From NCBI GenBank assembly GCA_030652995.1, contig JAUSAG010000035.1, forward strand, positions 1-64,000: a DNA stretch of 64,000 bases, given 5' to 3'. Below the pieces are notes generated by a model. That model was not told the DNA's origin. It saw only the letters and a program-made list of their open reading frames with translations, and made no database searches. This document shows, one piece after another, positions 1 through 64,000 of the stretch (the first letter of the stretch is position 1; the number at the start of each line of letters is the position of its first letter). Source of the stretch: Methylotenera sp. (GTDB lineage: Bacteria; Pseudomonadota; Gammaproteobacteria; Burkholderiales; Methylophilaceae). The position numbers and the translations under genes are program-made.

Positions 1-135
1 GAAGCACAACGCATGATAACGGCTGGAATAGTCGTTACTGCTAATGGAGGCACTGTCAGTCGTGGTGCTGGACGTAAGTCTAGTATTGCGCGCGTGCCGT
101 TGAAGTTAGAAGCTCCGTCGTTTACGGCGGGGTAG
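1..135 (+). CDS. C-terminal end of an unidentified protein (cut by window edge)
   Basis: An open frame enters from the left edge and ends at a TAG at 133-135, giving 44 residues ending in APSFTAG. The visible tail is rich in Gly, Ala, Thr, Val and Ser with a short basic stretch (RGAGRKSS). It ends one base before the stop codon of uvrA on the other strand, so the two genes converge with almost no space and no separate terminator. I do not recognise the family and too little is visible to assign a role. It is considered coding because the frame is open across the whole visible stretch and stops neatly at the neighbour. Confidence 0.5.
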   Translation, partial: EAQRMITAGIVVTANGGTVSRGAGRKSSIARVPLKLEAPSFTAG

Positions 136-136
136 T

Positions 137-2953
137 TCACAGCATTGTTTTTAAGTAGCTGGCTGTATAGCTTTCTGAACTTTGCGCGACATGTTCAGGT
201 GACCCTTCTGCAATAATAGTTCCGCCGCCATCACCACCTTCAGGGCCCATGTCGACAATCCAATCAGCCGTTTTAATTACATCCAGGTTATGTTCAATAA
301 TCACAATAGTGTTGCCTGCATCGCGTAAGCGATGAATCACATCGAGCAGTAATTGAATGTCAGCAAAGTGTAAGCCGGTGGTGGGCTCATCCAGAATGTA
401 CAAGGTGCGGCCGGTATCACGTTTGCTGAGCTCTAACGCCAACTTAACGCGCTGTGCTTCGCCGCCTGAGAGCGTGGTCGCGCTTTGCCCGAGGGTGATG
501 TAACCCAAGCCTACATCTAACAAAGTTTGCAGTTTGCGGGCAATCACCGGTTGTGCGCTAAAAAATGCACGCGCTTGTTCAACTGTCATGCCTAAAATTT
601 CGTGAATATTTTTACCTTTGAACTGGATCTCTAGCGTTTCACGGTTATAACGATGCCCTTTGCATACATCGCAAGGTACATAAACGTCAGGTAAAAAATG
701 CATTTCAACGCGGATGACGCCATCACCTTGGCAGGCTTCGCAACGACCACCTTTAACGTTAAATGAATAGCGGCCTGGTCCGTAGCCACGTGCACGGCTT
801 TCAGGCACGCCTGCAAATAAATCACGAATCGGCGTGAATAATCCAGTGTAAGTAGCAGGATTAGAGCGCGGTGTGCGTCCGATAGGGCTTTGATCAACAT
901 CGACGACTTTATCAAAAAACGCCAAACCGTCAATTTCAGTATAGGCGGCGGGTTCGGTGCTACTGCCATATAAGTGTTGCGCTACGATGCGATAAAGCGT
1001 GTCATTAATCAGGGTGGATTTTCCGCTACCGGATACGCCGGTGATACAGCTAAGTAAGCCGACCGGCAGATTTAACGTCACATTTTTTAAGTTATTACCA
1101 GTGGCGCCACTCATTTTGATCCAGCGTGCAGGATCTGGTGCGGTACGTTTTTTGTTGTAAGTGATCTGGCGCTTGCCGCTCAAGTATTCACCAGTGAGTG
1201 AATTTACATTGTCTTTAATTTGATTAGGCGTACCTTCTGCCACAATGTGCCCGCCATGTTCTCCTGCGCCTGGACCAATATCTACCACGTAGTCCGCGGC
1301 CATAATCGCATCATGGTCGTGTTCCACCACAATCACGCTGTTGCCAATATCACGCAGGCGTTTGAGTGTGTCCAGCAAGCGGTCATTATCGCGCTGGTGT
1401 AAGCCAATAGAGGGTTCATCCAGCACGTACATCACGCCAGTTAAACCGCTACCGATTTGTGAAGCTAGGCGAATGCGCTGTGCTTCGCCACCTGATAGCG
1501 TTTCGGCCGAGCGTGACAGTGATAAGTAATCCAGCCCTACGTTGGTTAGAAATCTCAGGCGGTTGCTGATTTCTTTAACAATCTTATCTGCAATAGCTAG
1601 TTTTGCACCTGTTAATTCTAAGGTTTCAAAGAAAGTAAGCGCTAACTTTAACTGCACTTGACAGACTTCGTGGATATTTCTGCCACCCACTTTTACATGG
1701 CGCGCTTCTTTGCGCAAGCGCGTACCCGCGCAATCTGGGCAAGTTTGCGAGTTCAGATATTTGGCCAGCTCTTCACGCACGGTTTGCGAGTCAGTTTCGT
1801 GATAACGGCGTTGCAGGTTATTTAAAATGCCTTCAAACGTATGTGTTTTTTGATAAAACACCCCACGTTCATTCAGGTATTTAAACCCAATTTCTTCTTT
1901 ACCGCTACCGTTAAGCAGTAATTTTTGGATGTGTTCAGGCAGTTTTTCAAACGTGGTATCAAGATCAAAATTATAGTGTGTAGCCAAGCTTGATAACATT
2001 TGAAAGTAAAACTGGTTGCGCTTGTCCCAGCCTTTAATTGCGCCTGCCGCTAACGACAAGTGAGGAAAAGCCACCACGCGTTTGGGGTCAAAAAAGTTAA
2101 TGTTGCCTAAGCCATCGCATTTGGGGCAAGCGCCCATCGGGTTGTTAAATGAGAATAAGCGCGGCTCTAGCTCTGCAAGTGAGTAGTCACACACTGGGCA
2201 TGAAAATTTGGCAGAAAACAAGTGTTCTTTATCGGTATCCATCTCAACCGCAATGGCTTTTCCTTCTGCTAAACGCAAGGCAGTTTCAAACGACTCAGCA
2301 ATGCGTTGCTTCATATCCGCTTTGACTTTGATGCGATCAACCACTACATCTACGCTATGTTTGGTGGTTTTTGCTAGCTGGGGCAGGGCATCGACTTCAT
2401 AAATTTTGCCATCGACACGTAATCTTACAAAGCCTTGCGCTTTGAGCTCTTCAAATAAATCAATTTGTTCACCCTTGCGGTTAGATACGACTGGCGCCAA
2501 TATCATGAGTTTGGTGTCTTCTGGCAGTGCCAGCACGCTATCGACCATTTGACTCACGGTTTGCGCTTCAAGCTTGATGCCGTGTTCCGGGCATTCTGGG
2601 TCGCCAGCGCGGGCATACAGCAGGCGCAGGTAATCGTGAATTTCAGTTACCGTACCCACAGTTGAGCGCGGGTTGTGCGAGGTGGATTTTTGTTCAATAG
2701 AAATAGCAGGTGATAAGCCTTCAATTAAATCAACATCGGGCTTATCCATGCGCGCCAAAAATTGTCTGGCGTAAGCAGAAAGCGATTCGACATAACGCCG
2801 TTGACCTTCTGCATACAGCGTATCAAAAGCCAGAGACGACTTGCCGGAGCCTGATAACCCAGTAATCACCACGAGCTTATTACGCGGAATATCCAGTGAA
2901 ATATTTTTTAAATTGTGGGTGCGTGCACCGCGAATACGGATTGAATCAATCAT
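137..2953 (-). CDS. uvrA: UvrA, excinuclease ABC subunit A
   Basis: Damage-recognition ATPase of nucleotide excision repair; with UvrB it scans DNA and hands the lesion to UvrB/UvrC. The 938-residue length is normal for the family. Two ABC cassettes are visible, with Walker A motifs [10 protein letters not shown] near residue 33 and [10 protein letters not shown] near 640, ABC signatures LSGGEAQR in both halves, and two CxxC-paired zinc modules (CPVCDYS..CPKCDG and [15 protein letters not shown]). The ATG start is followed by the usual [18 protein letters not shown]. It is divergent from the MFS gene with 66 bases between them, in which I see no clear LexA operator. Confidence 0.98.
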
Positions 2954-3019
2954 GCTTTTACTAAAGTTTGGTCAACCTGCTAATATACCTACTTTTCTGC
3001 GTTTAGCTAATTATTTTTC

Positions 3020-4477
3020 ATGTCAACATCGAGTCATCAATCTAACCATGTCACCTCTGAGGCAATGGCCTCATTAGAAATTTCATCAGAAAAAATGACG
3101 CCTGTAGAAACGCGCGCCACCATGAGCTTGGCCGCTATTTATGGTTTGCGCATGTTCGGCATGTTTTCCATTTTACCGATTTTTGCTATTTACGCATCAA
3201 GCCTCCCAGAAAACCCAAGCCCTTTAATGATAGGTTTGGCTTTGGGGGCTTATGGCTTGACGCAAGCGCTGTTTCAATTACCTTTTGGCATGGCTTCAGA
3301 TAAGTTTGGCCGTAAGCCAATGATTTATTTAGGCTTGGCTATTTTTGCGATAGGTAGCATGGTGGCTGCATTAGCCCCCAACATTGAGGTGATTATACTC
3401 GGACGTGTTATTCAAGGTGCAGGTGCGGTTTCTGCCGTGGTGACTGCTTTGTTAGCGGATTTAACCCGCGATGAGCATCGCACCAAAGCGATGGCTGGCA
3501 TAGGTGCAACCATAGGCGTGGCTTTTGCGCTTTCGTTGGTTGGCGGGCCAATACTCAATCAATGGATAGGCGTGCCAGGCATATTTGCCCTGACCGCACT
3601 ATTGACCTTGGCTGCCATTGCCATGGTGAAGTTTGTGGTGCCAGACCCGGTGAATAGCCATTACCATTCTGATGCCAGCGCCGCACCAGCTAAGTTAAAG
3701 GATGTGTTAAAGGATGTGCAATTATTACGATTGAATTATGGTATCTTTGCCTTGCATGCTGCGCAAATGGCCATGTTTGTGGTGGTGCCGTTCGCCATTA
3801 CGCAATCCAGCGATTTAGGCGTTAACCAGCACTGGCATATCTATTTACCGGTATTATTAGCTTCGTTTGTTTTAATGGTGCCGGCAATTATTTATGCAGA
3901 AAAACAATCTAAAATAAAACGCGTTTTTGTTGTCGCCGTTGCCATGATGCTAGTTGCGCAGTTGATGTTTGCGGTATCGATTGATTATTTTTGGGGCATT
4001 GTGGCATCGCTGACGATTTACTTTATTGCATTTAATGTACTTGAAGCCTCGTTACCGTCAATTATTAGTAAAATTGCACCGGCAGCAGCCAAAGGCACGG
4101 CAATCGGCGTTTATAATACCTCGCAGTCGTTAGGCGTTTTTGTTGGCGGTGCTTTAGGCGGTTATTTATCGCATGTGTATGGGTTTTCCAGTGTGTTTAT
4201 ATTTTGTGGCGTGATGATGTTTTTATGGCTATTATTGGCGTTTTCAATGCAATCGCCACCTGCGGTTAGAACCAAAATGTACAGCATGGATGAGGCCGCT
4301 GAGCTAATGACGAGTGAGCAAGCCCTTGTGCTGAAAGCTGAGCTAGCAAAGCTGGCTGGCGTGATTGAAGCGGTGGTATTGCCACAAGAGCGCACCGTGA
4401 TATTGAAGTTAGATAAATCGCATGATTGGGATGGCTCCAATTTGCAAACGCAAGTGTATCAATTGTTGAGGGGATAA
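3020..4477 (+). CDS. yajR: YajR-type MFS transporter with C-terminal YAM-like domain
   Basis: A 485-residue major facilitator protein, probably an inner-membrane proton-coupled exporter of unknown substrate. After a polar N-terminus of about 30 residues come 12 predicted helices with the MFS motif A ([13 protein letters not shown]) after helix 2. The last ~60 residues after helix 12 form a soluble domain ([20 protein letters not shown]), which matches the ferredoxin-like YAM domain that marks YajR. It is divergent from uvrA and two bases ahead of ssb, a common order in Betaproteobacteria. Internal ATGs at 3065 and 3095 are alternative starts, since the first 25 residues look unstructured. Confidence 0.85.
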
Positions 4478-4479
4478 AA

Positions 4480-4986
4480 ATGGCATCAGTAAATAAAGTG
4501 ATTTTGGTAGGTAACCTCGGTCGTGATCCAGAAGTACGTTTTATGCCTAACGGTGAGGCGGTGTGTAATTTTAGTATCGCCACCACCGATAGCTGGAAAG
4601 ATAAAGCTGGTGCAAAGCAAGAGCGCACCGAATGGCACAACATTGTGATGTATCGCAAACTGGCTGAAATTGCAGGCGAATACCTTAAAAAAGGCCGTCC
4701 TGTATATGTAGAAGGTCGCTTGCAAACACGCAAGTGGGAAAAAGACGGCGTTACACGCTACACCACTGAAATTATTGCAGACCAAATGCAAATGTTAGGC
4801 GGGCGTGATGGCGCGAGCTCAAATGCAAGTTACGATGGCGGTATGGATCAAAGCAGTGGTGGCAATGACTACAATCAAGCACCGCCTAGCCAAGGTCAGG
4901 CTAAACAAGCCCCTGCACAATCTGCGGCAAAACCAGCGGCCAGCGGCTCAGGCTTTGATGATTTTGAAGACGATATACCGTTTTGA
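4480..4986 (+). CDS. ssb: Single-stranded DNA-binding protein
   Basis: Coats single-stranded DNA in replication, repair and recombination. The 168-residue product has the OB-fold N-terminus ([20 protein letters not shown]), a Gly/Gln/Ala-rich flexible linker from about residue 110, and the acidic tail [10 protein letters not shown] that docks partner proteins. The start at 4480 is preferred over an upstream in-frame ATG at 4426 because it gives the canonical N-terminus and follows a GGGGAT ribosome site. It follows the transporter gene by two bases and is closed by a strong terminator. Confidence 0.98.
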
Positions 4987-5020
4987 TTGCTATCGCAGTA
5001 TAATGAAGCCATTATTACAA

Positions 5021-5052
5021 CAAAGCCCGCTATATACGGGCTTTGTTTTTTG
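5021..5052 (+). terminator. Rho-independent terminator after ssb
   Basis: Perfect 9-bp stem CAAAGCCCG / CGGGCTTTG with a 7-base loop followed by a run of T. It lies 35 bases after the ssb stop and just before the DAHP synthase gene. Confidence 0.9.
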
Positions 5053-5071
5053 CGTTCAATAAGTTACGAAT

Positions 5072-6166
5072 ATGAGCCCCAGCCAAAAAATCATTACCGA
5101 TGATGTACGCATCACCGAAATTAAAGAATTAACCCCACCATCAGTGCTGTTGGATCGGCTTGAGCCTAGCCAAGCGACTACAGATCGCATCGTAAAAACG
5201 CGCTCAGAGATCCATCGTATTTTGCATAGCGCGAATGATCGCCTGCTAGTGGTGATTGGTCCGTGTTCTATTCATGATTACGTGGCGGGTATTGAGTATG
5301 CAAAACGTTTGCAGGTGCAATATCAAAAATACAGTAACGAGCTGTTGATAGTGATGCGTGTTTACTTTGAAAAGCCACGTACCACTGTGGGTTGGAAAGG
5401 CTTAATCAACGACCCGCATTTAGATGGCAGTTTTGATATCAATGCCGGTTTGGATTTGGCGCGACGCTTTTTGCTTGAAGTCAATGAATTAGGCTTGCCT
5501 GCGGCAACGGAGTTTTTAGATACCATCACGCCGCAATACACCGCTGACTTAGTGAGCTGGGGTGCCATTGGCGCGCGCACTACGGAGTCGCAAATACATC
5601 GCGAGCTGGCCTCAGGCTTGTCTTGCCCGGTAGGCTTTAAAAATGGCACTGATGGCAATATTCGAATTGCGGTGGATGCAATAAAGGCGGCTGCGAGCCC
5701 GCACCACTTTTTATCGGTAACTAAAGAAGGTCATTCCGCCATCATCTCAACCTCGGGTAATGAAGATTGCCACGTAATTTTACGTGGCGGTAAAACACCT
5801 AATTATGATGCTGCAAGTATCGATTCGGCCGCTAATGAGCTGGCGCAATCTGGCCTTAATGCCAAAGTGATGGTGGATTGCTCGCATGCAAATTGTCAGC
5901 GCCAGTACCAATTACAACTGCAAGTAGCGGCAGATGTGGCTAATCAGTTGCGTACCGGTGATGACCGCATTATGGGATTGATGATTGAGTCTCATCTTAC
6001 CGAGGGGCGTCAGGATCACACGCCAGGTTGCGAGTTAACCTATGGGCAATCCATTACCGACGCCTGTTTGGGCTGGGAAGATACTTTGTCGATATTAGAT
6101 ACGCTGGCAGAAAGCGTGAAGGCTAGGCGTTTTAAAAATCAGCAAGATGACGATGATGCCGAGTGA
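5072..6166 (+). CDS. aroG: 3-deoxy-D-arabino-heptulosonate 7-phosphate synthase, class I
   Basis: First step of the shikimate pathway: condenses phosphoenolpyruvate and erythrose 4-phosphate to DAHP. The 364-residue protein is the usual size of the AroF/G/H class I (type Ialpha) enzyme. It shows VIGPCSIHD near residue 60, MRVYFEKPRTTVGWKG near 95, and the late metal-site block MVDCSHANCQRQY, with Cys, His and Asp ligands in the expected order. Feedback specificity (Phe, Tyr or Trp) cannot be read safely from the sequence. It stands alone behind the ssb terminator, so it probably has its own promoter. Confidence 0.95.
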   Translation: MSPSQKIITDDVRITEIKELTPPSVLLDRLEPSQATTDRIVKTRSEIHRILHSANDRLLVVIGPCSIHDYVAGIEYAKRLQVQYQKYSNELLIVMRVYFEKPRTTVGWKGLINDPHLDGSFDINAGLDLARRFLLEVNELGLPAATEFLDTITPQYTADLVSWGAIGARTTESQIHRELASGLSCPVGFKNGTDGNIRIAVDAIKAAASPHHFLSVTKEGHSAIISTSGNEDCHVILRGGKTPNYDAASIDSAANELAQSGLNAKVMVDCSHANCQRQYQLQLQVAADVANQLRTGDDRIMGLMIESHLTEGRQDHTPGCELTYGQSITDACLGWEDTLSILDTLAESVKARRFKNQQDDDDAE

Positions 6167-6276
6167 TATAGCCACGCATATTTGTGGCTGTTAGCACGCA
6201 ACAGCCTCGAATGATTTTGGTTTGGATTCAGGTATAATCTCGCCTTATTTAACCTCAAGTGTAGCGGTGATTTTGT

Positions 6277-6549
6277 ATGCCAATTTACGATTATCAATGT
6301 AGCAGTTGCGGCCATAAAGCCGAAGTGATGCGCAAAATGAGCGCGGCCAGCGTGGAGGCTTGCCCAGTGTGCGGTAAAGAAGCTTTTGCTAAACAAGTTT
6401 CAGCACCCAGTTTTCAGCTCACTGGTAGCGGTTGGTATGCCACTGATTTTAAAGGTGGTCAAAAGCCTGAGTCCAAAGTGGCAGAACCCGCAAGCGAGTC
6501 AACGAGTTCTGCGCCGGCTGCCTGTGCTACCGGTTGCGCTTGCCATTAA
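6277..6549 (+). CDS. FmdB family zinc-ribbon protein
   Basis: A 90-residue protein of the FmdB/CxxC_CxxC_SSSS regulatory family. The N-terminus MPIYDYQCSSCGHKAEV and the later CPVCG give two CxxC pairs that should bind one zinc. After the ribbon comes the usual GSGWYATDF segment and a Ser/Ala linker. The C-terminus ends in an extra cysteine cluster, CATGCACH, as often seen in betaproteobacterial members. The family was named after a putative regulator of formamidase genes, but its role is not established. It leads the conserved set fmdB-DUF502-aspS with only 21 bases to the next gene. Confidence 0.9.
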   Translation: MPIYDYQCSSCGHKAEVMRKMSAASVEACPVCGKEAFAKQVSAPSFQLTGSGWYATDFKGGQKPESKVAEPASESTSSAPAACATGCACH

Positions 6550-6570
6550 ATCTATTTCAAGCTTAACTCA

Positions 6571-7197
6571 ATGAAAAAATATTTTATTACCGGCTTGCTT
6601 GTGTTGGTGCCATTGGTGATTACCATTTGGGTACTTAAATCTCTTATTGGCGCCATGGATCAAAGCTTGTTGTTGTTGCCGGAGGCTTGGCACCCGCACA
6701 CTTTGTTTGGGCGCGACATTCCTGGTGTTGGCGCAATTCTCACAGTTGCCATCGTGCTCACTACCGGCATTATTGCTACCAACTTCTTTGGCAGACATCT
6801 TATTATCCTATGGGAAAAGCTGCTCAGCCGCGTGCCGGTAGTCAAGTCGGTTTACTCTAGTGTTAAGCAAGTTTCAGATACCTTGTTTTCTGATTCTGGC
6901 AATGCGTTTCGTAAAGCGGTAATGGTACAGTTTCCACGTCAGGGCGCTTGGACGATTGCTTTTGTGACAGGCGTGCCAGGCGGTGATGTGCGCAACCATT
7001 TGCATGGCGACTACGTCAGCATTTATGTGCCAACCACCCCCAATCCAACAGGCGGTTATTTTTTAATGATTCCAAAGGCAGACGTCATTGAACTGGAAAT
7101 GAGCGTTGATGAAGCACTTAAATATATTATCTCTATGGGCGTAGTGGCGCCGGCGAATAGACCCCCTAAACTTTTAACTGAATATCCGAATAAATAA
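6571..7197 (+). CDS. DUF502 family membrane protein
   Basis: A 208-residue inner-membrane protein of the DUF502 family, function unknown. Two hydrophobic segments are clear: residues about 4-26 ([19 protein letters not shown]) and about 50-72 ([20 protein letters not shown]). A soluble C-terminal part follows with the family-typical [12 protein letters not shown] block near residue 150. It is placed between the FmdB-like gene and aspS, ending two bases before the aspS start, so the three are very likely cotranscribed. Confidence 0.88.
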
Positions 7198-7199
7198 TT

Positions 7200-8987
7200 A
7201 TGATGCGTACACATTACTGCGGACACTTAAACCGCGAACATATTGGTCAAACTGTTACCCTGTGTGGTTGGGCGCATCGTCGCCGTGACCACGGCGGTGT
7301 TATTTTTATTGATTTACGCGACCGTGAAGGCATGGCACAAGTGGTGGTAAACCCTGATGCGCAAGCTGCATTTGCCATTGCTGAAAGTGTGCGTAGTGAA
7401 TACGTGCTGAAAGTAGTGTGTGAAGTGCGTGCAAGACCAGATGGCGCAGTGAACACTAACTTATCAACCGGTGAAGTTGAAATGATTGCCACTGAGATTG
7501 AAGTTCTCAACGCCTCACTCACGCCGCCATTCCAGTTAGATGACGAAACCCTCACTGAAACGGTGCGTCTGCAACATCGCTATATTGATTTACGTCGCCC
7601 TGCGATGCAAAAAAACATGATGTTGCGTTACCGCGTCTCTAAAACCTTGCGTGATTATTTAGATACCAACGGCTTTATTGAAGTTGAAACACCAATGCTC
7701 ACGCGCTCAACCCCTGAAGGCGCACGTGATTACCTAGTGCCTAGCCGCGTTCACGCAGGTCAGTTCTTTGCGTTGCCACAATCACCGCAACTATTCAAAC
7801 AGTTGTTGATGGTGTCAGGTTTTGATCGTTACTTCCAAATTACCAAATGCTTCCGCGATGAAGATTTGCGTGCTGACCGTCAGCCAGAATTCACACAAGT
7901 GGATATTGAAACCTCGTTTATGGAAGAGAACGATATTATGGATTTGGTCGAAGAAATGATTCGCCAAATGCTTAAAAAAGTACAAAACGTAGATTTACCA
8001 GCAGCATTTCCACGCATGAGCTTTGCTGAAGCCATGACGCGTTACGGTTCAGATAAACCTGATATGCGCGTGACATTAGAAATCACCGAACTTTCAGACG
8101 TCATGAAAGATGTGGATTTTAAAGTGTTTGCAGGTGCCGCCAATATGGCTGGTGGACGCGTTGCCGCCTTACGCGTACCAAACGGTGCAGCCATTGCTCG
8201 TAGCGAAATTGACGCTTACACTGAATTTGTAAAAATTTACGGCGCCAAAGGCTTGGCGTACATTAAGATTAACGATGTAACTAAATTGAATGAAGAAGGC
8301 CTACAAAGCCCAATCGTTAAAAACATTCATGTGACTGCATTACAGGCTATTATTGACCGCACCGGTGCGCAAAATGGTGATATCGTATTCTTTGGCGCAG
8401 ATAAAACCAAAGTCGTGAACGAAGCGTTAGGTGCATTACGCCTTAAAGTCGGCCATGATAAAGGCCATGTCGATGGTCGCGCTTGGGCGCCATTGTGGGT
8501 GGTTGATTTCCCCATGTTTGAACATGATGAAGAAAATGATCGCTGGGCAGCCTTGCACCATCCGTTTACAGCGCCCAAAGATGGTCACGAAGATTTGCTC
8601 ACCACCAACCCAGGCGCTGCACTTTCAAAAGCCTACGACATGGTGCTAAACGGCTGGGAAGTGGGCGGCGGTTCAGTGCGTATCCACAAACAAGATATTC
8701 AGTCTAAAGTGTTTGATGCACTGAAAATTGCACCTGAAGAAGCGCAAGAAAAATTCGGCTTCTTGCTAGATGCCTTGCAATACGGCGCACCCCCACATGG
8801 CGGCCTGGCGTTTGGTTTAGATCGCTTGGTTACATTGATGACAGGTGCTGAATCGATTCGTGATGTGATTGCCTTCCCTAAAACACAACGAGCGCAGTGC
8901 TTGATGACGAATGCGCCAAACGAAGTGGATGAGAAGCAGTTGCGTGAGTTACATATACGCGTTCGTACACCAACCCCAGTGGCTTAA
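7200..8987 (+). CDS. aspS: Aspartyl-tRNA synthetase
   Basis: Charges tRNA-Asp with aspartate. The 595-residue class II synthetase has the N-terminal OB anticodon-binding fold ([19 protein letters not shown]), the motif 2 region [16 protein letters not shown], the bacterial GAD insertion in the middle, and motif 3 [11 protein letters not shown] near the end. Two consecutive ATG codons open the gene; the family usually begins MRTHYCG, so the second (7203) may be used. Whether it is the discriminating or the Asp/Asn form cannot be settled by eye. Confidence 0.97.
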
Positions 8988-8998
8988 AATCAACTCGC

Positions 8999-9077
8999 TT
9001 CACGGCAATGTCGTTACATCCGCTTGCCGTACTATTCGTACGGTTTACGCGGATGTGACTAATTCTCGTATCGTGAA
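8999..9077. repeat. Long nested hairpin (REP-like palindrome)
   Basis: Three nested pairs of arms share one centre: TTCACG/CGTGAA outside, ACATCCGC/GCGGATGT in the middle, and CCGTAC/GTACGG around a TATTC loop at 9033-9037. It lies right after the aspS stop with no T-run, so it looks more like a mobile palindromic repeat than a terminator, though it could act as an mRNA-stabilising end. Confidence 0.6.
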
Positions 9078-9097
9078 TTGCATTTTAGGGAAATGAA

Positions 9098-9256
9098 ATG
9101 ACAAACAAACTTCTACTTGTTGATTTTGAAAAGGTACAACAAGTAGCAAGCGTAGCCTCGATGAAGTGTAACGGGATCGAGGATCTCCATCTGTCAATAA
9201 CCCTCGATTTTACTGCGTTTCATCGAGGCTACAGTGCTGTTGGGGCGTTGAATTAG
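9098..9256 (+). pseudogene. Probable 5' remnant of an NYN/PIN-like nuclease gene, interrupted by a repeat
   Basis: A 52-codon frame starts at an ATG preceded by AGGGAAA. Its first residues, MTNKLLLVDFEKVQQV, resemble the opening strand of NYN/PIN-like nuclease proteins, which typically begin with a KLLLVDFENVQ-like segment containing the first catalytic Asp. From codon 19 on, the frame runs into a palindromic repeat (9152-9232) and loses any resemblance, and it ends at a TAG at 9254. I read it as the head of a gene destroyed by repeat insertion or deletion. A real 52-residue protein is less likely. Confidence 0.4.
9152..9232. repeat. Palindromic repeat with perfect 14-bp arms
   Basis: GTAGCCTCGATGAA at 9152-9165 is exactly inverted at 9219-9232. 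The inner part is also partly self-complementary (GGGATCGAGG against CCCTCGATTTTA). Size, arms and intergenic position fit a dispersed miniature repeat, and similar GCCTCGATGAAG-type palindromes occur between genes in many proteobacteria. Only one copy is seen in this window. Confidence 0.65.
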
Positions 9257-9266
9257 ACGTTTTTTT

Positions 9267-9794
9267 ATGCCCATTAAATCTCTCATCCGCACTATCCCGC
9301 ACTACCCAAAACAAGGCATCCAGTTTCGCGACATTACTACTTTACTTAAAGACCCCATTGGCTTTGGCATGGTGATTGATGCGCTTGCGCAGCATTATGT
9401 AGATCAAAAAATTGATAAAATCGCAGGGATTGAGGCGCGTGGATTTATCATCGGTGCGGCACTGGCATATAAGCTGGGTTTAGGCTTTGTACCGATTCGT
9501 AAATCTGGCAAGTTGCCTGCTAAAACCGTAGGCCATGATTATGCGCTGGAATATGGCGCTGACCGTGTGGAGATTCATCTTGATGCCATTGCCGAGGGCG
9601 AGCAGGTATTGCTGGTGGATGATTTGATTGCAACCGGTGGCACGGCTGAGGCGGCTGTAACTTTGATACAAAAACTGGGAGGCGTGGTAATGGGTTGTGC
9701 TTTTGTGATTGATTTACCCGATTTAGGTGGGTCAAAGCGATTAGCTGAAGGTCAATTGAAGCCTTTTTCACTATGTGAATTTGAAGGCAATTGA
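9267..9794 (+). CDS. apt: Adenine phosphoribosyltransferase
   Basis: Salvages adenine: adenine plus PRPP gives AMP and pyrophosphate. The 175 residues match the usual length. The N-terminal YPKQGIQFRDITTLL segment, the GIEARGFI motif and the PRPP-binding loop VLLVDDLIATGGTA (near residue 113) are all intact. The gene sits 11 bases after the end of the interrupted remnant, so its promoter may lie in or before the repeat. Confidence 0.97.
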   Translation: MPIKSLIRTIPHYPKQGIQFRDITTLLKDPIGFGMVIDALAQHYVDQKIDKIAGIEARGFIIGAALAYKLGLGFVPIRKSGKLPAKTVGHDYALEYGADRVEIHLDAIAEGEQVLLVDDLIATGGTAEAAVTLIQKLGGVVMGCAFVIDLPDLGGSKRLAEGQLKPFSLCEFEGN

Positions 9795-9898
9795 TCTGCC
9801 ATTTCATCTGTTTACGCTAGTTACTCATGGCTACAAAGATGTTAAAGTGCATGGGTTGATGTTGCTAAAACCTTGTAGGATTACCAAGAAATAATATT

Positions 9899-10294
9899 AT
9901 GCCAGTCACCCAACTTAACCACGTTAATCTACGCACGCCTTATGAGACGATGCTCAAACTCAAAGACTTCTACTGTGATGTGGTCGGCTTAAAGGTTGGG
10001 CCGCGCGAGGGATTTGCCAGTCGTGGTTTTTGGCTATACATTGGTGATACCCACGTGATGCACCTTGCTGAGTACCGCGGTGAAAGTGAACCACTTACGA
10101 ACGTACTCACGACAATTGATCATATATCATTTACCTGCACCGATATGCCAGCAACTGAAGCTCATTTAACAGCGCACAATGTGAGTTATACCATCCGTGA
10201 CTTGCCTGTATTGAATGTAAAGCAAATTAACTTTAAAGACCCTGTGGGTAATGGTATTGAGCTGTTTTTTTACATGGCGAATGAATCTGTGTGA
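9899..10294 (+). CDS. VOC (glyoxalase/bleomycin resistance/dioxygenase) superfamily protein
   Basis: A 131-residue protein with the VOC fold: beta-alpha-beta-beta-beta modules marked by LNHVNLRT near the N-terminus (His as metal ligand), FWLYIGDTHVMHLAE, DHISFTC near residue 80 (second His) and DPVGNGIELFF with a Glu near the end. Ligands His-His-Glu suggest a functional metal site. The substrate is not evident; members include lactoylglutathione lyase and fosfomycin resistance enzymes, but the pattern fits no specific one. It stands alone between apt and the SoxYZ gene. Confidence 0.85.
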   Translation: MPVTQLNHVNLRTPYETMLKLKDFYCDVVGLKVGPREGFASRGFWLYIGDTHVMHLAEYRGESEPLTNVLTTIDHISFTCTDMPATEAHLTAHNVSYTIRDLPVLNVKQINFKDPVGNGIELFFYMANESV

Positions 10295-10410
10295 TGCGAG
10301 TCACATACAAGCGTTGGCATAAAACTAAAATGGCATCTCGTAGTCATAATTCCAATCAATGTATATTTGCACGATGAATAGTGCAAATTTTTTAAACGTG
10401 GAGATTTAAG

Positions 10411-11214
10411 ATGAAACTGAGCCGACTGTTATTGAGTGCTTTGATGGCAACTAGTTTTTTGCCTGTAATGGTTGCGACTGCGCATGCAGAGGCTGACCCT
10501 AAATTATGGCCAGTGATGAAAGAAGCATTTTTTGCAAAGCGTGACATGCAAGAGGTGGATTTTATTAAAATTGATGCGCCGCGCCGCGCCGAAAGCGGTG
10601 CGCAAGTTCCTGTGACTTACAGTATTGATAATGTTGCCGCCAATGGTGTGGTGATTAAAAAGCTTTATGCTTTTGTGGATGCTAACCCGATTCCGGTGAC
10701 TGCAATTTACCATTTAAGTGAATCCTTGGGTAATTTTCAGTTAGCAACACGTATTCGTTTTGAAACCGATGCCTTTGTGCGTTTAGTAGGCGAGACTGCT
10801 GACGGTAAGCTGTATTTAGCTTCGCGTGAAATTCGTGCGGCGGGTGGCTGTGGCGGCATGGTAGAAAATGATGAAGCTGCGGTTCGTAATGTTGCGGGGA
10901 AAATCAAGCTAAAAGTAGATGAGCCGGTTAAGTTTGGTAGTGCAATCTCTACTACATTTAACATTAAACACATTATGCGTACAGGCTTGCAGCGTGATTT
11001 GGTTTCACAAGGCTATGTGCCGGCTTTCTATATCAACAAAACAGAATTCGTGTATAACGGAAAACCGGTCATGACCGTTGATGTGGGTGTAGGCACAGCA
11101 GAAGACCCGTATTTTAAATTTGATTTTGTGCCCGATGCGCCAGGTAAGCTAGAAGTGACCGCTACCGACAATGAAGGTAAAGTATTTACGCATGCGATTG
11201 ATGTAAAAGGTTAA
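10411..11214 (+). CDS. SoxYZ-like fusion carrier of the quinoprotein-dehydrogenase-associated type
   Basis: A 267-residue exported protein with a Sec signal (MKLSRLLLSALMATSFLP.. cut near AHAEAD). The N-terminal half is a SoxY domain ending in the swinging-arm motif GGCGG near residue 147, whose cysteine carries sulfur adducts in thiosulfate oxidation. The C-terminal half is a SoxZ domain. In true Sox systems SoxY and SoxZ are separate; this fused form belongs to a family often found near PQQ-dependent alcohol dehydrogenase genes. No sox genes are nearby, but pqqA lies 2 kb downstream. The actual substrate is unknown. A terminator follows. Confidence 0.85.
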   Translation: MKLSRLLLSALMATSFLPVMVATAHAEADPKLWPVMKEAFFAKRDMQEVDFIKIDAPRRAESGAQVPVTYSIDNVAANGVVIKKLYAFVDANPIPVTAIYHLSESLGNFQLATRIRFETDAFVRLVGETADGKLYLASREIRAAGGCGGMVENDEAAVRNVAGKIKLKVDEPVKFGSAISTTFNIKHIMRTGLQRDLVSQGYVPAFYINKTEFVYNGKPVMTVDVGVGTAEDPYFKFDFVPDAPGKLEVTATDNEGKVFTHAIDVKG

Positions 11215-11234
11215 TTAAATCACCTGTCGCAGAT

Positions 11235-11261
11235 AAAGGCCTCCGTTTGGAGGTCTTTTTG
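11235..11261 (+). terminator. Terminator after the SoxYZ-like gene
   Basis: Stem GGCCTCC / GGAGGTC with loop GTTT followed by TTTTT, preceded by A residues, 20 bases after the stop codon. Confidence 0.85.
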
Positions 11262-11307
11262 TTCCAGCGGTGCTAAAATTGCCTTATTGAGCATTCAGGA
11301 GTGTGAT

Positions 11308-11727
11308 ATGAAAAGTTATCGTAAAGAACTTTGGTTTAACCCACCAACCCGTGTGGCGTTTATCCGCATTACTGAGCAGGTGCGTGAATGTTTGCGCGAA
11401 AGCGGGGTGAAAGAAGGTTTTGTATTGGTAAATGCGATGCACATCACCGCCAGTGTGTTTATTAACGATGATGAGCGTGGCTTGCATCATGATTACACGC
11501 AGTGGCTAGAACGCCTTGCACCGCATGAGCCAGTGAACAGTTATCGCCATAACGATACCGGTGAAGATAATGCCGATGCGCACATGAAACGCCAGGTGAT
11601 GGGGCGTGAAGTGGTCGTTGCGATTACTGAGGGCCAATTGGATTTTGGTCCGTGGGAGCAGATTTTTTATGGTGAGTTTGATGGCCGCCGTAAAAAGCGT
11701 GTGTTAGTGAAAATTATTGGTGAGTAA
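11308..11727 (+). CDS. YjbQ family protein (UPF0047)
   Basis: A 139-residue protein of the YjbQ/UPF0047 family. The pattern [16 protein letters not shown] followed by [23 protein letters not shown] and [19 protein letters not shown] is diagnostic; conserved His, Asp and Glu residues are thought to bind a metal. Some members have weak thiamine-phosphate synthase activity, but the physiological role is unclear. The start at 11308 (ATG after a CAGGAG site) is preferred to an upstream TTG at 11287. Confidence 0.9.
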
Positions 11728-11738
11728 TGCTTAAAACC

Positions 11739-11764
11739 AAAACGCCGTTGTAATACGGCGTTTT
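11739..11764. terminator. Symmetric terminator after yjbQ-like gene
   Basis: Perfect 10-bp stem AAAACGCCGT / ACGGCGTTTT with a 6-base loop. The A-tract on one side and T-tract on the other allow use in both directions. Confidence 0.85.
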
Positions 11765-11875
11765 AACTAGAACGATAATATCGTATATATTTGTACATAT
11801 GCGCCGGAGTCATTGTTTTAGTTACGCCTTGTCTAGCTTAGCCGTTGTGATTTTGTATAGAGATATAAAGTAGAG

Positions 11876-13225
11876 ATGATGAAAATACCAGAACTTTTAG
11901 CCCCAGCGGGCGACTTGGACCGTATGCGTACCGCTTTTGATTACGGTGCAGACGCCATCTATGCGGGGCAACCGCGATATAGCCTGCGTGCGCGTAATAA
12001 TGATTTCACGATGGCTAATCTTGAGATTGGCATTCATGAGGCACATGCACGCGGTAAAAAGTTTTTTGTAGCCAGCAACATCTCACCACATAACGCCAAA
12101 GTTAAAACTTACATGGCAGATATGGCGCCAGTGATCGCTATGCAGCCTGATGCCTTGATTATGTCTGACCCTGGCTTGATTATGATGGTGCGTGAAAAAT
12201 GGCCAGAGGTACCAGTGCATTTGTCTGTGCAGGCGAATACAGTGAATTTTGCCACGGTGAAGTTTTGGCAAAGCTTAGGTTTGTCGCGCGTTATTTTATC
12301 GCGTGAATTATCGCTGGATGAAATTGAAGAAATCCGTCAACAATGCCCTGACATGGAGCTGGAAGTATTTGTGCATGGCGCGTTGTGTATTGCCTACTCA
12401 GGTCGCTGTCTGCTCTCAGGCTATTTTAACCAGCGTGACCCTAATCAAGGCACTTGTACTAATAGCTGCCGTTGGGATTACAAAGTGCATGATGCGGCAG
12501 AAGATGCGGCTGGGGTGATACGCTTAGATGAGTTTGACTTTAAAGCCGAGATGGAGAAATCGAGCTTGTCGGGCTGTGGTAGTTTGCCACGCCACCCATT
12601 GGCTGACAAAGTTTATTTGATCGAGGAAAAAGGTCGTCCAGGTGAGTTGCTACCGATAGAGGAGGACGAGCACGGTACTTACATTATGAACAGTAAGGAT
12701 TTGCGCGCGATTGAGCACGTTGAGCGACTGATTAAAATGGGTGTTGATTCATTAAAGATAGAAGGTCGCACAAAATCGCGCTATTACGTTGCGCGTACCT
12801 GCCAAAACTATCGCAAAGCTATTGATGATGCAGTGGCTGGTCGTCCTTTTGATTGGAGTTTGCTGGGTGATTTAGAAAACCTCGCAAATCGTGGTTATAC
12901 CGATGGTTTCTATCAGCGACATCACACCGCAGAACACCAAAATTACAAGCAAGGTTACTCAAGCTCAAGCCGTAGCTTGTATGTGGGCGATGTGGTGGCT
13001 TATGATGCCAAGACTGGTTTGGCTGATATTGAAGCACGTAACAAGTTTGCAGTGGGTGATCGTTTGCAGGTGATTCATCCTAGCGGCAACCAAGAGTTGG
13101 TTGTTGAAACCATGTTTAACAAAAAAGGTGAGCCGATACAAGAGGCATCTGGTAGTGGTTATTATGTGAGATTACCAATTGCCGCGGGTGATTTGAATAA
13201 TGCAATGTTAGTTAAATATCTGTAG
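11876..13225 (+). CDS. Peptidase U32 family protein, TrhP/YegQ-like (tRNA uridine hydroxylation)
   Basis: A 449-residue U32 protein. The family signature ELEVFVHGALCIAYSGRC is near residue 160, followed by conserved cysteines in GTCTNSCRWDY that, by family knowledge, ligate an iron-sulfur cluster. A second block, RAIEHVERLIKMGVDSLKIEG, is near residue 280 and there is a C-terminal beta-barrel part. Length and architecture match YegQ, now TrhP, which makes 5-hydroxyuridine at tRNA position 34 from prephenate. Despite the name, protease activity is doubtful. Two ATGs open the gene. It is single and ends in a bidirectional terminator shared with pqqA. Confidence 0.88.
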   Translation: MMKIPELLAPAGDLDRMRTAFDYGADAIYAGQPRYSLRARNNDFTMANLEIGIHEAHARGKKFFVASNISPHNAKVKTYMADMAPVIAMQPDALIMSDPGLIMMVREKWPEVPVHLSVQANTVNFATVKFWQSLGLSRVILSRELSLDEIEEIRQQCPDMELEVFVHGALCIAYSGRCLLSGYFNQRDPNQGTCTNSCRWDYKVHDAAEDAAGVIRLDEFDFKAEMEKSSLSGCGSLPRHPLADKVYLIEEKGRPGELLPIEEDEHGTYIMNSKDLRAIEHVERLIKMGVDSLKIEGRTKSRYYVARTCQNYRKAIDDAVAGRPFDWSLLGDLENLANRGYTDGFYQRHHTAEHQNYKQGYSSSSRSLYVGDVVAYDAKTGLADIEARNKFAVGDRLQVIHPSGNQELVVETMFNKKGEPIQEASGSGYYVRLPIAAGDLNNAMLVKYL

Positions 13226-13249
13226 GTAAAGTTAGATCGTCTGGTAATA

Positions 13250-13276
13250 AAAAAGGGTGCTTGTAGCACCCTTTTT
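13250..13276. terminator. Bidirectional terminator between the U32 gene and pqqA
   Basis: Perfect 12-bp stem AAAAAGGGTGCT / AGCACCCTTTTT with a TGT loop. It has T-runs on both strands, so it can end both converging genes. Confidence 0.92.
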
Positions 13277-13292
13277 GCATCGCGCGTATGAA

Positions 13293-13364
13293 TTACTTGT
13301 TCATTACGTACATTGTTACCTCAAATCCCAAACGCATTTCTTTAGCTGCTGGTGTTGTCCACAT
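13293..13364 (-). CDS. pqqA: PqqA, precursor peptide of pyrroloquinoline quinone
   Basis: A 23-residue peptide that is the substrate for PQQ synthesis: the Glu and Tyr in the E-x3-Y motif are crosslinked by PqqE and become the cofactor. The sequence begins MWTTPAAKEMRLGFEV, continues TMYVMNK, and matches known PqqA (Trp2, Pro5, the R-x-GFEVTMY core). A GGAGAA ribosome site lies 7 bases before the ATG on the minus strand. No pqqB-E follow; a terminator closes the gene 17 bases on, so this copy is a stand-alone unit. Methylotrophs often carry pqqA apart from, or in addition to, the main pqq operon. Confidence 0.93.
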   Translation of the reverse strand: MWTTPAAKEMRLGFEVTMYVMNK

Positions 13365-13622
13365 GATCGTTCTCCATAAAAGTTAGTTTTGATTTAGAAC
13401 CAGCGTTTGATTGGTATATCAATGTGGCTAGTTCGTGAAAATGATTTTGCGCTTACACGCATTTTTCACGCTTTATGTATGCATGATTGCCACTTAAGGT
13501 AAATCATGAGAAAGGCGTCTGTATCTTAGCGTAATTGATCTCATGGAATTCCCCTGCTTTGTATGTGGTGTTGATTCGTTGAAATAAATAATAGTTTACT
13601 AATTTAGTTGGTAATTATTGGG
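13365..13622. other. Intergenic region upstream of pqqA and the iron island, with a hairpin
   Basis: This 258-base stretch separates divergent pqqA and the Fur-type promoter. The only structure I see is an inverted repeat, CGTGAAAA at 13434-13441 and TTTTCACG at 13463-13470, about 70 bases upstream of the pqqA start. It could be an operator or a leader hairpin. No open frame of note is present. Confidence 0.5.
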
Positions 13623-13651
13623 TTGACATTTTAAATGAGAATGATTATCAT
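13623..13651 (+). promoter_or_regulatory. Sigma-70 promoter overlapped by a Fur-box-like operator
   Basis: TTGACA at 13623-13628 and TATCAT at 13646-13651 are spaced by 17 bases. A 7-1-7 palindrome, TGAGAAT-G-ATTATCA (13636-13650), differs from the Fur core TGATAAT-n-ATTATCA at one base and covers the -10 element. This is the classic layout for iron repression of the genes that follow. Confidence 0.8.
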
Positions 13652-13680
13652 TTGATTAAATTAATGGATCGGAGGACGGC

Positions 13681-13887
13681 ATGAGTAAGCAGTTAATTAT
13701 TAGCCAAGCAAAACTGACAGGAGATGAAGATTGCAAGGTGCTTTATAACAAAGCAAAAGACATTGTTGAGCTTGAAATTGGAGGCACTTCATTGCGGCTA
13801 GAAGTGCGTAACTTTTTTATGATGAATGAAATGATGCGTAAAGCAGTGGCAAGGTTGGTGATGCAAACTGAATTACATCAAGTGTAG
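13681..13887 (+). CDS. Small Fur-controlled protein, family not recognised (paralogue 1)
   Basis: A 68-residue soluble protein preceded by a strong GGAGGA ribosome site, first gene after the Fur-box promoter. Its core (VLYNKAKDIVELEIGGTSLRL) aligns without gaps with the 90-residue protein at 15266 and the 78-residue protein at 22404: an aromatic residue, seven residues, then EL-x-[IL]-x3-SL-x-[LI]. A helical C-terminal part rich in Met and Phe follows. I do not recognise the family. Position and regulation suggest a role in iron starvation; nothing in the sequence shows a catalytic or metal site. Confidence 0.75.
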   Translation: MSKQLIISQAKLTGDEDCKVLYNKAKDIVELEIGGTSLRLEVRNFFMMNEMMRKAVARLVMQTELHQV

Positions 13888-13907
13888 TAATACTGTGAAT
13901 AAATCAA

Positions 13908-14219
13908 ATGAGTACAGACATGCAAAAACAAGTATCAGCATCAAAAGCACCAAGCGAACAATTTGACCCTGAGTTACCAACCTCAAGAGAGTTAATGGTA
14001 GCAATCTGTTGCGTTGCGACGCAGTATGCGCTTAAGCCATCTCATGAGTTGGCTGTGTTGGCGAGTGAGCTGGCGCATAAGTTAAGAGCGCCTGAGTACG
14101 CAGAAACAAAGCTGATTGAAGATATTGCAGAGCGCTTGGTCAAGCAATGGGAAGCAATCGTCAGTGAGTATGGCGCAGAGGACAATTGGTTGTTGGCAAC
14201 ACATAACACATTGCAATAA
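13908..14219 (+). CDS. Uncharacterised 103-residue protein in the iron island
   Basis: A mainly helical, soluble protein with a polar N-terminal 25 residues and a helical core (SRELMVAICCVATQYALKPS, then two amphipathic helices) ending in EDNWLLATHNTLQ. No signal, membrane segment or known motif is visible. The gene starts 20 bases after the small protein gene and ends 31 bases before the second rpsD, so the three are probably one iron-repressed transcript. The ribosome site is weak; ATG at 13920 is an alternative start. Confidence 0.7.
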   Translation: MSTDMQKQVSASKAPSEQFDPELPTSRELMVAICCVATQYALKPSHELAVLASELAHKLRAPEYAETKLIEDIAERLVKQWEAIVSEYGAEDNWLLATHNTLQ

Positions 14220-14250
14220 GTGATAAATATTAAATAGATAAGGAAACAAG

Positions 14251-14868
14251 ATGTCTCGATTTATTGGCCCACGATTAAAAGTAATGCGTGCATTAGGAGT
14301 AGATTTACCTGGGTTGTCACGTAAAACAATTGAAGCGCGCCCAACGCCGCCAGGTCAGCATGGTAATAAAGCATCGCGTAAGCGTCGCTCTGATTTTGGT
14401 GTGAAATTGCAGGAAAAACAAAAAATTCGTTTCAACTACGGGCTAACAGAGACACAGATGCGTAGATTGATACTGGATGCGCGTAAGGGTAAAGAGCCAA
14501 CAGGTGAAAGATTGTTGCAGTTACTCGAACGTAGAATGGATAACGTGGTTTTCCGTGCTGGGTTTGCACCTACGGTAATTGCTGCAAGGCAGTTAGTGAG
14601 CCATGGGCACCTTATGCTAAACGGCAAGCCAGCGAACATCCCGTCGATTAGATTGAATGTTGGTGATGAAATCACTGTTAAGGCCAAAAGTAAGCATATT
14701 CCAATGGTGGTGGAAACTGTTAAGCAGCCGTCTTTAGAGCGACCAGAGTGGCTAAGATGGGATACGAGCACACAAGTAGTCAAGGTATCACACTTGCCAG
14801 CGGTGAGCGATGTGCCCTTCCCTGTGGATGTGCAATTGGTGGTTGAATATTATGCTAACCGTGTATAG
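14251..14868 (+). CDS. rpsD: Second, cysteine-free ribosomal protein S4 of cyanobacterial character
   Basis: S4 nucleates assembly of the 30S body by binding 16S rRNA. This 205-residue copy has the S4 N-domain and the S4 RNA-binding domain (APTVIAARQLVSHGHLMLNG). The N-terminus MSRFIGPRLKVMRALGVDLP and the PGLSRK..PPGQHG..KKRS-like pattern resemble cyanobacterial and plastid S4 rather than the betaproteobacterial form, which has FLKSA..LDSKCK at this place. It has no cysteine at all. It lies far from any ribosomal-protein operon and behind a Fur-type promoter, so it is most likely a paralogue used under iron limitation; the housekeeping rpsD is expected next to rpsK/rpoA elsewhere. Origin by transfer is inferred. 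Confidence 0.9.
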   Translation: MSRFIGPRLKVMRALGVDLPGLSRKTIEARPTPPGQHGNKASRKRRSDFGVKLQEKQKIRFNYGLTETQMRRLILDARKGKEPTGERLLQLLERRMDNVVFRAGFAPTVIAARQLVSHGHLMLNGKPANIPSIRLNVGDEITVKAKSKHIPMVVETVKQPSLERPEWLRWDTSTQVVKVSHLPAVSDVPFPVDVQLVVEYYANRV

Positions 14869-15036
14869 AGGCTGGCAAACGAATTTGAGTTGCCCCTAAC
14901 AGCGGCTCAAATGTAGTACTGCATGACAACATGCGTCTCCTTGATCTTAACCGATCATTTTATGGTTGCATTAAGTTTAATTGCTTATGTAAGTCGGCCA
15001 TCTTTTTAATGTTAGTGACTTAATTGGGCTGCCATC
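14869..15036. other. Intergenic stretch between rpsD2 and hemP-like gene
   Basis: 168 bases with no open frame, no clear Fur box and no convincing terminator. The segment GCATGACAACATGC at 14932-14945 is a short imperfect palindrome that may be a weak operator or nothing. Confidence 0.3.
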
Positions 15037-15258
15037 ATGAAAATTATTACTAATTTAACCTCTAAAGAACATATGAGTTTTGATATAGCAATTGTGACAG
15101 ATAGTACGCAAACGCAAGATAAAATTAAGATTTCTAGAATTAAAAGATTAAATAGTGACAAACTATTTACGAATGTAAAAGAGGTGATGATTGATCACGA
15201 GGATGAAACGTATTTTTTACGGATTACTAAACAAAACAAGTTGATACTGACTAAATAG
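15037..15258 (+). CDS. HemP/HmuP-like small protein (long form)
   Basis: A 73-residue protein whose C-terminal half (DKLFTNVKEVMIDHEDETYF, then LRITKQNKLILTK) matches the HemP signature: LF, a short strand, H-x(3)-Y-x-LR-x-T and the terminal KLILTK. HemP/HmuP proteins sit in heme-uptake loci and act as activators of heme receptor genes in some rhizobia and Burkholderia. The first 38 residues are an extra extension not found in the copy at 15691. The next small gene starts 8 bases later. The HemP call is good; its action on this island is inference. Confidence 0.8.
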   Translation: MKIITNLTSKEHMSFDIAIVTDSTQTQDKIKISRIKRLNSDKLFTNVKEVMIDHEDETYFLRITKQNKLILTK

Positions 15259-15265
15259 GTGTGAA

Positions 15266-15538
15266 ATGAAAAATAATAAAGCACAGGATAACGTCACAAA
15301 TAATCAAGCTTCATGCCTCCGCATTTTATTATCTAAGAATGAGAGTGGCCAGATTATATTTTGTGAAAATTGTAAAGTGGCAGAGTTGGAGCTAGGAGCA
15401 ATTAGCTTGCGAATAGATGCTGGTACGTTAAATACCTTAAGGGAGTTGTTGGCAGATGCTAGCACTAGATTGACCCTATATCAGCAAGAAAAAGCAATTC
15501 ATGCGCAGCAGTCTGTCATGAATTGTAGCGTACATTAG
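15266..15538 (+). CDS. Small protein, family not recognised (paralogue 2)
   Basis: A 90-residue soluble protein. Its core (IIFCENCKVAELELGAISLR) aligns without gaps with the proteins at 13681 and 22404. This copy has a longer polar N-terminus and a CxxC (FCENC) absent from the others, which could bind metal. It is 8 bases behind the first hemP-like gene. No function is assigned. Confidence 0.75.
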   Translation: MKNNKAQDNVTNNQASCLRILLSKNESGQIIFCENCKVAELELGAISLRIDAGTLNTLRELLADASTRLTLYQQEKAIHAQQSVMNCSVH

Positions 15539-15592
15539 CTGGAGTAATTAATTAAAATCAATCACATAGACAGAAATTAAGGCATAAAAGCA

Positions 15593-15622
15593 TTGACAAA
15601 ACTAAATGATAACTATTATCAT
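15593..15622 (+). promoter_or_regulatory. Second promoter with Fur-box-like operator, upstream of hemP
   Basis: TTGACA at 15593-15598 is followed 17-18 bases later by TTATCA/TATCAT. The 7-1-7 palindrome TGATAAC-T-ATTATCA (15607-15621) has one mismatch to the Fur core, and more ATTATCATTATCATTA repeats follow directly, so several Fur dimers could bind. It should drive hemP-tonB-exbB-exbD and what follows. Confidence 0.82.
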
Positions 15623-15690
15623 TATCATTATAATTTCCTATTGATCATTGTAGTAAGTGGAAATTACCAACTTAAACATTAGTCTGAAGA

Positions 15691-15861
15691 ATGAAGTTTG
15701 AAGAAAAAACCATAGAAACAAAAACTGCTGATACCTCTGTTGTAAGCGTGACAACAAGTGAGTTTTTGTTTTCTGGTGCTCGAGAGTTGGTCATTAAGCA
15801 TGTGGATGAAGATTACCGTTTAAGACTTACCAATCAGGGTAAGTTAATTCTTACAAAGTAG
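15691..15861 (+). CDS. hemP: Hemin uptake protein HemP
   Basis: A 56-residue protein with the HemP pattern over its last 36 residues: SEFLFSGARELVIKH, then DEDYRLRLTNQGKLILTK. It follows the second Fur-type promoter by about 70 bases and precedes tonB by 51 bases. It is a shorter, cleaner relative of the protein at 15037. HemP relatives are implicated in activating heme or iron receptor genes. No heme ABC transporter genes accompany it here. Confidence 0.88.
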   Translation: MKFEEKTIETKTADTSVVSVTTSEFLFSGARELVIKHVDEDYRLRLTNQGKLILTK

Positions 15862-15912
15862 TGATGCAAAAGTTATGCTGCAGCATTTAGTAATAGGTCA
15901 GGAGGAGGTATT

Positions 15913-16758
15913 GTGTCAAATTCAGCACTTGTAGTGAATGCTCACTTCTTGATGGAGCCTGTTGCGAAAATGACAGCAGCTGCTAGTGAGTCTAATGTCA
16001 AATATCTGCCGATTAGCGCACGTATCGATGCGATGCGGGTAAATAAAAAAACAATCTCTTACAAAATGTTGGTTGTCGTGATGCTAATACATATGCTTGC
16101 TTTGGTAGGTGTGTTGAGTGTACAGCCAGAAACCGTTGAGCTTAATCACCCGGAAACCCCCATGATGGTTAGCTTGGTGAGCCAGGTTGCCGATGTGCCA
16201 CAAGAGTTGCCTAAGCCACCTGTAGAGCAAGTGCAGCCAGTTAACAAGCCGCCTGTTTTAAAACCAGTAGTGCAAAAACAAAAGGTCATAGAGAAGAAGC
16301 TGGTTGTCAATGAAGAGGCGGTAAGAAAAGTTGAGCAAGTAGAACCTGCAGTAGTCGAAGAACGTAAAGAAGCTGTGGTTGCAGAAAGCACCCCTGCTGA
16401 GCCACAGCAGTCAGCAAAAGTTGCGGAAGTCTCGGATAAAGTAGCCAATAAGCAGGTGGCGACTGAACCAGTCATCGAACCACCAAGTTTTGGGGCTGCT
16501 TATTTAAATAATCCAGCACCAGCTTACCCGATGCTTGCAAGAAAAATGGGTGAACAAGGTAAGGTGCTACTTAAAGTTTTAGTGTCGCAAGATGGTAAAG
16601 CTGAAGTTGTCAAAGTAGATACAAGCAGTGGCCATCAAAAATTAGACCAAGCAGCCATAGAGGCAGTTAAAAGATGGAGTTTTGTACCAGCAAAACGTAG
16701 TAATCAGCCAATTAGCGCTTATGTGCTGGTGCCAGTAAATTTCACACTAAATGGATAA
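15913..16758 (+). CDS. tonB: TonB, energy transducer for outer-membrane receptors
   Basis: Spans the periplasm to pass proton-motive energy from ExbBD to TonB-dependent receptors. The 281 residues show a 50-residue cytoplasmic lead, a single membrane anchor near 52-72 (MLVVVMLIHMLALVGVLSV), a long Pro/Val/Glu/Lys-rich periplasmic stretch with EP/KP repeats, and the TonB C-terminal domain (PAPAYPMLARKMGEQGKVLL to the end). The GTG start is supported by a GGAGGAGG site 6 bases upstream. The cytoplasmic lead is longer than usual, so a later start is possible. Confidence 0.93.
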   Translation: MSNSALVVNAHFLMEPVAKMTAAASESNVKYLPISARIDAMRVNKKTISYKMLVVVMLIHMLALVGVLSVQPETVELNHPETPMMVSLVSQVADVPQELPKPPVEQVQPVNKPPVLKPVVQKQKVIEKKLVVNEEAVRKVEQVEPAVVEERKEAVVAESTPAEPQQSAKVAEVSDKVANKQVATEPVIEPPSFGAAYLNNPAPAYPMLARKMGEQGKVLLKVLVSQDGKAEVVKVDTSSGHQKLDQAAIEAVKRWSFVPAKRSNQPISAYVLVPVNFTLNG

Positions 16759-16842
16759 GTGGCAAGATTAATAAATACAGGTCTATGCGCAGTAAATAAA
16801 TGGGCATGAATCAATCATCAGATAAAAAATGAAGCGAGGAAA

Positions 16843-17592
16843 ATGATGCAAAACGGATACGAGTTCAATAGTTGGGAGTTTATCACGGCAGGCGGACCAG
16901 TCTCTATGTTGGTTGCCTTGATATTGTTAACAATGTCTGTGGCAAGTTGGTATTTGATTGTGACCAAAAGTGTAACTGCATGGCGTACGCGCAATGCTTA
17001 CCAATCTTTCTTGCAAGTGTTTTGGCAAGCACCGAGTTTGGCTATAGCAGTAAAGCAAAGTCAGCAATATGCTAATACAGGTTTATCAAGATTAGCAGAA
17101 AAAGCGATTTTAGCTGCAGAGCATCATAAGATGTGTGCAGTAAAAGGCGCTGATATCGTTGCGCAAGATGAGTTTGTGGCGCGTGCCATGAACCGTAGCA
17201 TTGCAGAAGAAAATGCAACTATGGAAGGCGGACTTACTTTGCTGGCTTCTGTAGGAAGCGTGTCGCCGTTTGTTGGCTTATTTGGCACGGTGTGGGGTAT
17301 TTATCATGCGCTTGCTAGTATTAGCTTAAGTGGTCAGGCTACTTTAGATAAAGTGGCAGGGCCAGTAGGTGAAGCCTTGATTATGACCGCGTTAGGTTTA
17401 GCAGTGGCTATTCCAGCCGTGCTGGCATATAACGCAATTGTGCGCAGTAATCGCGCTTTAACGGTTGAGCTTGAAAGATTTGGCTACGAACTGCATACCT
17501 TAATCACCACAGGCGCTGTCATGGGTGCTAAACGCACAAGCAAGCAGGATGTTGCTGAACCAGCGATACATGTTGCAGGTGTCGTAGCATGA
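16843..17592 (+). CDS. exbB: ExbB, MotA/TolQ/ExbB proton channel family
   Basis: Proton-channel subunit that powers TonB. The 249-residue protein has three membrane segments: near 20-42, and the pair in LLASVGSVSPFVGLFGTVWG (near 135-155) and the ALIMTALGLAVAIPAVLAYN block (near 180-205), which is the family signature. A GCGAGGAAA site precedes the ATG. It overlaps exbD by four bases (ATGA), indicating translational coupling. Confidence 0.94.
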   Translation: MMQNGYEFNSWEFITAGGPVSMLVALILLTMSVASWYLIVTKSVTAWRTRNAYQSFLQVFWQAPSLAIAVKQSQQYANTGLSRLAEKAILAAEHHKMCAVKGADIVAQDEFVARAMNRSIAEENATMEGGLTLLASVGSVSPFVGLFGTVWGIYHALASISLSGQATLDKVAGPVGEALIMTALGLAVAIPAVLAYNAIVRSNRALTVELERFGYELHTLITTGAVMGAKRTSKQDVAEPAIHVAGVVA

Positions 17593-18008
17593 TAGGGTCC
17601 GGAAGTAATGTCGGCGGTGCACCACATTCGGCACCAATGTCTGAGATTAACACTACACCGTTAGTGGATGTGATGTTGGTGTTATTGGTGATTTTTATCA
17701 TTACCGCACCATTGCTGACGCATGCTGTAAAAATTGATTTACCACAAACAAATAGCCAGCCTATCCATGAAAAGCCAGAAGTGATTTCTGTATCTATTGA
17801 TGCGTCAGGCAAAATGTACTGGAATGACATGCCGTTAGTACAAGGTGAGCTGAAGCTAAAGTTAAAAGAAATTGCACAGAAGAAGCCACAGCCAGAGTTG
17901 AATATACGTGCTGATAAAGAAACCCGCTATCAAGTATTAGCTGAAGTGATGGCTGATGCACAAAATTCAGGTATCAGTAAAATGGGTTTTGTGAGTGAAA
18001 GTAAGTAA
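17589..18008 (+). CDS. exbD: ExbD, biopolymer transport protein
   Basis: Partner of ExbB. The 139 residues have a short cytoplasmic start (SEINTTPLVDVMLVLLVIFI) with the conserved membrane Asp in PLVDVMLVLL needed for proton flow, one membrane helix, and a periplasmic domain (LNIRADKETRYQVLAEVM). It follows exbB with an ATGA overlap and ends 6 bases before the PepSY chimera. Confidence 0.94.
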   Translation: MIGSGSNVGGAPHSAPMSEINTTPLVDVMLVLLVIFIITAPLLTHAVKIDLPQTNSQPIHEKPEVISVSIDASGKMYWNDMPLVQGELKLKLKEIAQKKPQPELNIRADKETRYQVLAEVMADAQNSGISKMGFVSESK

Positions 18009-18014
18009 TAAACG

Positions 18015-18644
18015 ATGAAGGTTCAATCGCTTAAAACTTGGGCTTGGGTGCACAAGTGGTCCAGCTTGATATGCACAGTGTTTATGCTATTGCTGTGTTT
18101 GACTGGCTTGCCCTTAATCTTTCATCATGAAATTAGCCATTTAATTGGCAATGAAGTCGAAGCGCCAGAGTTGCCAGAAAATACCAAATTGGCAAGTATG
18201 GACGATGTCTTGGAGAGTGCAAAATCACGTTATCCAGAGCGTGTAGTACAGTTTTTCTTTCGAGAGGTAGATGAGGATAAATCTTGGACGGTTAGCTTGG
18301 GTGATACGGCTACATCACAAGAAGGGAATAAGTTTGTTAAGGTAGACGCACGTACCGCTGAAGTATTACAAGAACCTAAATTCAACGAAGGTTTTATGCA
18401 TATCATGTTGAAGATGCACGAGGATTTATTCGCTGGATTGCCGGGGATGCTGTTTTTGGGCTTCATGGGTGTACTTCTGGTTGTTGCGATAATTACTGGT
18501 GCAGTGTTGTATGCACCATTTATGCGAAAGCTTGTGAATAATCTATTTGATAAATACGCTTTATTACAAAGCTTTGCATCAACAAATACGGCTTATGTAA
18601 ATGCGCCACGCACAGTAGGTTTCAATGTCAGATTAGATTTTTAA
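18015..18644 (+). pseudogene. Chimeric scar gene: truncated PepSY membrane protein joined to the end of a TonB-dependent receptor
   Basis: The 209-residue frame starts as a PepSY-associated membrane protein: helix near 17-38 (LICTVFMLLLCLTGLPLIFH), PepSY-like periplasmic part, and a second helix near 152-172 (FMGVLLVVAIITGAVLYAPF). Right after MRKL, where such proteins go on to further helices, the sequence becomes VNNLFDKYALLQSF and ends YVNAPRTVGFNVRLDF. That is the typical last strand pair of an outer-membrane receptor with terminal Phe. The likely history is a deletion that fused a PepSY gene to the 3' end of a lost receptor gene. It stays open and follows exbD by 6 bases, so it is probably still translated. 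Confidence 0.75.
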
Positions 18645-18713
18645 TCATTTATTTAGCAAGCCAACGAGTAAGACTCCTGTAGCCAGCGCAAACAATATAT
18701 ATAAGGAGAATTT

Positions 18714-20801
18714 ATGCACTATTCATTAAAAAATAAATCATTAGCAATGGCTATTTTGCTTGCTTTACCAGCTATTAGTTCGTATGCGGAAGAGGTCGAG
18801 TCCACGTTGCCAGAAGTGGCAGTGAGCGCGAAAAAAGATGAAAAGGAAGATAAATTTATCACGCAAGACAGGGCTACCAACGTTGGTAAAAGCCCCGTCA
18901 GCATTCAAGATTCTCCACAGTCAATCACTGTGGTGGATGTTGAGCAAGCACGTGAAATGGGTGCGTTGAACATTCAGGATGCGCTCACTTATAGCTCTGG
19001 CGTTTATTCTGGCAACTTTGGCTTTGACACCCGCATAGACTCTACAAGAATCCGTGGATTGTCCCCTTCATTGTTTTTGAACGGTCTGCGAACTCTCTAT
19101 GGGTTTTATAACAATACGCGTGATGATATTTATACGCTAGAGAGCATTGAAGTACTTAAAGGGCCATCCTCCTCACTTTTTGGGCAATCTGATTTAGGTG
19201 GTATTGTGAATCTGGTTTCTAAGATGCCTAAAGAGAAAGCGTCAAAAGAAATTAATGTGCAATATGGTATGTATGATCGTAAGCAAATCGGATTTGATTT
19301 CACGGGCCCAATCACTGACGATGGAACCTTGCTATATCGAGTGGTAGCGATGAAGCGTGATAGTGGCACTCAGGTGGATTATGTCAAAGATGATGCGTTG
19401 ATATTCATGCCTTCAATCACATGGCGCCCTAGTGATAAAACTAGCATCACTTTGCAATATTTACATCAAGACGTCGATAGTACTGTATCCGCACAGTTTC
19501 TGCCTTCTAGAGGTACGATACAATCGGCGCCGTTAGGCAAAATCTCAAGTAGCACCTTTGTGGGTGAGCCTGGCTGGGATAGATATGATATGAAACGAGA
19601 TGAACTTTCTTTGTTTGTGGATCAAAAATTTACTGACAATCTAAAGTTGGTAGCAAGCCTCAGAAAAACCAACTCAAGTTCTGAGACAAGAGAGCATTGG
19701 ACACGCGTTGGCGCTATTCCTGATAACGCAGGCAATATGCAAAGAACGATTCATACCGCTGATAGAAATACCCACGTTTTTTCTGCGGATACGCGCTTGC
19801 AAGCAGATTTAAACTTAGGTCCAACAAAACATATCGCATCATTTGGTGTGGATTACCAAGATGCGCTTTGGACCGAAAGTAACTTCGCCTCTACAACCTC
19901 TGCATTTGGGATTAATGTCTATAACCAAGTTTACGGAAATGTCGATTACAGTAAGTTAGTGGGTGCAGAAAGAAATAACAACAAAATTGTTCAGGCAGGC
20001 TTTTATTTGTCAGATCACATGGAGTGGGGGCCAGTGGTGATCTCAGCGGCACTTCGCCGTGATCATGCAACTAATACTTTATTGCAATTTAATAAGTCAA
20101 TTCCAGATACTGATGCGAGAAACTCGGCAACGACTGGCCGTGTTGGTTTAATGTATAGATTCAACAATGGCCTCTCTCCCTTCATCAACTATTCTGAAGC
20201 ATTTGTACCTAACTTGGGCGGCGATGGCGCTGGTGGTATTCTAAAACCTACAGAAGGCGAACAACGCGAGGCTGGTTTAAAGTTTCTATCTAATGATGGC
20301 AATTCATCGGCAAATTTTGCTACCTTTGAGATTGAGCAAATCAATCGGATTCAGCAAGGTGCTATTCCAGGTGGCGTAGAGCAAGTGGGTGCTGTGACCA
20401 AAGGCTGGGAGCTTGAAGCCAAACATAGAATTGGCAAACTTGAATTGATGGGTAATTACACCCGTATGAATGCTTTCAACGATACGACAAAAATAAGATT
20501 GCCTTATGTGGCAGAAAAACTAGGCTCGGCTTGGGCGCAATACCGCATCAATGAACATTGGCGTGCAGGCGTTGGTACCCGTTATATTGGCGATACGGTA
20601 GGTGGGGGCGGTTTGCCAACCGTAGATTCTGTCACCTTGTTTGATGCTATGGTTGGCATCAACTACGGTGCATGGGATGTCCGTGCCACGATAAGAAATA
20701 TTGCCGATAAAGAGTTTATTTCTTGGTGCCGTGGAAATAATCAAGACTGTGGCTTTGGCGAACGCCAAAACGCGGTACTTTCCGCCAACTATAACTTTTA
20801 A
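18714..20801 (+). CDS. TonB-dependent receptor, ferrisiderophore type
   Basis: A 695-residue outer-membrane receptor for an iron chelate. It has a signal peptide (LAMAILLALPAISSYA), a TonB box-like stretch near LPEVAVSA, a plug domain (SVQDSPQSITVV-like segment near 65, then VEVLKGPSSSLFGQSDLGGIVN near 145), and a beta-barrel with repeated siderophore-receptor blocks such as LKPTEGEQREAGLKF. The C-terminus is ANYNF, a proper barrel end. The FRAP/NPNL signature of heme receptors is not evident, which favours siderophore over heme. It follows an AAGGAG site and overlaps the next PepSY gene by one base. Confidence 0.9.
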   Translation: MHYSLKNKSLAMAILLALPAISSYAEEVESTLPEVAVSAKKDEKEDKFITQDRATNVGKSPVSIQDSPQSITVVDVEQAREMGALNIQDALTYSSGVYSGNFGFDTRIDSTRIRGLSPSLFLNGLRTLYGFYNNTRDDIYTLESIEVLKGPSSSLFGQSDLGGIVNLVSKMPKEKASKEINVQYGMYDRKQIGFDFTGPITDDGTLLYRVVAMKRDSGTQVDYVKDDALIFMPSITWRPSDKTSITLQYLHQDVDSTVSAQFLPSRGTIQSAPLGKISSSTFVGEPGWDRYDMKRDELSLFVDQKFTDNLKLVASLRKTNSSSETREHWTRVGAIPDNAGNMQRTIHTADRNTHVFSADTRLQADLNLGPTKHIASFGVDYQDALWTESNFASTTSAFGINVYNQVYGNVDYSKLVGAERNNNKIVQAGFYLSDHMEWGPVVISAALRRDHATNTLLQFNKSIPDTDARNSATTGRVGLMYRFNNGLSPFINYSEAFVPNLGGDGAGGILKPTEGEQREAGLKFLSNDGNSSANFATFEIEQINRIQQGAIPGGVEQVGAVTKGWELEAKHRIGKLELMGNYTRMNAFNDTTKIRLPYVAEKLGSAWAQYRINEHWRAGVGTRYIGDTVGGGGLPTVDSVTLFDAMVGINYGAWDVRATIRNIADKEFISWCRGNNQDCGFGERQNAVLSANYNF

Positions 20802-22069
20802 TGCGTACTTTTTTCACCATCGCCCATCGTTGGCTGGGCCTTATTACCGCGATCTTTCTGTTTATCACTGGGCTGACAGGCGCGGTCATCTCTTGGGATC
20901 ACGAGTTAGATGATTGGCTGAATGATCATTTGATGGTGGTCGCGCCTACATCAAATGACGCATTGCCAATATTTCAATTGGTGCAACAGGTTGAAATGCG
21001 TTATCCTCAACTTAAGGTGGTGTCCGTGCCCTTAAATATGGGGGCGGGTAAAAGTGTAATGTTGGGAGTTGCGCCCATCCTTAATCCTGCTACTCAGCAG
21101 TCTTATGATTTGGGGTTTAACGAGATATTTCTTAATCCGTATACCGGGCATGAGCTGGGCAAGCGTGATAGAGGTGCGGTATGGCCGCTCAGCAAAGAAA
21201 ATTTTGTATCGTTTTTATATCGGCTGCATTTTAGTTTGCACATTCCAGAATTTGCTGGGATTGACCGCTGGGGCATTTGGCTGTTAGGCGTCATCGCCAT
21301 TGTTTGGTTAGTGGATACTTTTATTGGATTTTACCTGACCTTGCCGAACAAGCGAGCCCCTATAGCCTTTCGCCAACATCATGTAAAATACCATGAAAAA
21401 AGTTTTAAGCAACGCTGGGCGCAGGCATGGAAAATCCGTTTGCCAAGCACCACTTATAAGTTGAACTTTGATATTCACCGCGCTTTTGGCTTATGGACGT
21501 GGCTGTTGTTGTTTATTGTCGCCTTTACGGCGTTTTCGTTAAATTTGCGGCGCGAGGTGTTTTTGCCTCTGCTTAGTCAAATCACCACGACAACACCCAC
21601 CCCATTTGATTTAAGAAAGCCACTTCCAAAACATGCCGTGGATTTAAGCCATATTGAATTTGAACGTGTGCTTGCATTGGCCAAGCAACAAGCCGTAAAA
21701 AAACAATGGAAAGAGCCTGCTGGTTCGATTTTTTTAAGTCCACGATTTCAACTCTACGCCGTCAGTTTTTTCACGCCAGAATCCGACCATGGCGTGGCAG
21801 GCGCAGGCAATAAACGGCTTTACTATGACCAGAAAACGCTGGCGTATCTTGGCGAGCGTTTGCCTTGGTCTGGCACGGTTGGGGATATTTTTGTGCAAGC
21901 ACAGTTTCCTCTGCATTCTGGCCGAATTTTAGGCTTGCCAGGTAGGGTGCTGATTTCGCTGATGGGCTTGGTCGTTGCCGTATTGTCTGTGACAGGCGTT
22001 TATATTTGGTATCGCAAGCGGTATGCTAGAGTGGTTGGTAAGCGGAGATTAGGCAGACTGAACGCATAA
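20801..22069 (+). CDS. PepSY-associated membrane protein (full-length)
   Basis: A 422-residue inner-membrane protein of the PepSY_TM family, often found beside siderophore receptors and proposed to reduce or process incoming ferric complexes. Helices near 8-30 (RWLGLITAIFLFITGLTGAV), 146-170, 218-240 and 375-400, with PepSY-like periplasmic segments in between. Conserved His residues (HRWLGL, DHELDDW, HFSLHIPEF, HRAFGLWTW) could bind heme, as proposed for related reductases. The start codon shares a base with the receptor stop (TAATG). This complete copy contrasts with the truncated one at 18015. Confidence 0.85.
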   Translation: MRTFFTIAHRWLGLITAIFLFITGLTGAVISWDHELDDWLNDHLMVVAPTSNDALPIFQLVQQVEMRYPQLKVVSVPLNMGAGKSVMLGVAPILNPATQQSYDLGFNEIFLNPYTGHELGKRDRGAVWPLSKENFVSFLYRLHFSLHIPEFAGIDRWGIWLLGVIAIVWLVDTFIGFYLTLPNKRAPIAFRQHHVKYHEKSFKQRWAQAWKIRLPSTTYKLNFDIHRAFGLWTWLLLFIVAFTAFSLNLRREVFLPLLSQITTTTPTPFDLRKPLPKHAVDLSHIEFERVLALAKQQAVKKQWKEPAGSIFLSPRFQLYAVSFFTPESDHGVAGAGNKRLYYDQKTLAYLGERLPWSGTVGDIFVQAQFPLHSGRILGLPGRVLISLMGLVVAVLSVTGVYIWYRKRYARVVGKRRLGRLNA

Positions 22070-22167
22070 ATTGAACATAAAATCGTCGACCTTACTTTGG
22101 ATTGCCCCATGCCTAACCGCCAACCCCAATATTAGGTAATCATCCTTATACGATTGTTGGGTCAAGT

Positions 22168-22404
22168 TTAGACTCGTTTGATTTGCCTCATAAGCCTATC
22201 AAATGATTGTTTTGAATTGCTCATGGCAAATTTTGCGTTCTGCGCATCGTTGAGAAAATTGAACATCCCCGTAAAAGACACTTCCTCTAGAAGTAGGCTG
22301 AGTGAGCTAATCACCAACTCGTATGCGTTATGTGTTTCAAAATAGATAACGCGACTGATATAGTTACCTGCTAATGTGACGTGACGGCATTGTTGATGAT
22401 GCAT
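22168..22404 (-). CDS. Small protein, family not recognised (paralogue 3)
   Basis: A 78-residue protein on the minus strand with an AAGAAGG ribosome site before its ATG. Its core (VIYFETHNAYELVISSLSLL) aligns without gaps with the proteins at 13681 and 15266. The N-terminus has MHHQQCRH, a possible metal-binding cluster, and the C-terminus is basic and helical (SFDRLMRQIKRV). It closes the iron island from the other side. No Fur box is obvious upstream. Function unknown. Confidence 0.6.
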   Translation of the reverse strand: MHHQQCRHVTLAGNYISRVIYFETHNAYELVISSLSLLLEEVSFTGMFNFLNDAQNAKFAMSNSKQSFDRLMRQIKRV

Positions 22405-22479
22405 ACATTAACCTTCTTAGATTGCTTGTTTGTGCTCGTATTCGTTAATTAAAAGTGTCCAATGTATGCACATTCTGCG

Positions 22480-22507
22480 AGAAACTGAGCATATTAGCGC
22501 AGTTTCT
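22480..22507. repeat. Short inverted repeat upstream of the minus-strand small gene
   Basis: AGAAACTG at 22480-22487 is inverted as CAGTTTCT at 22500-22507 in an otherwise empty 200-base intergenic region. It could be an operator or chance. Confidence 0.3.
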
Positions 22508-22600
22508 GCATACTCTGGTGCCATGAGTGTTTCACTCAAGGGCTAGCTTGGCTAAGTCTTGTGATGGCCTATTCATGTAAATCGTAGTTACATATAACAA

Positions 22601-22874
22601 TGAAACCATCACGGATGCGGCATCAGGGTATTCAGTGTCATACATACCATTATCTGAACTTGCATGGGCAGCATCTGACGCACACCCTAAATCTAAATGG
22701 GTGCCAGAAAATACGCTAAAACAAACTTTAGTAGAAGAAGGGTACACCATTAAAAAATTCAAAGTGGATGGTAATTGCTACGAAATCTACGGACGGAATA
22801 AAGAGGGTAAAAAGGTAGAGATTTATTTTGATACAAAGACCCTTGCGATTGTTAAGGCGGAAGTAGAGCGTTAA
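22601..22874 (+). pseudogene. PepSY-like periplasmic protein gene with degraded signal peptide
   Basis: The mature part (HPKSKWVPENTLKQTL.., FKVDGNCYEIYGRNKEGKKV) is a typical small PepSY-like domain of the kind encoded before cytochrome b561 genes. Upstream, an ATGAAA at 22601 is one base out of frame with it. Read in the domain's frame, the stretch TITDAASGYSVSYIP..LAWA looks like a Sec signal in which hydrophobic residues have been replaced by D, S, G, Y and E. Reading on from a GTG at 22635 gives a product without a signal. The next gene is broken too, so I call this a decaying gene; translation from the GTG cannot be excluded. Confidence 0.6.
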
Positions 22875-22926
22875 CGGCGTTCGAAGTGGCTAAGTTAAAA
22901 TCAAGATAGTCACCTAAATTATCATC

Positions 22927-23391
22927 ATGAAGTGGACACTCACTGTTCGTATCACCCATTGGTTATTAGCTATAGGTGTTATTACAAATCTGATTAATGA
23001 AAGTGGGTCGATACATCGTTTTATTGGCTATGCTTGTGTTTTATTGGTGTTATTGCGTCTAATGGATGGGCTTTGACTTACGAGCGTAGAAGCTTCTAAA
23101 TTACATTTGCCTAGACTTAATGCGGTTAAGGTACACATCCAATCTGTTTTCTTTAATCGGCACAACCTCCATGATAAACCTCTGTATATTGGTTATAACC
23201 CGTTAGGGCAATATGCTGTTTATATCATGTGGACACTTATTCTGTTACTGGGCTTTACTGGGTGGCTTAGCCGTACAGATCAATTTTGGGGCGAAGACTG
23301 GCCTGTTGATTTACACCAAACGTTATCGAACGTATTGCAATGCATGGTAGTGCTGCACTTGATGGCAGTCATGTTGTTATCAAAAAAATAA
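22927..23391 (+). pseudogene. Cytochrome b561-family membrane protein with an in-frame TGA
   Basis: From ATG 22927 the frame gives MKWTLTVRITHWLLAIGVIT.., a b561 first helix with heme-ligand His in THWL, then a second helix (RFIGYACVLLVLLRL). A TGA at 23074-23076 interrupts after 49 codons. The same frame continues unshifted with TSVEASKLHLPRLNAVKVHI.., a third helix (YIMWTLILLLGFTGWLS) and a fourth with His (VVLHLMAVML), ending at TAA 23389. The full frame of 154 codons is near the family's usual length. One base change explains the break. Confidence 0.82.
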
Positions 23392-23459
23392 GGTAAAAAC
23401 TTAGTCAGGGCGATGATTCGCTGTCAATAAGTGCGTTTATGAAGCTAACCGTAAAATGG

Positions 23460-23891
23460 TTAACTGTTTATGTAAACCTGCAATTGCTTTATCAGTTCCT
23501 GTTGATAGGTAATGGTTTCTTTCACCAAGTCGCCAATTGAAAGCACGCCGATCACTTTGCCATTTTCAATGACAGGTAAATGGCGAATACGTTTTTCTGA
23601 CATGAGCGACATAGCCTCTTCTACAGTGTCGGTTGGCTTGGCCAAAAGCACTTTATCAGTCATTACCTCTTGAATAGAGGTTGTTTTAGAAGACCGTCCT
23701 TTTAGAATCACTTCACGTGCGTAATCACGTTCTGAGAAAATGCCTACGAGCTTCTCGCCTTCCAGCACCACCAAAGCGCCGATTTTATATTCGGCCAAAA
23801 CAACTAATGCATCAAATACAGGACGATGTGGGGCAATTGAAATAACTTCTTTATATTTTTTGCTGTCTAGTAATTGTTGAAGTGTTTTCAT
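23460..23891 (-). CDS. CBS-domain pair protein
   Basis: A 143-residue soluble protein made of two CBS domains (residues about 10-65 and 75-130; GALVVLEGEKLVGIFSERDY and RIRHLPVIENGKVIGVLSIG). Together they form a Bateman module that binds adenine nucleotides such as AMP, ATP or NADH. No effector domain is attached, so it may act in trans. A GGGAG site precedes the ATG. It faces the MarR operon divergently with 136 bases between starts; its own promoter is not clear. Confidence 0.9.
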   Translation of the reverse strand: MKTLQQLLDSKKYKEVISIAPHRPVFDALVVLAEYKIGALVVLEGEKLVGIFSERDYAREVILKGRSSKTTSIQEVMTDKVLLAKPTDTVEEAMSLMSEKRIRHLPVIENGKVIGVLSIGDLVKETITYQQELIKQLQVYINS

Positions 23892-23989
23892 GGGAGTCTC
23901 CTAAATAAAGGCTAAAGTAACGGAAGAAAGGTTTAAATATACACTAATTAATATTTTAACCAATCACCTAACCCTAATTTAGGCATCCC

Positions 23990-24017
23990 TTGACATAGTT
24001 AGTCAACTAACTATAAT
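23990..24017 (+). promoter_or_regulatory. marR promoter with operator in the -35/-10 spacer
   Basis: TTGACA (23990-23995) and TATAAT (24012-24017) are near-consensus with a 16-base spacer. The palindrome TAGTTAGT-CA-ACTAACTA (23996-24013) fills the spacer exactly and overlaps the first two bases of the -10. This is the expected autorepression site for the MarR protein encoded immediately downstream. Confidence 0.82.
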
Positions 24018-24027
24018 GTGCCTAACC

Positions 24028-24534
24028 ATGTTGCAATTAAGAGACCTCCCCACTACAGAAGTTTTAACCAAGTTCGCTGAACGTTATCCAGATGCGGATA
24101 TTACGGCGGTATCCAGTTTTTTGCATTTATTGCGCGTAGCTACTGATTTATCAACAGCACTGGATACTTGTTTAAGCAAGTACGGCTTATTGCAAGGACG
24201 TTGGTGGGTATTGATTTTACTTATGCGTGAAGAATCAAGAACCTCTACACCTTCCGCGTTAGCGGATAAAGCCGGCGTTACACGTGCCACCATGACTGGG
24301 CTTATTGACGGATTAGAACAAAGCGGTCTGGTAGTACGTGTGTATGCAAAAGATGATAGGCGGAGTGTATTAATAAGCCTTACCGATGCGGGCCAAGCCA
24401 AGCTCGATGTTGTGATGCCCGACTATTACCGTAGATTAAGGCAGTGTATGCAAGCTTTGGATGAAGAAAAACGTAGCCAACTGCAACAAATGTTAGGGTT
24501 GATCAATTCAGGTATTTCAGCATTTATTGAGTAA
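24028..24534 (+). CDS. MarR family transcriptional regulator
   Basis: A 168-residue winged-helix repressor with the MarR core: LLQGRWWVLILLMRE, the recognition region (LADKAGVTRATMTGLIDGLE) and the wing (AKDDRRSVLISLTDAG). The ATG at 24016 overlaps the TATAAT box, so it cannot be the start if that promoter is used. The next in-frame ATG at 24028 begins MLQLRDLP and lies only a few bases from the expected transcript start, so the mRNA would be almost leaderless. It precedes a SnoaL-like protein and an EamA transporter and probably represses them in response to a small molecule. Confidence 0.9.
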   Translation: MLQLRDLPTTEVLTKFAERYPDADITAVSSFLHLLRVATDLSTALDTCLSKYGLLQGRWWVLILLMREESRTSTPSALADKAGVTRATMTGLIDGLEQSGLVVRVYAKDDRRSVLISLTDAGQAKLDVVMPDYYRRLRQCMQALDEEKRSQLQQMLGLINSGISAFIE

Positions 24535-24572
24535 GCACTTTTCAGTCAGTAATTATTATAAAGGATTTAACT

Positions 24573-24950
24573 ATGTCAACGATTCAAACACAAATTACCG
24601 CTATCAATGCAGCATTTGATCAGGCTTTTAATACAAAAAATGCAGTAGCCATAGGCCAGCTTTACGCCGACAATGCGGTGGTGATGCCAGCGCCCGCAGG
24701 TGAACCTGTATTAGGTTCTGCCGCGATTCAAACATTCTTTGCAGGATTGATTGCCGCTGGTGTGATTGACCACCAGTTAACATTGGTAGAAGCAGTTGAA
24801 GACGGCAACTTGGCTTATCAACGCGGCAACTGGGCAGGTGCGATGATGAACGAAAAAGGTGAAAAGCAAACATTTGGCGGCAATGTGCATCTGGTGTATC
24901 GTAAGCAAGCTGATGGCAATTGGAAAGCTGTGACGCATATTTGGAATTAA
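24573..24950 (+). CDS. SnoaL-like/DUF4440 family protein
   Basis: A 125-residue protein of the NTF2-like superfamily, with the helical start (ITAINAAFDQAFNTKNAVAI) typical of DUF4440 proteins, LYADNAVVMPAPAGEP, and a final strand WKAVTHIWN. Such proteins form cone-shaped dimers that bind or isomerise small hydrophobic ligands, but the ligand is unknown. It lies between marR and the EamA gene with an AAAGGA site. Confidence 0.83.
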   Translation: MSTIQTQITAINAAFDQAFNTKNAVAIGQLYADNAVVMPAPAGEPVLGSAAIQTFFAGLIAAGVIDHQLTLVEAVEDGNLAYQRGNWAGAMMNEKGEKQTFGGNVHLVYRKQADGNWKAVTHIWN

Positions 24951-25029
24951 TGCCAATTTTGAGTAAGGCTAGAATATTTAAGGTGAGTATGGCGATAATA
25001 TTTAGCAATAACAAAAGTTTTTAAAATAT

Positions 25030-25947
25030 ATGCAAAACAGCAGAAAAATCGCCATTCGAGCATTCGCCGCACTCATGTTGCTCACAATTATCTGGGGCTA
25101 TAACTGGGTGGTGATGAAAAGCGCATTGGCTTACGCCGGTGCGTTTCAATTTGCGGCATTGCGTACGGTAATCGGTGCACTTTGCCTGTTTGCAGTATTG
25201 CTATTGATGCGTAAACCAATGCGCGTGAAAGAAATACCCACGCTGATTTTGCTAGGAGTTTTACAAACAAGCGGTTTTACTGGATTGTTAATCTGGGCGT
25301 TGGTGGAAGGTGGTGCAGGAAAAACCGCTGTTTTAACTTATACCATGCCGTTTTGGGTGATGGTGCTGGCCTGGCCAATGCTGGGCGAGAAGTTGCGCGG
25401 TTTGCAATGGCCTGCAGCTATATTATCAACCATGGGTATGTTGTTTATATTAGATCCGCTACATTTAGGCACAGACACTTTTAGCATGTTTCTCGCGGTG
25501 TTGTCAGGTGTATTTTGGGCATTGTCGGTCATTGTTGCAAAGAAATTGCACCAACGTTCACCGAGTCTGGATTTATTGTCACTCACCGCTTGGCAGATGT
25601 TGTTTGGCTCTATTCCGTTAGTATTTGCTGCGTTAATCATCCCAGCACCATCCATTCAATGGACGCCCTATTTTATTGGCGCGGTTATTTTTAATGCGGT
25701 GTTTTGTAATGCGCTGGCGTGGGTATTATGGTTGTACGCCTTGCAACGTTTAAGTGCCGGCGTTGCCAGCATGTCTTCTATGCTTGCGCCGGTTATTGGC
25801 GTCATGGCGGCTTGGGTGCAACTCAATGAAGTCCCAGTGTTAATGGAATCTATTGGGATGACCTTGATTGCTGCATCGCTTGTGATTATTTCCATCATCA
25901 GTATCCGCAAACATACCCCTATTGACCCTGCCATGGCTCAAGACTAA
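25030..25947 (+). CDS. EamA/DMT family permease
   Basis: A 305-residue drug/metabolite transporter with ten predicted helices in two EamA repeats (residues about 15-145 and 160-295). The first begins with LLTIIWGYNWVVMKSAL and the second with LAVLSGVFWALSVIVAKK. Substrate unknown; relatives export amino acids, nucleosides or drugs. It is the last gene of the marR unit, 79 bases after the SnoaL-like gene, so it is a plausible target of the regulator. Confidence 0.87.
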   Translation: MQNSRKIAIRAFAALMLLTIIWGYNWVVMKSALAYAGAFQFAALRTVIGALCLFAVLLLMRKPMRVKEIPTLILLGVLQTSGFTGLLIWALVEGGAGKTAVLTYTMPFWVMVLAWPMLGEKLRGLQWPAAILSTMGMLFILDPLHLGTDTFSMFLAVLSGVFWALSVIVAKKLHQRSPSLDLLSLTAWQMLFGSIPLVFAALIIPAPSIQWTPYFIGAVIFNAVFCNALAWVLWLYALQRLSAGVASMSSMLAPVIGVMAAWVQLNEVPVLMESIGMTLIAASLVIISIISIRKHTPIDPAMAQD

Positions 25948-26053
25948 AAAGCTGAGCCATGTTATCTGAATTGCATAATTTGGCGTTTACTTAAGCACAT
26001 GTTAAGCCCTGTGATAAAATCAAACCTATTTGATTGTATTAAAGGTTAGAGAC

Positions 26054-26779
26054 ATGGCGGGTCATAGTAAGTGGGCAAATATTCAACACCGTAAGGGTCG
26101 TCAAGACGCAAAACGCGGTAAAATTTTTACCAAAATCATTAAAGAAATTACGGTATCAGCCCGCTTAGGCGGTGGTGATGCCGACATGAATCCGCGCTTG
26201 CGTGCAGCAGTTGCATTGGCAAAAGAAGAAAACATGCCATCCGACAACATCACGCGCGCCATTAAAAAAGGGACGGGCGAATTAGAAGGTGTGAACTACG
26301 AAGAAATTCGCTATGAAGGTTACGGCATTAACGGCGCGGCCATTATTATTGACTGCTTAACCGATAATAAACAACGCGCAGTGGCTGATGTGCGCCATGC
26401 GCTGACAAAGTTTGGTGGCAATTTAGGGACTGATGGTTCGGTTGCTTTTATGTTTAAACACTGCGGTAGCCTAGTGTATGAGCCAGGCACTAATGAGGAT
26501 AAAGTGATGGAAGCGGCACTTGAGGCTGGCGCCGAGGATGTGGTGACAAACGACGATGGCAGTATTGAAGTGATTACACCACCTAGTGACTTTATTGCAG
26601 TTAAAGAAACATTGGAAGCGGCTGGTTTAAAAGCCGTGCTGGCGGAAGTGACCATGAAAGCACTCAACGAAGTAGAGTTTACTGGTGATGATGCTGTGAA
26701 AATGCAAAAAATCTTGGATGCACTGGAAGATTTAGATGACGTGCAGGATGTATATACGACAGCTGTGATGGAAGATTAA
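26054..26779 (+). CDS. yebC: YebC/PmpR family DNA-binding regulatory protein
   Basis: A 241-residue protein with the invariant start [20 protein letters not shown] and the acidic C-terminal domain. YebC proteins bind DNA as transcription factors in some species, and recent work links relatives to relieving ribosome stalling at prolines. The start at 26054 gives the family N-terminus. It comes just before ruvC, the standard yebC-ruvC order. Confidence 0.95.
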
Positions 26780-26819
26780 CGAAACAAATGCTGATGCCTA
26801 AAATATTTTTGGAAATGAT

Positions 26820-27386
26820 TTGAGCGTCATCAGAATCCTCGGCATTGACCCAGGCTTGCGCCTTACCGGCTTTGGTGTGATTGAAAAAATCGGTGAAAAA
26901 ATCACCTACGTTGCCAGTGGCACTATTAAAACGGCGAGTGGCAAAAAAAGTAAAATTGAAGGCGAGGCAGAGCGTGAAGAGCTTCCGGCACGACTAAAAA
27001 TTATTTTAGACGGTTTGTTTGAGGTGATTGATACATACCAGCCCAATCAAGTGGCGGTTGAGAAGGTGTTTGTGAATGTGAATCCGCAATCAACACTATT
27101 GCTGGGGCAGGCACGTGGCGCGGCGATTAGTGCGGCGGTAATCCGACATTTATCCGTGGCTGAATACACAGCGTTACAAGTCAAGCAGGCAGTGGTGGGT
27201 AACGGGCATGCACAAAAAGAACAAGTGCAGGAAATGGTAAAGCGCTTACTTAATTTGCCCGCAACGCCTAAGCCAGACTCGGCGGATGCGTTAGCCTGTG
27301 CAATTTGCCATGCGCACGGCGGGCAGGGGCTGGGTCGAATGGCCACCGCAGGTTATCGCGTTAAAGGCGGGCGCCTTGTCGGATGA
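26820..27386 (+). CDS. ruvC: RuvC, Holliday junction resolvase
   Basis: Cuts four-way junctions after RuvAB branch migration. The 188-residue product shows the first catalytic Asp in [15 protein letters not shown], the Glu in [13 protein letters not shown], and the last Asp pair in [16 protein letters not shown], as required. The start is TTG at 26820, behind GGAAATGA; no ATG is available near the N-terminus. Its last four bases overlap the next gene (ATGA). Confidence 0.95.
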
Positions 27387-28330
27387 ATCGTTCAGTATTC
27401 GAGCCAACACTGGCGAATTTCTCTAATCCATTTTTACGTTATTTTGCCGCTACCCGACCGGCATTTTTAGTGGCAACCTTAGCCGCATGTTTATTAGGGC
27501 AAGCCGGCGCAATTTACTCTGGCATCCAAATTCAACCGTTAACAGCAGTCTTGACTGTGTTGCTTGCATTGATAGTACATGCAGGGGTGAATGTAATTAA
27601 CGATTATTTTGATGCACTCAATGGCACAGATGCTAGCAATACTGAGCGTTTATATCCATTTACTGGCGGTAGTCGCTTTATTCAAAACGGAATACTCACG
27701 CCAAAGCAAATAGCGCATTTTGGTTATTTGTTACTGGGCATGACGACTGTTGGTGGACTATGGTTATCTTGGCAAGTTGGCTCTGGTTTATTGTTAGTCG
27801 GTGCTGCTGGAACGTTCCTTGGCTGGGCGTATTCCGCAGTTCCGTTGCGACTAAATAGTCGAGGGTTAGGTGAGTTGTGTGTATTGCTCGGATTTTTGGC
27901 GATTGCCGTCGGTTCTGATTACGTGCAGCGGCAGACATTCTCGTTTCAGCCGTATATTGTTGGGATGCCCTACGCTTTATTGGTGACTAGTTTGCTTTAT
28001 ATCAATCAGTTTCCCGATCGCGAAGCAGATGCGATGGCAGGAAAGCGCAATCTCGTTGTTAGATTACCTTCGGCATCAGCTGTTTGGGGGTATTTATTAT
28101 TAGTGGGTATAGCTGTGATTTGGTTATTAGCAATGGCTCAGCTTGATAAGTTGCCTGTGTTGGCGCTACTTTCTGTATTGCCGCTGGTATTTTCTTTGTG
28201 TGCATTCTGGATTTTGCGGCAATTTTTTGCGCAGCCATCGCAATTATTACCCGCAATCAAGTGGACGCTTGCCAGTATGTTAAGTCATGCGCTATTGTTA
28301 GTCATTATCTTATTATGGAAGTCGCAATGA
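27383..28330 (+). CDS. UbiA-family prenyltransferase (MenA-like)
   Basis: A 315-residue membrane enzyme with about eight to nine helices. The two Asp-rich prenyl-diphosphate motifs are [11 protein letters not shown] near residue 75 and [15 protein letters not shown] near 212, so it should attach a polyprenyl chain to an aromatic or quinone precursor. It resembles the MenA/UbiA-like branch more than 4-hydroxybenzoate UbiA, but the acceptor is uncertain. It is inserted between ruvC and ruvA with ATGA overlaps on both sides, so it is translated with the repair genes. Confidence 0.82.
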
Positions 28331-28908
28331 TTGGTCGCCTAAACGGAACACTACTTGAAAAAACCCCGCCTTTAGTTTTAATAGATTGCAACGGTGTGGG
28401 TTATGAATGTGAAGTGCCGATGAGCACTTTTTATAATTTGCCCGCTGTAGGCGAAAAAGTAGTGATGTTGACGCATTTTGTGGTGCGTGAAGACGCCCAG
28501 CTACTATATGGCTTTGGCAGTCACCAAGAGCGTGCCACGTTTAGGCAATTACTTAAAGTGAACGGCATTGGTGCTAAATCCGCACTTTCTATACTAAGCG
28601 GCTTATCTATTGATGAGCTAGTGCAGGCGGTTGCCTTGCAAGAAACTACTATGCTCACGCGTGTGCCTGGCGTAGGTAAAAAAACTGCTGAACGTTTATT
28701 GCTAGAATTAAAAGATAAGTTCACGATTGATGGTGTGGCTGCGATGAATGCAAACCAGCCAAAATCTGCCAGTAGCGATGTGCTTAATGCGTTATTGGCA
28801 TTAGGTTACAATGAGCGCGAAGCGCTGGCCGCAGTGAAACAGTTGCCATCAGATGTCATGGTGGCTGATGGTATTCGTCAGGCATTAAAATTATTGTCAA
28901 AGGCGTAA
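28327..28908 (+). CDS. ruvA: RuvA, Holliday junction branch-migration subunit
   Basis: Binds four-way junctions and loads RuvB. The 193-residue protein has the OB-fold domain I ([20 protein letters not shown]), two helix-hairpin-helix motifs ([18 protein letters not shown] and [18 protein letters not shown]), and the C-terminal UBA-like domain that contacts RuvB. The start at 28327 gives the normal N-terminus, although the frame is open further upstream; it overlaps the prenyltransferase stop. Confidence 0.96.
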
Positions 28909-28914
28909 AAAATC

Positions 28915-29970
28915 ATGATTAATACCAACCAAATATCGCGTATTGCCTTAATTGCGTTACTGATTATTGGTTGTATTTTTGTGCTATATCCATTCATGGC
29001 TGCAGTGCTTTTTGCGGCTGTTATTTGCGTATTTACCTGGCCACTTTATCAGCGCGTATGGCGGCAACTTGGCAGGCGAGATACTTTGGCAGCCATCACT
29101 ATGACGCTCCTGCTGTTAGTTGCTTTGATATTGCCTATGGCGTACCTCGTGATGAATCTTGCAGATTCAGCCACAATTTTGCTTGATGAAGCACAAACCA
29201 CCTTGCAGAATTTGCAACCCTTTGCACCGGAATGGATAAAGAATTTACCCTTGGTTGGTTCTCAGTTGGCTGAGTTTTGGCAGCGTGCCGCTGTTAGCCA
29301 TGAAGAATTGATGCGCTTGCTCAGCCAGTATTCAGAGCCTATGCGCAAGTTTATGCTGCAAGGTGTACAGCTAGTAATGGGCGGATTTTTGCAATTACTA
29401 CTGGTAGTATTTGTTGCCTTCTTTTTCTATCGTGACGGAGCCTATCTGGCTAAAATTGTTGTAGCAATTTTGCGTAGGTTAGGCGGCGAGCTAGGCGAAG
29501 AGATGCTACAACTCTCTTGTAACACTGTTAAAGGTGTGATGCTGGGTATTTTTGGCACAGCCTTGGCGCAGGCTACAGTTGCCTTATTTGGTTTTTGGCT
29601 TGCAGGCGCGCCGCTGCCGCTGTTGTTGACATTGGCTACTTTTTTCCTATCGGTGGTTCCAGTTGGCCCGCCACTGATTTGGGGGGGGGCCGCGCTTTGG
29701 CTTTATAATCATGGCGACCATGGCTGGGCGATTTTCTTAGCACTTTATGGCTTGCTGGCGATTAGCAGTGTCGATAACTTAGTAAAGCCGATTTTAATTA
29801 GCCACTCTTCTCACTTGCCATTATTGTTAGTAGTGCTGGGTGTGCTAGGTGGCGCGCTGGCTTTTGGCTTTATCGGGATTTTTTTAGGACCAACATTGTT
29901 AGCGGTTGGTTTAACGCTCATTACCCATTGGGTCGCGTTACAAAATAAGAGGTTGGATGAAGGTTTATGA
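28915..29970 (+). CDS. AI-2E family transporter (PerM-like permease)
   Basis: A 351-residue membrane protein with about seven to eight helices and the family core [22 protein letters not shown] near residue 245. The family is named for proposed autoinducer-2 export but includes Na+/H+ antiporters and PerM-like proteins of unknown role. It lies between ruvA (6 bases before) and ruvB (ATGA overlap). Codons for Trp-Gly-Gly-Ala near residue 256 contain an uninterrupted run of nine G (29681-29689), a slippage-prone site. Confidence 0.87.
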
Positions 29971-31004
29971 TAGAAACTGATCGTTTAATTGCGCCTGATA
30001 GTGTCAGTCCGCAAGAAGAGGCATTAGAGCGCGCACTTCGTCCTAAAGTGCTGGATGAATATATCGGGCAAGAAAAAGCACGCGCACAGCTGGAAATTTT
30101 CATCAACGCCGCACGTGGCCGTAGCGAGGCGCTGGATCATGTGTTGTTATTTGGTCCGCCTGGTTTAGGTAAAACGACATTAGCGCATATTATTGCCAAA
30201 GAAATGGGCGTGAACATGCGCCAGACTTCAGGCCCGGTGTTAGAGCGGGCGGGTGATTTAGCCGCGTTACTCACTAACCTTGAGCCGAATGATGTCCTGT
30301 TTATTGATGAGATTCATCGCTTATCCCCCGTGGTTGAAGAAATTTTATATCCCGCGATGGAAGATTACCGTCTGGATATTATGATCGGCGAAGGACCAGC
30401 CGCACGTAGTGTGCGACTTGATTTACCACCCTTCACTTTAGTAGGTGCCACCACGCGGGCAGGCATGCTGACTAATCCACTGCGTGACCGTTTTGGCATT
30501 GTGTCGCGTCTGGAGTTTTATACCTCAGAAGAACTCGGCCGCATCGTACAGCGCTCTGCAGGCTTGCTGGAAGTAGAGATGGTGGATACAGGCGCACTCG
30601 AAATAGCAAGGCGCTCACGCGGCACTCCGAGAATTGCCAACCGTTTATTACGTCGCGTGCGCGACTACGCCCAAGTGAAAGCCGATGGAAGAGTCAGCGC
30701 GGAGATTGCTGATGCTGCGCTTAAAATGCTGGATGTTGATAGCTTGGGCTTTGATGTGATGGATAGAAAACTACTACTTGCCGTGCTGGAGAAATTTGGC
30801 GGCGGCCCAGTTGGGTTGGATAACCTAGCTGCAGCCATTGGCGAAGAACGCGACACCATTGAAGATGTGCTGGAGCCGTATTTAATTCAGCAGGGTTACT
30901 TGATGCGCACCCCACGCGGACGTGTGGCAACCAGTCAATCGTATCAGCATTTTGGCTTGCCTATTCCTAAGGCTTTGGCGAGCGGTGAGTTGTGGCAGGG
31001 TTGA
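29967..31004 (+). CDS. ruvB: RuvB, Holliday junction branch-migration helicase
   Basis: AAA+ motor of branch migration. The 345-residue protein has Walker [13 protein letters not shown] near residue 55, Walker [12 protein letters not shown], sensor 1 VGATTRAG, and the winged-helix C-terminus ([18 protein letters not shown]). It starts inside the stop of the AI-2E gene (ATGA), so its translation depends on that gene being read to the end. Confidence 0.97.
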
Positions 31005-31008
31005 ATAT

Positions 31009-31428
31009 ATGTCTTTAGATCAGTTTCACTGGCCAGTCCGCGTCTATTACGAAGATACCGATGCAGGTGGCGTGGTTTATCACTCAAATTACTTGAACTT
31101 TATGGAGCGCGCACGCACTGAATGGTTGCGTGCTTTGGGGTTTGAGCAAACGAAAGTTAAAGAGTCGCTAGGTGTCATTATTGTGGTGCACAGCTTATCT
31201 ATCGCGTTTAAAAGCCCCGCGTATTTTAATGATTTACTTGATATACATTGCAATGTCGCTAAAATCGGGCGTGGTAGCATTGAGTTAGCGCAAACCATTA
31301 CGCGTAATGGTGTACTGCTAATTAACGCGCATGTGAAGGCTGCTTTTGTAAATGCGGCGACTTTTAAGCCGGTGGGGATTCCGCCTAATATTAAAGAGGC
31401 GATGTTGCAAGAATTTGAGCACGATTAA
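31009..31428 (+). CDS. ybgC: YbgC, acyl-CoA thioesterase of the Tol-Pal locus
   Basis: A 139-residue hot-dog thioesterase with the signature VRVYYEDTDAGGVVYHSNYL, including the catalytic Asp. It hydrolyses acyl-CoA or acyl-ACP esters at the membrane and is nearly always first in the tol-pal cluster. The ATG at 31009 lies 4 bases after the ruvB stop; the longer frame upstream lies inside ruvB and is not used. Confidence 0.94.
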   Translation: MSLDQFHWPVRVYYEDTDAGGVVYHSNYLNFMERARTEWLRALGFEQTKVKESLGVIIVVHSLSIAFKSPAYFNDLLDIHCNVAKIGRGSIELAQTITRNGVLLINAHVKAAFVNAATFKPVGIPPNIKEAMLQEFEHD

Positions 31429-31511
31429 ATTTAGTACGCTGGAAATACAAATAGAGAAGTCTATAAGCGTAGTATGAAATTGTCGTGCAGTGGATTAAAA
31501 GTGGAGAAGTT

Positions 31512-32186
31512 ATGAACGCAAGCAGTGATATGTCATTTTTTACGTTAATTATGGGCGCAAGCCTGCCGGTGCAACTGGTGATGCTGATTTTAATCAGCAC
31601 CTCCTTGTTTTCATGGTGGTACATTTTTATTAAAGTGGCCACGATCAAGCGCGCTGAACGCGATGCTGAAGATTTTGAAAACACCTTTTGGACTGGCGGC
31701 GATTTAAATAAATTGTACGATGGCATTGCTGCCAGTCGGCGTAAACCACAAGGGATGGCCAGCATATTTGAAGCGGGCTTTAAAGAGTGCGCACGCCACA
31801 AACAACAGGGTCGTATGGAAGTTTCAGACGTCATGGAGGGCGCGCGTCGCGCGATGCGTGCAGCTTACAATCGTGAGATGGATGAGCTGGACGCACATCT
31901 ACCATTTTTAGCATCAGTGGGCTCGGTAAGCCCATACATCGGCTTGTTTGGTACGGTCTGGGGTATCATGAACGCATTTAGAGGCTTGTCTAACGTAGCA
32001 CAAGCCACACTTAGCCAAGTGGCGCCTGGTATTGCCGAGGCTTTAGTCGCCACCGCCATCGGCTTGTTTGCGGCAATTCCAGCAGTCATTGCTTATAATC
32101 GTTTTGCGAGTTCGGTCGATAGACTTTCTGTGCGCTATGAAAGCTTTATGGAAGAGTTCACCAACATTTTGCAACGTAAATCATAA
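31512..32186 (+). CDS. tolQ: TolQ, proton-channel subunit of the Tol-Pal system
   Basis: ExbB/TolQ family protein of 224 residues with three membrane helices. The paired helix motif is LASVGSVSPYIGLFGTVWGI near residue 135. With TolR it energises TolA for outer-membrane constriction during division. The ATG at 31512 behind GGAGAAG is chosen over a GTG at 31485. It is followed 12 bases later by tolR. Confidence 0.96.
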   Translation: MNASSDMSFFTLIMGASLPVQLVMLILISTSLFSWWYIFIKVATIKRAERDAEDFENTFWTGGDLNKLYDGIAASRRKPQGMASIFEAGFKECARHKQQGRMEVSDVMEGARRAMRAAYNREMDELDAHLPFLASVGSVSPYIGLFGTVWGIMNAFRGLSNVAQATLSQVAPGIAEALVATAIGLFAAIPAVIAYNRFASSVDRLSVRYESFMEEFTNILQRKS

Positions 32187-32198
32187 GGGCAGAACGCG

Positions 32199-32597
32199 AT
32201 GTCACGTACTCGTAAACGCCGCCTGATGAACCAGATCAACGTTGTGCCTTATATTGACGTTACCTTGGTGCTGCTCGTTATTTTTATGGTGACGGCGCCG
32301 ATGACTAACCCAGGCGTGGTGGACTTGCCTGGTGCTGGGCACAGTTTGAATCAACCAAAGTTGCCGCCAGTGGTGGTTACAGTGAAAAAAAATGGCAGTA
32401 TCGAGTTTGAGAGTAAATCCATGCAGCGTGATGAGCTACTGCTGACTGTGCGCGCAACATTAGCAAAATCGCCTGAGCGTACAGTGGTGATTGCCGCTGA
32501 TAAAAACGTGAAATATGAAGATGTTATCGGCGTGATGGACTTATTGAAGAGTAACAAAGTAGATAAAGTGGGGCTTTTGTTAAAGCCCGCGCCATAA
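32199..32597 (+). CDS. tolR: TolR
   Basis: ExbD/TolR family protein of 132 residues. The single membrane helix carries the proton-linked Asp in VVPYIDVTLVLLVIFM, followed by a periplasmic domain (RTVVIAADKNVKYEDVIGVM). It works with TolQ and TolA. The cytoplasmic lead is basic (MSRTRKRRLMNQIN). Confidence 0.96.
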   Translation: MSRTRKRRLMNQINVVPYIDVTLVLLVIFMVTAPMTNPGVVDLPGAGHSLNQPKLPPVVVTVKKNGSIEFESKSMQRDELLLTVRATLAKSPERTVVIAADKNVKYEDVIGVMDLLKSNKVDKVGLLLKPAP

Positions 32598-32628
32598 GGT
32601 TTTAATTCAAAAATTCATTGTTAATTTA

Positions 32629-33435
32629 ATGTTACGACAACGCGAAAATCCAGACTCTTTCAAAGCGGGTGCACTCTCTATCAGCGTGCATGTGGTGTTG
32701 TTGGGCGCATTGCTAATTTCATTCAATTGGAAAACTACACATCCAGTCAGTATTGCGAACGTTGAGTTGTGGGATAGTCTGCCAGCTGTGACCGTGCAAA
32801 AACCTTTAATAATACCTGAGCCAATAGAACAGCCGTTGGTGCAACCAAAACCAGTGGTGAAGGAGGTTGTAAAACCTGAGCCGGTCATTGAGCCTGAGCC
32901 AAAAGCTCTGGTGGACATTGTGATTAAGAAAAAGTCGGTTGAGAAACCAGTTGAAAAAGAAAAACCAAAAGAAGTTAAAAAGCCAGATGCGCTGGCTGAA
33001 CTGCAAAAAAAATTGGTGCAGGACGAGTTACAAAAACCTCAAAAACAACCTAGCAATGATGCATTAAAAAAACTGCAACAAGAGAGCCTCAGTGAAGATA
33101 AAGCGGAAGGTGACCAAAAAAACTTAGCGGCAAAAGCTGCCGCTAATACAGGTGTAACCGGAGAATTTACCAATAAAATTAAAGCTAAAATTCGTGGCAA
33201 TGTGAATAAAACCCTATGCGGTGATGGTAATCCAGAGCTGAAATTTGAAATCGGCTTACTCCCTACAGGTCAATTATCTGGCAATCCTAAACTGGTTAAA
33301 TCAAGTGGTAATGCCGCCTGTGATGATGCGGTAGAGCGTGCCATTATGGCTTCGGAGCCATTGCCAGTGCCGACCGATACATCGTTATTCTCGCAGTTTA
33401 GGAACTTAAAGCTAACATTTCGCCCTAACGATTAA
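32629..33435 (+). CDS. tolA: TolA
   Basis: Periplasm-spanning link of the Tol system, 268 residues. It has a membrane anchor near residues 18-38 (LSISVHVVLLGALLISF), a Pro/Glu/Lys/Val-rich then Lys/Gln-rich rod (residues about 60-165), and a C-terminal TonB-like domain with two cysteines (LCGDGNPEL and GNAACDDAVERA). The rod is short compared with the long Ala-rich helix of enterobacterial TolA, as usual in Betaproteobacteria. Confidence 0.93.
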   Translation: MLRQRENPDSFKAGALSISVHVVLLGALLISFNWKTTHPVSIANVELWDSLPAVTVQKPLIIPEPIEQPLVQPKPVVKEVVKPEPVIEPEPKALVDIVIKKKSVEKPVEKEKPKEVKKPDALAELQKKLVQDELQKPQKQPSNDALKKLQQESLSEDKAEGDQKNLAAKAAANTGVTGEFTNKIKAKIRGNVNKTLCGDGNPELKFEIGLLPTGQLSGNPKLVKSSGNAACDDAVERAIMASEPLPVPTDTSLFSQFRNLKLTFRPND

Positions 33436-33581
33436 ACTCACGTTGATGAGGTGGGTGAGCTTCTATTTGCTGATTGATTTGTAATTAATTGTAACTACTA
33501 TGGCATATACGTGAGTTTTTAGTAGAATTCACGCAATGTTTTGTAAAATTAAATCTCTTGTTTAAAGACATCAAGTCACTT

Positions 33582-34892
33582 ATGAATAAACTGCTAAATA
33601 AATTACGGCCAGTCTTACTTTTTATTATTTCGTTATTTGCATCGCTGGCAATTTCCCCTGCAAATGCAGCGTTGGAAATTGAAATTAGCGGCGGTAGTGC
33701 ACAGCAAATCCCTATTGCGGTTGTTCCTTTTGGAAGCTCGGTAGCCGGTCAATCTAGCAATGCCACGCAAGTAGGCAATATTATTGGTGCAGATTTACGC
33801 CGTAGCGGGTTATTTCGCGTGTTAGAAACCGGTGGTGTTGTTAACCGCCCTACGGATATTAACCAAGTTAAATATGCAGAATGGGCAGCATTGCAAGCAC
33901 AGGCTTTGGTAGTGGGCAGCGTTGAAGCGTTACCGGGCAATCGTTTAAAAGTAAGTTTTAAGTTGGCGGATGTGTTGAAGCAAACGCAACTCGCGGGCAT
34001 GGAATACAACATTGCGCCAAATCAATTAAGAATGACCGCACATAAAATTGCCGATGTCATTTATCAAAAGCTCACAGGTGAGGCGGGTATTTTTGCTAGC
34101 CGTATCGCTTATATCAATAAATCTAAAGGGCGTTATACTTTACAGGTAGCAGATGCTGATGGCGAAAATCCACAAACGGTAGTGTCATCCAACGAGCCGA
34201 TTATTTCACCCGCTTGGTCGCCTGATGGTAGCAAAATTGCCTATGTTTCTTTTGAAAAGAAAAAGCCGATTATTTTTGTGCAGTCACTCATGACTGGTCA
34301 ACGGTTGACACTGGCTAATTTTAAGGGCAACAACAGTGCACCAGCATGGTCACCCGATGGTAGCAAATTGGCGATTGTACTTACACACGCTGCCAATTCT
34401 CAGGTTTACACTATCAACGCCGACGGCACCGGGCTTAAACAGCTGACTAAAAGTAGCGCAATTGATACCGAGCCGACTTGGTCACCCGATGCAAAATGGA
34501 TTTATTTTAGTTCAGACCGTGGCGGTCGCCCGCAAATTTATAAAGTATCCTCTATCGGTGGTGAGGCACAACGTGTCACCTTTGAAGGAACTGGCAATTT
34601 AAGCCCGCGTTTTTCACCTGATGGGAAGTTCTTAGTGATGATCCGTAATGATGGTGGCAAATACCGTGTGGCATTGCAGGATTTAACGAATGGCCAAGTG
34701 CAATTGCTGAGCGAAGGTGGGCTAGATGAGTCACCAAGTTTTGCACCTAATGGCCGTGTGTTACTATATGCAACTCGCGTAGGTGGGCGTGGCGCCTTGG
34801 CGGCGGTGTCGTCAGATGGCCGTGTGAAACAGCGTTTGAGTGAGTCTGGTGGCGATGTGCGCGAGCCAGCATGGGGACCATTATTGAATTAG
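33582..34892 (+). CDS. tolB: TolB
   Basis: Periplasmic beta-propeller that binds Pal and TolA. The product from ATG 33582 is 436 residues, with a signal peptide (LLFIISLFASLAISPANA), an N-terminal alpha/beta domain, and WD-like propeller repeats seen as SPAWSPDGSKIAYVS, APAWSPDGSKLAIVL, EPTWSPDAKWIYFSS and similar blocks. A TTG at 33558 would add eight residues before the signal and is less likely. Confidence 0.96.
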   Translation: MNKLLNKLRPVLLFIISLFASLAISPANAALEIEISGGSAQQIPIAVVPFGSSVAGQSSNATQVGNIIGADLRRSGLFRVLETGGVVNRPTDINQVKYAEWAALQAQALVVGSVEALPGNRLKVSFKLADVLKQTQLAGMEYNIAPNQLRMTAHKIADVIYQKLTGEAGIFASRIAYINKSKGRYTLQVADADGENPQTVVSSNEPIISPAWSPDGSKIAYVSFEKKKPIIFVQSLMTGQRLTLANFKGNNSAPAWSPDGSKLAIVLTHAANSQVYTINADGTGLKQLTKSSAIDTEPTWSPDAKWIYFSSDRGGRPQIYKVSSIGGEAQRVTFEGTGNLSPRFSPDGKFLVMIRNDGGKYRVALQDLTNGQVQLLSEGGLDESPSFAPNGRVLLYATRVGGRGALAAVSSDGRVKQRLSESGGDVREPAWGPLLN

Positions 34893-34940
34893 ATGTATGA
34901 TTGACCGTAGTAAACTAAATTTTTTAAAAGGAGAACGACG

Positions 34941-35516
34941 ATGAACAAGGGAATGTTTAATAAAAAACTAGTAGGTAGCTTGGTGCTTGCTGTATTGCTA
35001 TCTGCGTGTAAAAGTACGCCGATGGTAGATAAGCCAGCTGGTGTGGAGGATAAGAGTCCGAGTTCATCAAGCGTTACGCAACCTGCTGATGGCAGTGCAG
35101 ATACATCAGGCGTGAAAGAAGTAGTCATTGATAGTAATGCAAATAATGGTAACAACCCACTCAATGACCCAAACAATATTTTATCAAAACGTAACATTTA
35201 CTTTGATTTTGATAGCGATGCTGTTAAAGCTGAGTTCCGTCCATTAATTGAAGCGCATGCAAAATATTTGGTTGCTAATGACAATGCTAAATTGATTTTG
35301 CAAGGTAATGCCGATGAGCGTGGTACACGTGAGTACAACTTGTCGTTAGGTCAACGCCGCTCCGTTTCGGTTAAAAAATCATTTAACCTGCTTGGCGTGC
35401 AAGATAAGCAAATTGAAACCGTAAGTTTTGGTGAAGAAAAAGCGACGCCTAATTGTGCTGATGAAAATTGCCATCAAGCAAATCGCCGTGTAGATGTCGT
35501 TTACGCGAACGAGTAA
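34941..35516 (+). CDS. pal: Pal, peptidoglycan-associated lipoprotein
   Basis: Outer-membrane lipoprotein anchoring the membrane to peptidoglycan. The 191 residues show a lipobox (LAVLLSACKS, lipidated Cys near 22), a Ser/Asn-rich linker to about residue 85, and an OmpA-C domain (NIYFDFDSDAVKAEF, LQGNADERGTREYNLSLGQR) with the Asp and Arg that bind diaminopimelate. The linker is somewhat longer than in E. coli Pal. Confidence 0.96.
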   Translation: MNKGMFNKKLVGSLVLAVLLSACKSTPMVDKPAGVEDKSPSSSSVTQPADGSADTSGVKEVVIDSNANNGNNPLNDPNNILSKRNIYFDFDSDAVKAEFRPLIEAHAKYLVANDNAKLILQGNADERGTREYNLSLGQRRSVSVKKSFNLLGVQDKQIETVSFGEEKATPNCADENCHQANRRVDVVYANE

Positions 35517-35536
35517 TTTAGGGTAGTAAAAACAAA

Positions 35537-36352
35537 ATGATGAAAAAACTGATTCTGGCTGGTTTAATTTTAACGGCACAATTATTTTCTATAAGTAGCC
35601 ATGCGGCGTTATTTGATGACACTGAGGCGCGTAAGAAAATACTGGAGCTGGAAAAGTCCATGCAAAGCCAGAGTCAGGCATCACAAGCAATGCAAGCCGA
35701 GTTGAGCCGACGTTTGAGTGCTCTCGAGGCTATTGTAAAAAATGGCTTGGCAGATACGCAAGCCCAAATTGAGGTTTTGAAGCAAGAGAATGCGAGATTA
35801 AAAGGTGAGCTAGAGCTGGCAAACCACAATGTGGATGCTACGCAACAGCGTCAAAAAGATTTATATACCGATATCGATGCGCGTTTGCGTCAATTAGAAG
35901 CGGCACCCGTAGCGGTGGCGGCACAACCTGACTTAGTGGCGGCGACGCTTGTGACGGTGGATAAAAATTCGCAAGAATATCAATTGTTAGAACTTGCCAA
36001 TGGTTTGTCAAAAGAATCTAAACATAAAGAGGCTTTTAATGCTTATGATAAATTTGTGAAGGATTACCCCAATAGCGCGTTTGCGGCTGATGCTATTTAT
36101 GGATTGGGTTATTCGCAATTTGCATTAAAGAATTATAAATCTGCTATTGCTACACAACAAAAATTATTGGATACGCATGTTGAAAGTCCATTAGTGCCTG
36201 ATGCTATGTTGAGTATGGCCAATAGCCAAATTCAATTGGGTTTGGTGCCGGGGGCTAAAAAAACGTTGCGTGATTTAATTGCTAAATTCCCTAATAGTGA
36301 CGTCACGCCAACCGCGCAGAAACGTTTAAAAGCATTAGAAGCAATTAGGTAA
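35537..36352 (+). CDS. cpoB: CpoB (YbgF), Tol-Pal coordinator with TPR repeats
   Basis: Periplasmic protein of 271 residues linking the Tol machine to peptidoglycan synthesis at division. It has a signal peptide (LILAGLILTAQLFSISSHA), an N-terminal coiled coil for trimerisation (residues about 30-115), and C-terminal TPR repeats (YDKFVKDYPNSAFAADAIYG onward). It ends the tol-pal operon; a terminator follows 60 bases later. Confidence 0.94.
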   Translation: MMKKLILAGLILTAQLFSISSHAALFDDTEARKKILELEKSMQSQSQASQAMQAELSRRLSALEAIVKNGLADTQAQIEVLKQENARLKGELELANHNVDATQQRQKDLYTDIDARLRQLEAAPVAVAAQPDLVAATLVTVDKNSQEYQLLELANGLSKESKHKEAFNAYDKFVKDYPNSAFAADAIYGLGYSQFALKNYKSAIATQQKLLDTHVESPLVPDAMLSMANSQIQLGLVPGAKKTLRDLIAKFPNSDVTPTAQKRLKALEAIR

Positions 36353-36413
36353 TCTATCAGAGAACATTAACTTAAGCTTGGCGCAGGCTTAAACTAGCGC
36401 ATGTTTTTAAGTT

Positions 36414-36448
36414 AAAATAGCGCCAATACAAGTTGGCGCTATTTTTTT
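36414..36448 (+). terminator. Terminator after cpoB
   Basis: Perfect 13-bp stem AAAATAGCGCCAA / TTGGCGCTATTTT with a 6-base loop and a T8 run, just upstream of queE. Confidence 0.93.
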
Positions 36449-36467
36449 ATACTGCGCAAAATATCAA

Positions 36468-37106
36468 ATGAAACTTAAAATCCACGAAATCTTTTACTCG
36501 CTACAAGGTGAATCTACGCGCGTAGGTTTGCCTACGGTGTTTGTTCGCCTCACGGGATGCCCCATGCGTTGTGTGTATTGCGATACAGCTTACGCATTCA
36601 GCGGTGGAAGCAATATCGAAATTGACGATATTCTAGCCAAAGTGGCTGAGTTTGGTACGCAGTATGTCACCGTCACGGGCGGCGAACCGCTTGCACAAAA
36701 AGATTGCCATGTGTTGCTAAAAGCCTTGTGTGATGCAGGCTATAGTGTGTCGCTTGAGACCGGAGGCGCCATTGATATTAGCCCTGTAGATAGACGTGTT
36801 TCGGTGATTTTGGATATAAAAACACCCGGTTCTGGCGAGTTGAAAAATAACTTGTGGGGCAATTTAGCGCATCTCAAACCGATTGATGAAGTCAAGTTTG
36901 TGTTGTGTAGTCGGGCTGATTATGATTGGGCAAAAACTATATTAGCGAGCTATAAAATTACCGAGAAATGCCCGGTGTTATTTTCACCTGTTTATAGCCA
37001 AGTAAATCCAACTGAGTTAGCCGAATGGGTGTTGGCAGATAGATTGCCGGTACGTATGCAATTGCAACTACATAAAATATTATGGGGCGAGGTAGCTGGC
37101 AGATGA
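36468..37106 (+). CDS. queE: QueE, 7-carboxy-7-deazaguanine synthase
   Basis: Radical-SAM enzyme of queuosine synthesis, 212 residues. The N-terminal [20 protein letters not shown] and the cluster motif [14 protein letters not shown] are clear; CxxxCxxC ligates the iron-sulfur cluster. It makes the deazaguanine ring from 6-carboxytetrahydropterin. It overlaps queC by four bases. A terminator lies only 20 bases upstream, so its promoter must be inside or very near that hairpin, or it is fed by read-through. Confidence 0.95.
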
Positions 37107-37780
37107 AGAAGCGCGCTGTTGTGTTGCTGTCTGGTGGGTTAGACTCTGCCACGGTATTAGCTTTTGCACGTAGCCAGGGGTTTGACTGCTATTGTTTGAG
37201 TTTAGATTATCATCAGCGTCATATCGCTGAGTTAGAAGCGGCCAAGAATGTGGCCAAAGTCATGGGGGCCGTTGCGCACAAAACCGCTCAACTGGATTTG
37301 ACTCTATTCGGAGGCTCTGCGCTGACTGATGATGCGATTGCTGTACCAGAAAGCGCTACGACAGGCATTCCAATTACTTATGTGCCTGCGCGTAATACCA
37401 TTATGTTGTCGTTGGCATTAGCCTGGGCAGAAGTGCTAGAGTCGCAAGATATTTTCATTGGTGTGAATGCGTTGGACTATTCAGGGTATCCTGACTGCCG
37501 TGGTGAATATGTAAAAGCGTTTCAAACGATGGCAAATTTAGCTACCAAAAGTGCGGTGGAAGGTAAAACGATTACGGTTCATGCACCTTTAATTGATATG
37601 ACCAAGGCACAGATTGTGCAGCTTGGTACCAAATTAGGTGTGGATTATGCCATGACGGTTTCATGCTATCAGGCGGATAGTCACGGTGAGGCATGCGGTT
37701 TGTGTGATTCATGCCGCTTGCGTCGCGAAGGCTTTGCGGCCGCGGGTTTGGTGGATCCAACGCGCTACAAAGTGCATTGA
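37103..37780 (+). CDS. queC: QueC, 7-cyano-7-deazaguanine synthase
   Basis: ATP-dependent enzyme making preQ0, 225 residues. It has the PP-loop [16 protein letters not shown] at the N-terminus and a zinc site with the cysteine cluster [20 protein letters not shown] near the C-terminus. The ATG at 37103 overlaps the queE stop. The gene order cpoB-queE-queC is widely conserved. Confidence 0.96.
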
Positions 37781-37920
37781 TAGATTCAATCGGCAATTTA
37801 TTTTATCAATAAATCAGCACTTATCAGATAAATATAGATAAATAGCTTGCCAAATTAGTTAGAAATGACGTAAAATCCGCGCCTTTCTGCTTTAAATTAT
37901 TTACAAAGAGAACAAAGATT

Positions 37921-38412
37921 ATGGTTATTATTCGTTTAGCTCGTGGTGGCGCGAAAAAAACTCCTTTCTACAACGTAGTTGTAGCTGATTCACGCAACCG
38001 TCGCGATGGTCGTTTTATTGAGCGCGTTGGTTTTTACAACCCATCTGCTAGCGCCGGTGCTGAAGGCTTACGTATTGACTTGGCTCGTGTTACACACTGG
38101 CAAGGTAATGGCGCGCAATTGTCAGATACCGTTGCACGCTTGGTTAAGTTTCACGCTAAAGGCCCTGAGGCTGCAATTGCTGCTAAAGTTAAAGATGCTG
38201 CCAAAGCTGATGCCGCTAAAGCTAAAGTTGCCGCAGTTGAAGCAGCTAAAGTTAAAGCAGCTGCTGATGCTGCCAAGGCGGAAGCTGACGCTAAAGCCGC
38301 TGCAGAAGCAGCGCAAGCCGCAGAGGCTGCAGCCGCAGCTAAAGCTGCTGAAGCAGAAGTTGCTGTTGAAGCGCCGGCTGAAGCTACAGAAACTCCAGCA
38401 GCTGACGCTTAA
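37921..38412 (+). CDS. rpsP: Ribosomal protein S16 with a long Ala/Lys-rich tail
   Basis: Small-subunit protein needed for 30S assembly. Residues 1 to about 83 are normal S16 ([32 protein letters not shown]). The remaining 80 residues are a low-complexity tail of Ala, Lys, Glu and Asp ([20 protein letters not shown] style repeats) ending in ATETPAADA, which doubles the usual length of about 82. The tail should be helical and solvent-exposed. First gene of rpsP-rimM-trmD-rplS. Confidence 0.96.
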
Positions 38413-38468
38413 TTTTTACACTTGGGTGATGATATCACCTAACGAAAAATTAAAGTCTGTGAGTTGTT

Positions 38469-39047
38469 TTGGCGACCAATAATTTAGTAGTCAATGATAT
38501 GGTAGTCATGGGGCGCATTGTTGCGCCTTATGGCGTTTTTGGCTGGCTAAAAATTGTGCCAGATACCGAGGCGTTTGACGGCTTGTTTGACTACGATACC
38601 TGGTGGCTTGGCAAAGGCGATGATTGGCGTGAGTTAATCGTTGAAACCGCTAAAGTGCACAATGATGTATTGGTGGTCAAGCTCAAAGGCATTGATGATC
38701 GTGATGCGGCGCTTGCCTGCAAAGGCAAACAAATAGCCGTACCTAGGGATCAATTGCCGGAAGCTGAAGATAATGAGTATTATTGGTCTGATTTAATTGG
38801 CGTACGCGTTAAAAACAAGCAAGATATTGATTTTGGCTTAATTGTAGACGTGTTTGAAACTGGTGCCAATGATGTGATTGCCGTGAGAGCAGACCCGGTT
38901 AAGCTGGTAGCTACAATAGAAACTTCAGCTAAAGCAGCGGTTAAAGAAAAGCCTCAAGAAAGATTGCTACCATTTACGGCAGAGGTTGTGCTTGAAGTCG
39001 ATATAAAAGCAAAAATGATGCTGGTTGATTGGGATGCGGATTTTTAG
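38469..39047 (+). CDS. rimM: RimM, 16S rRNA processing factor
   Basis: Assembly factor for the 30S head, binding S19. The 192-residue product has the RimM N-domain (VVMGRIVAPYGVFGWLKIVP) and the PRC-barrel half with NEYYWSDLIG. The start is TTG at 38469, giving MATNNLVVND; an ATG at 38499 would shorten it by ten residues. An insertion of about 15 residues (VATIETSAKAAVKEKPQE) lies before the last strands. Confidence 0.92.
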   Translation: MATNNLVVNDMVVMGRIVAPYGVFGWLKIVPDTEAFDGLFDYDTWWLGKGDDWRELIVETAKVHNDVLVVKLKGIDDRDAALACKGKQIAVPRDQLPEAEDNEYYWSDLIGVRVKNKQDIDFGLIVDVFETGANDVIAVRADPVKLVATIETSAKAAVKEKPQERLLPFTAEVVLEVDIKAKMMLVDWDADF

Positions 39048-39068
39048 TGATGGCTTTTAGATTTAACC

Positions 39069-39830
39069 ATGACTTTTAAGGTTGAGGTTGTTACGCTGTT
39101 TCCTGAAATGTTTGATGCTATTACAAAATATGGCATTACCAGCAGAGCGTTGCAGCAACGTATTTATGATGTGCAGTTTTGGAATCCACGCGATTTCACC
39201 ACTGATAACCATAAAACAGTCGATGATAGGCCTTATGGCGGCGGTCCTGGCATGGTGATGCTGGCTGAGCCATTAGAGAAAGCCATCAATGCCGCGAAAG
39301 ATAAGCAGGCAGCACAGAAGATTGAAAGTTGGGTCATCCATCTCTCTCCAGCGGGTAAGCCGCTGACGCATGAAAAAGTCATGCAGTTAAGTAAAAAACA
39401 AGGTTTGGTATTGCTTACCAGCCGTTACGAAGGTGTTGACCAGCGCCTGATAGACGCGCAGGTAGATGAAGAGCTATCCATTGGGGATTACGTATTAAGT
39501 GGCGGTGAGTTACCCGCGATGGCATTAATAGATGCGATTGTTAGGCAATTGCCCGGTAGTTTGGGTGATAGTGATTCTGCAATTGAAGATTCATTTGTAG
39601 ATGGCTTATTAGATTGCCCACACTACACTAGGCCAGAACAATATAATAGCGTGAGCGTTCCTGATGTTTTGACTTCAGGGAATCATGCAAAAATTAAACA
39701 GTGGCGTTTGAAAATGTCACTGCAAAGAACTCGGGATCAACGTCCCGATTTATTGGCCGCAAGGCCGTTGACGAAAGAAGAAGCACGGCTGCTTAAAGAA
39801 ATTGAGCAGGAACAAGCTCTTCATAATTAA
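39069..39830 (+). CDS. trmD: TrmD, tRNA (guanine37-N1)-methyltransferase
   Basis: SPOUT-class enzyme that methylates G37 and prevents frameshifting. The 253 residues start [20 protein letters not shown] and contain [28 protein letters not shown] and the trefoil-knot SAM site [15 protein letters not shown]. Length and position between rimM and rplS are standard. Confidence 0.97.
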
Positions 39831-39854
39831 AAGGAACCCGCAAGGGATACAAAA

Positions 39855-40250
39855 ATGGCAGATATTATTAAAATGTTGGAAGAGGAAGAAATTGCCCGTT
39901 TAGGCAAAACGATTCCTGTTTTTGCACCAGGCGACACTGTAGTAATCGGCGTAAACGTCGTTGAAGGTACGCGTAAACGTGTGCAGTCATACGAAGGCGT
40001 TGTGATTGCTAAACGTAACCGTGGCTTAAACTCATCATTCATTGTACGTAAAATTTCATCAGGTGAAGGTGTTGAACGTACATTCCAAACTTACTCACCG
40101 CTAATCGCTAGCATTGAAGTAAAACGCCGCGGTGATGTTCGCCGTGCAAAACTTTACTACTTACGTGAGCGTTCAGGTAAATCTGCGCGTATTAAAGAAA
40201 AATTGGTATCACGTGAAAGAGAAGTTTTAGCGCCAGTAGAAAAAGCGTAA
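39855..40250 (+). CDS. rplS: Ribosomal protein L19
   Basis: Large-subunit protein at the 30S-50S interface, 131 residues. Conserved blocks: [40 protein letters not shown], and [20 protein letters not shown]. Last gene of the operon, followed by a terminator. Confidence 0.98.
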
Positions 40251-40278
40251 AACTTGAAAGCCAGTGCGTAAAGCACTC

Positions 40279-40315
40279 AAAGCCTCAATAGATGAAAATC
40301 GTTGGGGCTTTTTTA
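40279..40315 (+). terminator. Terminator after rplS
   Basis: Stem AAAGCCTCAA / TTGGGGCTTT (one G-U pair) followed by a T-run, 28 bases after the rplS stop. Confidence 0.85.
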
Positions 40316-40362
40316 TTGCGATAAATATTTGCGTAATACTGGCTTTGGTTTAACATCAGAGC

Positions 40363-40887
40363 ATGCCAATCAATATTGCCTCAAATCATGACGATGCTTT
40401 AATCAACACGCCTTTCGGTAAGGTAGTCATTGCTGTGCATGAAAATCAGTTGGCTATTGCATTGCTGGCTTCAGCATCAAACGCGCATTCGGCGCATCTG
40501 CCAGCTCAAGTTGAAAGTCAGTCCGAGCACCCTTTAGTCAAGCTTGCTTGCCAACAAGTCATGCAATATTTTCAGCAGCCAATATCCACGTTTGATTTAC
40601 CTGTTTCTCAGAACGGGTCAGCTTTTCAGCAATGTGTTTGGCAAGCCATTGCTCAAATTCCCTGTGGTCAAACACGCACCTATGGCGAGCTTGCCAAGCA
40701 GATTGGTTCAGGTCCGCGCGCGGTAGCTAATGCCTGTGGCGCCAACCCGTTGCCATTGGTGATTCCATGTCACCGTGTGGTGGCGAAAAATGGCATCGGA
40801 GGTTTTATGCAAGGCAAACAACATGGCTTACAGGTCAAGCAATGGTTATTGCAGCACGAAGGCGTGGATGGCTTTGGCAGTGAGTAA
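40363..40887 (+). CDS. ogt: Methylated-DNA--[protein]-cysteine S-methyltransferase
   Basis: Suicide repair protein that takes methyl groups from O6-methylguanine. The 174-residue product has the ribonuclease-like N-domain and a DNA-binding C-domain with FQQCVWQAIAQIPCGQTRTY, the helix-turn-helix AKQIGSGPRAVANACGANPL, and the active-site PCHRVV with its acceptor Cys. No Ada N-domain is present. It ends 4 bases before the xerD start. Confidence 0.93.
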   Translation: MPINIASNHDDALINTPFGKVVIAVHENQLAIALLASASNAHSAHLPAQVESQSEHPLVKLACQQVMQYFQQPISTFDLPVSQNGSAFQQCVWQAIAQIPCGQTRTYGELAKQIGSGPRAVANACGANPLPLVIPCHRVVAKNGIGGFMQGKQHGLQVKQWLLQHEGVDGFGSE

Positions 40888-40891
40888 GCAA

Positions 40892-41788
40892 ATGCTCATG
40901 GCAAGTAATGCCGCAGAGCTGGATACGTTTATTGACCACTTGTGGCTAGAAGATGGCTTGGCAAAAAATACACTTGAAAGCTATCGTCTGGATTTAATGA
41001 CCTTTGCCTTATGGTTGTCGAGTCAGAGCATACATTTACTTGCTGTAGTGCAGTCAGATATTCAGCAATATCTTGCAGTGAAATTTCCACAGAGCAAGCC
41101 GCGTAGCATTAGTCGTTTAATTGCCAGCTTGCGACGATTTTATCGCTACCAGTTGCGCGAGAATAAAATAAGTATAGATCCAACGCTACAAATAGAGTCA
41201 CCCAAGCTACCCCGTAGCTTACCTAAAAGCCTCAATGAGGATGAAGTGGTGTCATTGCTCAATGCGCCAAATTTAAGCGAGCCTGCGGGCTTGCGTGATA
41301 GAGCCATGCTGGAGCTACTGTATGCTTGTGGGTTGCGTGTGTCAGAGCTGGTTTCAATCAAGACTACTGAAGTGAGTGTGAGTGATAGCGTGGTGCGCGT
41401 CACAGGTAAAGGCAGTAAAACGCGCTTGGTGCCAATGGGGGAAGAGGCTAATGATTGGATTTCACGCTATTTGAAAGAAGCCAGAGCTGTCATTTTACAA
41501 AAGCGCTTAAGTGACGCACTTTTTGTCACAAACCGAGGGGAGGCGATGACGCGCCAGGCTTTTTGGTATGTCATTAAGCGCTATGCTTTGTTGGCAGGCA
41601 TAACCAAGCACATGTCGCCGCATGTATTGCGGCATGCGTTTGCAACACATCTGTTAAATCATGGCGCAGATTTGCGCGTGGTGCAGATGTTATTGGGGCA
41701 TTCTGATATTTCTACTACGCAGATATATACGCATGTGGCGCGGGAGAGGTTGAAACAATTGCATTCGGTGCATCATCCACGGGGTTAG
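40892..41788 (+). CDS. xerD: XerD, site-specific tyrosine recombinase
   Basis: Resolves chromosome dimers at dif with XerC. From ATG 40892 the product is 298 residues: an N-terminal SAM-like core-binding domain (FIDHLWLEDGLAKNTLESYR) and a catalytic domain with Arg (YACGLRVSELVS), HVLRHAFATHLLNHGADLRV and the Tyr nucleophile in STTQIYTHV. The XerD rather than XerC call rests on ATHLL and general likeness. ATG 40898 is an alternative start. It slightly trails ogt and is probably cotranscribed. Confidence 0.93.
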   Translation: MLMASNAAELDTFIDHLWLEDGLAKNTLESYRLDLMTFALWLSSQSIHLLAVVQSDIQQYLAVKFPQSKPRSISRLIASLRRFYRYQLRENKISIDPTLQIESPKLPRSLPKSLNEDEVVSLLNAPNLSEPAGLRDRAMLELLYACGLRVSELVSIKTTEVSVSDSVVRVTGKGSKTRLVPMGEEANDWISRYLKEARAVILQKRLSDALFVTNRGEAMTRQAFWYVIKRYALLAGITKHMSPHVLRHAFATHLLNHGADLRVVQMLLGHSDISTTQIYTHVARERLKQLHSVHHPRG

Positions 41789-42221
41789 AGATTTTCCCCT
41801 TTCCATTTAAGGGATTAGCAGAGCTTGGCTGACGTAGTTTGTCAGCCTAGTCGGTTGCTTAGTTGATTTATCAGAGGCGGGGTGAGGGTAAGTTAGTTGG
41901 ACTTGCACCGTTCCTTTTCGCCTCTAAGCGAGATACTTTATTTTGCTTGTCAAAAATAAAGTATCCAAACAAAAAGACACCCCACTCCACGGGCTACGCC
42001 TTCCCCGTGCTACTCAACATAAAGGGCAGTAAGCGGAAACTCGCCCTTGCGGGCTCAAACAGCCGCTTGCTGAAATCTCCCTATATGTCTGCGTTACTCG
42101 GCGTGGTGCTAAAGGGAGTGTTGCGTTGTCCCATTAATGAATATCAAAAAGGATAGGCATGTGGTCGCTTGTCGAGTTTTTTACGAAAAGCGCTATTACA
42201 GTTCCAAATGACGATTTCATA
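41789..42221. other. 433-base gap holding a possible dispersed repeat
   Basis: No convincing gene. A 97-codon open frame (41863-42156) has a product of unusual composition (GEGKLVGLAPFLFASKRDTL, then KTPHSTGYAFPVLLNIKGSK) with no ribosome site. The DNA from about 41935 to 42130 (AAGTATCCAAACAAAAAGAC, CTACGCCTTCCCCGTGCTAC, GCGGAAACTCGCCCTTGCGG) has the feel of a dispersed intergenic element I have seen mis-annotated as hypothetical proteins. This window contains only one copy, so I cannot show that it is repeated. Confidence 0.35.
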
Positions 42222-42587
42222 TTACATGTTTACTGAGTTATTGCTGCGCTCAATCACAACCCCAAGCGCTTTTAAACTTGGCAATATCCCCGGTTTAGCC
42301 ACTTTAATTTTCACACTCAACGCACTAAATTCTTTCAAAATCAATTGGCAAATATGCTCAGCCAAGGCTTCTACCAGTTGAAAGCTGTTTTCTTGTAGCG
42401 TTTCACGCACGCGGTTAACCACGGCGCCGTAGTCGATGGTGTCGTTTACATCGTCGCTTTGGCAGGCTTTGCTTAAATCGTAGCCAATTTCTATGTCGAG
42501 AATGATGGTTTGCGGTGTCATGCGCTCCCACTCAGGTACGCCGAGTTTGGTTTGTACTTTGACTTCGCTTAGAAATATGATGTCCAT
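42222..42587 (-). CDS. folB: FolB, dihydroneopterin aldolase
   Basis: Folate pathway enzyme that splits 7,8-dihydroneopterin to 6-hydroxymethyl-dihydropterin and glycolaldehyde. The 121 residues show the tunnel-fold family blocks KLGVPEWERMTPQTIILDIE (with the pterin-anchoring Glu), TIDYGAVVNRVRE and VKIKVAKPGILPS with the catalytic Lys. It is divergent from plsY by 65 bases. Confidence 0.94.
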   Translation of the reverse strand: MDIIFLSEVKVQTKLGVPEWERMTPQTIILDIEIGYDLSKACQSDDVNDTIDYGAVVNRVRETLQENSFQLVEALAEHICQLILKEFSALSVKIKVAKPGILPSLKALGVVIERSNNSVNM

Positions 42588-42652
42588 AAATATGATGCCT
42601 ACAGTTTTGCGATGGTTTAGAATGTGCTTATTGGATTTTAGAGCATATTATT

Positions 42653-43270
42653 ATGAATGAGTTAGGTTTTATACCTGTTACGTTGGTCCCCGTGGTTTGG
42701 ATAGTTGCAGCTTATCTTTTAGGCTCAATTGCTTTTGGAATTTTAGTCAGCAAATTATTCGGCTTGCCTGATCCGAGGACAGTGGGTAGCGGCAATATCG
42801 GCGCCACTAACGTTGCGCGTAGCGGTAAAAAGTCAGCAGCGTTACTTACTTTACTGGGTGATGTGTTTAAAGGTTGGTTTCCGGTTTGGTTGGCATTGCA
42901 GTCAGGCATGCTTATGTGGGTAGTGAGTGCAGTGGGCTTGGCGGTATTTTTTGGGCATTTGTACCCTATTTATTACCGATTTAAAGGCGGTAAGGGCGTG
43001 GCAACGGCCTTGGGTGTGATGTTGGCAATATCGCCTTTGTTGGCTTTGGCTGCAATGGTTACATGGCTATTGGTGTTTGCGGTTTCGCGTTATTCATCAT
43101 TAGCGGCAATTGCTGCTGCGACATTGGCGCCCGTATTTGCATGGTTCTTGCTACCTTATAAAAACTATGTCATCACGGTTTTAGTAATGTCTGTATTCTT
43201 AATTTGGCGCCATAGAAGTAATATTCAGAAGCTGCTGGCGGGTACAGAGACTGGGTTTGGTAAGAAATAG
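42653..43270 (+). CDS. plsY: PlsY, acyl-phosphate glycerol-3-phosphate acyltransferase
   Basis: Inner-membrane enzyme making lysophosphatidic acid from acyl-phosphate. The 205 residues have five to six helices and the conserved loops GSIAFGILVSKLFGLPDPR, VGSGNIGATNVARSGKKSAA and FGHLYPIYYRFKGGKGVATA that form the active site. Length and motifs are complete. Confidence 0.95.
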   Translation: MNELGFIPVTLVPVVWIVAAYLLGSIAFGILVSKLFGLPDPRTVGSGNIGATNVARSGKKSAALLTLLGDVFKGWFPVWLALQSGMLMWVVSAVGLAVFFGHLYPIYYRFKGGKGVATALGVMLAISPLLALAAMVTWLLVFAVSRYSSLAAIAAATLAPVFAWFLLPYKNYVITVLVMSVFLIWRHRSNIQKLLAGTETGFGKK

Positions 43271-43306
43271 ATAGCCGCTGATGAAATTTATCTGTGTTTG
43301 GATAAA

Positions 43307-44329
43307 TTAAGGTTTTAGCAATTCAGCTAAATTCCACCTCGGCTTTACGCTAAAGCCATAATTTTTATTGCCGCCACCGTGCGTTGCCTTGAGTCTCATC
43401 GCCCCCGCAAAGGCAATCATGGCGCCATTATCTGTACAAAATTCCAAACGCGGGTAGCTAACAGCGCATAGTTTGCGTTTAGTCGCAATATTGAGTTTTT
43501 CACGTAATTTGGTATTGGCGCCCACCCCACCAGAAACAATTAAGTTATCTAAGCCCGTTTCACGCAACGCCTTCATGCATTTTGTGGTTAGCACTTCGGT
43601 GACAGCCTCTTGAAATTCATAAGCAATGTCGGCCTTGGTTTCGTCATCTAAAGGCTTGTGTTGATTAACTAGCGTCAATACCGAGGTCTTTAGACCGCTG
43701 AAGCTAAAGTTTAAATCGCCACTGTTGAGCAAAGGGCGCGGCAGTTTAAAGCGAGGCTTACCATTTTGAGCAAGCTTAGATAACGCGGGGCCGCCTGGAT
43801 AACCCAAGCCTAATAATTTTGCAGTTTTGTCAAAAGCCTCACCGGCAGCATCATCTAAGGTGTCGCCCAGCAATTCATATTCACCTACGCCATCTACGCG
43901 CATCAATTGACTATGGCCGCCTGAAACCAGCAGAGCCACAAACGGAAAGTTAGGCGGATTTACTTCTAGTAGTGGCGCCAGTAAATGCCCTTCAAGGTGA
44001 TGCACCTGGATAGTGGGGATTTGCAAGCTAAAGGCGAGCGATTCAGCAAAGCTTGTGCCTACAAGTAGTGCGCCAGATAAGCCAGGTCCTTGCGTGTAGG
44101 CGATGGCGTCAATATCTTGTAAAGTTTTGTTGGCCTCTTTGAGCGTGGTTTCAGTCAGTGGCAGCACGCGGCGAATATGATCGCGTGAGGCAAGCTCTGG
44201 CACTACGCCGCCGTACTCTGCATGCATTTTAACCTGTGAATATAACGCGTGCGCAAGCAAACCGTGTTCGGTATCGTATAATGCAATGCCAGTTTCGTCG
44301 CAGGATGATTCAACGCCCAAGACTAACAT
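43307..44329 (-). CDS. tsaD: TsaD, tRNA N6-threonylcarbamoyladenosine transferase
   Basis: Transfers threonylcarbamoyl to A37 of ANN-decoding tRNAs. The 340-residue ASKHA-fold protein has [19 protein letters not shown], the metal-binding [18 protein letters not shown] and [19 protein letters not shown]. Its partner tsaE is in the same window at 54 kb. It diverges from rpsU, as is common. Confidence 0.97.
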
Positions 44330-44571
44330 AAATGAAATTCACGCATTTGCTGAAGCTCGCTTGATGTAAAAGTTGAATTATTACGCATTAAACCTAAAAA
44401 TGCATAAAAGTAATTGAATAAAAACGATTATACGATTAAAATAGTCGGCTTTTCTCGGTTTCTAAATCTTGCACACTAACTTTTAAGTTAGTCGCTTGGA
44501 TAGTTATTAGAAGCTTGAGCATAAATTAAACCCTATAATTTGAACCATATTGTTCCGATAAGAGAGAATGA
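44330..44571 (+). promoter_or_regulatory. tsaD-rpsU divergent control region
   Basis: 242 bases without a gene. It holds a perfect palindrome, CTAACTT-TT-AAGTTAG (44476-44491), and a consensus TATAAT at 44534-44539 that suits transcription of rpsU, though its -35 is poor. A GAGAG ribosome site precedes rpsU. The palindrome could be an operator or a hairpin. Confidence 0.45.
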
Positions 44572-44784
44572 ATGTCTAGTGTACGCGTAAAAGAAAATGA
44601 GCCGTTTGACGTTGCCCTTCGCCGTTTTAAACGCTTAATTGAAAAAACAGGTTTATTGAATGATCTTCGCGCTCGCGAATTTTATGAAAAGCCAACTTGG
44701 GAACGTAAACGTAAAGCTGCTGCGGCTGTTAAGCGTCAGTATCGTCGTTTGCTGAAACAAACGCTTCCAGCAAAGCTATACTAG
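44572..44784 (+). CDS. rpsU: Ribosomal protein S21
   Basis: Small-subunit protein that helps mRNA pairing, 70 residues: [20 protein letters not shown], then the basic helices ending in [16 protein letters not shown]. First gene of the macromolecular-synthesis group with yqeY, dnaG and rpoD. Confidence 0.97.
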
Positions 44785-44796
44785 TTAGCAAGTAAC

Positions 44797-45120
44797 ATGG
44801 TCGATAACAAGCTTATAGAGCCAGGTAGTCCAGAAGCTAAGCCGGACGAAGCATTCTGGGGTGTGGCAGATGCGTTTATTGCTAGCGCCAACGAGCAGGC
44901 GACTGCGGTTGATCGTGGTGTGGTAAGCGCAGGTTTCGCCTATGCTTCAGCGCGGTTTAATGCATTTGTGATTGCCTCGCAGTGCGGTAGTAAAGAATCG
45001 TTTGAGGCTGAAAAATCGGCCGCGATTGATTACTTTGTGAATCAATACAAATTAGCACTGACTGAAAATGTGGCTGATTATCAAGCTAATTTCGACACCT
45101 ATATTAACAATAACGCCTAA
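44797..45120 (+). CDS. DUF3144 family protein
   Basis: A 107-residue soluble, helical protein. The block FWGVADAFIASANEQATAVD and SAGFAYASARFNAFVIAS are characteristic of DUF3144, a family found in many proteobacteria with no known function. It is inserted between rpsU (12 bases) and yqeY (21 bases), so it is cotranscribed with them. Confidence 0.85.
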   Translation: MVDNKLIEPGSPEAKPDEAFWGVADAFIASANEQATAVDRGVVSAGFAYASARFNAFVIASQCGSKESFEAEKSAAIDYFVNQYKLALTENVADYQANFDTYINNNA

Positions 45121-45141
45121 TACTAGTACGCATAAAGTTAA

Positions 45142-45585
45142 ATGAGCCTTAAGTTACAAATTACAGAAGACATGAAAACAGCAATGCGTGCTAAAGATAG
45201 TGCGCGTTTAGGTGCGATTCGTTTGTTGCAGGCGGCTATTAAACAGCGTGAAGTAGATGAGCGTATTGAATTAACGGATGCTGACGTCATTACCGCTATT
45301 GAGAAAATGCTGAAGCAACGTCGCGACTCAATTACGGCGTACGAGTCTGCAAAACGAGATGACTTGGCTGATATTGAAAAATATGAAGTCAGTGTGCTAC
45401 AAGCTTATTTACCACAGCAGTTGACAGAAGCCGAAGTGCTTAGCATTTTAGAGCAGGTAGTCGTTGATACTGGTGCTACAGGCATTAAAGATATGGGTAA
45501 AGTGATGGCGGCAATCAAGCCACTAGTTGCAGGTAAGGCTGATATGGGGACTATTTCAGGTTTGATTAAAACGCGTTTAGCTTAA
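45142..45585 (+). CDS. yqeY: YqeY/GatB-like protein
   Basis: A 147-residue protein of the YqeY family (GatB/YqeY domain). It has the N-terminal helices (LKLQITEDMKTAMRAKDSAR) and the C-terminal tail domain related to GatB, with ATGIKDMGKVMAAIKPLV and ADMGTISGLIKTRLA. Relatives may bind tRNA, but the role is not known. Standard place between rpsU and dnaG. Confidence 0.92.
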   Translation: MSLKLQITEDMKTAMRAKDSARLGAIRLLQAAIKQREVDERIELTDADVITAIEKMLKQRRDSITAYESAKRDDLADIEKYEVSVLQAYLPQQLTEAEVLSILEQVVVDTGATGIKDMGKVMAAIKPLVAGKADMGTISGLIKTRLA

Positions 45586-45629
45586 AGTTTTCTATAAGCC
45601 AAGTGTTGTAGATACATGCAGTTAATATT

Positions 45630-45653
45630 AAAGGAGCGATAAGCTCCTTTTTT
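45630..45653 (+). terminator. Terminator between yqeY and dnaG
   Basis: Stem AAAGGAGC / GCTCCTTT with a short loop and a T6 run. It separates the rpsU unit from dnaG and may act as an attenuator, as known for this operon in E. coli. Confidence 0.85.
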
Positions 45654-45705
45654 GTTTACAAAAGTAAGCTAAAATTATCAACAAACCTATAAATGCAGAC
45701 AAATT

Positions 45706-47451
45706 TTGATACCTGAAAGTTTTATTCAAGAGCTCCTCAACCGTGTTGATATTGTTGATGTGGTTGATAAAAGTGTGCCACTTAAAAAAGCTGGTGCCAA
45801 TTACTCTGCCTGTTGCCCGTTCCATAATGAAAAATCCCCCAGCTTTACTGTAAGCCCTACCAAGCAGTTTTATCATTGTTTTGGCTGCGGCGCACATGGT
45901 ACGGCAGTAGGGTTTTTAATGGAGTACCAAGGTTTAAGCTTTGTTGAATCGATCAATGAGCTTGCGCGCATGGTGGGGATGAGCGTTCCCCAAGAAGCAC
46001 GTGATCCAGATAAACCTGCGCCTAAAGTGGTGGTTGGTTTGCAAGATGCTTTGCAACAAGCGGCGCAATATTACAAAGCCGAGTTAAAAAAATCTGATCG
46101 TGCTATTGAGTATTTGAAAAGTCGCGGTCTGAGTGGGCAGGTGGCGGCTAAGTTTCAAGTGGGTTATGCGCCAGCGGGCTGGCAGAACCTGCAAAGTGTT
46201 TTCCCTAATTATGACAATGAGGTGTTAAACATCGCGGGCTTGGTGGTTGAGAATGAGCAAGGCAAGCGCTATGATCGTTTTCGTGACCGTATAATGTTTC
46301 CAATTCATGACCAAAAAGGACAGGTGATTGGGTTTGGTGGTCGCGTGATTAACGCAGATGATACGCCAAAATATTACAACTCACCTGAAACGCCGTTGTT
46401 TCAAAAAGGGCATGAGCTGTATGGTTTATTTTTGGCGCGACGTGCTATTCGTGAAGCAGGGCGGGCGCTGGTGGTTGAAGGCTACATGGATGTTGTAGCG
46501 TTAGCGCAATATGGCATTGAATATGCGGTGGCGGCGTTGGGCACAGCCACAACTCCCTTTCATATCACCAAACTTATGCGCCAAACAGATGAGGTTGTAT
46601 TTTGTTTTGATGGTGATAGCGCAGGGCTCACCGCCGCTTGGCGCGCAGCAATGAATGCATTGCCAGCACTTACGGATGGCTTAAAGCTGTCATTCTTGTT
46701 CCTACCCAAAGCACATGATCCAGATTCTTATGTACGTGAGTTTGGGCGTGAAAAATTTGAGGCGGAAATTAAAGCGGCTATGCCACTTTCGCAGTATATT
46801 TTGCAACATCTCAGTGAAAATAACACATTGCAAAGTCAAGAAGACCGTGTGCGCTTTTTGAATGAAGCTGAACCGATTATGCAACAAATTAATGCGCCGC
46901 GTAGCGCCATGTATTTGCGAAAAAAAGTGGCGGAATTAGCGCAGTTATCCACCGATGAAATGCAAAGCCTGCTTAAGCTGCCAAATTTAAATAAAGTTCC
47001 AGCAAAGGCTAGGCCAAAGCTTACACGTACCGCGGTATCATTACAAAAACGCTTTTGTTTAATGTTGCTTATGCATCCGGCGCTCGCAAACCAAGAAGAT
47101 TTGTTGTGGATTGATGATCATGCTGAAGAAGGTGTTTTGCTGCGGCAGGCTATTGAAATTTGCTTGCAACACCCTCATTCTAAACTGGTGGTTCTATTGC
47201 GCGAGCTTGAAAGCCGGGTGCAGGCAACGGTGTTGCGAGAGTTGGAGCGTGAGTTGAGTGCTTTAGATGAAACCTTGGATCTCACGCAGGAGTTAATGGG
47301 TGCTAGGCAGCAGCTGCAAGACGCCTACTCACATCGGCAACAAGCATTGTTGTTAGCCCGTATTAGTGAAAAGCCATTAAACAGCCTAACTGCGGAAGAA
47401 ATCAGCCTGCTGAGATCAGTAGGCAGTAAACCCAGTCAAAATAGGGCTTAA
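45706..47451 (+). CDS. dnaG: DnaG, DNA primase
   Basis: Makes RNA primers at the replication fork. The 581-residue protein has the CHC2 zinc domain (CCPFHNEKSPSFTVSP, HCFGCG), the RNA-polymerase core with TOPRIM (ALVVEGYMDVVALAQYG and CFDGDSAG), and a C-terminal helicase-binding part. The start is TTG at 45706, giving MIPESFIQELLNRVDIVDVV; no in-frame ATG fits and the ribosome site is poor, which suits the low expression typical of primase. Confidence 0.95.
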   Translation: MIPESFIQELLNRVDIVDVVDKSVPLKKAGANYSACCPFHNEKSPSFTVSPTKQFYHCFGCGAHGTAVGFLMEYQGLSFVESINELARMVGMSVPQEARDPDKPAPKVVVGLQDALQQAAQYYKAELKKSDRAIEYLKSRGLSGQVAAKFQVGYAPAGWQNLQSVFPNYDNEVLNIAGLVVENEQGKRYDRFRDRIMFPIHDQKGQVIGFGGRVINADDTPKYYNSPETPLFQKGHELYGLFLARRAIREAGRALVVEGYMDVVALAQYGIEYAVAALGTATTPFHITKLMRQTDEVVFCFDGDSAGLTAAWRAAMNALPALTDGLKLSFLFLPKAHDPDSYVREFGREKFEAEIKAAMPLSQYILQHLSENNTLQSQEDRVRFLNEAEPIMQQINAPRSAMYLRKKVAELAQLSTDEMQSLLKLPNLNKVPAKARPKLTRTAVSLQKRFCLMLLMHPALANQEDLLWIDDHAEEGVLLRQAIEICLQHPHSKLVVLLRELESRVQATVLRELERELSALDETLDLTQELMGARQQLQDAYSHRQQALLLARISEKPLNSLTAEEISLLRSVGSKPSQNRA

Positions 47452-47457
47452 ATCTGT

Positions 47458-47536
47458 TATAATGTTTGGTTACGGTAATATTATTCACCATGCGTGCTAC
47501 ACGGCATGGTAGAAGCATCAATTTTAGAGGTAAGTC
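47458..47536 (+). promoter_or_regulatory. rpoD leader with a possible promoter
   Basis: TATAAT at 47458-47463 directly follows the dnaG stop; the -35 (GTCAAA inside the end of dnaG) is weak. The leader holds CCATGCGTGCTACACGGCATGG, with arms CCATGC / GCATGG, a small hairpin before the GAGGTAAG ribosome site of rpoD. Confidence 0.5.
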
Positions 47537-49474
47537 ATGGCTAGACCAAAGAAAAGCGATCAGGTAGCTGAAAAAAAATCAGGTGAACTTGAGTTGGCAA
47601 ACTCGCAAGAGGTAAGCGCGGAAGAGCGTCGCACTAGACTTAAGACCCTAATTATATTGGGTAAAGAGCGCGGCTACCTCACTTATGCTGAAATTAACGA
47701 TCATTTGCCTGATGATGTGCAAGGGTCAGAGCAGATAGATGGCATTATCGGCATGATTAACGATATGGGTATTCAGGTGTATGAAGAAGCGCCTGATGCC
47801 GAGGCGTTGTTAATGTCTGACACGCCAGCAGCTGTGACTGATGAAGATGCTGTAGCGGAGGCTGAGCAAGCGCTCGCGACTGTTGACTCAGACTTTGGTC
47901 GTACTACCGACCCCGTGCGTATGTATATGCGCGAGATGGGTACTGTGGATTTGCTGACGCGTGAAAGTGAAATTGAAATAGCGCGTCGTATTGAGGATGG
48001 CCTAAAACACATGGTGCAAGCCATTGCTGCTTGCCCAACATCGATTAGCGCCTTGCTGGCGTTGGTTGAAAAAGTAGAAAAAGATGAATTAAGTGTAGAT
48101 GATTTAGTAGATGGCCTAATTGACGCTGACATCGGTTTAGATGATGCGATGACCGAAGAGCAAGAGGAAGATGAAGAAGGTGACGAGTCTGAAGAAGGCG
48201 AAGATGGCGATGAAGATGGTGCTAAAGCAGCAGCTATTTCGGCAGAGGCGTTAGCTAAGCTTAAAGAAGAGTTGCTTAAACGATTCGAAGTTGTGCGCGC
48301 CGCGCATCAAAAAATGACGGTAATTCTACCTGCTAAAGGCTCACAAGACTTTGAGTATCAAGCGTTATTGGCTGAAATCTTAGTTGAGCTTGCCGCATTT
48401 CGTTTTTCTCCAAAGCAAATTGAAAGCCTGTGCGATCAAGTACGTAAGTTGGTAGAAGACGTGCGCGGTCATGAGCGTAAAGTGTTGGATTTCTGTGTGG
48501 AGAAATCAGGCATGCCGCGCTTGCATTTCATTAAGTCGTTCCCGGGTAACGAAAGTAATTTAAATTGGCTGGCTGAAGAACTCAATGTAGATAAACCTTA
48601 TGTTGAAAAACTAGCTCGTTATAATCACTCAGTTTTAGATCAGCAGCAACGATTGATTGATTTAGAAACTAAAGTTGGCATTTCAACCAAAGAGCTAAAA
48701 GAAATCAACAAGCAGATGACTACAGGCGAAGCACGTGCACGTCGGGCCAAACGCGAGATGATTGAAGCTAACTTGCGATTGGTGATTTCAATTGCTAAAA
48801 AATACACTAATCGTGGCCTGCAATTTTTGGATCTAATCCAAGAAGGCAATATTGGTTTGATGAAGGCGGTTGATAAGTTTGAATATCGTCGTGGCTTCAA
48901 GTTTTCAACCTATGCTACATGGTGGATTCGTCAGGCCATTACACGTAGCATTGCTGACCAGGCGCGTACTATCCGTATTCCCGTGCACATGATTGAAACG
49001 ATTAACAAAATGAATCGTATCAGCCGCCAAATTCTGCAAGAAACAGGCGTGGAGCCAGATCCAGCTTTGCTAGCAGAAAAAATGGAAATGCCTGAAGATA
49101 AGATTCGTAAAATCTTAAAAATTAGTAAAGAGCCAATTTCAATGGAAACCCCGATTGGGGATGACGAAGATTCACATTTAGGTGACTTTATTGAAGATAG
49201 TGCAACGCTTGCGCCAGTAGATGCAGCCGTTTATGCAAGCTTGCGCGATGCAACCAGCGAGGTATTAGAATCACTGACGCCACGTGAGGCAAAAGTGCTA
49301 CGTATGCGCTTTGGTATTGAAATGAATACTGACCACACGCTAGAAGAAGTGGGTAAACAATTTGACGTAACACGCGAGCGTATTCGTCAAATCGAAGCGA
49401 AAGCATTGCGAAAGTTACGTCATCCTACACGTTCAGAAAGATTAAGAAGCTTCTTGGAAACTGGTCAAGACTAA
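47537..49474 (+). CDS. rpoD: RpoD, primary sigma-70 factor
   Basis: Housekeeping sigma factor, 645 residues. Region 1.1 is at the N-terminus, then region 1.2 ([20 protein letters not shown]) and a non-conserved part with an acidic run of Glu/Asp (near residues 210-232). Region 2 ([35 protein letters not shown]), region 3, and region 4 with the recognition helix ([20 protein letters not shown]) follow. All parts are intact. Confidence 0.98.
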
Positions 49475-49501
49475 TCTAGAATAAATAGTTGTTAAAGTTT
49501 T

Positions 49502-49580
<79 letters not shown>

Positions 49581-49585
49581 AAATA

Positions 49586-49616
49586 AAAAGACTCGGAGAA
49601 ATCTGAGTCTTTTTTT
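49586..49616 (+). terminator. Terminator after the tRNA
   Basis: Stem AAAAGACTCGGA / TCTGAGTCTTTT (one imperfect pair) followed by a T-run, five bases after the CCA end. Confidence 0.9.
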
Positions 49617-49666
49617 CTTTTGTAGGTATGAATGATGATTGAAGGTCTGCTTTTTGGTAAGCTAAT

Positions 49667-51171
49667 TAGTCGAACCTGAACAACTCAGTTCAAGCAGTTT
49701 TTAACTGATTGAACTGAGCACCATTTAAATGTTGTTGTATTACGACGATGATCAATTGCAGTTGACTTGCAAAGCAATGGCCGTAAAAAAGCCGGATGGC
49801 TCTCAGGATCATCCGTAAGTTGTGACCTGCACCACACAGCATGGCATGTAGTGCGTCTCCCAAAGCTCCTTTAAGCCAGTTGCGCCGTAATCTTCCATCA
49901 TTCTTCATATGTCCAATCGCTGGCTCTATTGCACTTCGCCGGTGTATGGCCTTTTTGATACTCGGCGTCACGCCACGTCTCTGCCCACTGCGCCAGATAT
50001 TCACACCAGGAACCTCGATACCACGGTAGCCTCTATCCACGAATACTGCCTTGGGTGTGCGATTGGTCAACATAGTGACCTGCTCGACTGCCGAGGGTAA
50101 TGTGTGGCCATCATACGGGTTGCCTGGCATACTTTTGATGCCCACTACCAAGCCTTCTTTGTGCGTCGTTGCGATACTGACTTTCACGCCAAATTCATAG
50201 GGTTGACGGACCTTGCCTTTGGCGATGCATTCAACTTCAGGCGCATGTAGGCTGTAGAGTTTGTTCTTATCTGTACGCTGTTGTGCAAGCAAACGCTTCA
50301 CTTTGGCCAACGTCGTTTTAACAGCCTCTGTGTCAGCCTGATCTGTACTTAACTTGCGTTGAATATCACGCCACACACGACCGAGAATCGTACGCTGTGT
50401 TTTAATCACGCCGCGCATTCTGCGATATTGCTTGGCATGGGCGTAGCGTGCCACTTGTGCTGCAAGTCTCGGCGCTTCTCGGTTGTAGTTCTGCCGTAAT
50501 GCAATGCCCAGAGATGAAGCAAGCCTGACCAGGTGCTGGCGACCTTTCTCCAGTAACTGACTGTCAGTTGGGAAGGCAATGGCTTTTTCCATCACGGTCG
50601 TATCCACGATCACTTTGTCGAAGCTCTTTTCTTTGACCACCTTGCCTCGCCGTGCTGCGTCGATACTTTGGCTAAGTAAACGTTCAACCCCAGCTTCACC
50701 AATGCGTTTGCGCCAACGGGTAAGTGAGGATGGATCGATTGGCGGTTCATGCTGGAAATGGATCTCTCCGCAGAAATGCTGCCAGTAAGGATTCTCTACC
50801 CAGCTCCAGATCAGCACTTCATCAGACAAGGCAAAGGTATGCTGCAGATACAGCAATCCGGCAATCAATCGTGGTGGTGTGGCAGGACGCCCCGTCTTCG
50901 AGGGAAAGAACCCAGACCATTGCGTTTGAAAGACTTCCCAGTCAATCAGTGCTGCAAGTTTGACTAAAGGATGTTCAAGATTGATCAGCTCGGTAAGCAC
51001 TTGCTGAAACAACTCACCGGAGGCAGGAAAAGGATGTTTAGGGCCCATAAAACACTCTGAAATTTGCAAGAAATCAAAGTGTTATTATCGCATTTCTGGC
51101 AAATTTATACCATAAAAATATTGATATTAACCAATTAAATCAATTGGTTAATAGTTATTCAGGGTGGACTA
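49667..51171. mobile_element. IS5-family insertion sequence, about 1.5 kb
   Basis: Imperfect terminal inverted repeats TAGTCGAACCTGAACAACT (49667-49685) and, on the other strand, TAGTCCACCCTGAATAACT (51171-51153) match at 16 of 19 positions and bracket a single transposase gene. Next to the left end is a hairpin (TCAGTTCAA..TTGAACTGA) and next to the right end a palindrome (AACCAATT..AATTGGTT). No clear target duplication is seen; only TA flanks both sides if the ends start at GTC. It inserted just downstream of the tRNA terminator, harming no visible gene. Confidence 0.85.
49690..51069 (-). CDS. IS5-family DDE transposase
   Basis: A 459-residue transposase, intact. It has the N-terminal DUF772-like domain (GRPATPPRLIAGLLYLQHTF, DPSSLTRWRKRIGE) and a DDE core with Asp in KVIVDTTVME, Asp in KAVFVDRGYRG and Glu in RRSAIEPAIGHMKNDGRLRR. 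The last region also carries the Y-(2)-R-(3)-E-(6)-K like spacing. Its longer size with a central Arg/Lys-rich helical segment points to the IS1478/ISL2-like branch of IS5, though the exact group needs a search. A second ATG at 51048 is possible. Confidence 0.9.
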   Translation of the reverse strand: MQISECFMGPKHPFPASGELFQQVLTELINLEHPLVKLAALIDWEVFQTQWSGFFPSKTGRPATPPRLIAGLLYLQHTFALSDEVLIWSWVENPYWQHFCGEIHFQHEPPIDPSSLTRWRKRIGEAGVERLLSQSIDAARRGKVVKEKSFDKVIVDTTVMEKAIAFPTDSQLLEKGRQHLVRLASSLGIALRQNYNREAPRLAAQVARYAHAKQYRRMRGVIKTQRTILGRVWRDIQRKLSTDQADTEAVKTTLAKVKRLLAQQRTDKNKLYSLHAPEVECIAKGKVRQPYEFGVKVSIATTHKEGLVVGIKSMPGNPYDGHTLPSAVEQVTMLTNRTPKAVFVDRGYRGIEVPGVNIWRSGQRRGVTPSIKKAIHRRSAIEPAIGHMKNDGRLRRNWLKGALGDALHAMLCGAGHNLRMILRAIRLFYGHCFASQLQLIIVVIQQHLNGAQFNQLKTA

Positions 51172-51192
51172 TTTATCGGAAATCACAATCCT

Positions 51193-51242
51193 CGTCATAC
51201 CAGACTCCCCTTCGACAAGCTCAGGGAACATCTGGCATGACG
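51193..51242. repeat. REP-like hairpin with GACAAGCTCAGGG core
   Basis: Arms CGTCATACCAGA / TCTGGCATGACG (one mismatch) enclose CCCCTTCGACAAGCTCAGGG. The inner part TTCGACAAGCTCAGGG is typical of a palindromic repeat dispersed in many bacterial genomes. It lies 22 bases from the IS right end. Confidence 0.6.
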
Positions 51243-51287
51243 GATTGGAAAGTTTTAGCACTAAATAACATTCATTAAAAAAGCAAC

Positions 51288-52652
51288 TTAATCTAAAGTT
51301 ACCGTTTGCAGGTACTCTGGCATGACCACTTTCCAATGCATTTTTTCCTCAATGTGATGTCGCATGGCATCCGCTGCGACCGGTTCGCCATGTACAATAA
51401 ACGTTTTTTTAGGTGGCGTTTCAAAGCCACTTAACCAGTCTAATATTTCCGAGTAATCAGCGTGTGCTGAAAGATTAGAAATCAGCTCAACATTGGCGCG
51501 TATTGGCACGTATTCACCATGAATTTTAACGCTCTCTGCACCATCCAGCATAGCAGCACCACGTGTACCCGCTGCCTGAAAACCTACAAATAAAATAGTG
51601 TTGTTAGATTTTGGCGCAAACGCCTTAAGATGATGCACAACACGTCCTCCGGACGCCATGCCACTGGCTGAAAGAATAATCATCGGGCCGTGCGCTTGAT
51701 TCAAACGCCGCGACTCATCAACACTATTCACCATACGTGCCGTTTGATTTAACGCATGGCACTGTTCAGGCGTTAAACGATGCTCATGATGGTGATGCGT
51801 AAATATTTCCGTGGCATCTACTGCCATTGGGCTATTGAGATACACCGGAATATCGTGCGCAATAGCGCCTGATGATTTAAGTAAATATATGTAATACAGT
51901 AACTCTTGCGCCCTACCTACAGCAAATACAGGAATCACCACCACACCTTTGCGCTTCACCGTTTTATTGATAACGGCCGCCAACTTCACTTGTGGATCGT
52001 CTTTTTCGTGTAAGCGATTACCGTAAGTTGACTCAAGCAGCAAATAATCAGCCTGCTTAATAGCCTTGGGTGCCCGCATCAAAATATCATTAGGGCGACC
52101 AATGTCACCTGAGAACAACACCGATGTATGTTGGTTATGAATGCGCACAAACGCTGAGCCGAGAATGTGACCGTTAGGCGTGAGCCTCAACGTAAGACCA
52201 TCGCCTAAATCCACATCTTGCTCATAATTCACTGGCGTAATCAATTTTAACGCACTCATTGCATCTTCTTGCGTGTATAGCGGGAGTGCCGGTTGATGTT
52301 TAGAGAAGCCGCGCCGATTGGCATATTCAGCTTCCTCTTCTTGCAAATATGCAGAATCCGGCAACAAAACCGCACATAAATCACGCGTCGCTTCAGAGCA
52401 ATATACCTTGCCTGAAAAGCCATTTTTAACCAGCAATGGCAAATAACCACTGTGATCAATATGCGCATGTGTTAACACCACCACATCGATTTCTTTTGGA
52501 TTGATTGGCAACTCTGCCCAGTTTTTAAGCCGCAACTGCTTAAGCCCCTGAAATAACCCGCAATCGACAAGAATGCGTTTATCACCACTTTTTAGCAGAT
52601 ATTTTGAACCAGTAACCGTGCCTGTAGCCCCTAAAAATGTAAGTTGCATCAT
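51288..52652 (-). CDS. Metallo-beta-lactamase fold beta-CASP RNA/DNA nuclease
   Basis: A 454-residue beta-CASP protein. The zinc site is seen in VVLTHAHIDHSGYLPLL (HxHxDH), with further ligands in TPNGHILGSAFVRI and VLFSGDIGRP. The beta-CASP insert is central and the C-terminal RMMBL-like part has NLSAHADYSEILDWL and KKTFIVHGEP. Relatives act as ribonucleases similar to archaeal CPSF homologues. The start at 52652 (two ATGs behind AAGGGATACG) is chosen over a longer form beginning MLKGYA. Confidence 0.9.
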   Translation of the reverse strand: MMQLTFLGATGTVTGSKYLLKSGDKRILVDCGLFQGLKQLRLKNWAELPINPKEIDVVVLTHAHIDHSGYLPLLVKNGFSGKVYCSEATRDLCAVLLPDSAYLQEEEAEYANRRGFSKHQPALPLYTQEDAMSALKLITPVNYEQDVDLGDGLTLRLTPNGHILGSAFVRIHNQHTSVLFSGDIGRPNDILMRAPKAIKQADYLLLESTYGNRLHEKDDPQVKLAAVINKTVKRKGVVVIPVFAVGRAQELLYYIYLLKSSGAIAHDIPVYLNSPMAVDATEIFTHHHHEHRLTPEQCHALNQTARMVNSVDESRRLNQAHGPMIILSASGMASGGRVVHHLKAFAPKSNNTILFVGFQAAGTRGAAMLDGAESVKIHGEYVPIRANVELISNLSAHADYSEILDWLSGFETPPKKTFIVHGEPVAADAMRHHIEEKMHWKVVMPEYLQTVTLD

Positions 52653-52694
52653 CGCGTATCCCTTCAGCAAATTTCAGTTATTAAGTCTTACTTA

Positions 52695-54095
52695 TTATTG
52701 CATCGCCAACTTGGTTTTTGCGAGCGCAGGATTGCTAGCAAAATACTTTTTGATACCAGCCAAAATAGAAAGCACTAACTTATCTTGGTATGCATTATCA
52801 TTCAATCTGCGCTCTTCCTCTGGATTACTAATAAAAGCCGTTTCGACCAGAATTGATGGAATATCTGGTGATTTCAATACGGCAAACCCCGCCTGCTCAA
52901 CATGGTTTTTGTGTAACTTATTGATTTCACCAATATACCCCAATACCGCTTTACCTAATTTCAAGCTATCGTTAATAGTCGCTGTTTGCGATAAATCCAG
53001 GAGTGTTCTTGCTAACACCGGATCTTTTACATTTAAACTCACGCCGCCAATCAAATCAGATTCATTTTCTTTTTTAGCTAAATAGCGCGCACTGGCACTG
53101 GTTGCGCCTTTTTCAGAGAGTGCGAATACTGACGAGCCGCGTGCGGCAGGATTTGTAAAAGCATCAGCATGAATAGACACAAACAAATCAGCCTGTAACA
53201 TGCGTGCTTTAAGCACACGCCCATGCAACGGTATAAAATAATCGCCATCACGCGTCAACACTGCGCGCATGCCTGGTTCTTCATCAATTTTAGCTTTGAG
53301 TTTTTTAGCAATGCTCAAGGTGATGTCTTTTTCACGGCTACCAGTAGCACCAATTGCACCGGGGTCTTCTCCACCATGGCCAGGGTCAATGGCGATCGTA
53401 ATTTGTCTAATAAACTTACTTACATTTTTATTTTCAGGTGCTTCTTTTACCACTATAGCCTGAGCGCTAGCATTGCTTTCGGTCGGCATAATCTGCGGGC
53501 TGGTTTCAAGCGGCTTGCTATCTTCGGTCACTATTATCGCCGCTGCTTCAGGCACAGGATCAAGTGTTGGATTAGTTGATTGCTGCGCGGGTGGTAATTG
53601 ATTAAAAGCCTGCACCTCAGCGGTAGGCGAAAATGTGTTATCGCGTTGCGCCAACAGCGTCATTAACGGATCATTCACTGGATAAATATCTAACACCAAT
53701 CGATGCTTATAATCGCCGGCAGGTAACAAGGCAAATATCGTTGGCTTAATTTCAGTTTTTAAATCGACCACCAAGCGCACAACGCCGGGTTTAAATTGAG
53801 CCACACGCAATTGCATAATATACGGGTCGCTGGCTAAAATTTTGTCGTTCAGTGATTTTAATACTTGGTTGAGATCAACACTTTCAATATCCACCACCAC
53901 CCGTTCTGGGTTTTGTAGTAGCGTCATTTTATAAGTAATGGGCTTACTTGCCTCTAAGGTAATGCGCGTGTAGTCTTGCGCAGGCCAAATGCGTCCAGCA
54001 ATAATGGTGTTGTCGGCAGCGTATACTGCACCTGCCAACAGCAAGCATGCACTTAAAAAAAGTGATTTAAAAAATTTAATCATCGGTTTAATCAT
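52695..54095 (-). CDS. amiC: N-acetylmuramoyl-L-alanine amidase with AMIN domain (AmiC type)
   Basis: Periplasmic hydrolase that splits peptidoglycan at the septum. The 466 residues have a signal peptide (FFKSLFLSACLLLAGAVYA), an AMIN domain for septal targeting (residues about 25-135), a linker, and an Amidase_3 domain with zinc ligands in AIDPGHGGEDPGAIG, the Glu in REKDITLSIA, and SIHADAF, ending with EVVL-like ILVETAFISNPEEE. It overlaps the tsaE end by 8 bases, the usual tsaE-amiC coupling. A later ATG at 54083 is possible. Confidence 0.93.
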   Translation of the reverse strand: MIKPMIKFFKSLFLSACLLLAGAVYAADNTIIAGRIWPAQDYTRITLEASKPITYKMTLLQNPERVVVDIESVDLNQVLKSLNDKILASDPYIMQLRVAQFKPGVVRLVVDLKTEIKPTIFALLPAGDYKHRLVLDIYPVNDPLMTLLAQRDNTFSPTAEVQAFNQLPPAQQSTNPTLDPVPEAAAIIVTEDSKPLETSPQIMPTESNASAQAIVVKEAPENKNVSKFIRQITIAIDPGHGGEDPGAIGATGSREKDITLSIAKKLKAKIDEEPGMRAVLTRDGDYFIPLHGRVLKARMLQADLFVSIHADAFTNPAARGSSVFALSEKGATSASARYLAKKENESDLIGGVSLNVKDPVLARTLLDLSQTATINDSLKLGKAVLGYIGEINKLHKNHVEQAGFAVLKSPDIPSILVETAFISNPEEERRLNDNAYQDKLVLSILAGIKKYFASNPALAKTKLAMQ

Positions 54096-54591
54096 TAGAA
54101 CACTTCAGAACACTTTGCTGTAGTTTTTTTAAGCACTGCTCTCCATGTGGCGTATGTGCAAACACGTTAACTTCGCGGCCTACGCCTTTGAGGTTAAAAC
54201 TAATATCAATATCTGCTACAGGCAAACTATGCAAGGCTTTTTCTGGCCACTCAATCAAACACACACTCGTAGGATTAAAGTAGTCTCTAAAACCTGCGGC
54301 TTCCCACTCTTCTTCATCATTAAATCGATACAAATCAAAATGATATAGAGTTAACATCTCAGCCTGATTCAACATTACTTCGTAAGGCTCAACTAACGTA
54401 TAAGTGGGGCTTTTGACTTTACCCACAAACCCCAGTCCATGAATCAAACCACGGGCAAAAGTAGTTTTACCCGCACCTAAATCACCATGTAAATAAATCG
54501 TTAAATTAGGCGCAATGACCTTAGCGACTGCGGCACCAAAATCAAGCGTTGCCGCCTCATCTGCTAAATCAAGTGTAAAATTATTATCCAT
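54088..54591 (-). CDS. tsaE: TsaE, tRNA threonylcarbamoyladenosine synthesis ATPase
   Basis: ATPase of the t6A complex with TsaB and TsaD. The 167-residue protein has the P-loop YLHGDLGAGKTTFARGL near residue 36, SPTYTLVEPY, HFDLYRF and the WPEKA block. Its start codon overlaps that of queG on the other strand by two bases (CATG at 54589-54592). Confidence 0.95.
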   Translation of the reverse strand: MDNNFTLDLADEAATLDFGAAVAKVIAPNLTIYLHGDLGAGKTTFARGLIHGLGFVGKVKSPTYTLVEPYEVMLNQAEMLTLYHFDLYRFNDEEEWEAAGFRDYFNPTSVCLIEWPEKALHSLPVADIDISFNLKGVGREVNVFAHTPHGEQCLKKLQQSVLKCSND

Positions 54592-55708
54592 GCGCCATTA
54601 TACTAATTTTAATTCTACTAAAAACATCAGCCAACTGACTAAGGACATTAAACGTTGGGGGCTGGAACTCGGCTTTAATCAGATTGGCATCACCGACACC
54701 AATTTGCAAACAGCTGAAACTAAACATCAGGCGTGGATTGAAAAAGGTTTTCATGGTGAGATGGATTATATGGCAAAACACGGCACAAAGCGCACTCGCC
54801 CTGCCGAATTAGTGCCCAATACCAACCGCATTATTTCAGCACGTTTAGACTACCTGCCGCCAAACGCTAAAGATAGCGAAGCTATTTTGCAAAGCAGTAA
54901 CCAAGCATTTATCTCACGTTACGCGCTCGGGCGCGATTATCACAAGGTGATGCGCAACAAACTGCAAAAACTATGTGAAAAAATTAAAGCAGAACTAGCT
55001 GATAATCAACTAGGCGATAATAAAACCAGCCATTTTGAATACCGAGCCTTCACCGACAGTGCGCCAGTGCTAGAGGTAGCCTTGGCAGAGAAATCCGGAC
55101 TGGGTTGGCGCGGCAAACACACACTACTTATCAATAAAAACCAAGGTTCATGGTTTTTTTTAGGTGAAATTTACACCAATTTACCACTGGAAATTGACGC
55201 GCCAGCCACGAATCATTGCGGCACTTGCACCAGCTGTATTGACGTGTGCCCAACCCAGGCCATTACCGCGCCGTATGAAGTAGATGCCAGGCGCTGTATT
55301 TCTTATTTAACGATTGAGCTTAAGGGTAACATACCCATAGCGTTGCGCGCCTTAATCGGCAACCGCGTGTATGGTTGCGATGACTGCCAGCTTTATTGCC
55401 CTTGGAACAAGTTTGCCGAAATCACCAAAGAAGCCGATTTTGCAGTGAAGCATGGACTAGATGATATTAGCTTGATTGATTGCTTTAGCTGGAGTGAAGA
55501 TGCGTTCAAAACAAAAATGGCGGGCAGTGCGATTTATCGTATCGGCTATACACAATGGCTAAGAAATATCGCCGTTGGTTTGGGTAATGCAGAAAGTACA
55601 CCAGCAATTATTGATACCCTCAAACAACATATAAATCATAAAGATATCGTAGTAAGGGATCATGTACGATGGGCGCTCTCACGCCACTTACCTGATCATA
55701 CTTTTTAA
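54590..55708 (+). CDS. queG: QueG, epoxyqueuosine reductase
   Basis: Last step of queuosine synthesis: a cobalamin and iron-sulfur enzyme that reduces epoxyqueuosine in tRNA. From ATG 54590 it is 372 residues. It has the N-terminal cobalamin-binding domain (FNQIGITDTNL, YALGRDYHKVMRNKL), RAFTDSAPVLE, two 4Fe-4S motifs (CGTCTSCIDVCPTQ and CDDCQLYCPWN) and a C-terminal HEAT-like part. An open frame extends upstream through the tsaE antisense region and is not expected to be used. queE and queC are at 36-38 kb. Confidence 0.94.
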   Translation: MRHYTNFNSTKNISQLTKDIKRWGLELGFNQIGITDTNLQTAETKHQAWIEKGFHGEMDYMAKHGTKRTRPAELVPNTNRIISARLDYLPPNAKDSEAILQSSNQAFISRYALGRDYHKVMRNKLQKLCEKIKAELADNQLGDNKTSHFEYRAFTDSAPVLEVALAEKSGLGWRGKHTLLINKNQGSWFFLGEIYTNLPLEIDAPATNHCGTCTSCIDVCPTQAITAPYEVDARRCISYLTIELKGNIPIALRALIGNRVYGCDDCQLYCPWNKFAEITKEADFAVKHGLDDISLIDCFSWSEDAFKTKMAGSAIYRIGYTQWLRNIAVGLGNAESTPAIIDTLKQHINHKDIVVRDHVRWALSRHLPDHTF

Positions 55709-55816
55709 CCGCACTATATTGATGACTTGGTTTAATCGTAAATCTAGCGGTGAAAATTTGCAGCTTGATAATGGCACCTTACAAGACAATCTGACCTGAC
55801 CACTTATCTACATAAA

Positions 55817-56374
55817 CTACCAGGTTCGCACACGACCAATATCAATATGTACAAAGTTAGAGTTCGGGTAATAACCGACACCGCCCCCATGCAATGCAAT
55901 GGCTGCACGGCGCAACTCATTTAGTAGAACCCCTTCAACATTAAGGTCGATTGCCTTAGCTTGCGTATGCAGGCTGCCTTTGGCTACGCCATCAGAACTG
56001 GCTGCCAGAAGCGAATTGGTTGCGGGCGAACGATAACCCGAGATAATCTGAAATGGCTGCGTAGTGTTGATTACGCTACGTAGCCCGTGCAGTAGATCAA
56101 GCAGAGGCGTCTCAATCGGCAGCACCTGATCGTTGCGATGATCTCGTAGAATGTGGTTGATGTCAGCCAGCGCATCTGGCAGATAAGCGCCTTCAGACCA
56201 GTACTCAGCGTTGAGTTTTTCGCCGGTATGCAGATTGTGAAAAGAGAGCGATCGCCCTACCGTTGCCCTAGCCTCAAAGGCAGCAAAAGCCGAGCGAGTA
56301 CTCAGCCCAGTAAATGCGAGCGCCATACCAACCTTGAGCAAGCCTCGGCGTACCTTACAAATTTCTTGGCTCAT
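55817..56374 (-). CDS. DUF882 (YcbK-like) exported M15 peptidase-fold protein
   Basis: A 185-residue exported protein with a signal that begins CKVRRGLLKVGMALAFTG, likely Tat-type because of the RRGLLKVG motif. The mature part has the M15/DUF882 pattern: SGYRSPATN, GSLHTQAKAIDLN (His and Asp zinc ligands) and FVHIDIGRVRTW (last His). It is expected to act on cell-wall peptides. It lies 9 bases downstream of the L,D-transpeptidase, the same pairing as ycbB-ycbK. Confidence 0.9.
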   Translation of the reverse strand: MSQEICKVRRGLLKVGMALAFTGLSTRSAFAAFEARATVGRSLSFHNLHTGEKLNAEYWSEGAYLPDALADINHILRDHRNDQVLPIETPLLDLLHGLRSVINTTQPFQIISGYRSPATNSLLAASSDGVAKGSLHTQAKAIDLNVEGVLLNELRRAAIALHGGGVGYYPNSNFVHIDIGRVRTW

Positions 56375-56383
56375 CGTAACTGT

Positions 56384-57280
56384 TTACCTTTCGTCTAGAG
56401 GCTCGGGGATAAAAAACGTCACATCGCGCGCTACACCATCTTTTAGCATCAAGACCTCTGCTGCGCGTAACCAGTCGATGCGATCACTTAGCATCGCATC
56501 TTGCGCCAATTGTTTAAGCGCGGCCAATGAGACATCAACTTGGCTATAAATATCCGGATGCACCTCAATAAAAATGCGTCCGCCTAATTCTGTCAGCAAT
56601 AGCGGGCTATAAATAATGCTGCCAGCCATCCCCAGATCTATCTGCGCAAACAGATCCTCGACGTTATCGGGATGCAGGCGTATGCAGCCATGGCTCTGAA
56701 AATGATAAATACTGGCTGGCGCGATAGTGCCGTGAATACCAATTGATGTCAGGCTGAGTCCAAGCCAGTGTTTGCCGAGAGGGTTGTCGGGGCCAGGTGG
56801 CACCTCTGTCTTTACCAGTTGCCCCTCACGTCGCATTTCCTCCTGAATGGATTTTGGTACGCGCCAGGCCTTGTTGACTGCCTTATTGGTCACAATGAAC
56901 TCACCTGTCGGGGTCGGCCAGCTAGATTTTCCCAATCCCACTGGATAGGCAGCCACTAATTCCCAGCCGCGAAAGTAATAGAGCATGCGTTGCGGCAAGT
57001 TGATGAGCAGGCCTTCTTCTAGCAATCCCGGCACGATGTGTCGGTTATCAATCACCAACTTCTGCCCCGGCATCAGCAAGCCTTCATACGCCAAATCATT
57101 ATCGCGCGACAAAGTTACGGCAGGCACGCCAAAACGTGCGCCAATCTTAATTAGAAAGTCGCTAGGTTGAACTGTATATTCAAACACCCCGCCGGTGATG
57201 GCTAATGACGACGCTGCTGCAATCGCCTGCGGCAGGCAAGCGAGATAGAACATTAAACTAACTGCTTGAATGAAGCGCAA
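56384..57280 (-). CDS. L,D-transpeptidase with LysM domain
   Basis: A 298-residue periplasmic enzyme making 3-3 crosslinks or anchoring proteins to peptidoglycan. It has a signal peptide (MRFIQAVSLMFYLACLPQAI), a LysM-like domain (YTVQPSDFLIKIGARFGVPA) and a YkuD domain with the active site HFQSHGCIRLHPDNV, including His, Gly and Cys. The domain order fits ErfK/YbiS-type enzymes. It is first in a two-gene unit with the DUF882 protein. Confidence 0.92.
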   Translation of the reverse strand: MRFIQAVSLMFYLACLPQAIAAASSLAITGGVFEYTVQPSDFLIKIGARFGVPAVTLSRDNDLAYEGLLMPGQKLVIDNRHIVPGLLEEGLLINLPQRMLYYFRGWELVAAYPVGLGKSSWPTPTGEFIVTNKAVNKAWRVPKSIQEEMRREGQLVKTEVPPGPDNPLGKHWLGLSLTSIGIHGTIAPASIYHFQSHGCIRLHPDNVEDLFAQIDLGMAGSIIYSPLLLTELGGRIFIEVHPDIYSQVDVSLAALKQLAQDAMLSDRIDWLRAAEVLMLKDGVARDVTFFIPEPLDER

Positions 57281-57606
57281 TTTCTTCCTCTTTTGTCATC
57301 ATAAACCGATATAAATCGCTAACATTATTATGATGGAATCGCGAAAAATAGCGACGACCAAGCTACAACAACCATACTCCATGCAAAAAATGGGGGTTTA
57401 ACTGAAGAAAAACCTTTGCTCGAAGTTATTTTAATGCAATAAAACATTCAAGTTGCCATTCAGAATGAAGAGAGAAGCTTTGCCAGCAATTGAGTCATCT
57501 AGATTACTCTCCCTGTGGTGCAAAGGTCACCTAAATAAATCCGCGGTCAATAATTGCGCTAGCGGTTTAACTTTGTTTATCATAAGCCTTCTCTCAGGTG
57601 GCGTCA
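57281..57606. other. 326-base intergenic region, no gene seen
   Basis: Lies between the L,D-transpeptidase start and the end of the GGDEF-EAL gene, both on the minus strand. I see no open frame with a ribosome site and no clear terminator for the upstream signalling operon. It should contain the promoter of the transpeptidase unit. Confidence 0.4.
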
Positions 57607-60600
57607 TTAGCGCACTGCCTGCTTAGCCAGCAATTCGTCCATTTTTTCTACTGACATTGGCCTGCCATGCAAATAACCCTGAATCTGGTCACAGCCCATT
57701 TCCTTCAAAAACGCCTCCTGTTCAATCGTTTCTACACCTTCGGCAATACACTCAAGCTGCAAGCTATGCGCCAAACTGATAATGGCTGACACAATCACCT
57801 CATCCTCGGGGTCACCCGGCACATCACGCACAAAAGATTGATCAATTTTTAGCTTGCCTACCGCAAAGCGTTTCAGGTAGCTCAAACTTGAATAGCCGGT
57901 GCCAAAATCATCAATTGAAAAAAGAACGCCAATATCTTTTAAGGCCTGAACTATAGTCAGCACCATGGTTGAATTGGCCACTAAAATGGATTCAGTTAAC
58001 TCAAGCTCTAAATAGCGCGGCGCCAAATCGGTATCACGTAAAGTATCTATCACCAATTGATGTAAATTATTACGCACAAACTGCGCATAAGACACATTCA
58101 CGGCTATACGTAAATCATATCCGCTATCGACCCATTTTTTCGCCTGATAACAAGCCTGAAGCATCACATAATGCCCCAACTCAATAATCGATCCATTTTC
58201 TTCCGCTACTGGGATAAATTCTGAGGGTGGAATAATGCCCAGCTCAGGATGATGCCAACGCAGCAATGCTTCTGCACCAATGACAATGCCAGTTTTAATG
58301 TCGAATTGCGGCTGATATTCCACATAGATTTGCTTAAGACAAAGTGCTTTTCTTAACTCAGACTCTAGATTAAGTCGGCGTGCCACTGTGCGGTTCATTT
58401 CATCAGTAAAGAAATGGTAGCCGTTTCGGCCATTGCCTTTCGCCTGATATAAAGAAATATCCGCTTGCTGAAGCAGTTGATCAAAATCCTTGCCGTCATC
58501 CGGATATATGCACACCCCTATACTGCACGAAATATTGAGCACTTTATTGTCGATTGAAAAAGGTGTGGCAACTGATTCTAAAATCTTACTGGCGACATCC
58601 GCCACACTTTCGCCAGCTTGAATATCATTGAGCAACACCACAAACTCATCGCCACCCAAGCGGCTGACGGTATCTGTATCTCGCACGCAACTGCTAATTC
58701 TGGCTGCTGTTTCTATCAGCAACTTGTCACCGACTGGATGACCAAGACTATCATTAATATTTTTAAAATGATCCAAATCCAAATAAAGCACAGCCACCAT
58801 GCTGCCCTCACGTTGTGCAAAGGCAATGGACCGCTCATATCGATCACGTAGTAATGTGCGATTTGGTAGCCCGGTTAGCGGGTCGTGGTGTGCAAGATAA
58901 TCAACGCGGGCTTCGGTCTGCTTGTGCTCCGTAATATCCATGAACACCGCAATATATTCTGTTACCTGCCCCACCACTGAGCACACGGCGCTCACGCCTA
59001 ACCATTGCGGGTAAATTTCACCATTCTTGCGACGATTCCATATTTCACCTTGCCAGTGGCCTGCGTTAATAATCTCTGCCCACATTTTTTGATAAAAAAA
59101 CAGCTCATGTTTACCAGACTTTAATAATTTTGGCGTCTGACCAACAGCTTCATCTGCGCTATAGCCGGTAATCAAGGTAAAAGCAGGATTTACAGAAATA
59201 ATATTCAAGTTTGAATCAGTCACCAACACAGCCTCACGACTGTAACGGAATACTTCGGCATCTAAGGTCAGTTTTCTCTGTATCCGGTTACGCCCCAGTA
59301 GTGACCAAGTGTTATTAGCGAGCATTTCCAATAGTGTCAAATCACCCTCGTCGTAAGCATCGGCTTTGTTGCCAACCCCTACAACCATCACCACTTTTTC
59401 ACCATCAATCACTGGCACACTCATGTGCCGCAGCAATTGCACCTCTCCGCCTAACAGGGTTTGACTATGCGATATAGCGACGTCACCATCATGTACCACA
59501 GCTTTTTTTTGCCTTAAACAATCCGTCCAATATTCTGCTGTTACACTCGGGTAAGCGCTGTCTTGTGCATCTGCACTATTGAACAATCCGCCTACTGAGT
59601 AGAGCCCAGGCCAAATTATTGTTTGATCATCATTCACAAAATACACGTACGCAACATGACTACTGGTTAAATTTTCAGCCTGCTCAAGGGCACGCTGCAG
59701 TAAGTCTTTTTCATCCATTGCAAGGGCTTCTGTGGTCAAAGCAAGCAATGCTGAGTTTCGCTTAATAGTCAGCAATCGGTCGGCCTCATTACGGGTACGA
59801 CTCAAAAATCTACCGACTAGGTCAGCTACGCCATTCACAAAAGCTTGCTCTTCTGTAAAAAATGGCCCGATATTAATAGTGTCGTGCGCTTTGCAGTAAC
59901 CAACTACCACTTCGCCGCGCACCGCACCTTCAACCACAATCTCGCTACTTATCTGCGATAAGTATGTTTTTTCTGCCGGACTTTTGCTGGTTTTACCCAT
60001 CATGGTTAAACTCACTACCACATCCACAGGGTAGCGCATTCCGGTCGGAATCAACCGATGTAACTCGCTGACAAATGTTTCTAAATCTGGCGACTGCTCA
60101 GATGCACGTGAAATGGCATAGATCGCCTGCAACTCTTTTACACGCTCCTTTAATTGCAATGCTTGTTTTTTCAAATCAATATCACGCGCTTCTATCGTAC
60201 GTTGCGCCCGCTTTCTGGCTGAAATATCCTCTATAATCGCCACAAAATAATCAACGCTACCATCTAACTTTATTAAAGCACTTACCGCTAAATGCGCCTC
60301 TAAAATAGAGCCGTCTTTACGAACAAAGCGCTTGTCCATGTTATAGCTATCTATTTCACGGCTAACAAGTTGATTAAAAAAATCAATATCCGCAACAATA
60401 TCATCAGGATGCGTAAGTTCTAACCAAGTTTTCCTGAGCAACTCGCCTTCTGCATAGCCCAGCATATGGCAAAGCTTTTGATTGACTTCAATCCAGCCCT
60501 TTTCAACGCTGGTGGCTGCCATGCCGACAGGCGCGGCATCAAAGTATGCCATAAAATGTTGGCGACTAAATTCAAGTGAGCTACGCTGGGCTATGCTTTC

Positions 60601-61227
60601 AGTCTGGTCGATAATAGTGATGACAAATCTAGGTTCAGTTTCAGCCTGTTCTGGCAATATTGCAATGTGCAAATCTGCAATAAAATTAGTAGCATCTGCC
60701 GACTCTAAAGCCACGCTACTAATCATGGCCTGACCTATATCCCTAGCGGCAATAATGAGCTTACGCAAACGACCGTGATCTTGCTTTTTGACCATACGAG
60801 GAAAATACTGAGACCTAAACTGCTTGCGGTCTAATTTAAATCTCTGAGTCGCCATTTCATTACATTCATGCACAACTCCCATCTCATCAATCATGAGCGC
60901 AGGAATCGGCAATGATGCAAATAGATTGCTGAATCTCCTAACCGCGTTCTCTGTAATTAACTGGCTTTGGCGCAATTCTTCGTTTTGCACCTCCAATTCG
61001 GCTTGATAAATCTTAAGATCCTCAACCATTTCAGGAATGCTGGCCTCGCCACGCTGAACGGCTTTGAGTGCAAAATCGAAATCTCCTGCGCGTAATGCTT
61101 TAAGCGCTACTTGCTTAATCAGTTCTTCATCCCGTTCTAATAACGCTTGATTGACCTCTACAGCCACCTCTAAATCCATGATTGAATCTAACGCTAAAGT
61201 CGCTTGAAGTTTGTTTTTATTGTCCAT
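57607..61227 (-). CDS. PAS/GAF sensor with GGDEF and EAL domains (c-di-GMP enzyme)
   Basis: A 1206-residue cytoplasmic signalling protein that makes and/or breaks cyclic di-GMP. In order: a helical N-terminus to about 100, PAS near 105-220, PAS near 225-345 (FDAAPVGMAATS..), GAF-like parts near 365-480 and 490-650, PAS near 655-775 (TDSNLNIISVNPAFTLITGY), GGDEF near 780-945 with intact RLGGDEFVVLL, and EAL near 955-1200 with GAEALLRWHHPELG and DDFGTGYSSLSYL. Both catalytic motifs look functional. No membrane segments are seen. Its start overlaps the upstream CheB-CheR gene by 11 bases, so both are one operon. Confidence 0.93.
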   Translation of the reverse strand: MDNKNKLQATLALDSIMDLEVAVEVNQALLERDEELIKQVALKALRAGDFDFALKAVQRGEASIPEMVEDLKIYQAELEVQNEELRQSQLITENAVRRFSNLFASLPIPALMIDEMGVVHECNEMATQRFKLDRKQFRSQYFPRMVKKQDHGRLRKLIIAARDIGQAMISSVALESADATNFIADLHIAILPEQAETEPRFVITIIDQTESIAQRSSLEFSRQHFMAYFDAAPVGMAATSVEKGWIEVNQKLCHMLGYAEGELLRKTWLELTHPDDIVADIDFFNQLVSREIDSYNMDKRFVRKDGSILEAHLAVSALIKLDGSVDYFVAIIEDISARKRAQRTIEARDIDLKKQALQLKERVKELQAIYAISRASEQSPDLETFVSELHRLIPTGMRYPVDVVVSLTMMGKTSKSPAEKTYLSQISSEIVVEGAVRGEVVVGYCKAHDTINIGPFFTEEQAFVNGVADLVGRFLSRTRNEADRLLTIKRNSALLALTTEALAMDEKDLLQRALEQAENLTSSHVAYVYFVNDDQTIIWPGLYSVGGLFNSADAQDSAYPSVTAEYWTDCLRQKKAVVHDGDVAISHSQTLLGGEVQLLRHMSVPVIDGEKVVMVVGVGNKADAYDEGDLTLLEMLANNTWSLLGRNRIQRKLTLDAEVFRYSREAVLVTDSNLNIISVNPAFTLITGYSADEAVGQTPKLLKSGKHELFFYQKMWAEIINAGHWQGEIWNRRKNGEIYPQWLGVSAVCSVVGQVTEYIAVFMDITEHKQTEARVDYLAHHDPLTGLPNRTLLRDRYERSIAFAQREGSMVAVLYLDLDHFKNINDSLGHPVGDKLLIETAARISSCVRDTDTVSRLGGDEFVVLLNDIQAGESVADVASKILESVATPFSIDNKVLNISCSIGVCIYPDDGKDFDQLLQQADISLYQAKGNGRNGYHFFTDEMNRTVARRLNLESELRKALCLKQIYVEYQPQFDIKTGIVIGAEALLRWHHPELGIIPPSEFIPVAEENGSIIELGHYVMLQACYQAKKWVDSGYDLRIAVNVSYAQFVRNNLHQLVIDTLRDTDLAPRYLELELTESILVANSTMVLTIVQALKDIGVLFSIDDFGTGYSSLSYLKRFAVGKLKIDQSFVRDVPGDPEDEVIVSAIISLAHSLQLECIAEGVETIEQEAFLKEMGCDQIQGYLHGRPMSVEKMDELLAKQAVR

Positions 61228-64000
61228 AATTTTTCATCCATGGCGTGACGTTTACGTGACTCACAACTACACCACCACCTACATAGCCAACAGGCGCAAC
61301 ATGCATTAAAAACCAGCGCTTTTCAGTAGGGGAGTGACATGGATAAGTCATTGAAAAGTCATTGATTTTTCCACTTAACACATCTGAGATGCCTTGCTGC
61401 ACACTGCCGCAGAACTCCGCATCAGGGCCTTCAGTAATTTGACATACGTTGAGATAATTATTGCCAGGGCCGGTGTGGACTAAACCACGCTCGCCATTAC
61501 GCTCTGAGAAATCTCGCCATGCCCTATTTACCAACAATATGACACCTTTAGGGTCAAGCACTGCAATGTGCTCAGGCAATGAGTCGAGAATAGCCTGCAA
61601 TCGCTGCGCATCTTTAAGTAACGTGATTTCAAAGAAAGTCAGTACCGCGCCATTGATACTCATTGGATGATCGATATAAGGCAGTGCGCGTACCACAAAC
61701 CAACGGTCATCCCAAGTTTTAACTTCCCGCTCCATGACTTGAGCCGTTTGTATCACACGCTTCAAATCTGAAATAAATTCTGGGTATTCCATTTCGTGCG
61801 CAAAATCAGAGATTATTCTGCCAATGTCGCTATCACGAATGCGGAAAATAGTACTAGCCTCAGGCGTGAACCGCGTTAACTTTAAAGTTGCATCAATAAA
61901 GACCGTAGGAATCAACGCCGCACGCGTCATGTTGTCCAGATCCGTATTGAGGCGGTTTAATATCTCGATTTTTTCCTGATTCTCGGAATTAACGGTGTAA
62001 AGCTCCTCATTCACTGATTGCAATTCTTCATTGGTACTCTGCAACTCTTCGTTAGAAGCCATTAACTCTTCATTGGTAGCTTGTAGCTCTTCGTTAGAAG
62101 TTTCCAGCTCTTCAATCGTCGCCTGTAAGCTATCGCGCGTAGAGGATAGGTCGCGCTCCAAAGATTGAATGCGCTCGCCATTCACTTCTGCTAAGTCTAT
62201 TTCTGTTGAATGCGTAAGGGGCTGGGCAGTAGGTTGTTGCAACTCAAACGTCATTAAAAAGTAATGATCATTTTGAGATTCTGAGACAACAGGCCTTACT
62301 GCAACCCGTACATGTTCGCTCAGACCCTTGCTCGGTTCAATGAGCTGAATATCTGATCGTAGCTCAATCTTCTCTTTAGCCACTTTATGCAATAGAGCAA
62401 TGCCAACCGGTGCAAGCTTACCGACCAACAATTTTGAGACATCCAAACTCGCGCTTCCTGTCGGAATTTGCATGTAGCGTTGCGCGTCGCCATACACATG
62501 AATAAGCTCACGCTCGTCGTTAATGAGCAATGCCGGTGGCGTGTAATTCTTCATCAGCATTGCATGGCCAGAGTCAATAATGCTACTCTCAGAATTAAAG
62601 ATACGCGGACGTGCAATGCGGCTAACCCGCGCATGGGCATCCACCCTACTGCCCCCACTTTTAAAATCTAAAGGCAGGCTGACTGGTCGTAATACACGGT
62701 AAATTTTATGTTTAGCATTAGTCGCCGTGAAGTCTTTTTGCAAAATACCTAGCGACTCACTGGAGCCAAGTAGCAGATATCCACTATGCGAGAGCGCATA
62801 TTGAAAGCGTAACAAGGCTTTTTCTTGGGCCGGCGTATCAAAATAAATCAGCACATTACGGCAACTCACCAAATTCATACGCGTAAAAGGTGGGTCTTCT
62901 AAAATATTATGCCGGGCAAAAATAATGCTTTGGCGGATTTCATTTTTAACCACGAATTGATTGCCACGCTTTGTGAAATAGCGCTCTAAACGTTCAGGCG
63001 ACATCTCGTTGGCGATACTTTCTGAATACACGCCAGCACTGGCAAAATCAACATACTGTTGCTCAACATCGGTTGCAAAAATCTTGATTTGCGGCCAGCG
63101 TTTAATACGGTCAAACGCCTCCGCAAACAAAATAGCCATGGTGTAGGCTTCTTCTCCAGTCGCCGTACCTGCCACCCATACCCGAATGGGTTGCGCCTCA
63201 TGATGCTCTTCTAAAATCGTCTGAATCGCAGTTTTATGCAGCGTTTCAAAAGTTTCAGCATCACGAAAAAAACTAGTGACTGGAATTAAAGAGTCGCGCT
63301 TCAGCGAAATAATTTCACTACGCTCACTTTCGAGTAAGCGCAGATAGTTACTAAGATCACGAACATGGCGAATTTGCATGCGCCGTTCAATACGGCGCAG
63401 CACTGTAGCCTGCTTATACTCTTTAAAATTAATCCCACCGACTTGATATAGCAGGTGCAAAATAGCCTCAAGCGGATTGCTTTCATCCTGAATCTCCCGC
63501 TCACTGACTTTAGGTGTATGTTCTACGGTATTTTTAACATGACCAACGATGCGCGAAGCCAGTATTTCTGGCGGCATGATTTCATCGACCAAACCAGTAG
63601 CAATGACACTGCGCGGCATGCCATCAAATTTAGCGGTTTCTGGGTCTTGCGCCAGTAAAAATCCACCAGCATCATTAATGGCAACTGCACCACGGGTGCC
63701 ATCTGAGCCAGTGCCAGAGAGAATCACACCGACAACACGATTACCAAATTCTTTAGAAATAGAGTTGAAAAATAAATCAATCGGCAAACTTAGCACATGC
63801 GGCGGTTTTGGCATCAACCGTAACTGATTGCCCGCCACCGTCATAGTTTTGCCTGGCGGAATTAAAAAGACATGGTTTGCTTTCATCTCCATGCCGTTCT
63901 CAGCCATAATTACTGGCATAGCAGTATGTCGTGCAAGCAGATTATCCATCATGCTTTTGTGGTCTGGTGATAAATGCTGAACAACAACGAAAATCGCGCC
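61217..64000 (-). CDS. CheB-CheR fusion with PAS domains (5' end outside window)
   Basis: The frame runs off the right edge; 927 residues are visible. It begins inside a CheB methylesterase domain ([13 protein letters not shown] with catalytic His; [14 protein letters not shown] with catalytic Asp), so the Ser site lies outside. Then follow a CheR methyltransferase ([48 protein letters not shown]), a heptad coiled coil made of repeated S/TNEEL units near residues 610-665, and one or two PAS domains. Such fusions are sensory hubs not tied to flagellar chemotaxis. No CheA/W or chemoreceptor genes are in view. Confidence 0.93.

What the first reader, a model, noticed from the sequence alone, without database searches (positions are those of the whole stretch)
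13623..14868. Second ribosomal S4 protein, cyanobacterial in character and cysteine-free, under a Fur-type promoter
An intact rpsD paralogue sits in an iron island, behind a promoter whose -10 is covered by a near-perfect Fur operator. Its N-terminus (MSRFIGPRLK.., PGLSRK, PPGQHG) resembles cyanobacterial/plastid S4 more than proteobacterial S4, and it lacks all cysteines. Zinc-controlled spare ribosomal proteins are established for other subunits under Zur; an iron-controlled S4 swap would be a different, little-described response, possibly protecting assembly under iron or oxidative stress, or changing ribosomal accuracy, since S4 is a fidelity protein.
Basis: partly seen in the sequence, partly recalled or inferred. 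Interest (0 to 1): 0.78.

Follow-up and report, generated by a model that had tools for sequence, protein, structure and literature searches.

The report
Iron-switched spare ribosomal protein S4
These bacteria keep a second version of an essential ribosome protein that lacks the metal-binding site of the normal version, behind what looks like an iron-starvation switch, so they may be able to build ribosomes with less iron when iron is scarce.

Summary
Window 14251-14868 is an intact, cysteine-free S4 (uS4, C-(IV) type), third gene of an operon whose TTGACA-17-TATCAT promoter is overlaid by a Fur box, upstream of hemP, tonB, exbBD and receptor genes. It is not a recent duplicate of the main rpsD (AU p = 3.6e-7).

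So a Fur-type promoter drives the S4 that lacks this site.

In Methylophilaceae, 44 of 45 genomes with both S4s have the box. Eight genomes whose alpha operon has lost S4 lack the box and the adjoining small gene; they are one clade, so one event. There the spare S4 is the only S4 found. Related arrangements occur in some other Betaproteobacteria and in Nannocystis.

Best reading: a Fur-controlled, iron-sparing S4 swap, the iron counterpart of Zur-controlled zinc swaps. Chen et al. 2009 knew such paralogues, found no Zur sites beside them and do not mention iron. Iron response, the metal of the mesophilic S4 and ribosome incorporation are untested.

The parts
13623..13651 (+). sigma-70 promoter TTGACA-17-TATCAT
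   Evidence: 11 of 12; -35 of 5 or more of 6 at exactly this spacing in 41 of 47 orthologous loci
13633..13653 (+). Fur box AAATGAGAATGATTATCATTT over spacer and -10
   Evidence: 13 of 14 to TGATAATnATTATCA; only perfect AATGATAATCATT core in the genome; information 1.64 bits per column against 0.36 to its right (47 loci)
13681..13887 (+). small ORF, 68 aa, no Pfam or NCBIfam hit; in some relatives tblastn with it also finds the homologue of the 15266-15538 product
13908..14219 (+). small103: 103-aa protein of unknown family, 31 nt upstream of the S4 gene; Cys35 invariant in 8 aligned members
   Evidence: in 48 of 187 Methylophilaceae genomes, 47 of them the Fur-boxed spare-S4 genomes; no Pfam or NCBIfam hit
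14251..14868 (+). rpsD2: cysteine-free C-(IV)-type ribosomal protein S4, 205 aa
   Evidence: dN/dS 0.013-0.068 in 10 of 11 pairs compared, dS saturated in the 11th
15037..15258 (+). hemP
   Evidence: PF10636, 63 bits against cut-off 25
15266..15538 (+). 90-aa protein, DUF6686-like just below cut-off
   Evidence: 22.5 bits against 23.9
15608..15626 (+). second Fur-like box, upstream of tonB
   Evidence: 16 of 19 to the E. coli consensus, best in the 64-kb window
15913..18008 (+). tonB (15913-16758), exbB (16843-17592), exbD (17589-18008)
   Evidence: PF03544, PF01618, PF02472
18015..22069 (+). PepSY_TM protein (18015-18644), TonB-dependent siderophore receptor (18714-20801), PepSY_TM protein (20801-22069)

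Best explanation
A Fur-controlled, iron-sparing swap of ribosomal protein S4. With enough iron, Fur-Fe sits on 13633-13653 and keeps the operon small68-small103-rpsD2 silent, and ribosomes are built with the alpha-operon S4, whose four cysteines hold a [4Fe-4S] cluster. When iron falls, Fur leaves, the operon is transcribed along with hemP, tonB and receptor genes, and the cysteine-free S4 takes the place of the Fe-S S4 in new 30S subunits. Assembly then no longer waits for a cluster, and four iron atoms per ribosome are saved. Shown here: two S4s, the four-cysteine site in one and not the other, a Fur-type operator on a conserved promoter, strong purifying selection, a clade in which the spare S4 is the only S4 found, coupled absence there of promoter box and alpha-operon S4. 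Inferred: one transcript, Fur binding, the cluster in the mesophilic S4, exchange in ribosomes, iron saving.
For: C+ S4 has CxxC...CxxxxC in 45 of 45 two-S4 Methylophilaceae, 8 of 8 other betaproteobacterial and 6 of 6 Nannocystis copies; in T. thermophilus uS4 this site holds Fe4S4 (PMC10450194, passages). The spare S4 has no cysteine in its first 45 residues in 56 of 56. Fur box at 11 or more of 14 in 44 of 45 two-S4 genomes, 12 or more in 37 of 45, against 18 and 5 of 280 shuffles. -35 at exact spacing in 41 of 47. Eight genomes have S13-S11-rpoA with S4 absent; within 300-750 nt upstream of rpsD2 they reach at most 9 of 14, small103 is not found, and 7 of 8 keep rpsD2 beside tonB/exbB. Other Betaproteobacteria: Fur-like box 113-114 nt upstream in two; neighbours are hemP plus TonB receptor, or ExbB plus ECF sigma plus FecR, or PepSY plus TonB receptor. 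Nannocystis: divergent from heme/iron-type ABC genes, with Fur-like sites in 6 of 6. Own genome has a true Fur (190 bits against 146).
Against: No expression, binding or ribosome data. The metal in the betaproteobacterial C+ S4 is not known; Chen 2009 treats the site as zinc. The C+ deletion is one change on the tree, so 8 of 8 is not eight tests. G051 has both S4s without a near box; there rpsD2 follows a receptor-like and a PepSY gene with only a weak Fur-like site (11 of 14, reached by 4 of 20 shuffles). Two of the 8 deleted genomes have an 11-of-14 match at -53/-55, unlike the footprint and within chance. Windows elsewhere in the same loci reach 11 of 14 in 96 of 458, because the neighbourhood holds other Fur-like sites. 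In 7 other-beta loci, Fur-like sites are clear in 2, marginal in 2, at shuffle level or absent in 3. 131 of 187 Methylophilaceae genomes (many incomplete) show no rpsD2.
Confidence: 0.72

Rival explanations
1. Zinc logic: the alpha-operon S4 holds zinc and the spare S4 belongs to the zinc-starvation response, as with bL31 and other zinc-ribbon ribosomal proteins.
For: The four-cysteine S4 is described as zinc-binding in PMC3087516; a second Fur-family protein sits beside a ZIP transporter in this genome and may be Zur, though it passes no NCBIfam cut-off.
Against: The box is of Fur type; neighbours are hemP, tonB, receptor genes, heme/iron-type ABC genes in Nannocystis; Chen 2009 searched for Zur sites at S4 paralogues and found none (section 8). 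I ran no Zur-motif scan of my own.
Confidence: 0.08
2. Iron-controlled but not iron-sparing: the spare S4 alters decoding, assembly or stress tolerance (S4 is a fidelity protein), or replaces an oxidation-prone cluster protein.
For: S4 is at the mRNA entry site and affects accuracy (PMC10931766, passages); an S4 mutation changes peroxide sensitivity in E. coli (PMC8141631, passage).
Against: None direct; absence of exactly the metal site together with an iron operator fits sparing more simply. The two readings can both be true.
Confidence: 0.12
3. Bystander: the Fur box serves the small upstream genes, and rpsD2 has a separate constitutive promoter.
For: Two small ORFs lie between box and S4.
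Against: 31-nt gap to small103; box absent where the alpha-operon S4 is gone; in G191 and G309 a Fur-like box lies 113-114 nt upstream of S4 itself; in Nannocystis a Fur-like site lies about 41 nt upstream of the S4 start.
Confidence: 0.06
4. Extraribosomal regulator: the spare S4 represses the alpha operon or acts in rRNA antitermination to lower ribosome output in iron starvation.
For: uS4 is an alpha-operon repressor and antitermination factor in E. coli (PMC10931766, passages).
Against: In eight genomes it is the only S4 found, so it is evidently competent as a ribosomal protein there; the whole-gene dN/dS is low.
Confidence: 0.05

Closest known systems
C+/C-(IV) S4 paralogues of Chen, Roberts and Luthey-Schulten 2009 (PMC3087516; abstract, sections 7, 8 and the first part of 10 read)
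   Same: Same gene type: C- S4 outside the alpha operon with C+ inside; they list Nitrosomonas europaea, myxobacteria and Methylobacillus flagellatus (C+ lost), and propose transfer from Cyanobacteria.
   Different: They treat the site as zinc, looked for Zur sites and found none at S4; a find for iron in the main text gave 0. Fur-type control, the iron island and the Fe-S logic are what this adds.
Zur-controlled zinc-free ribosomal protein paralogues (bL31B/YkgM, YtiA, mycobacterial AltRPs)
   Same: Works alike: a metal-free paralogue of a metal-binding ribosomal protein, repressed by a metal-loaded Fur-family repressor and made in starvation.
   Different: Metal (iron, not zinc), regulator (Fur type, not Zur), protein (S4, an early assembly protein), cofactor (Fe-S cluster, not Zn ribbon). 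Known cases seen in PMC10931766, PMC8866557 (passages) and Chen 2009 section 8.
[4Fe-4S] uS4 of Thermus thermophilus
   Same: The main S4 here has the same (CXXC)-(CXXXXC) site that PMC10450194 uses to define C+ uS4.
   Different: Cluster not shown in this lineage. Whether Thermus has a spare S4 was not examined.
Iron-sparing responses such as flavodoxin for ferredoxin (recalled)
   Same: Replacement of an iron protein by an iron-free one in iron starvation.
   Different: Here the replaced part would be of the ribosome itself.

Membership tests
bacterial uS4 (rpsD) | passes curated S4 equivalog models and both S4 Pfam domains | tested here: met
   NF003717, TIGR01017, PF00163, PF01479 over cut-off
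bacterial uS4 (rpsD) | functions as ribosomal S4 | tested here: inconclusive
   only S4 found in 8 genomes with S13-S11-rpoA and no S4 between, which implies function there; not measured
C-(IV) S4 type (Chen 2009) | all four cysteines and the seven-residue indel missing, PGxHG kept, gene outside alpha operon | tested here: met
   alignment against the main S4; cysteine count; location
C-(IV) S4 type (Chen 2009) | groups near Cyanobacteria | tested here: inconclusive
   spinach plastid S4 in the same clade, 99/98, but its end branch is 1.7 and no cyanobacterial S4 was available
Zur-type C+/C- ribosomal protein swap | metal-site partner plus paralogue without the site | tested here: met
   C4 site in the partner, absent here
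Zur-type C+/C- ribosomal protein swap | Zur operator | tested here: not met
   the conserved operator is of Fur type; no separate Zur-motif scan was run; hence works like it, not filed as a member
Fur regulon | Fur protein present and Fur box over the promoter | tested here: met
   Fur equivalog 190 bits against 146; box
Fur regulon | Fur binding and iron-dependent repression | not testable with these tools
   needs experiment
Fe-S protein (partner S4) | (CXXC)-(CXXXXC) site | tested here: met
   59 of 59 C+ copies examined
Fe-S protein (partner S4) | cluster actually bound in this lineage | not testable with these tools
   needs spectroscopy or cryo-EM

The most novel reading that the evidence does not exclude
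Ribosome composition is under direct iron control: a Fur-run switch replaces a [4Fe-4S] ribosomal protein by a cluster-free one, a regulatory coupling that arose more than once (Betaproteobacteria, and separately in Nannocystis beside heme/iron-type ABC genes), with small103 as a dedicated partner in Methylophilaceae. It would make S4 the iron counterpart of the zinc-ribbon ribosomal proteins and the ribosome a large, adjustable iron consumer.
Probability: 0.45. Interest if true: 0.9.

Novelty: new variant of a known kind. Interest (0 to 1): 0.8.

Why it matters
Metal-responsive ribosome remodelling is known for zinc. An iron version would show that a Fe-S ribosomal protein is costly enough to be replaced, would answer the question left open in 2009 (what controls C-(IV) S4 paralogues), and would bear on the zinc or Fe-S question for mesophilic S4. 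It is directly testable in culturable Methylotenera, Methylophilus and Nannocystis strains, with Methylovorus-type relatives as natural strains in which only the cluster-free S4 is found. With tens of thousands of ribosomes per cell, four iron atoms each would be a sizeable part of cell iron (recalled magnitudes, inference).

Tried and rejected
Recent duplication of the main rpsD: rejected (39% identity; AU p 3.6e-7 for one clade of betaproteobacterial spare and main copies). Decaying copy: rejected by dN/dS 0.013-0.068 in 10 of 11 pairs; the 11th had saturated dS. Spare-only status of G122, G131 and G073: not accepted, since these incomplete assemblies (79-94%) also lack S11; they keep the Fur box and were counted apart. 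Common family for the small proteins beside S4 in other Betaproteobacteria and small103: not shown (best E 0.11 among 749 ORFs), although that best hit is the ORF directly upstream of S4 in G413. Matches to the Fur core elsewhere in the genome: one (C14) lies before a protein that reads by eye as a TonB receptor; the others lie in or near other genes with no evident iron link by eye. Literature for an iron response of S4: ten searches; no such report among the titles and abstract openings listed, but most listings were capped far below the number of matching papers (for example 15 of 8,440), and only open-licence papers are held; one search matched no paper. Seen as passages only: PMC3728764 (Methylophilaceae transcriptomes; iron occurs 0 times in the main text), PMC3050691 (N. 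europaea Fur; no word beginning 'ribosom'), PMC9973013 (Myxococcus Fe-S regulation; nothing on S4). Polikanov 2015 (recalled as source of the cluster) is not held. A cyanobacterial S4 was not reached with these tools.

Full report
What is there. The window lies in a 2.66-Mb Methylophilaceae genome; the spare S4 is 98% identical to that of Methylotenera mobilis 13. The genome has two S4 genes. One is in the alpha operon (S13-S11-S4-rpoA on contig C23, L001). The other is window 14251-14868. Both pass the curated bacterial S4 models. They are 39% identical.

The decisive difference. The alpha-operon S4 begins [31 protein letters not shown], the (CXXC)-(CXXXXC) site by which PMC10450194 defines metal-binding uS4, and which that paper says holds an iron-sulfur cluster in Thermus thermophilus (passages). 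The site is present in 45 of 45 C+ S4s of two-S4 Methylophilaceae, 8 of 8 from other betaproteobacterial families and 6 of 6 Nannocystis (59 of 59); the alpha-operon setting itself was looked at only in G000 and G051. The spare S4 has no cysteine in the first 45 residues in 56 of 56 Methylophilaceae genomes and none at all in 54 of 56; in the 10 other-beta copies the counts are 10 and 9; of 10 myxobacterial or deltaproteobacterial copies 9 have none in the first 45 and 1 has none at all.

Promoter. TTGACA-17-TATCAT at 13623-13651 is overlaid by AAATGAGAATGATTATCATTT. Its core is the only perfect AATGATAATCATT in the genome. Aligned on the box, 47 loci (44 two-S4 genomes and 3 incomplete assemblies; G051 and the 8 deleted genomes left out) show a conserved block GTTGACAT..TAAATGAGAATCATTATCATTT: 1.64 bits per column in the box, 0.80 to its left with the -35, 0.36 to its right. 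A -35 of 5 or more of 6 stands exactly 17 nt before the -10 position in 41 of 47, against 9 of 940 shuffled flanks. The genome has a true Fur (190 bits against a cut-off of 146, next to a BamE gene) and a second, weaker Fur-family protein next to a ZIP zinc transporter, possibly Zur; that protein passes no NCBIfam cut-off.

Natural experiment. Of 187 Methylophilaceae genomes, 56 carry the spare S4 at E 1e-50 or better; 45 of these also have the C+ S4. The box (11 or more of 14) is within 750 nt upstream in 44 of 45; 37 of 45 reach 12 or more; shuffled upstream sequences reach 11 in 18 of 280 and 12 in 5 of 280. Windows elsewhere in the same loci reach 11 in 96 of 458; this neighbourhood has other Fur-like boxes, so I take the shuffles as the fairer control. 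Of the 11 genomes without a found C+ S4, three are incomplete assemblies that also lack S11 and keep the box. Between 300 and 750 nt upstream of the spare S4 these eight reach at most 9 of 14, where 44 of 45 two-S4 genomes reach 11 or more; two of the eight have an 11-of-14 match at -53/-55 that is unlike the footprint and within chance. None has small103. Seven of eight still have the spare S4 next to tonB/exbB (for G050 seen in L017). On the S4 tree the seven of these eight that were included are one clade nested among box-bearing genomes, one change. So it is one event, but a telling one: where the spare S4 became the only S4, the iron-type promoter is gone, and the protein is evidently able to do the whole job. 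The exception, G051, has both S4s and no near box; there the gene follows a protein that reads by eye as a TonB receptor and a PepSY_TM gene, with a weak Fur-like site upstream of the receptor that 4 of 20 shuffles also reach.

Beyond the family. In 399 genomes of the order (drawn evenly), 10 outside Methylophilaceae have a copy with 54-64% identity; weaker hits (39-45%) were not pursued. Eight of the 10 also have a C+ S4; the other two assemblies are 64% and 78% complete. I took longer stretches of 7 of the 10: Fur-like boxes stand clearly above shuffles in G191 and G309, 113-114 nt upstream of the gene; are marginal in G295 and G518, more than 1 kb away; and are absent or at shuffle level in G413, G457 and G485. 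Neighbours scanned are hemP and a TonB receptor (G295), an ExbB-type protein, an ECF sigma factor and FecR (G457), a PepSY_TM protein and a TonB receptor (G413); in G191, G309, G485 and G518 I saw no clear iron gene next to it in what I read. In Nannocystis, all six genomes examined have both S4s; the spare one is divergent from a Peripla_BP_2, FecCD and ABC-ATPase operon whose ATPase is closest to the heme transporter model, just under its cut-off (255 against 261 bits; read in L023, in part in L027). Fur-like sites of 11-12 of 14 stand upstream in 6 of 6, against at most 9 in shuffles. Four myxobacterial or deltaproteobacterial genomes with a single S4 found show no such site (8-9 of 14). 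Whether Nannocystis Fur reads these sites is unknown. Eighty-three of 188 genomes of that phylum have a match to this S4 at E 1e-45 or better; I did not sort these into sole and spare copies.

Origin. The spare S4s, the myxobacterial C- copies and spinach plastid S4 form one clade (99/98) apart from the C+ copies and the other C- S4s in the set; one clade of betaproteobacterial spare and main S4s is rejected (AU p 3.6e-7). The plastid branch is long (1.7), so the cyanobacterial link leans on Chen 2009, who found high support with Cyanobacteria. Against it, plain similarity ranks the plastid S4 only 24th of 43 PDB sequences for the spare S4.

What is known. Chen et al. 2009 (PMC3087516; abstract, sections 7, 8 and the first part of section 10 read) describe C+/C-(IV) pairs including Nitrosomonas europaea and myxobacteria, and Methylobacillus flagellatus with C+ lost. 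They found no Zur sites near S4 paralogues, and a find for iron in the text gave 0. Zur-controlled spare ribosomal proteins are well known (PMC10931766, PMC8866557; passages). My ten literature searches showed no report of Fur control of an S4 paralogue among the papers listed; the lists were capped and cover open-licence papers only.

Judgement. By analogy it works like the Zur swaps; it is not filed as a member, since the operator is of Fur type. The mechanism is inferred from DNA alone; iron response, cluster and incorporation are the three steps to test.

Noticed in passing
window 13908-14219: small103, a 103-aa protein of no known family. Of 187 Methylophilaceae genomes 48 have it, of which 47 are exactly those with a Fur-boxed spare S4; the 48th is G071, 88% complete. 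A candidate partner of the swap, perhaps a chaperone or assembly factor.
   Followed up: partly
window 22423-22672 (-): A broken second copy of small103, matched in two pieces; second copies exist elsewhere in many genomes of genus g15.
   Followed up: no
window 13681-13887 and 15266-15538: Two small proteins that look loosely related (tblastn with one finds the homologue of the other in relatives); the second is just below the DUF6686 cut-off.
   Followed up: no
L246:3332-3619, L247:3293-3559, L249:3040-3312, L250:3576-3824, L248:3963-4247: Other betaproteobacterial spare S4 genes also have 80-95-aa small ORFs next to them, without significant sequence kinship to small103.
   Followed up: partly
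L023:3815-4000: Nannocystis intergenic region between a heme/iron-type ABC operon and the spare S4 has two Fur-like sites, about -126 and -41, both seen in six genomes.
   Followed up: partly
G055:C1:915328 and 1058360: Two spare-type S4 genes 143 kb apart and no C+ S4 found, as Chen 2009 describes for the large repeat of Methylobacillus flagellatus KT; identity of the genome inferred.
   Followed up: no
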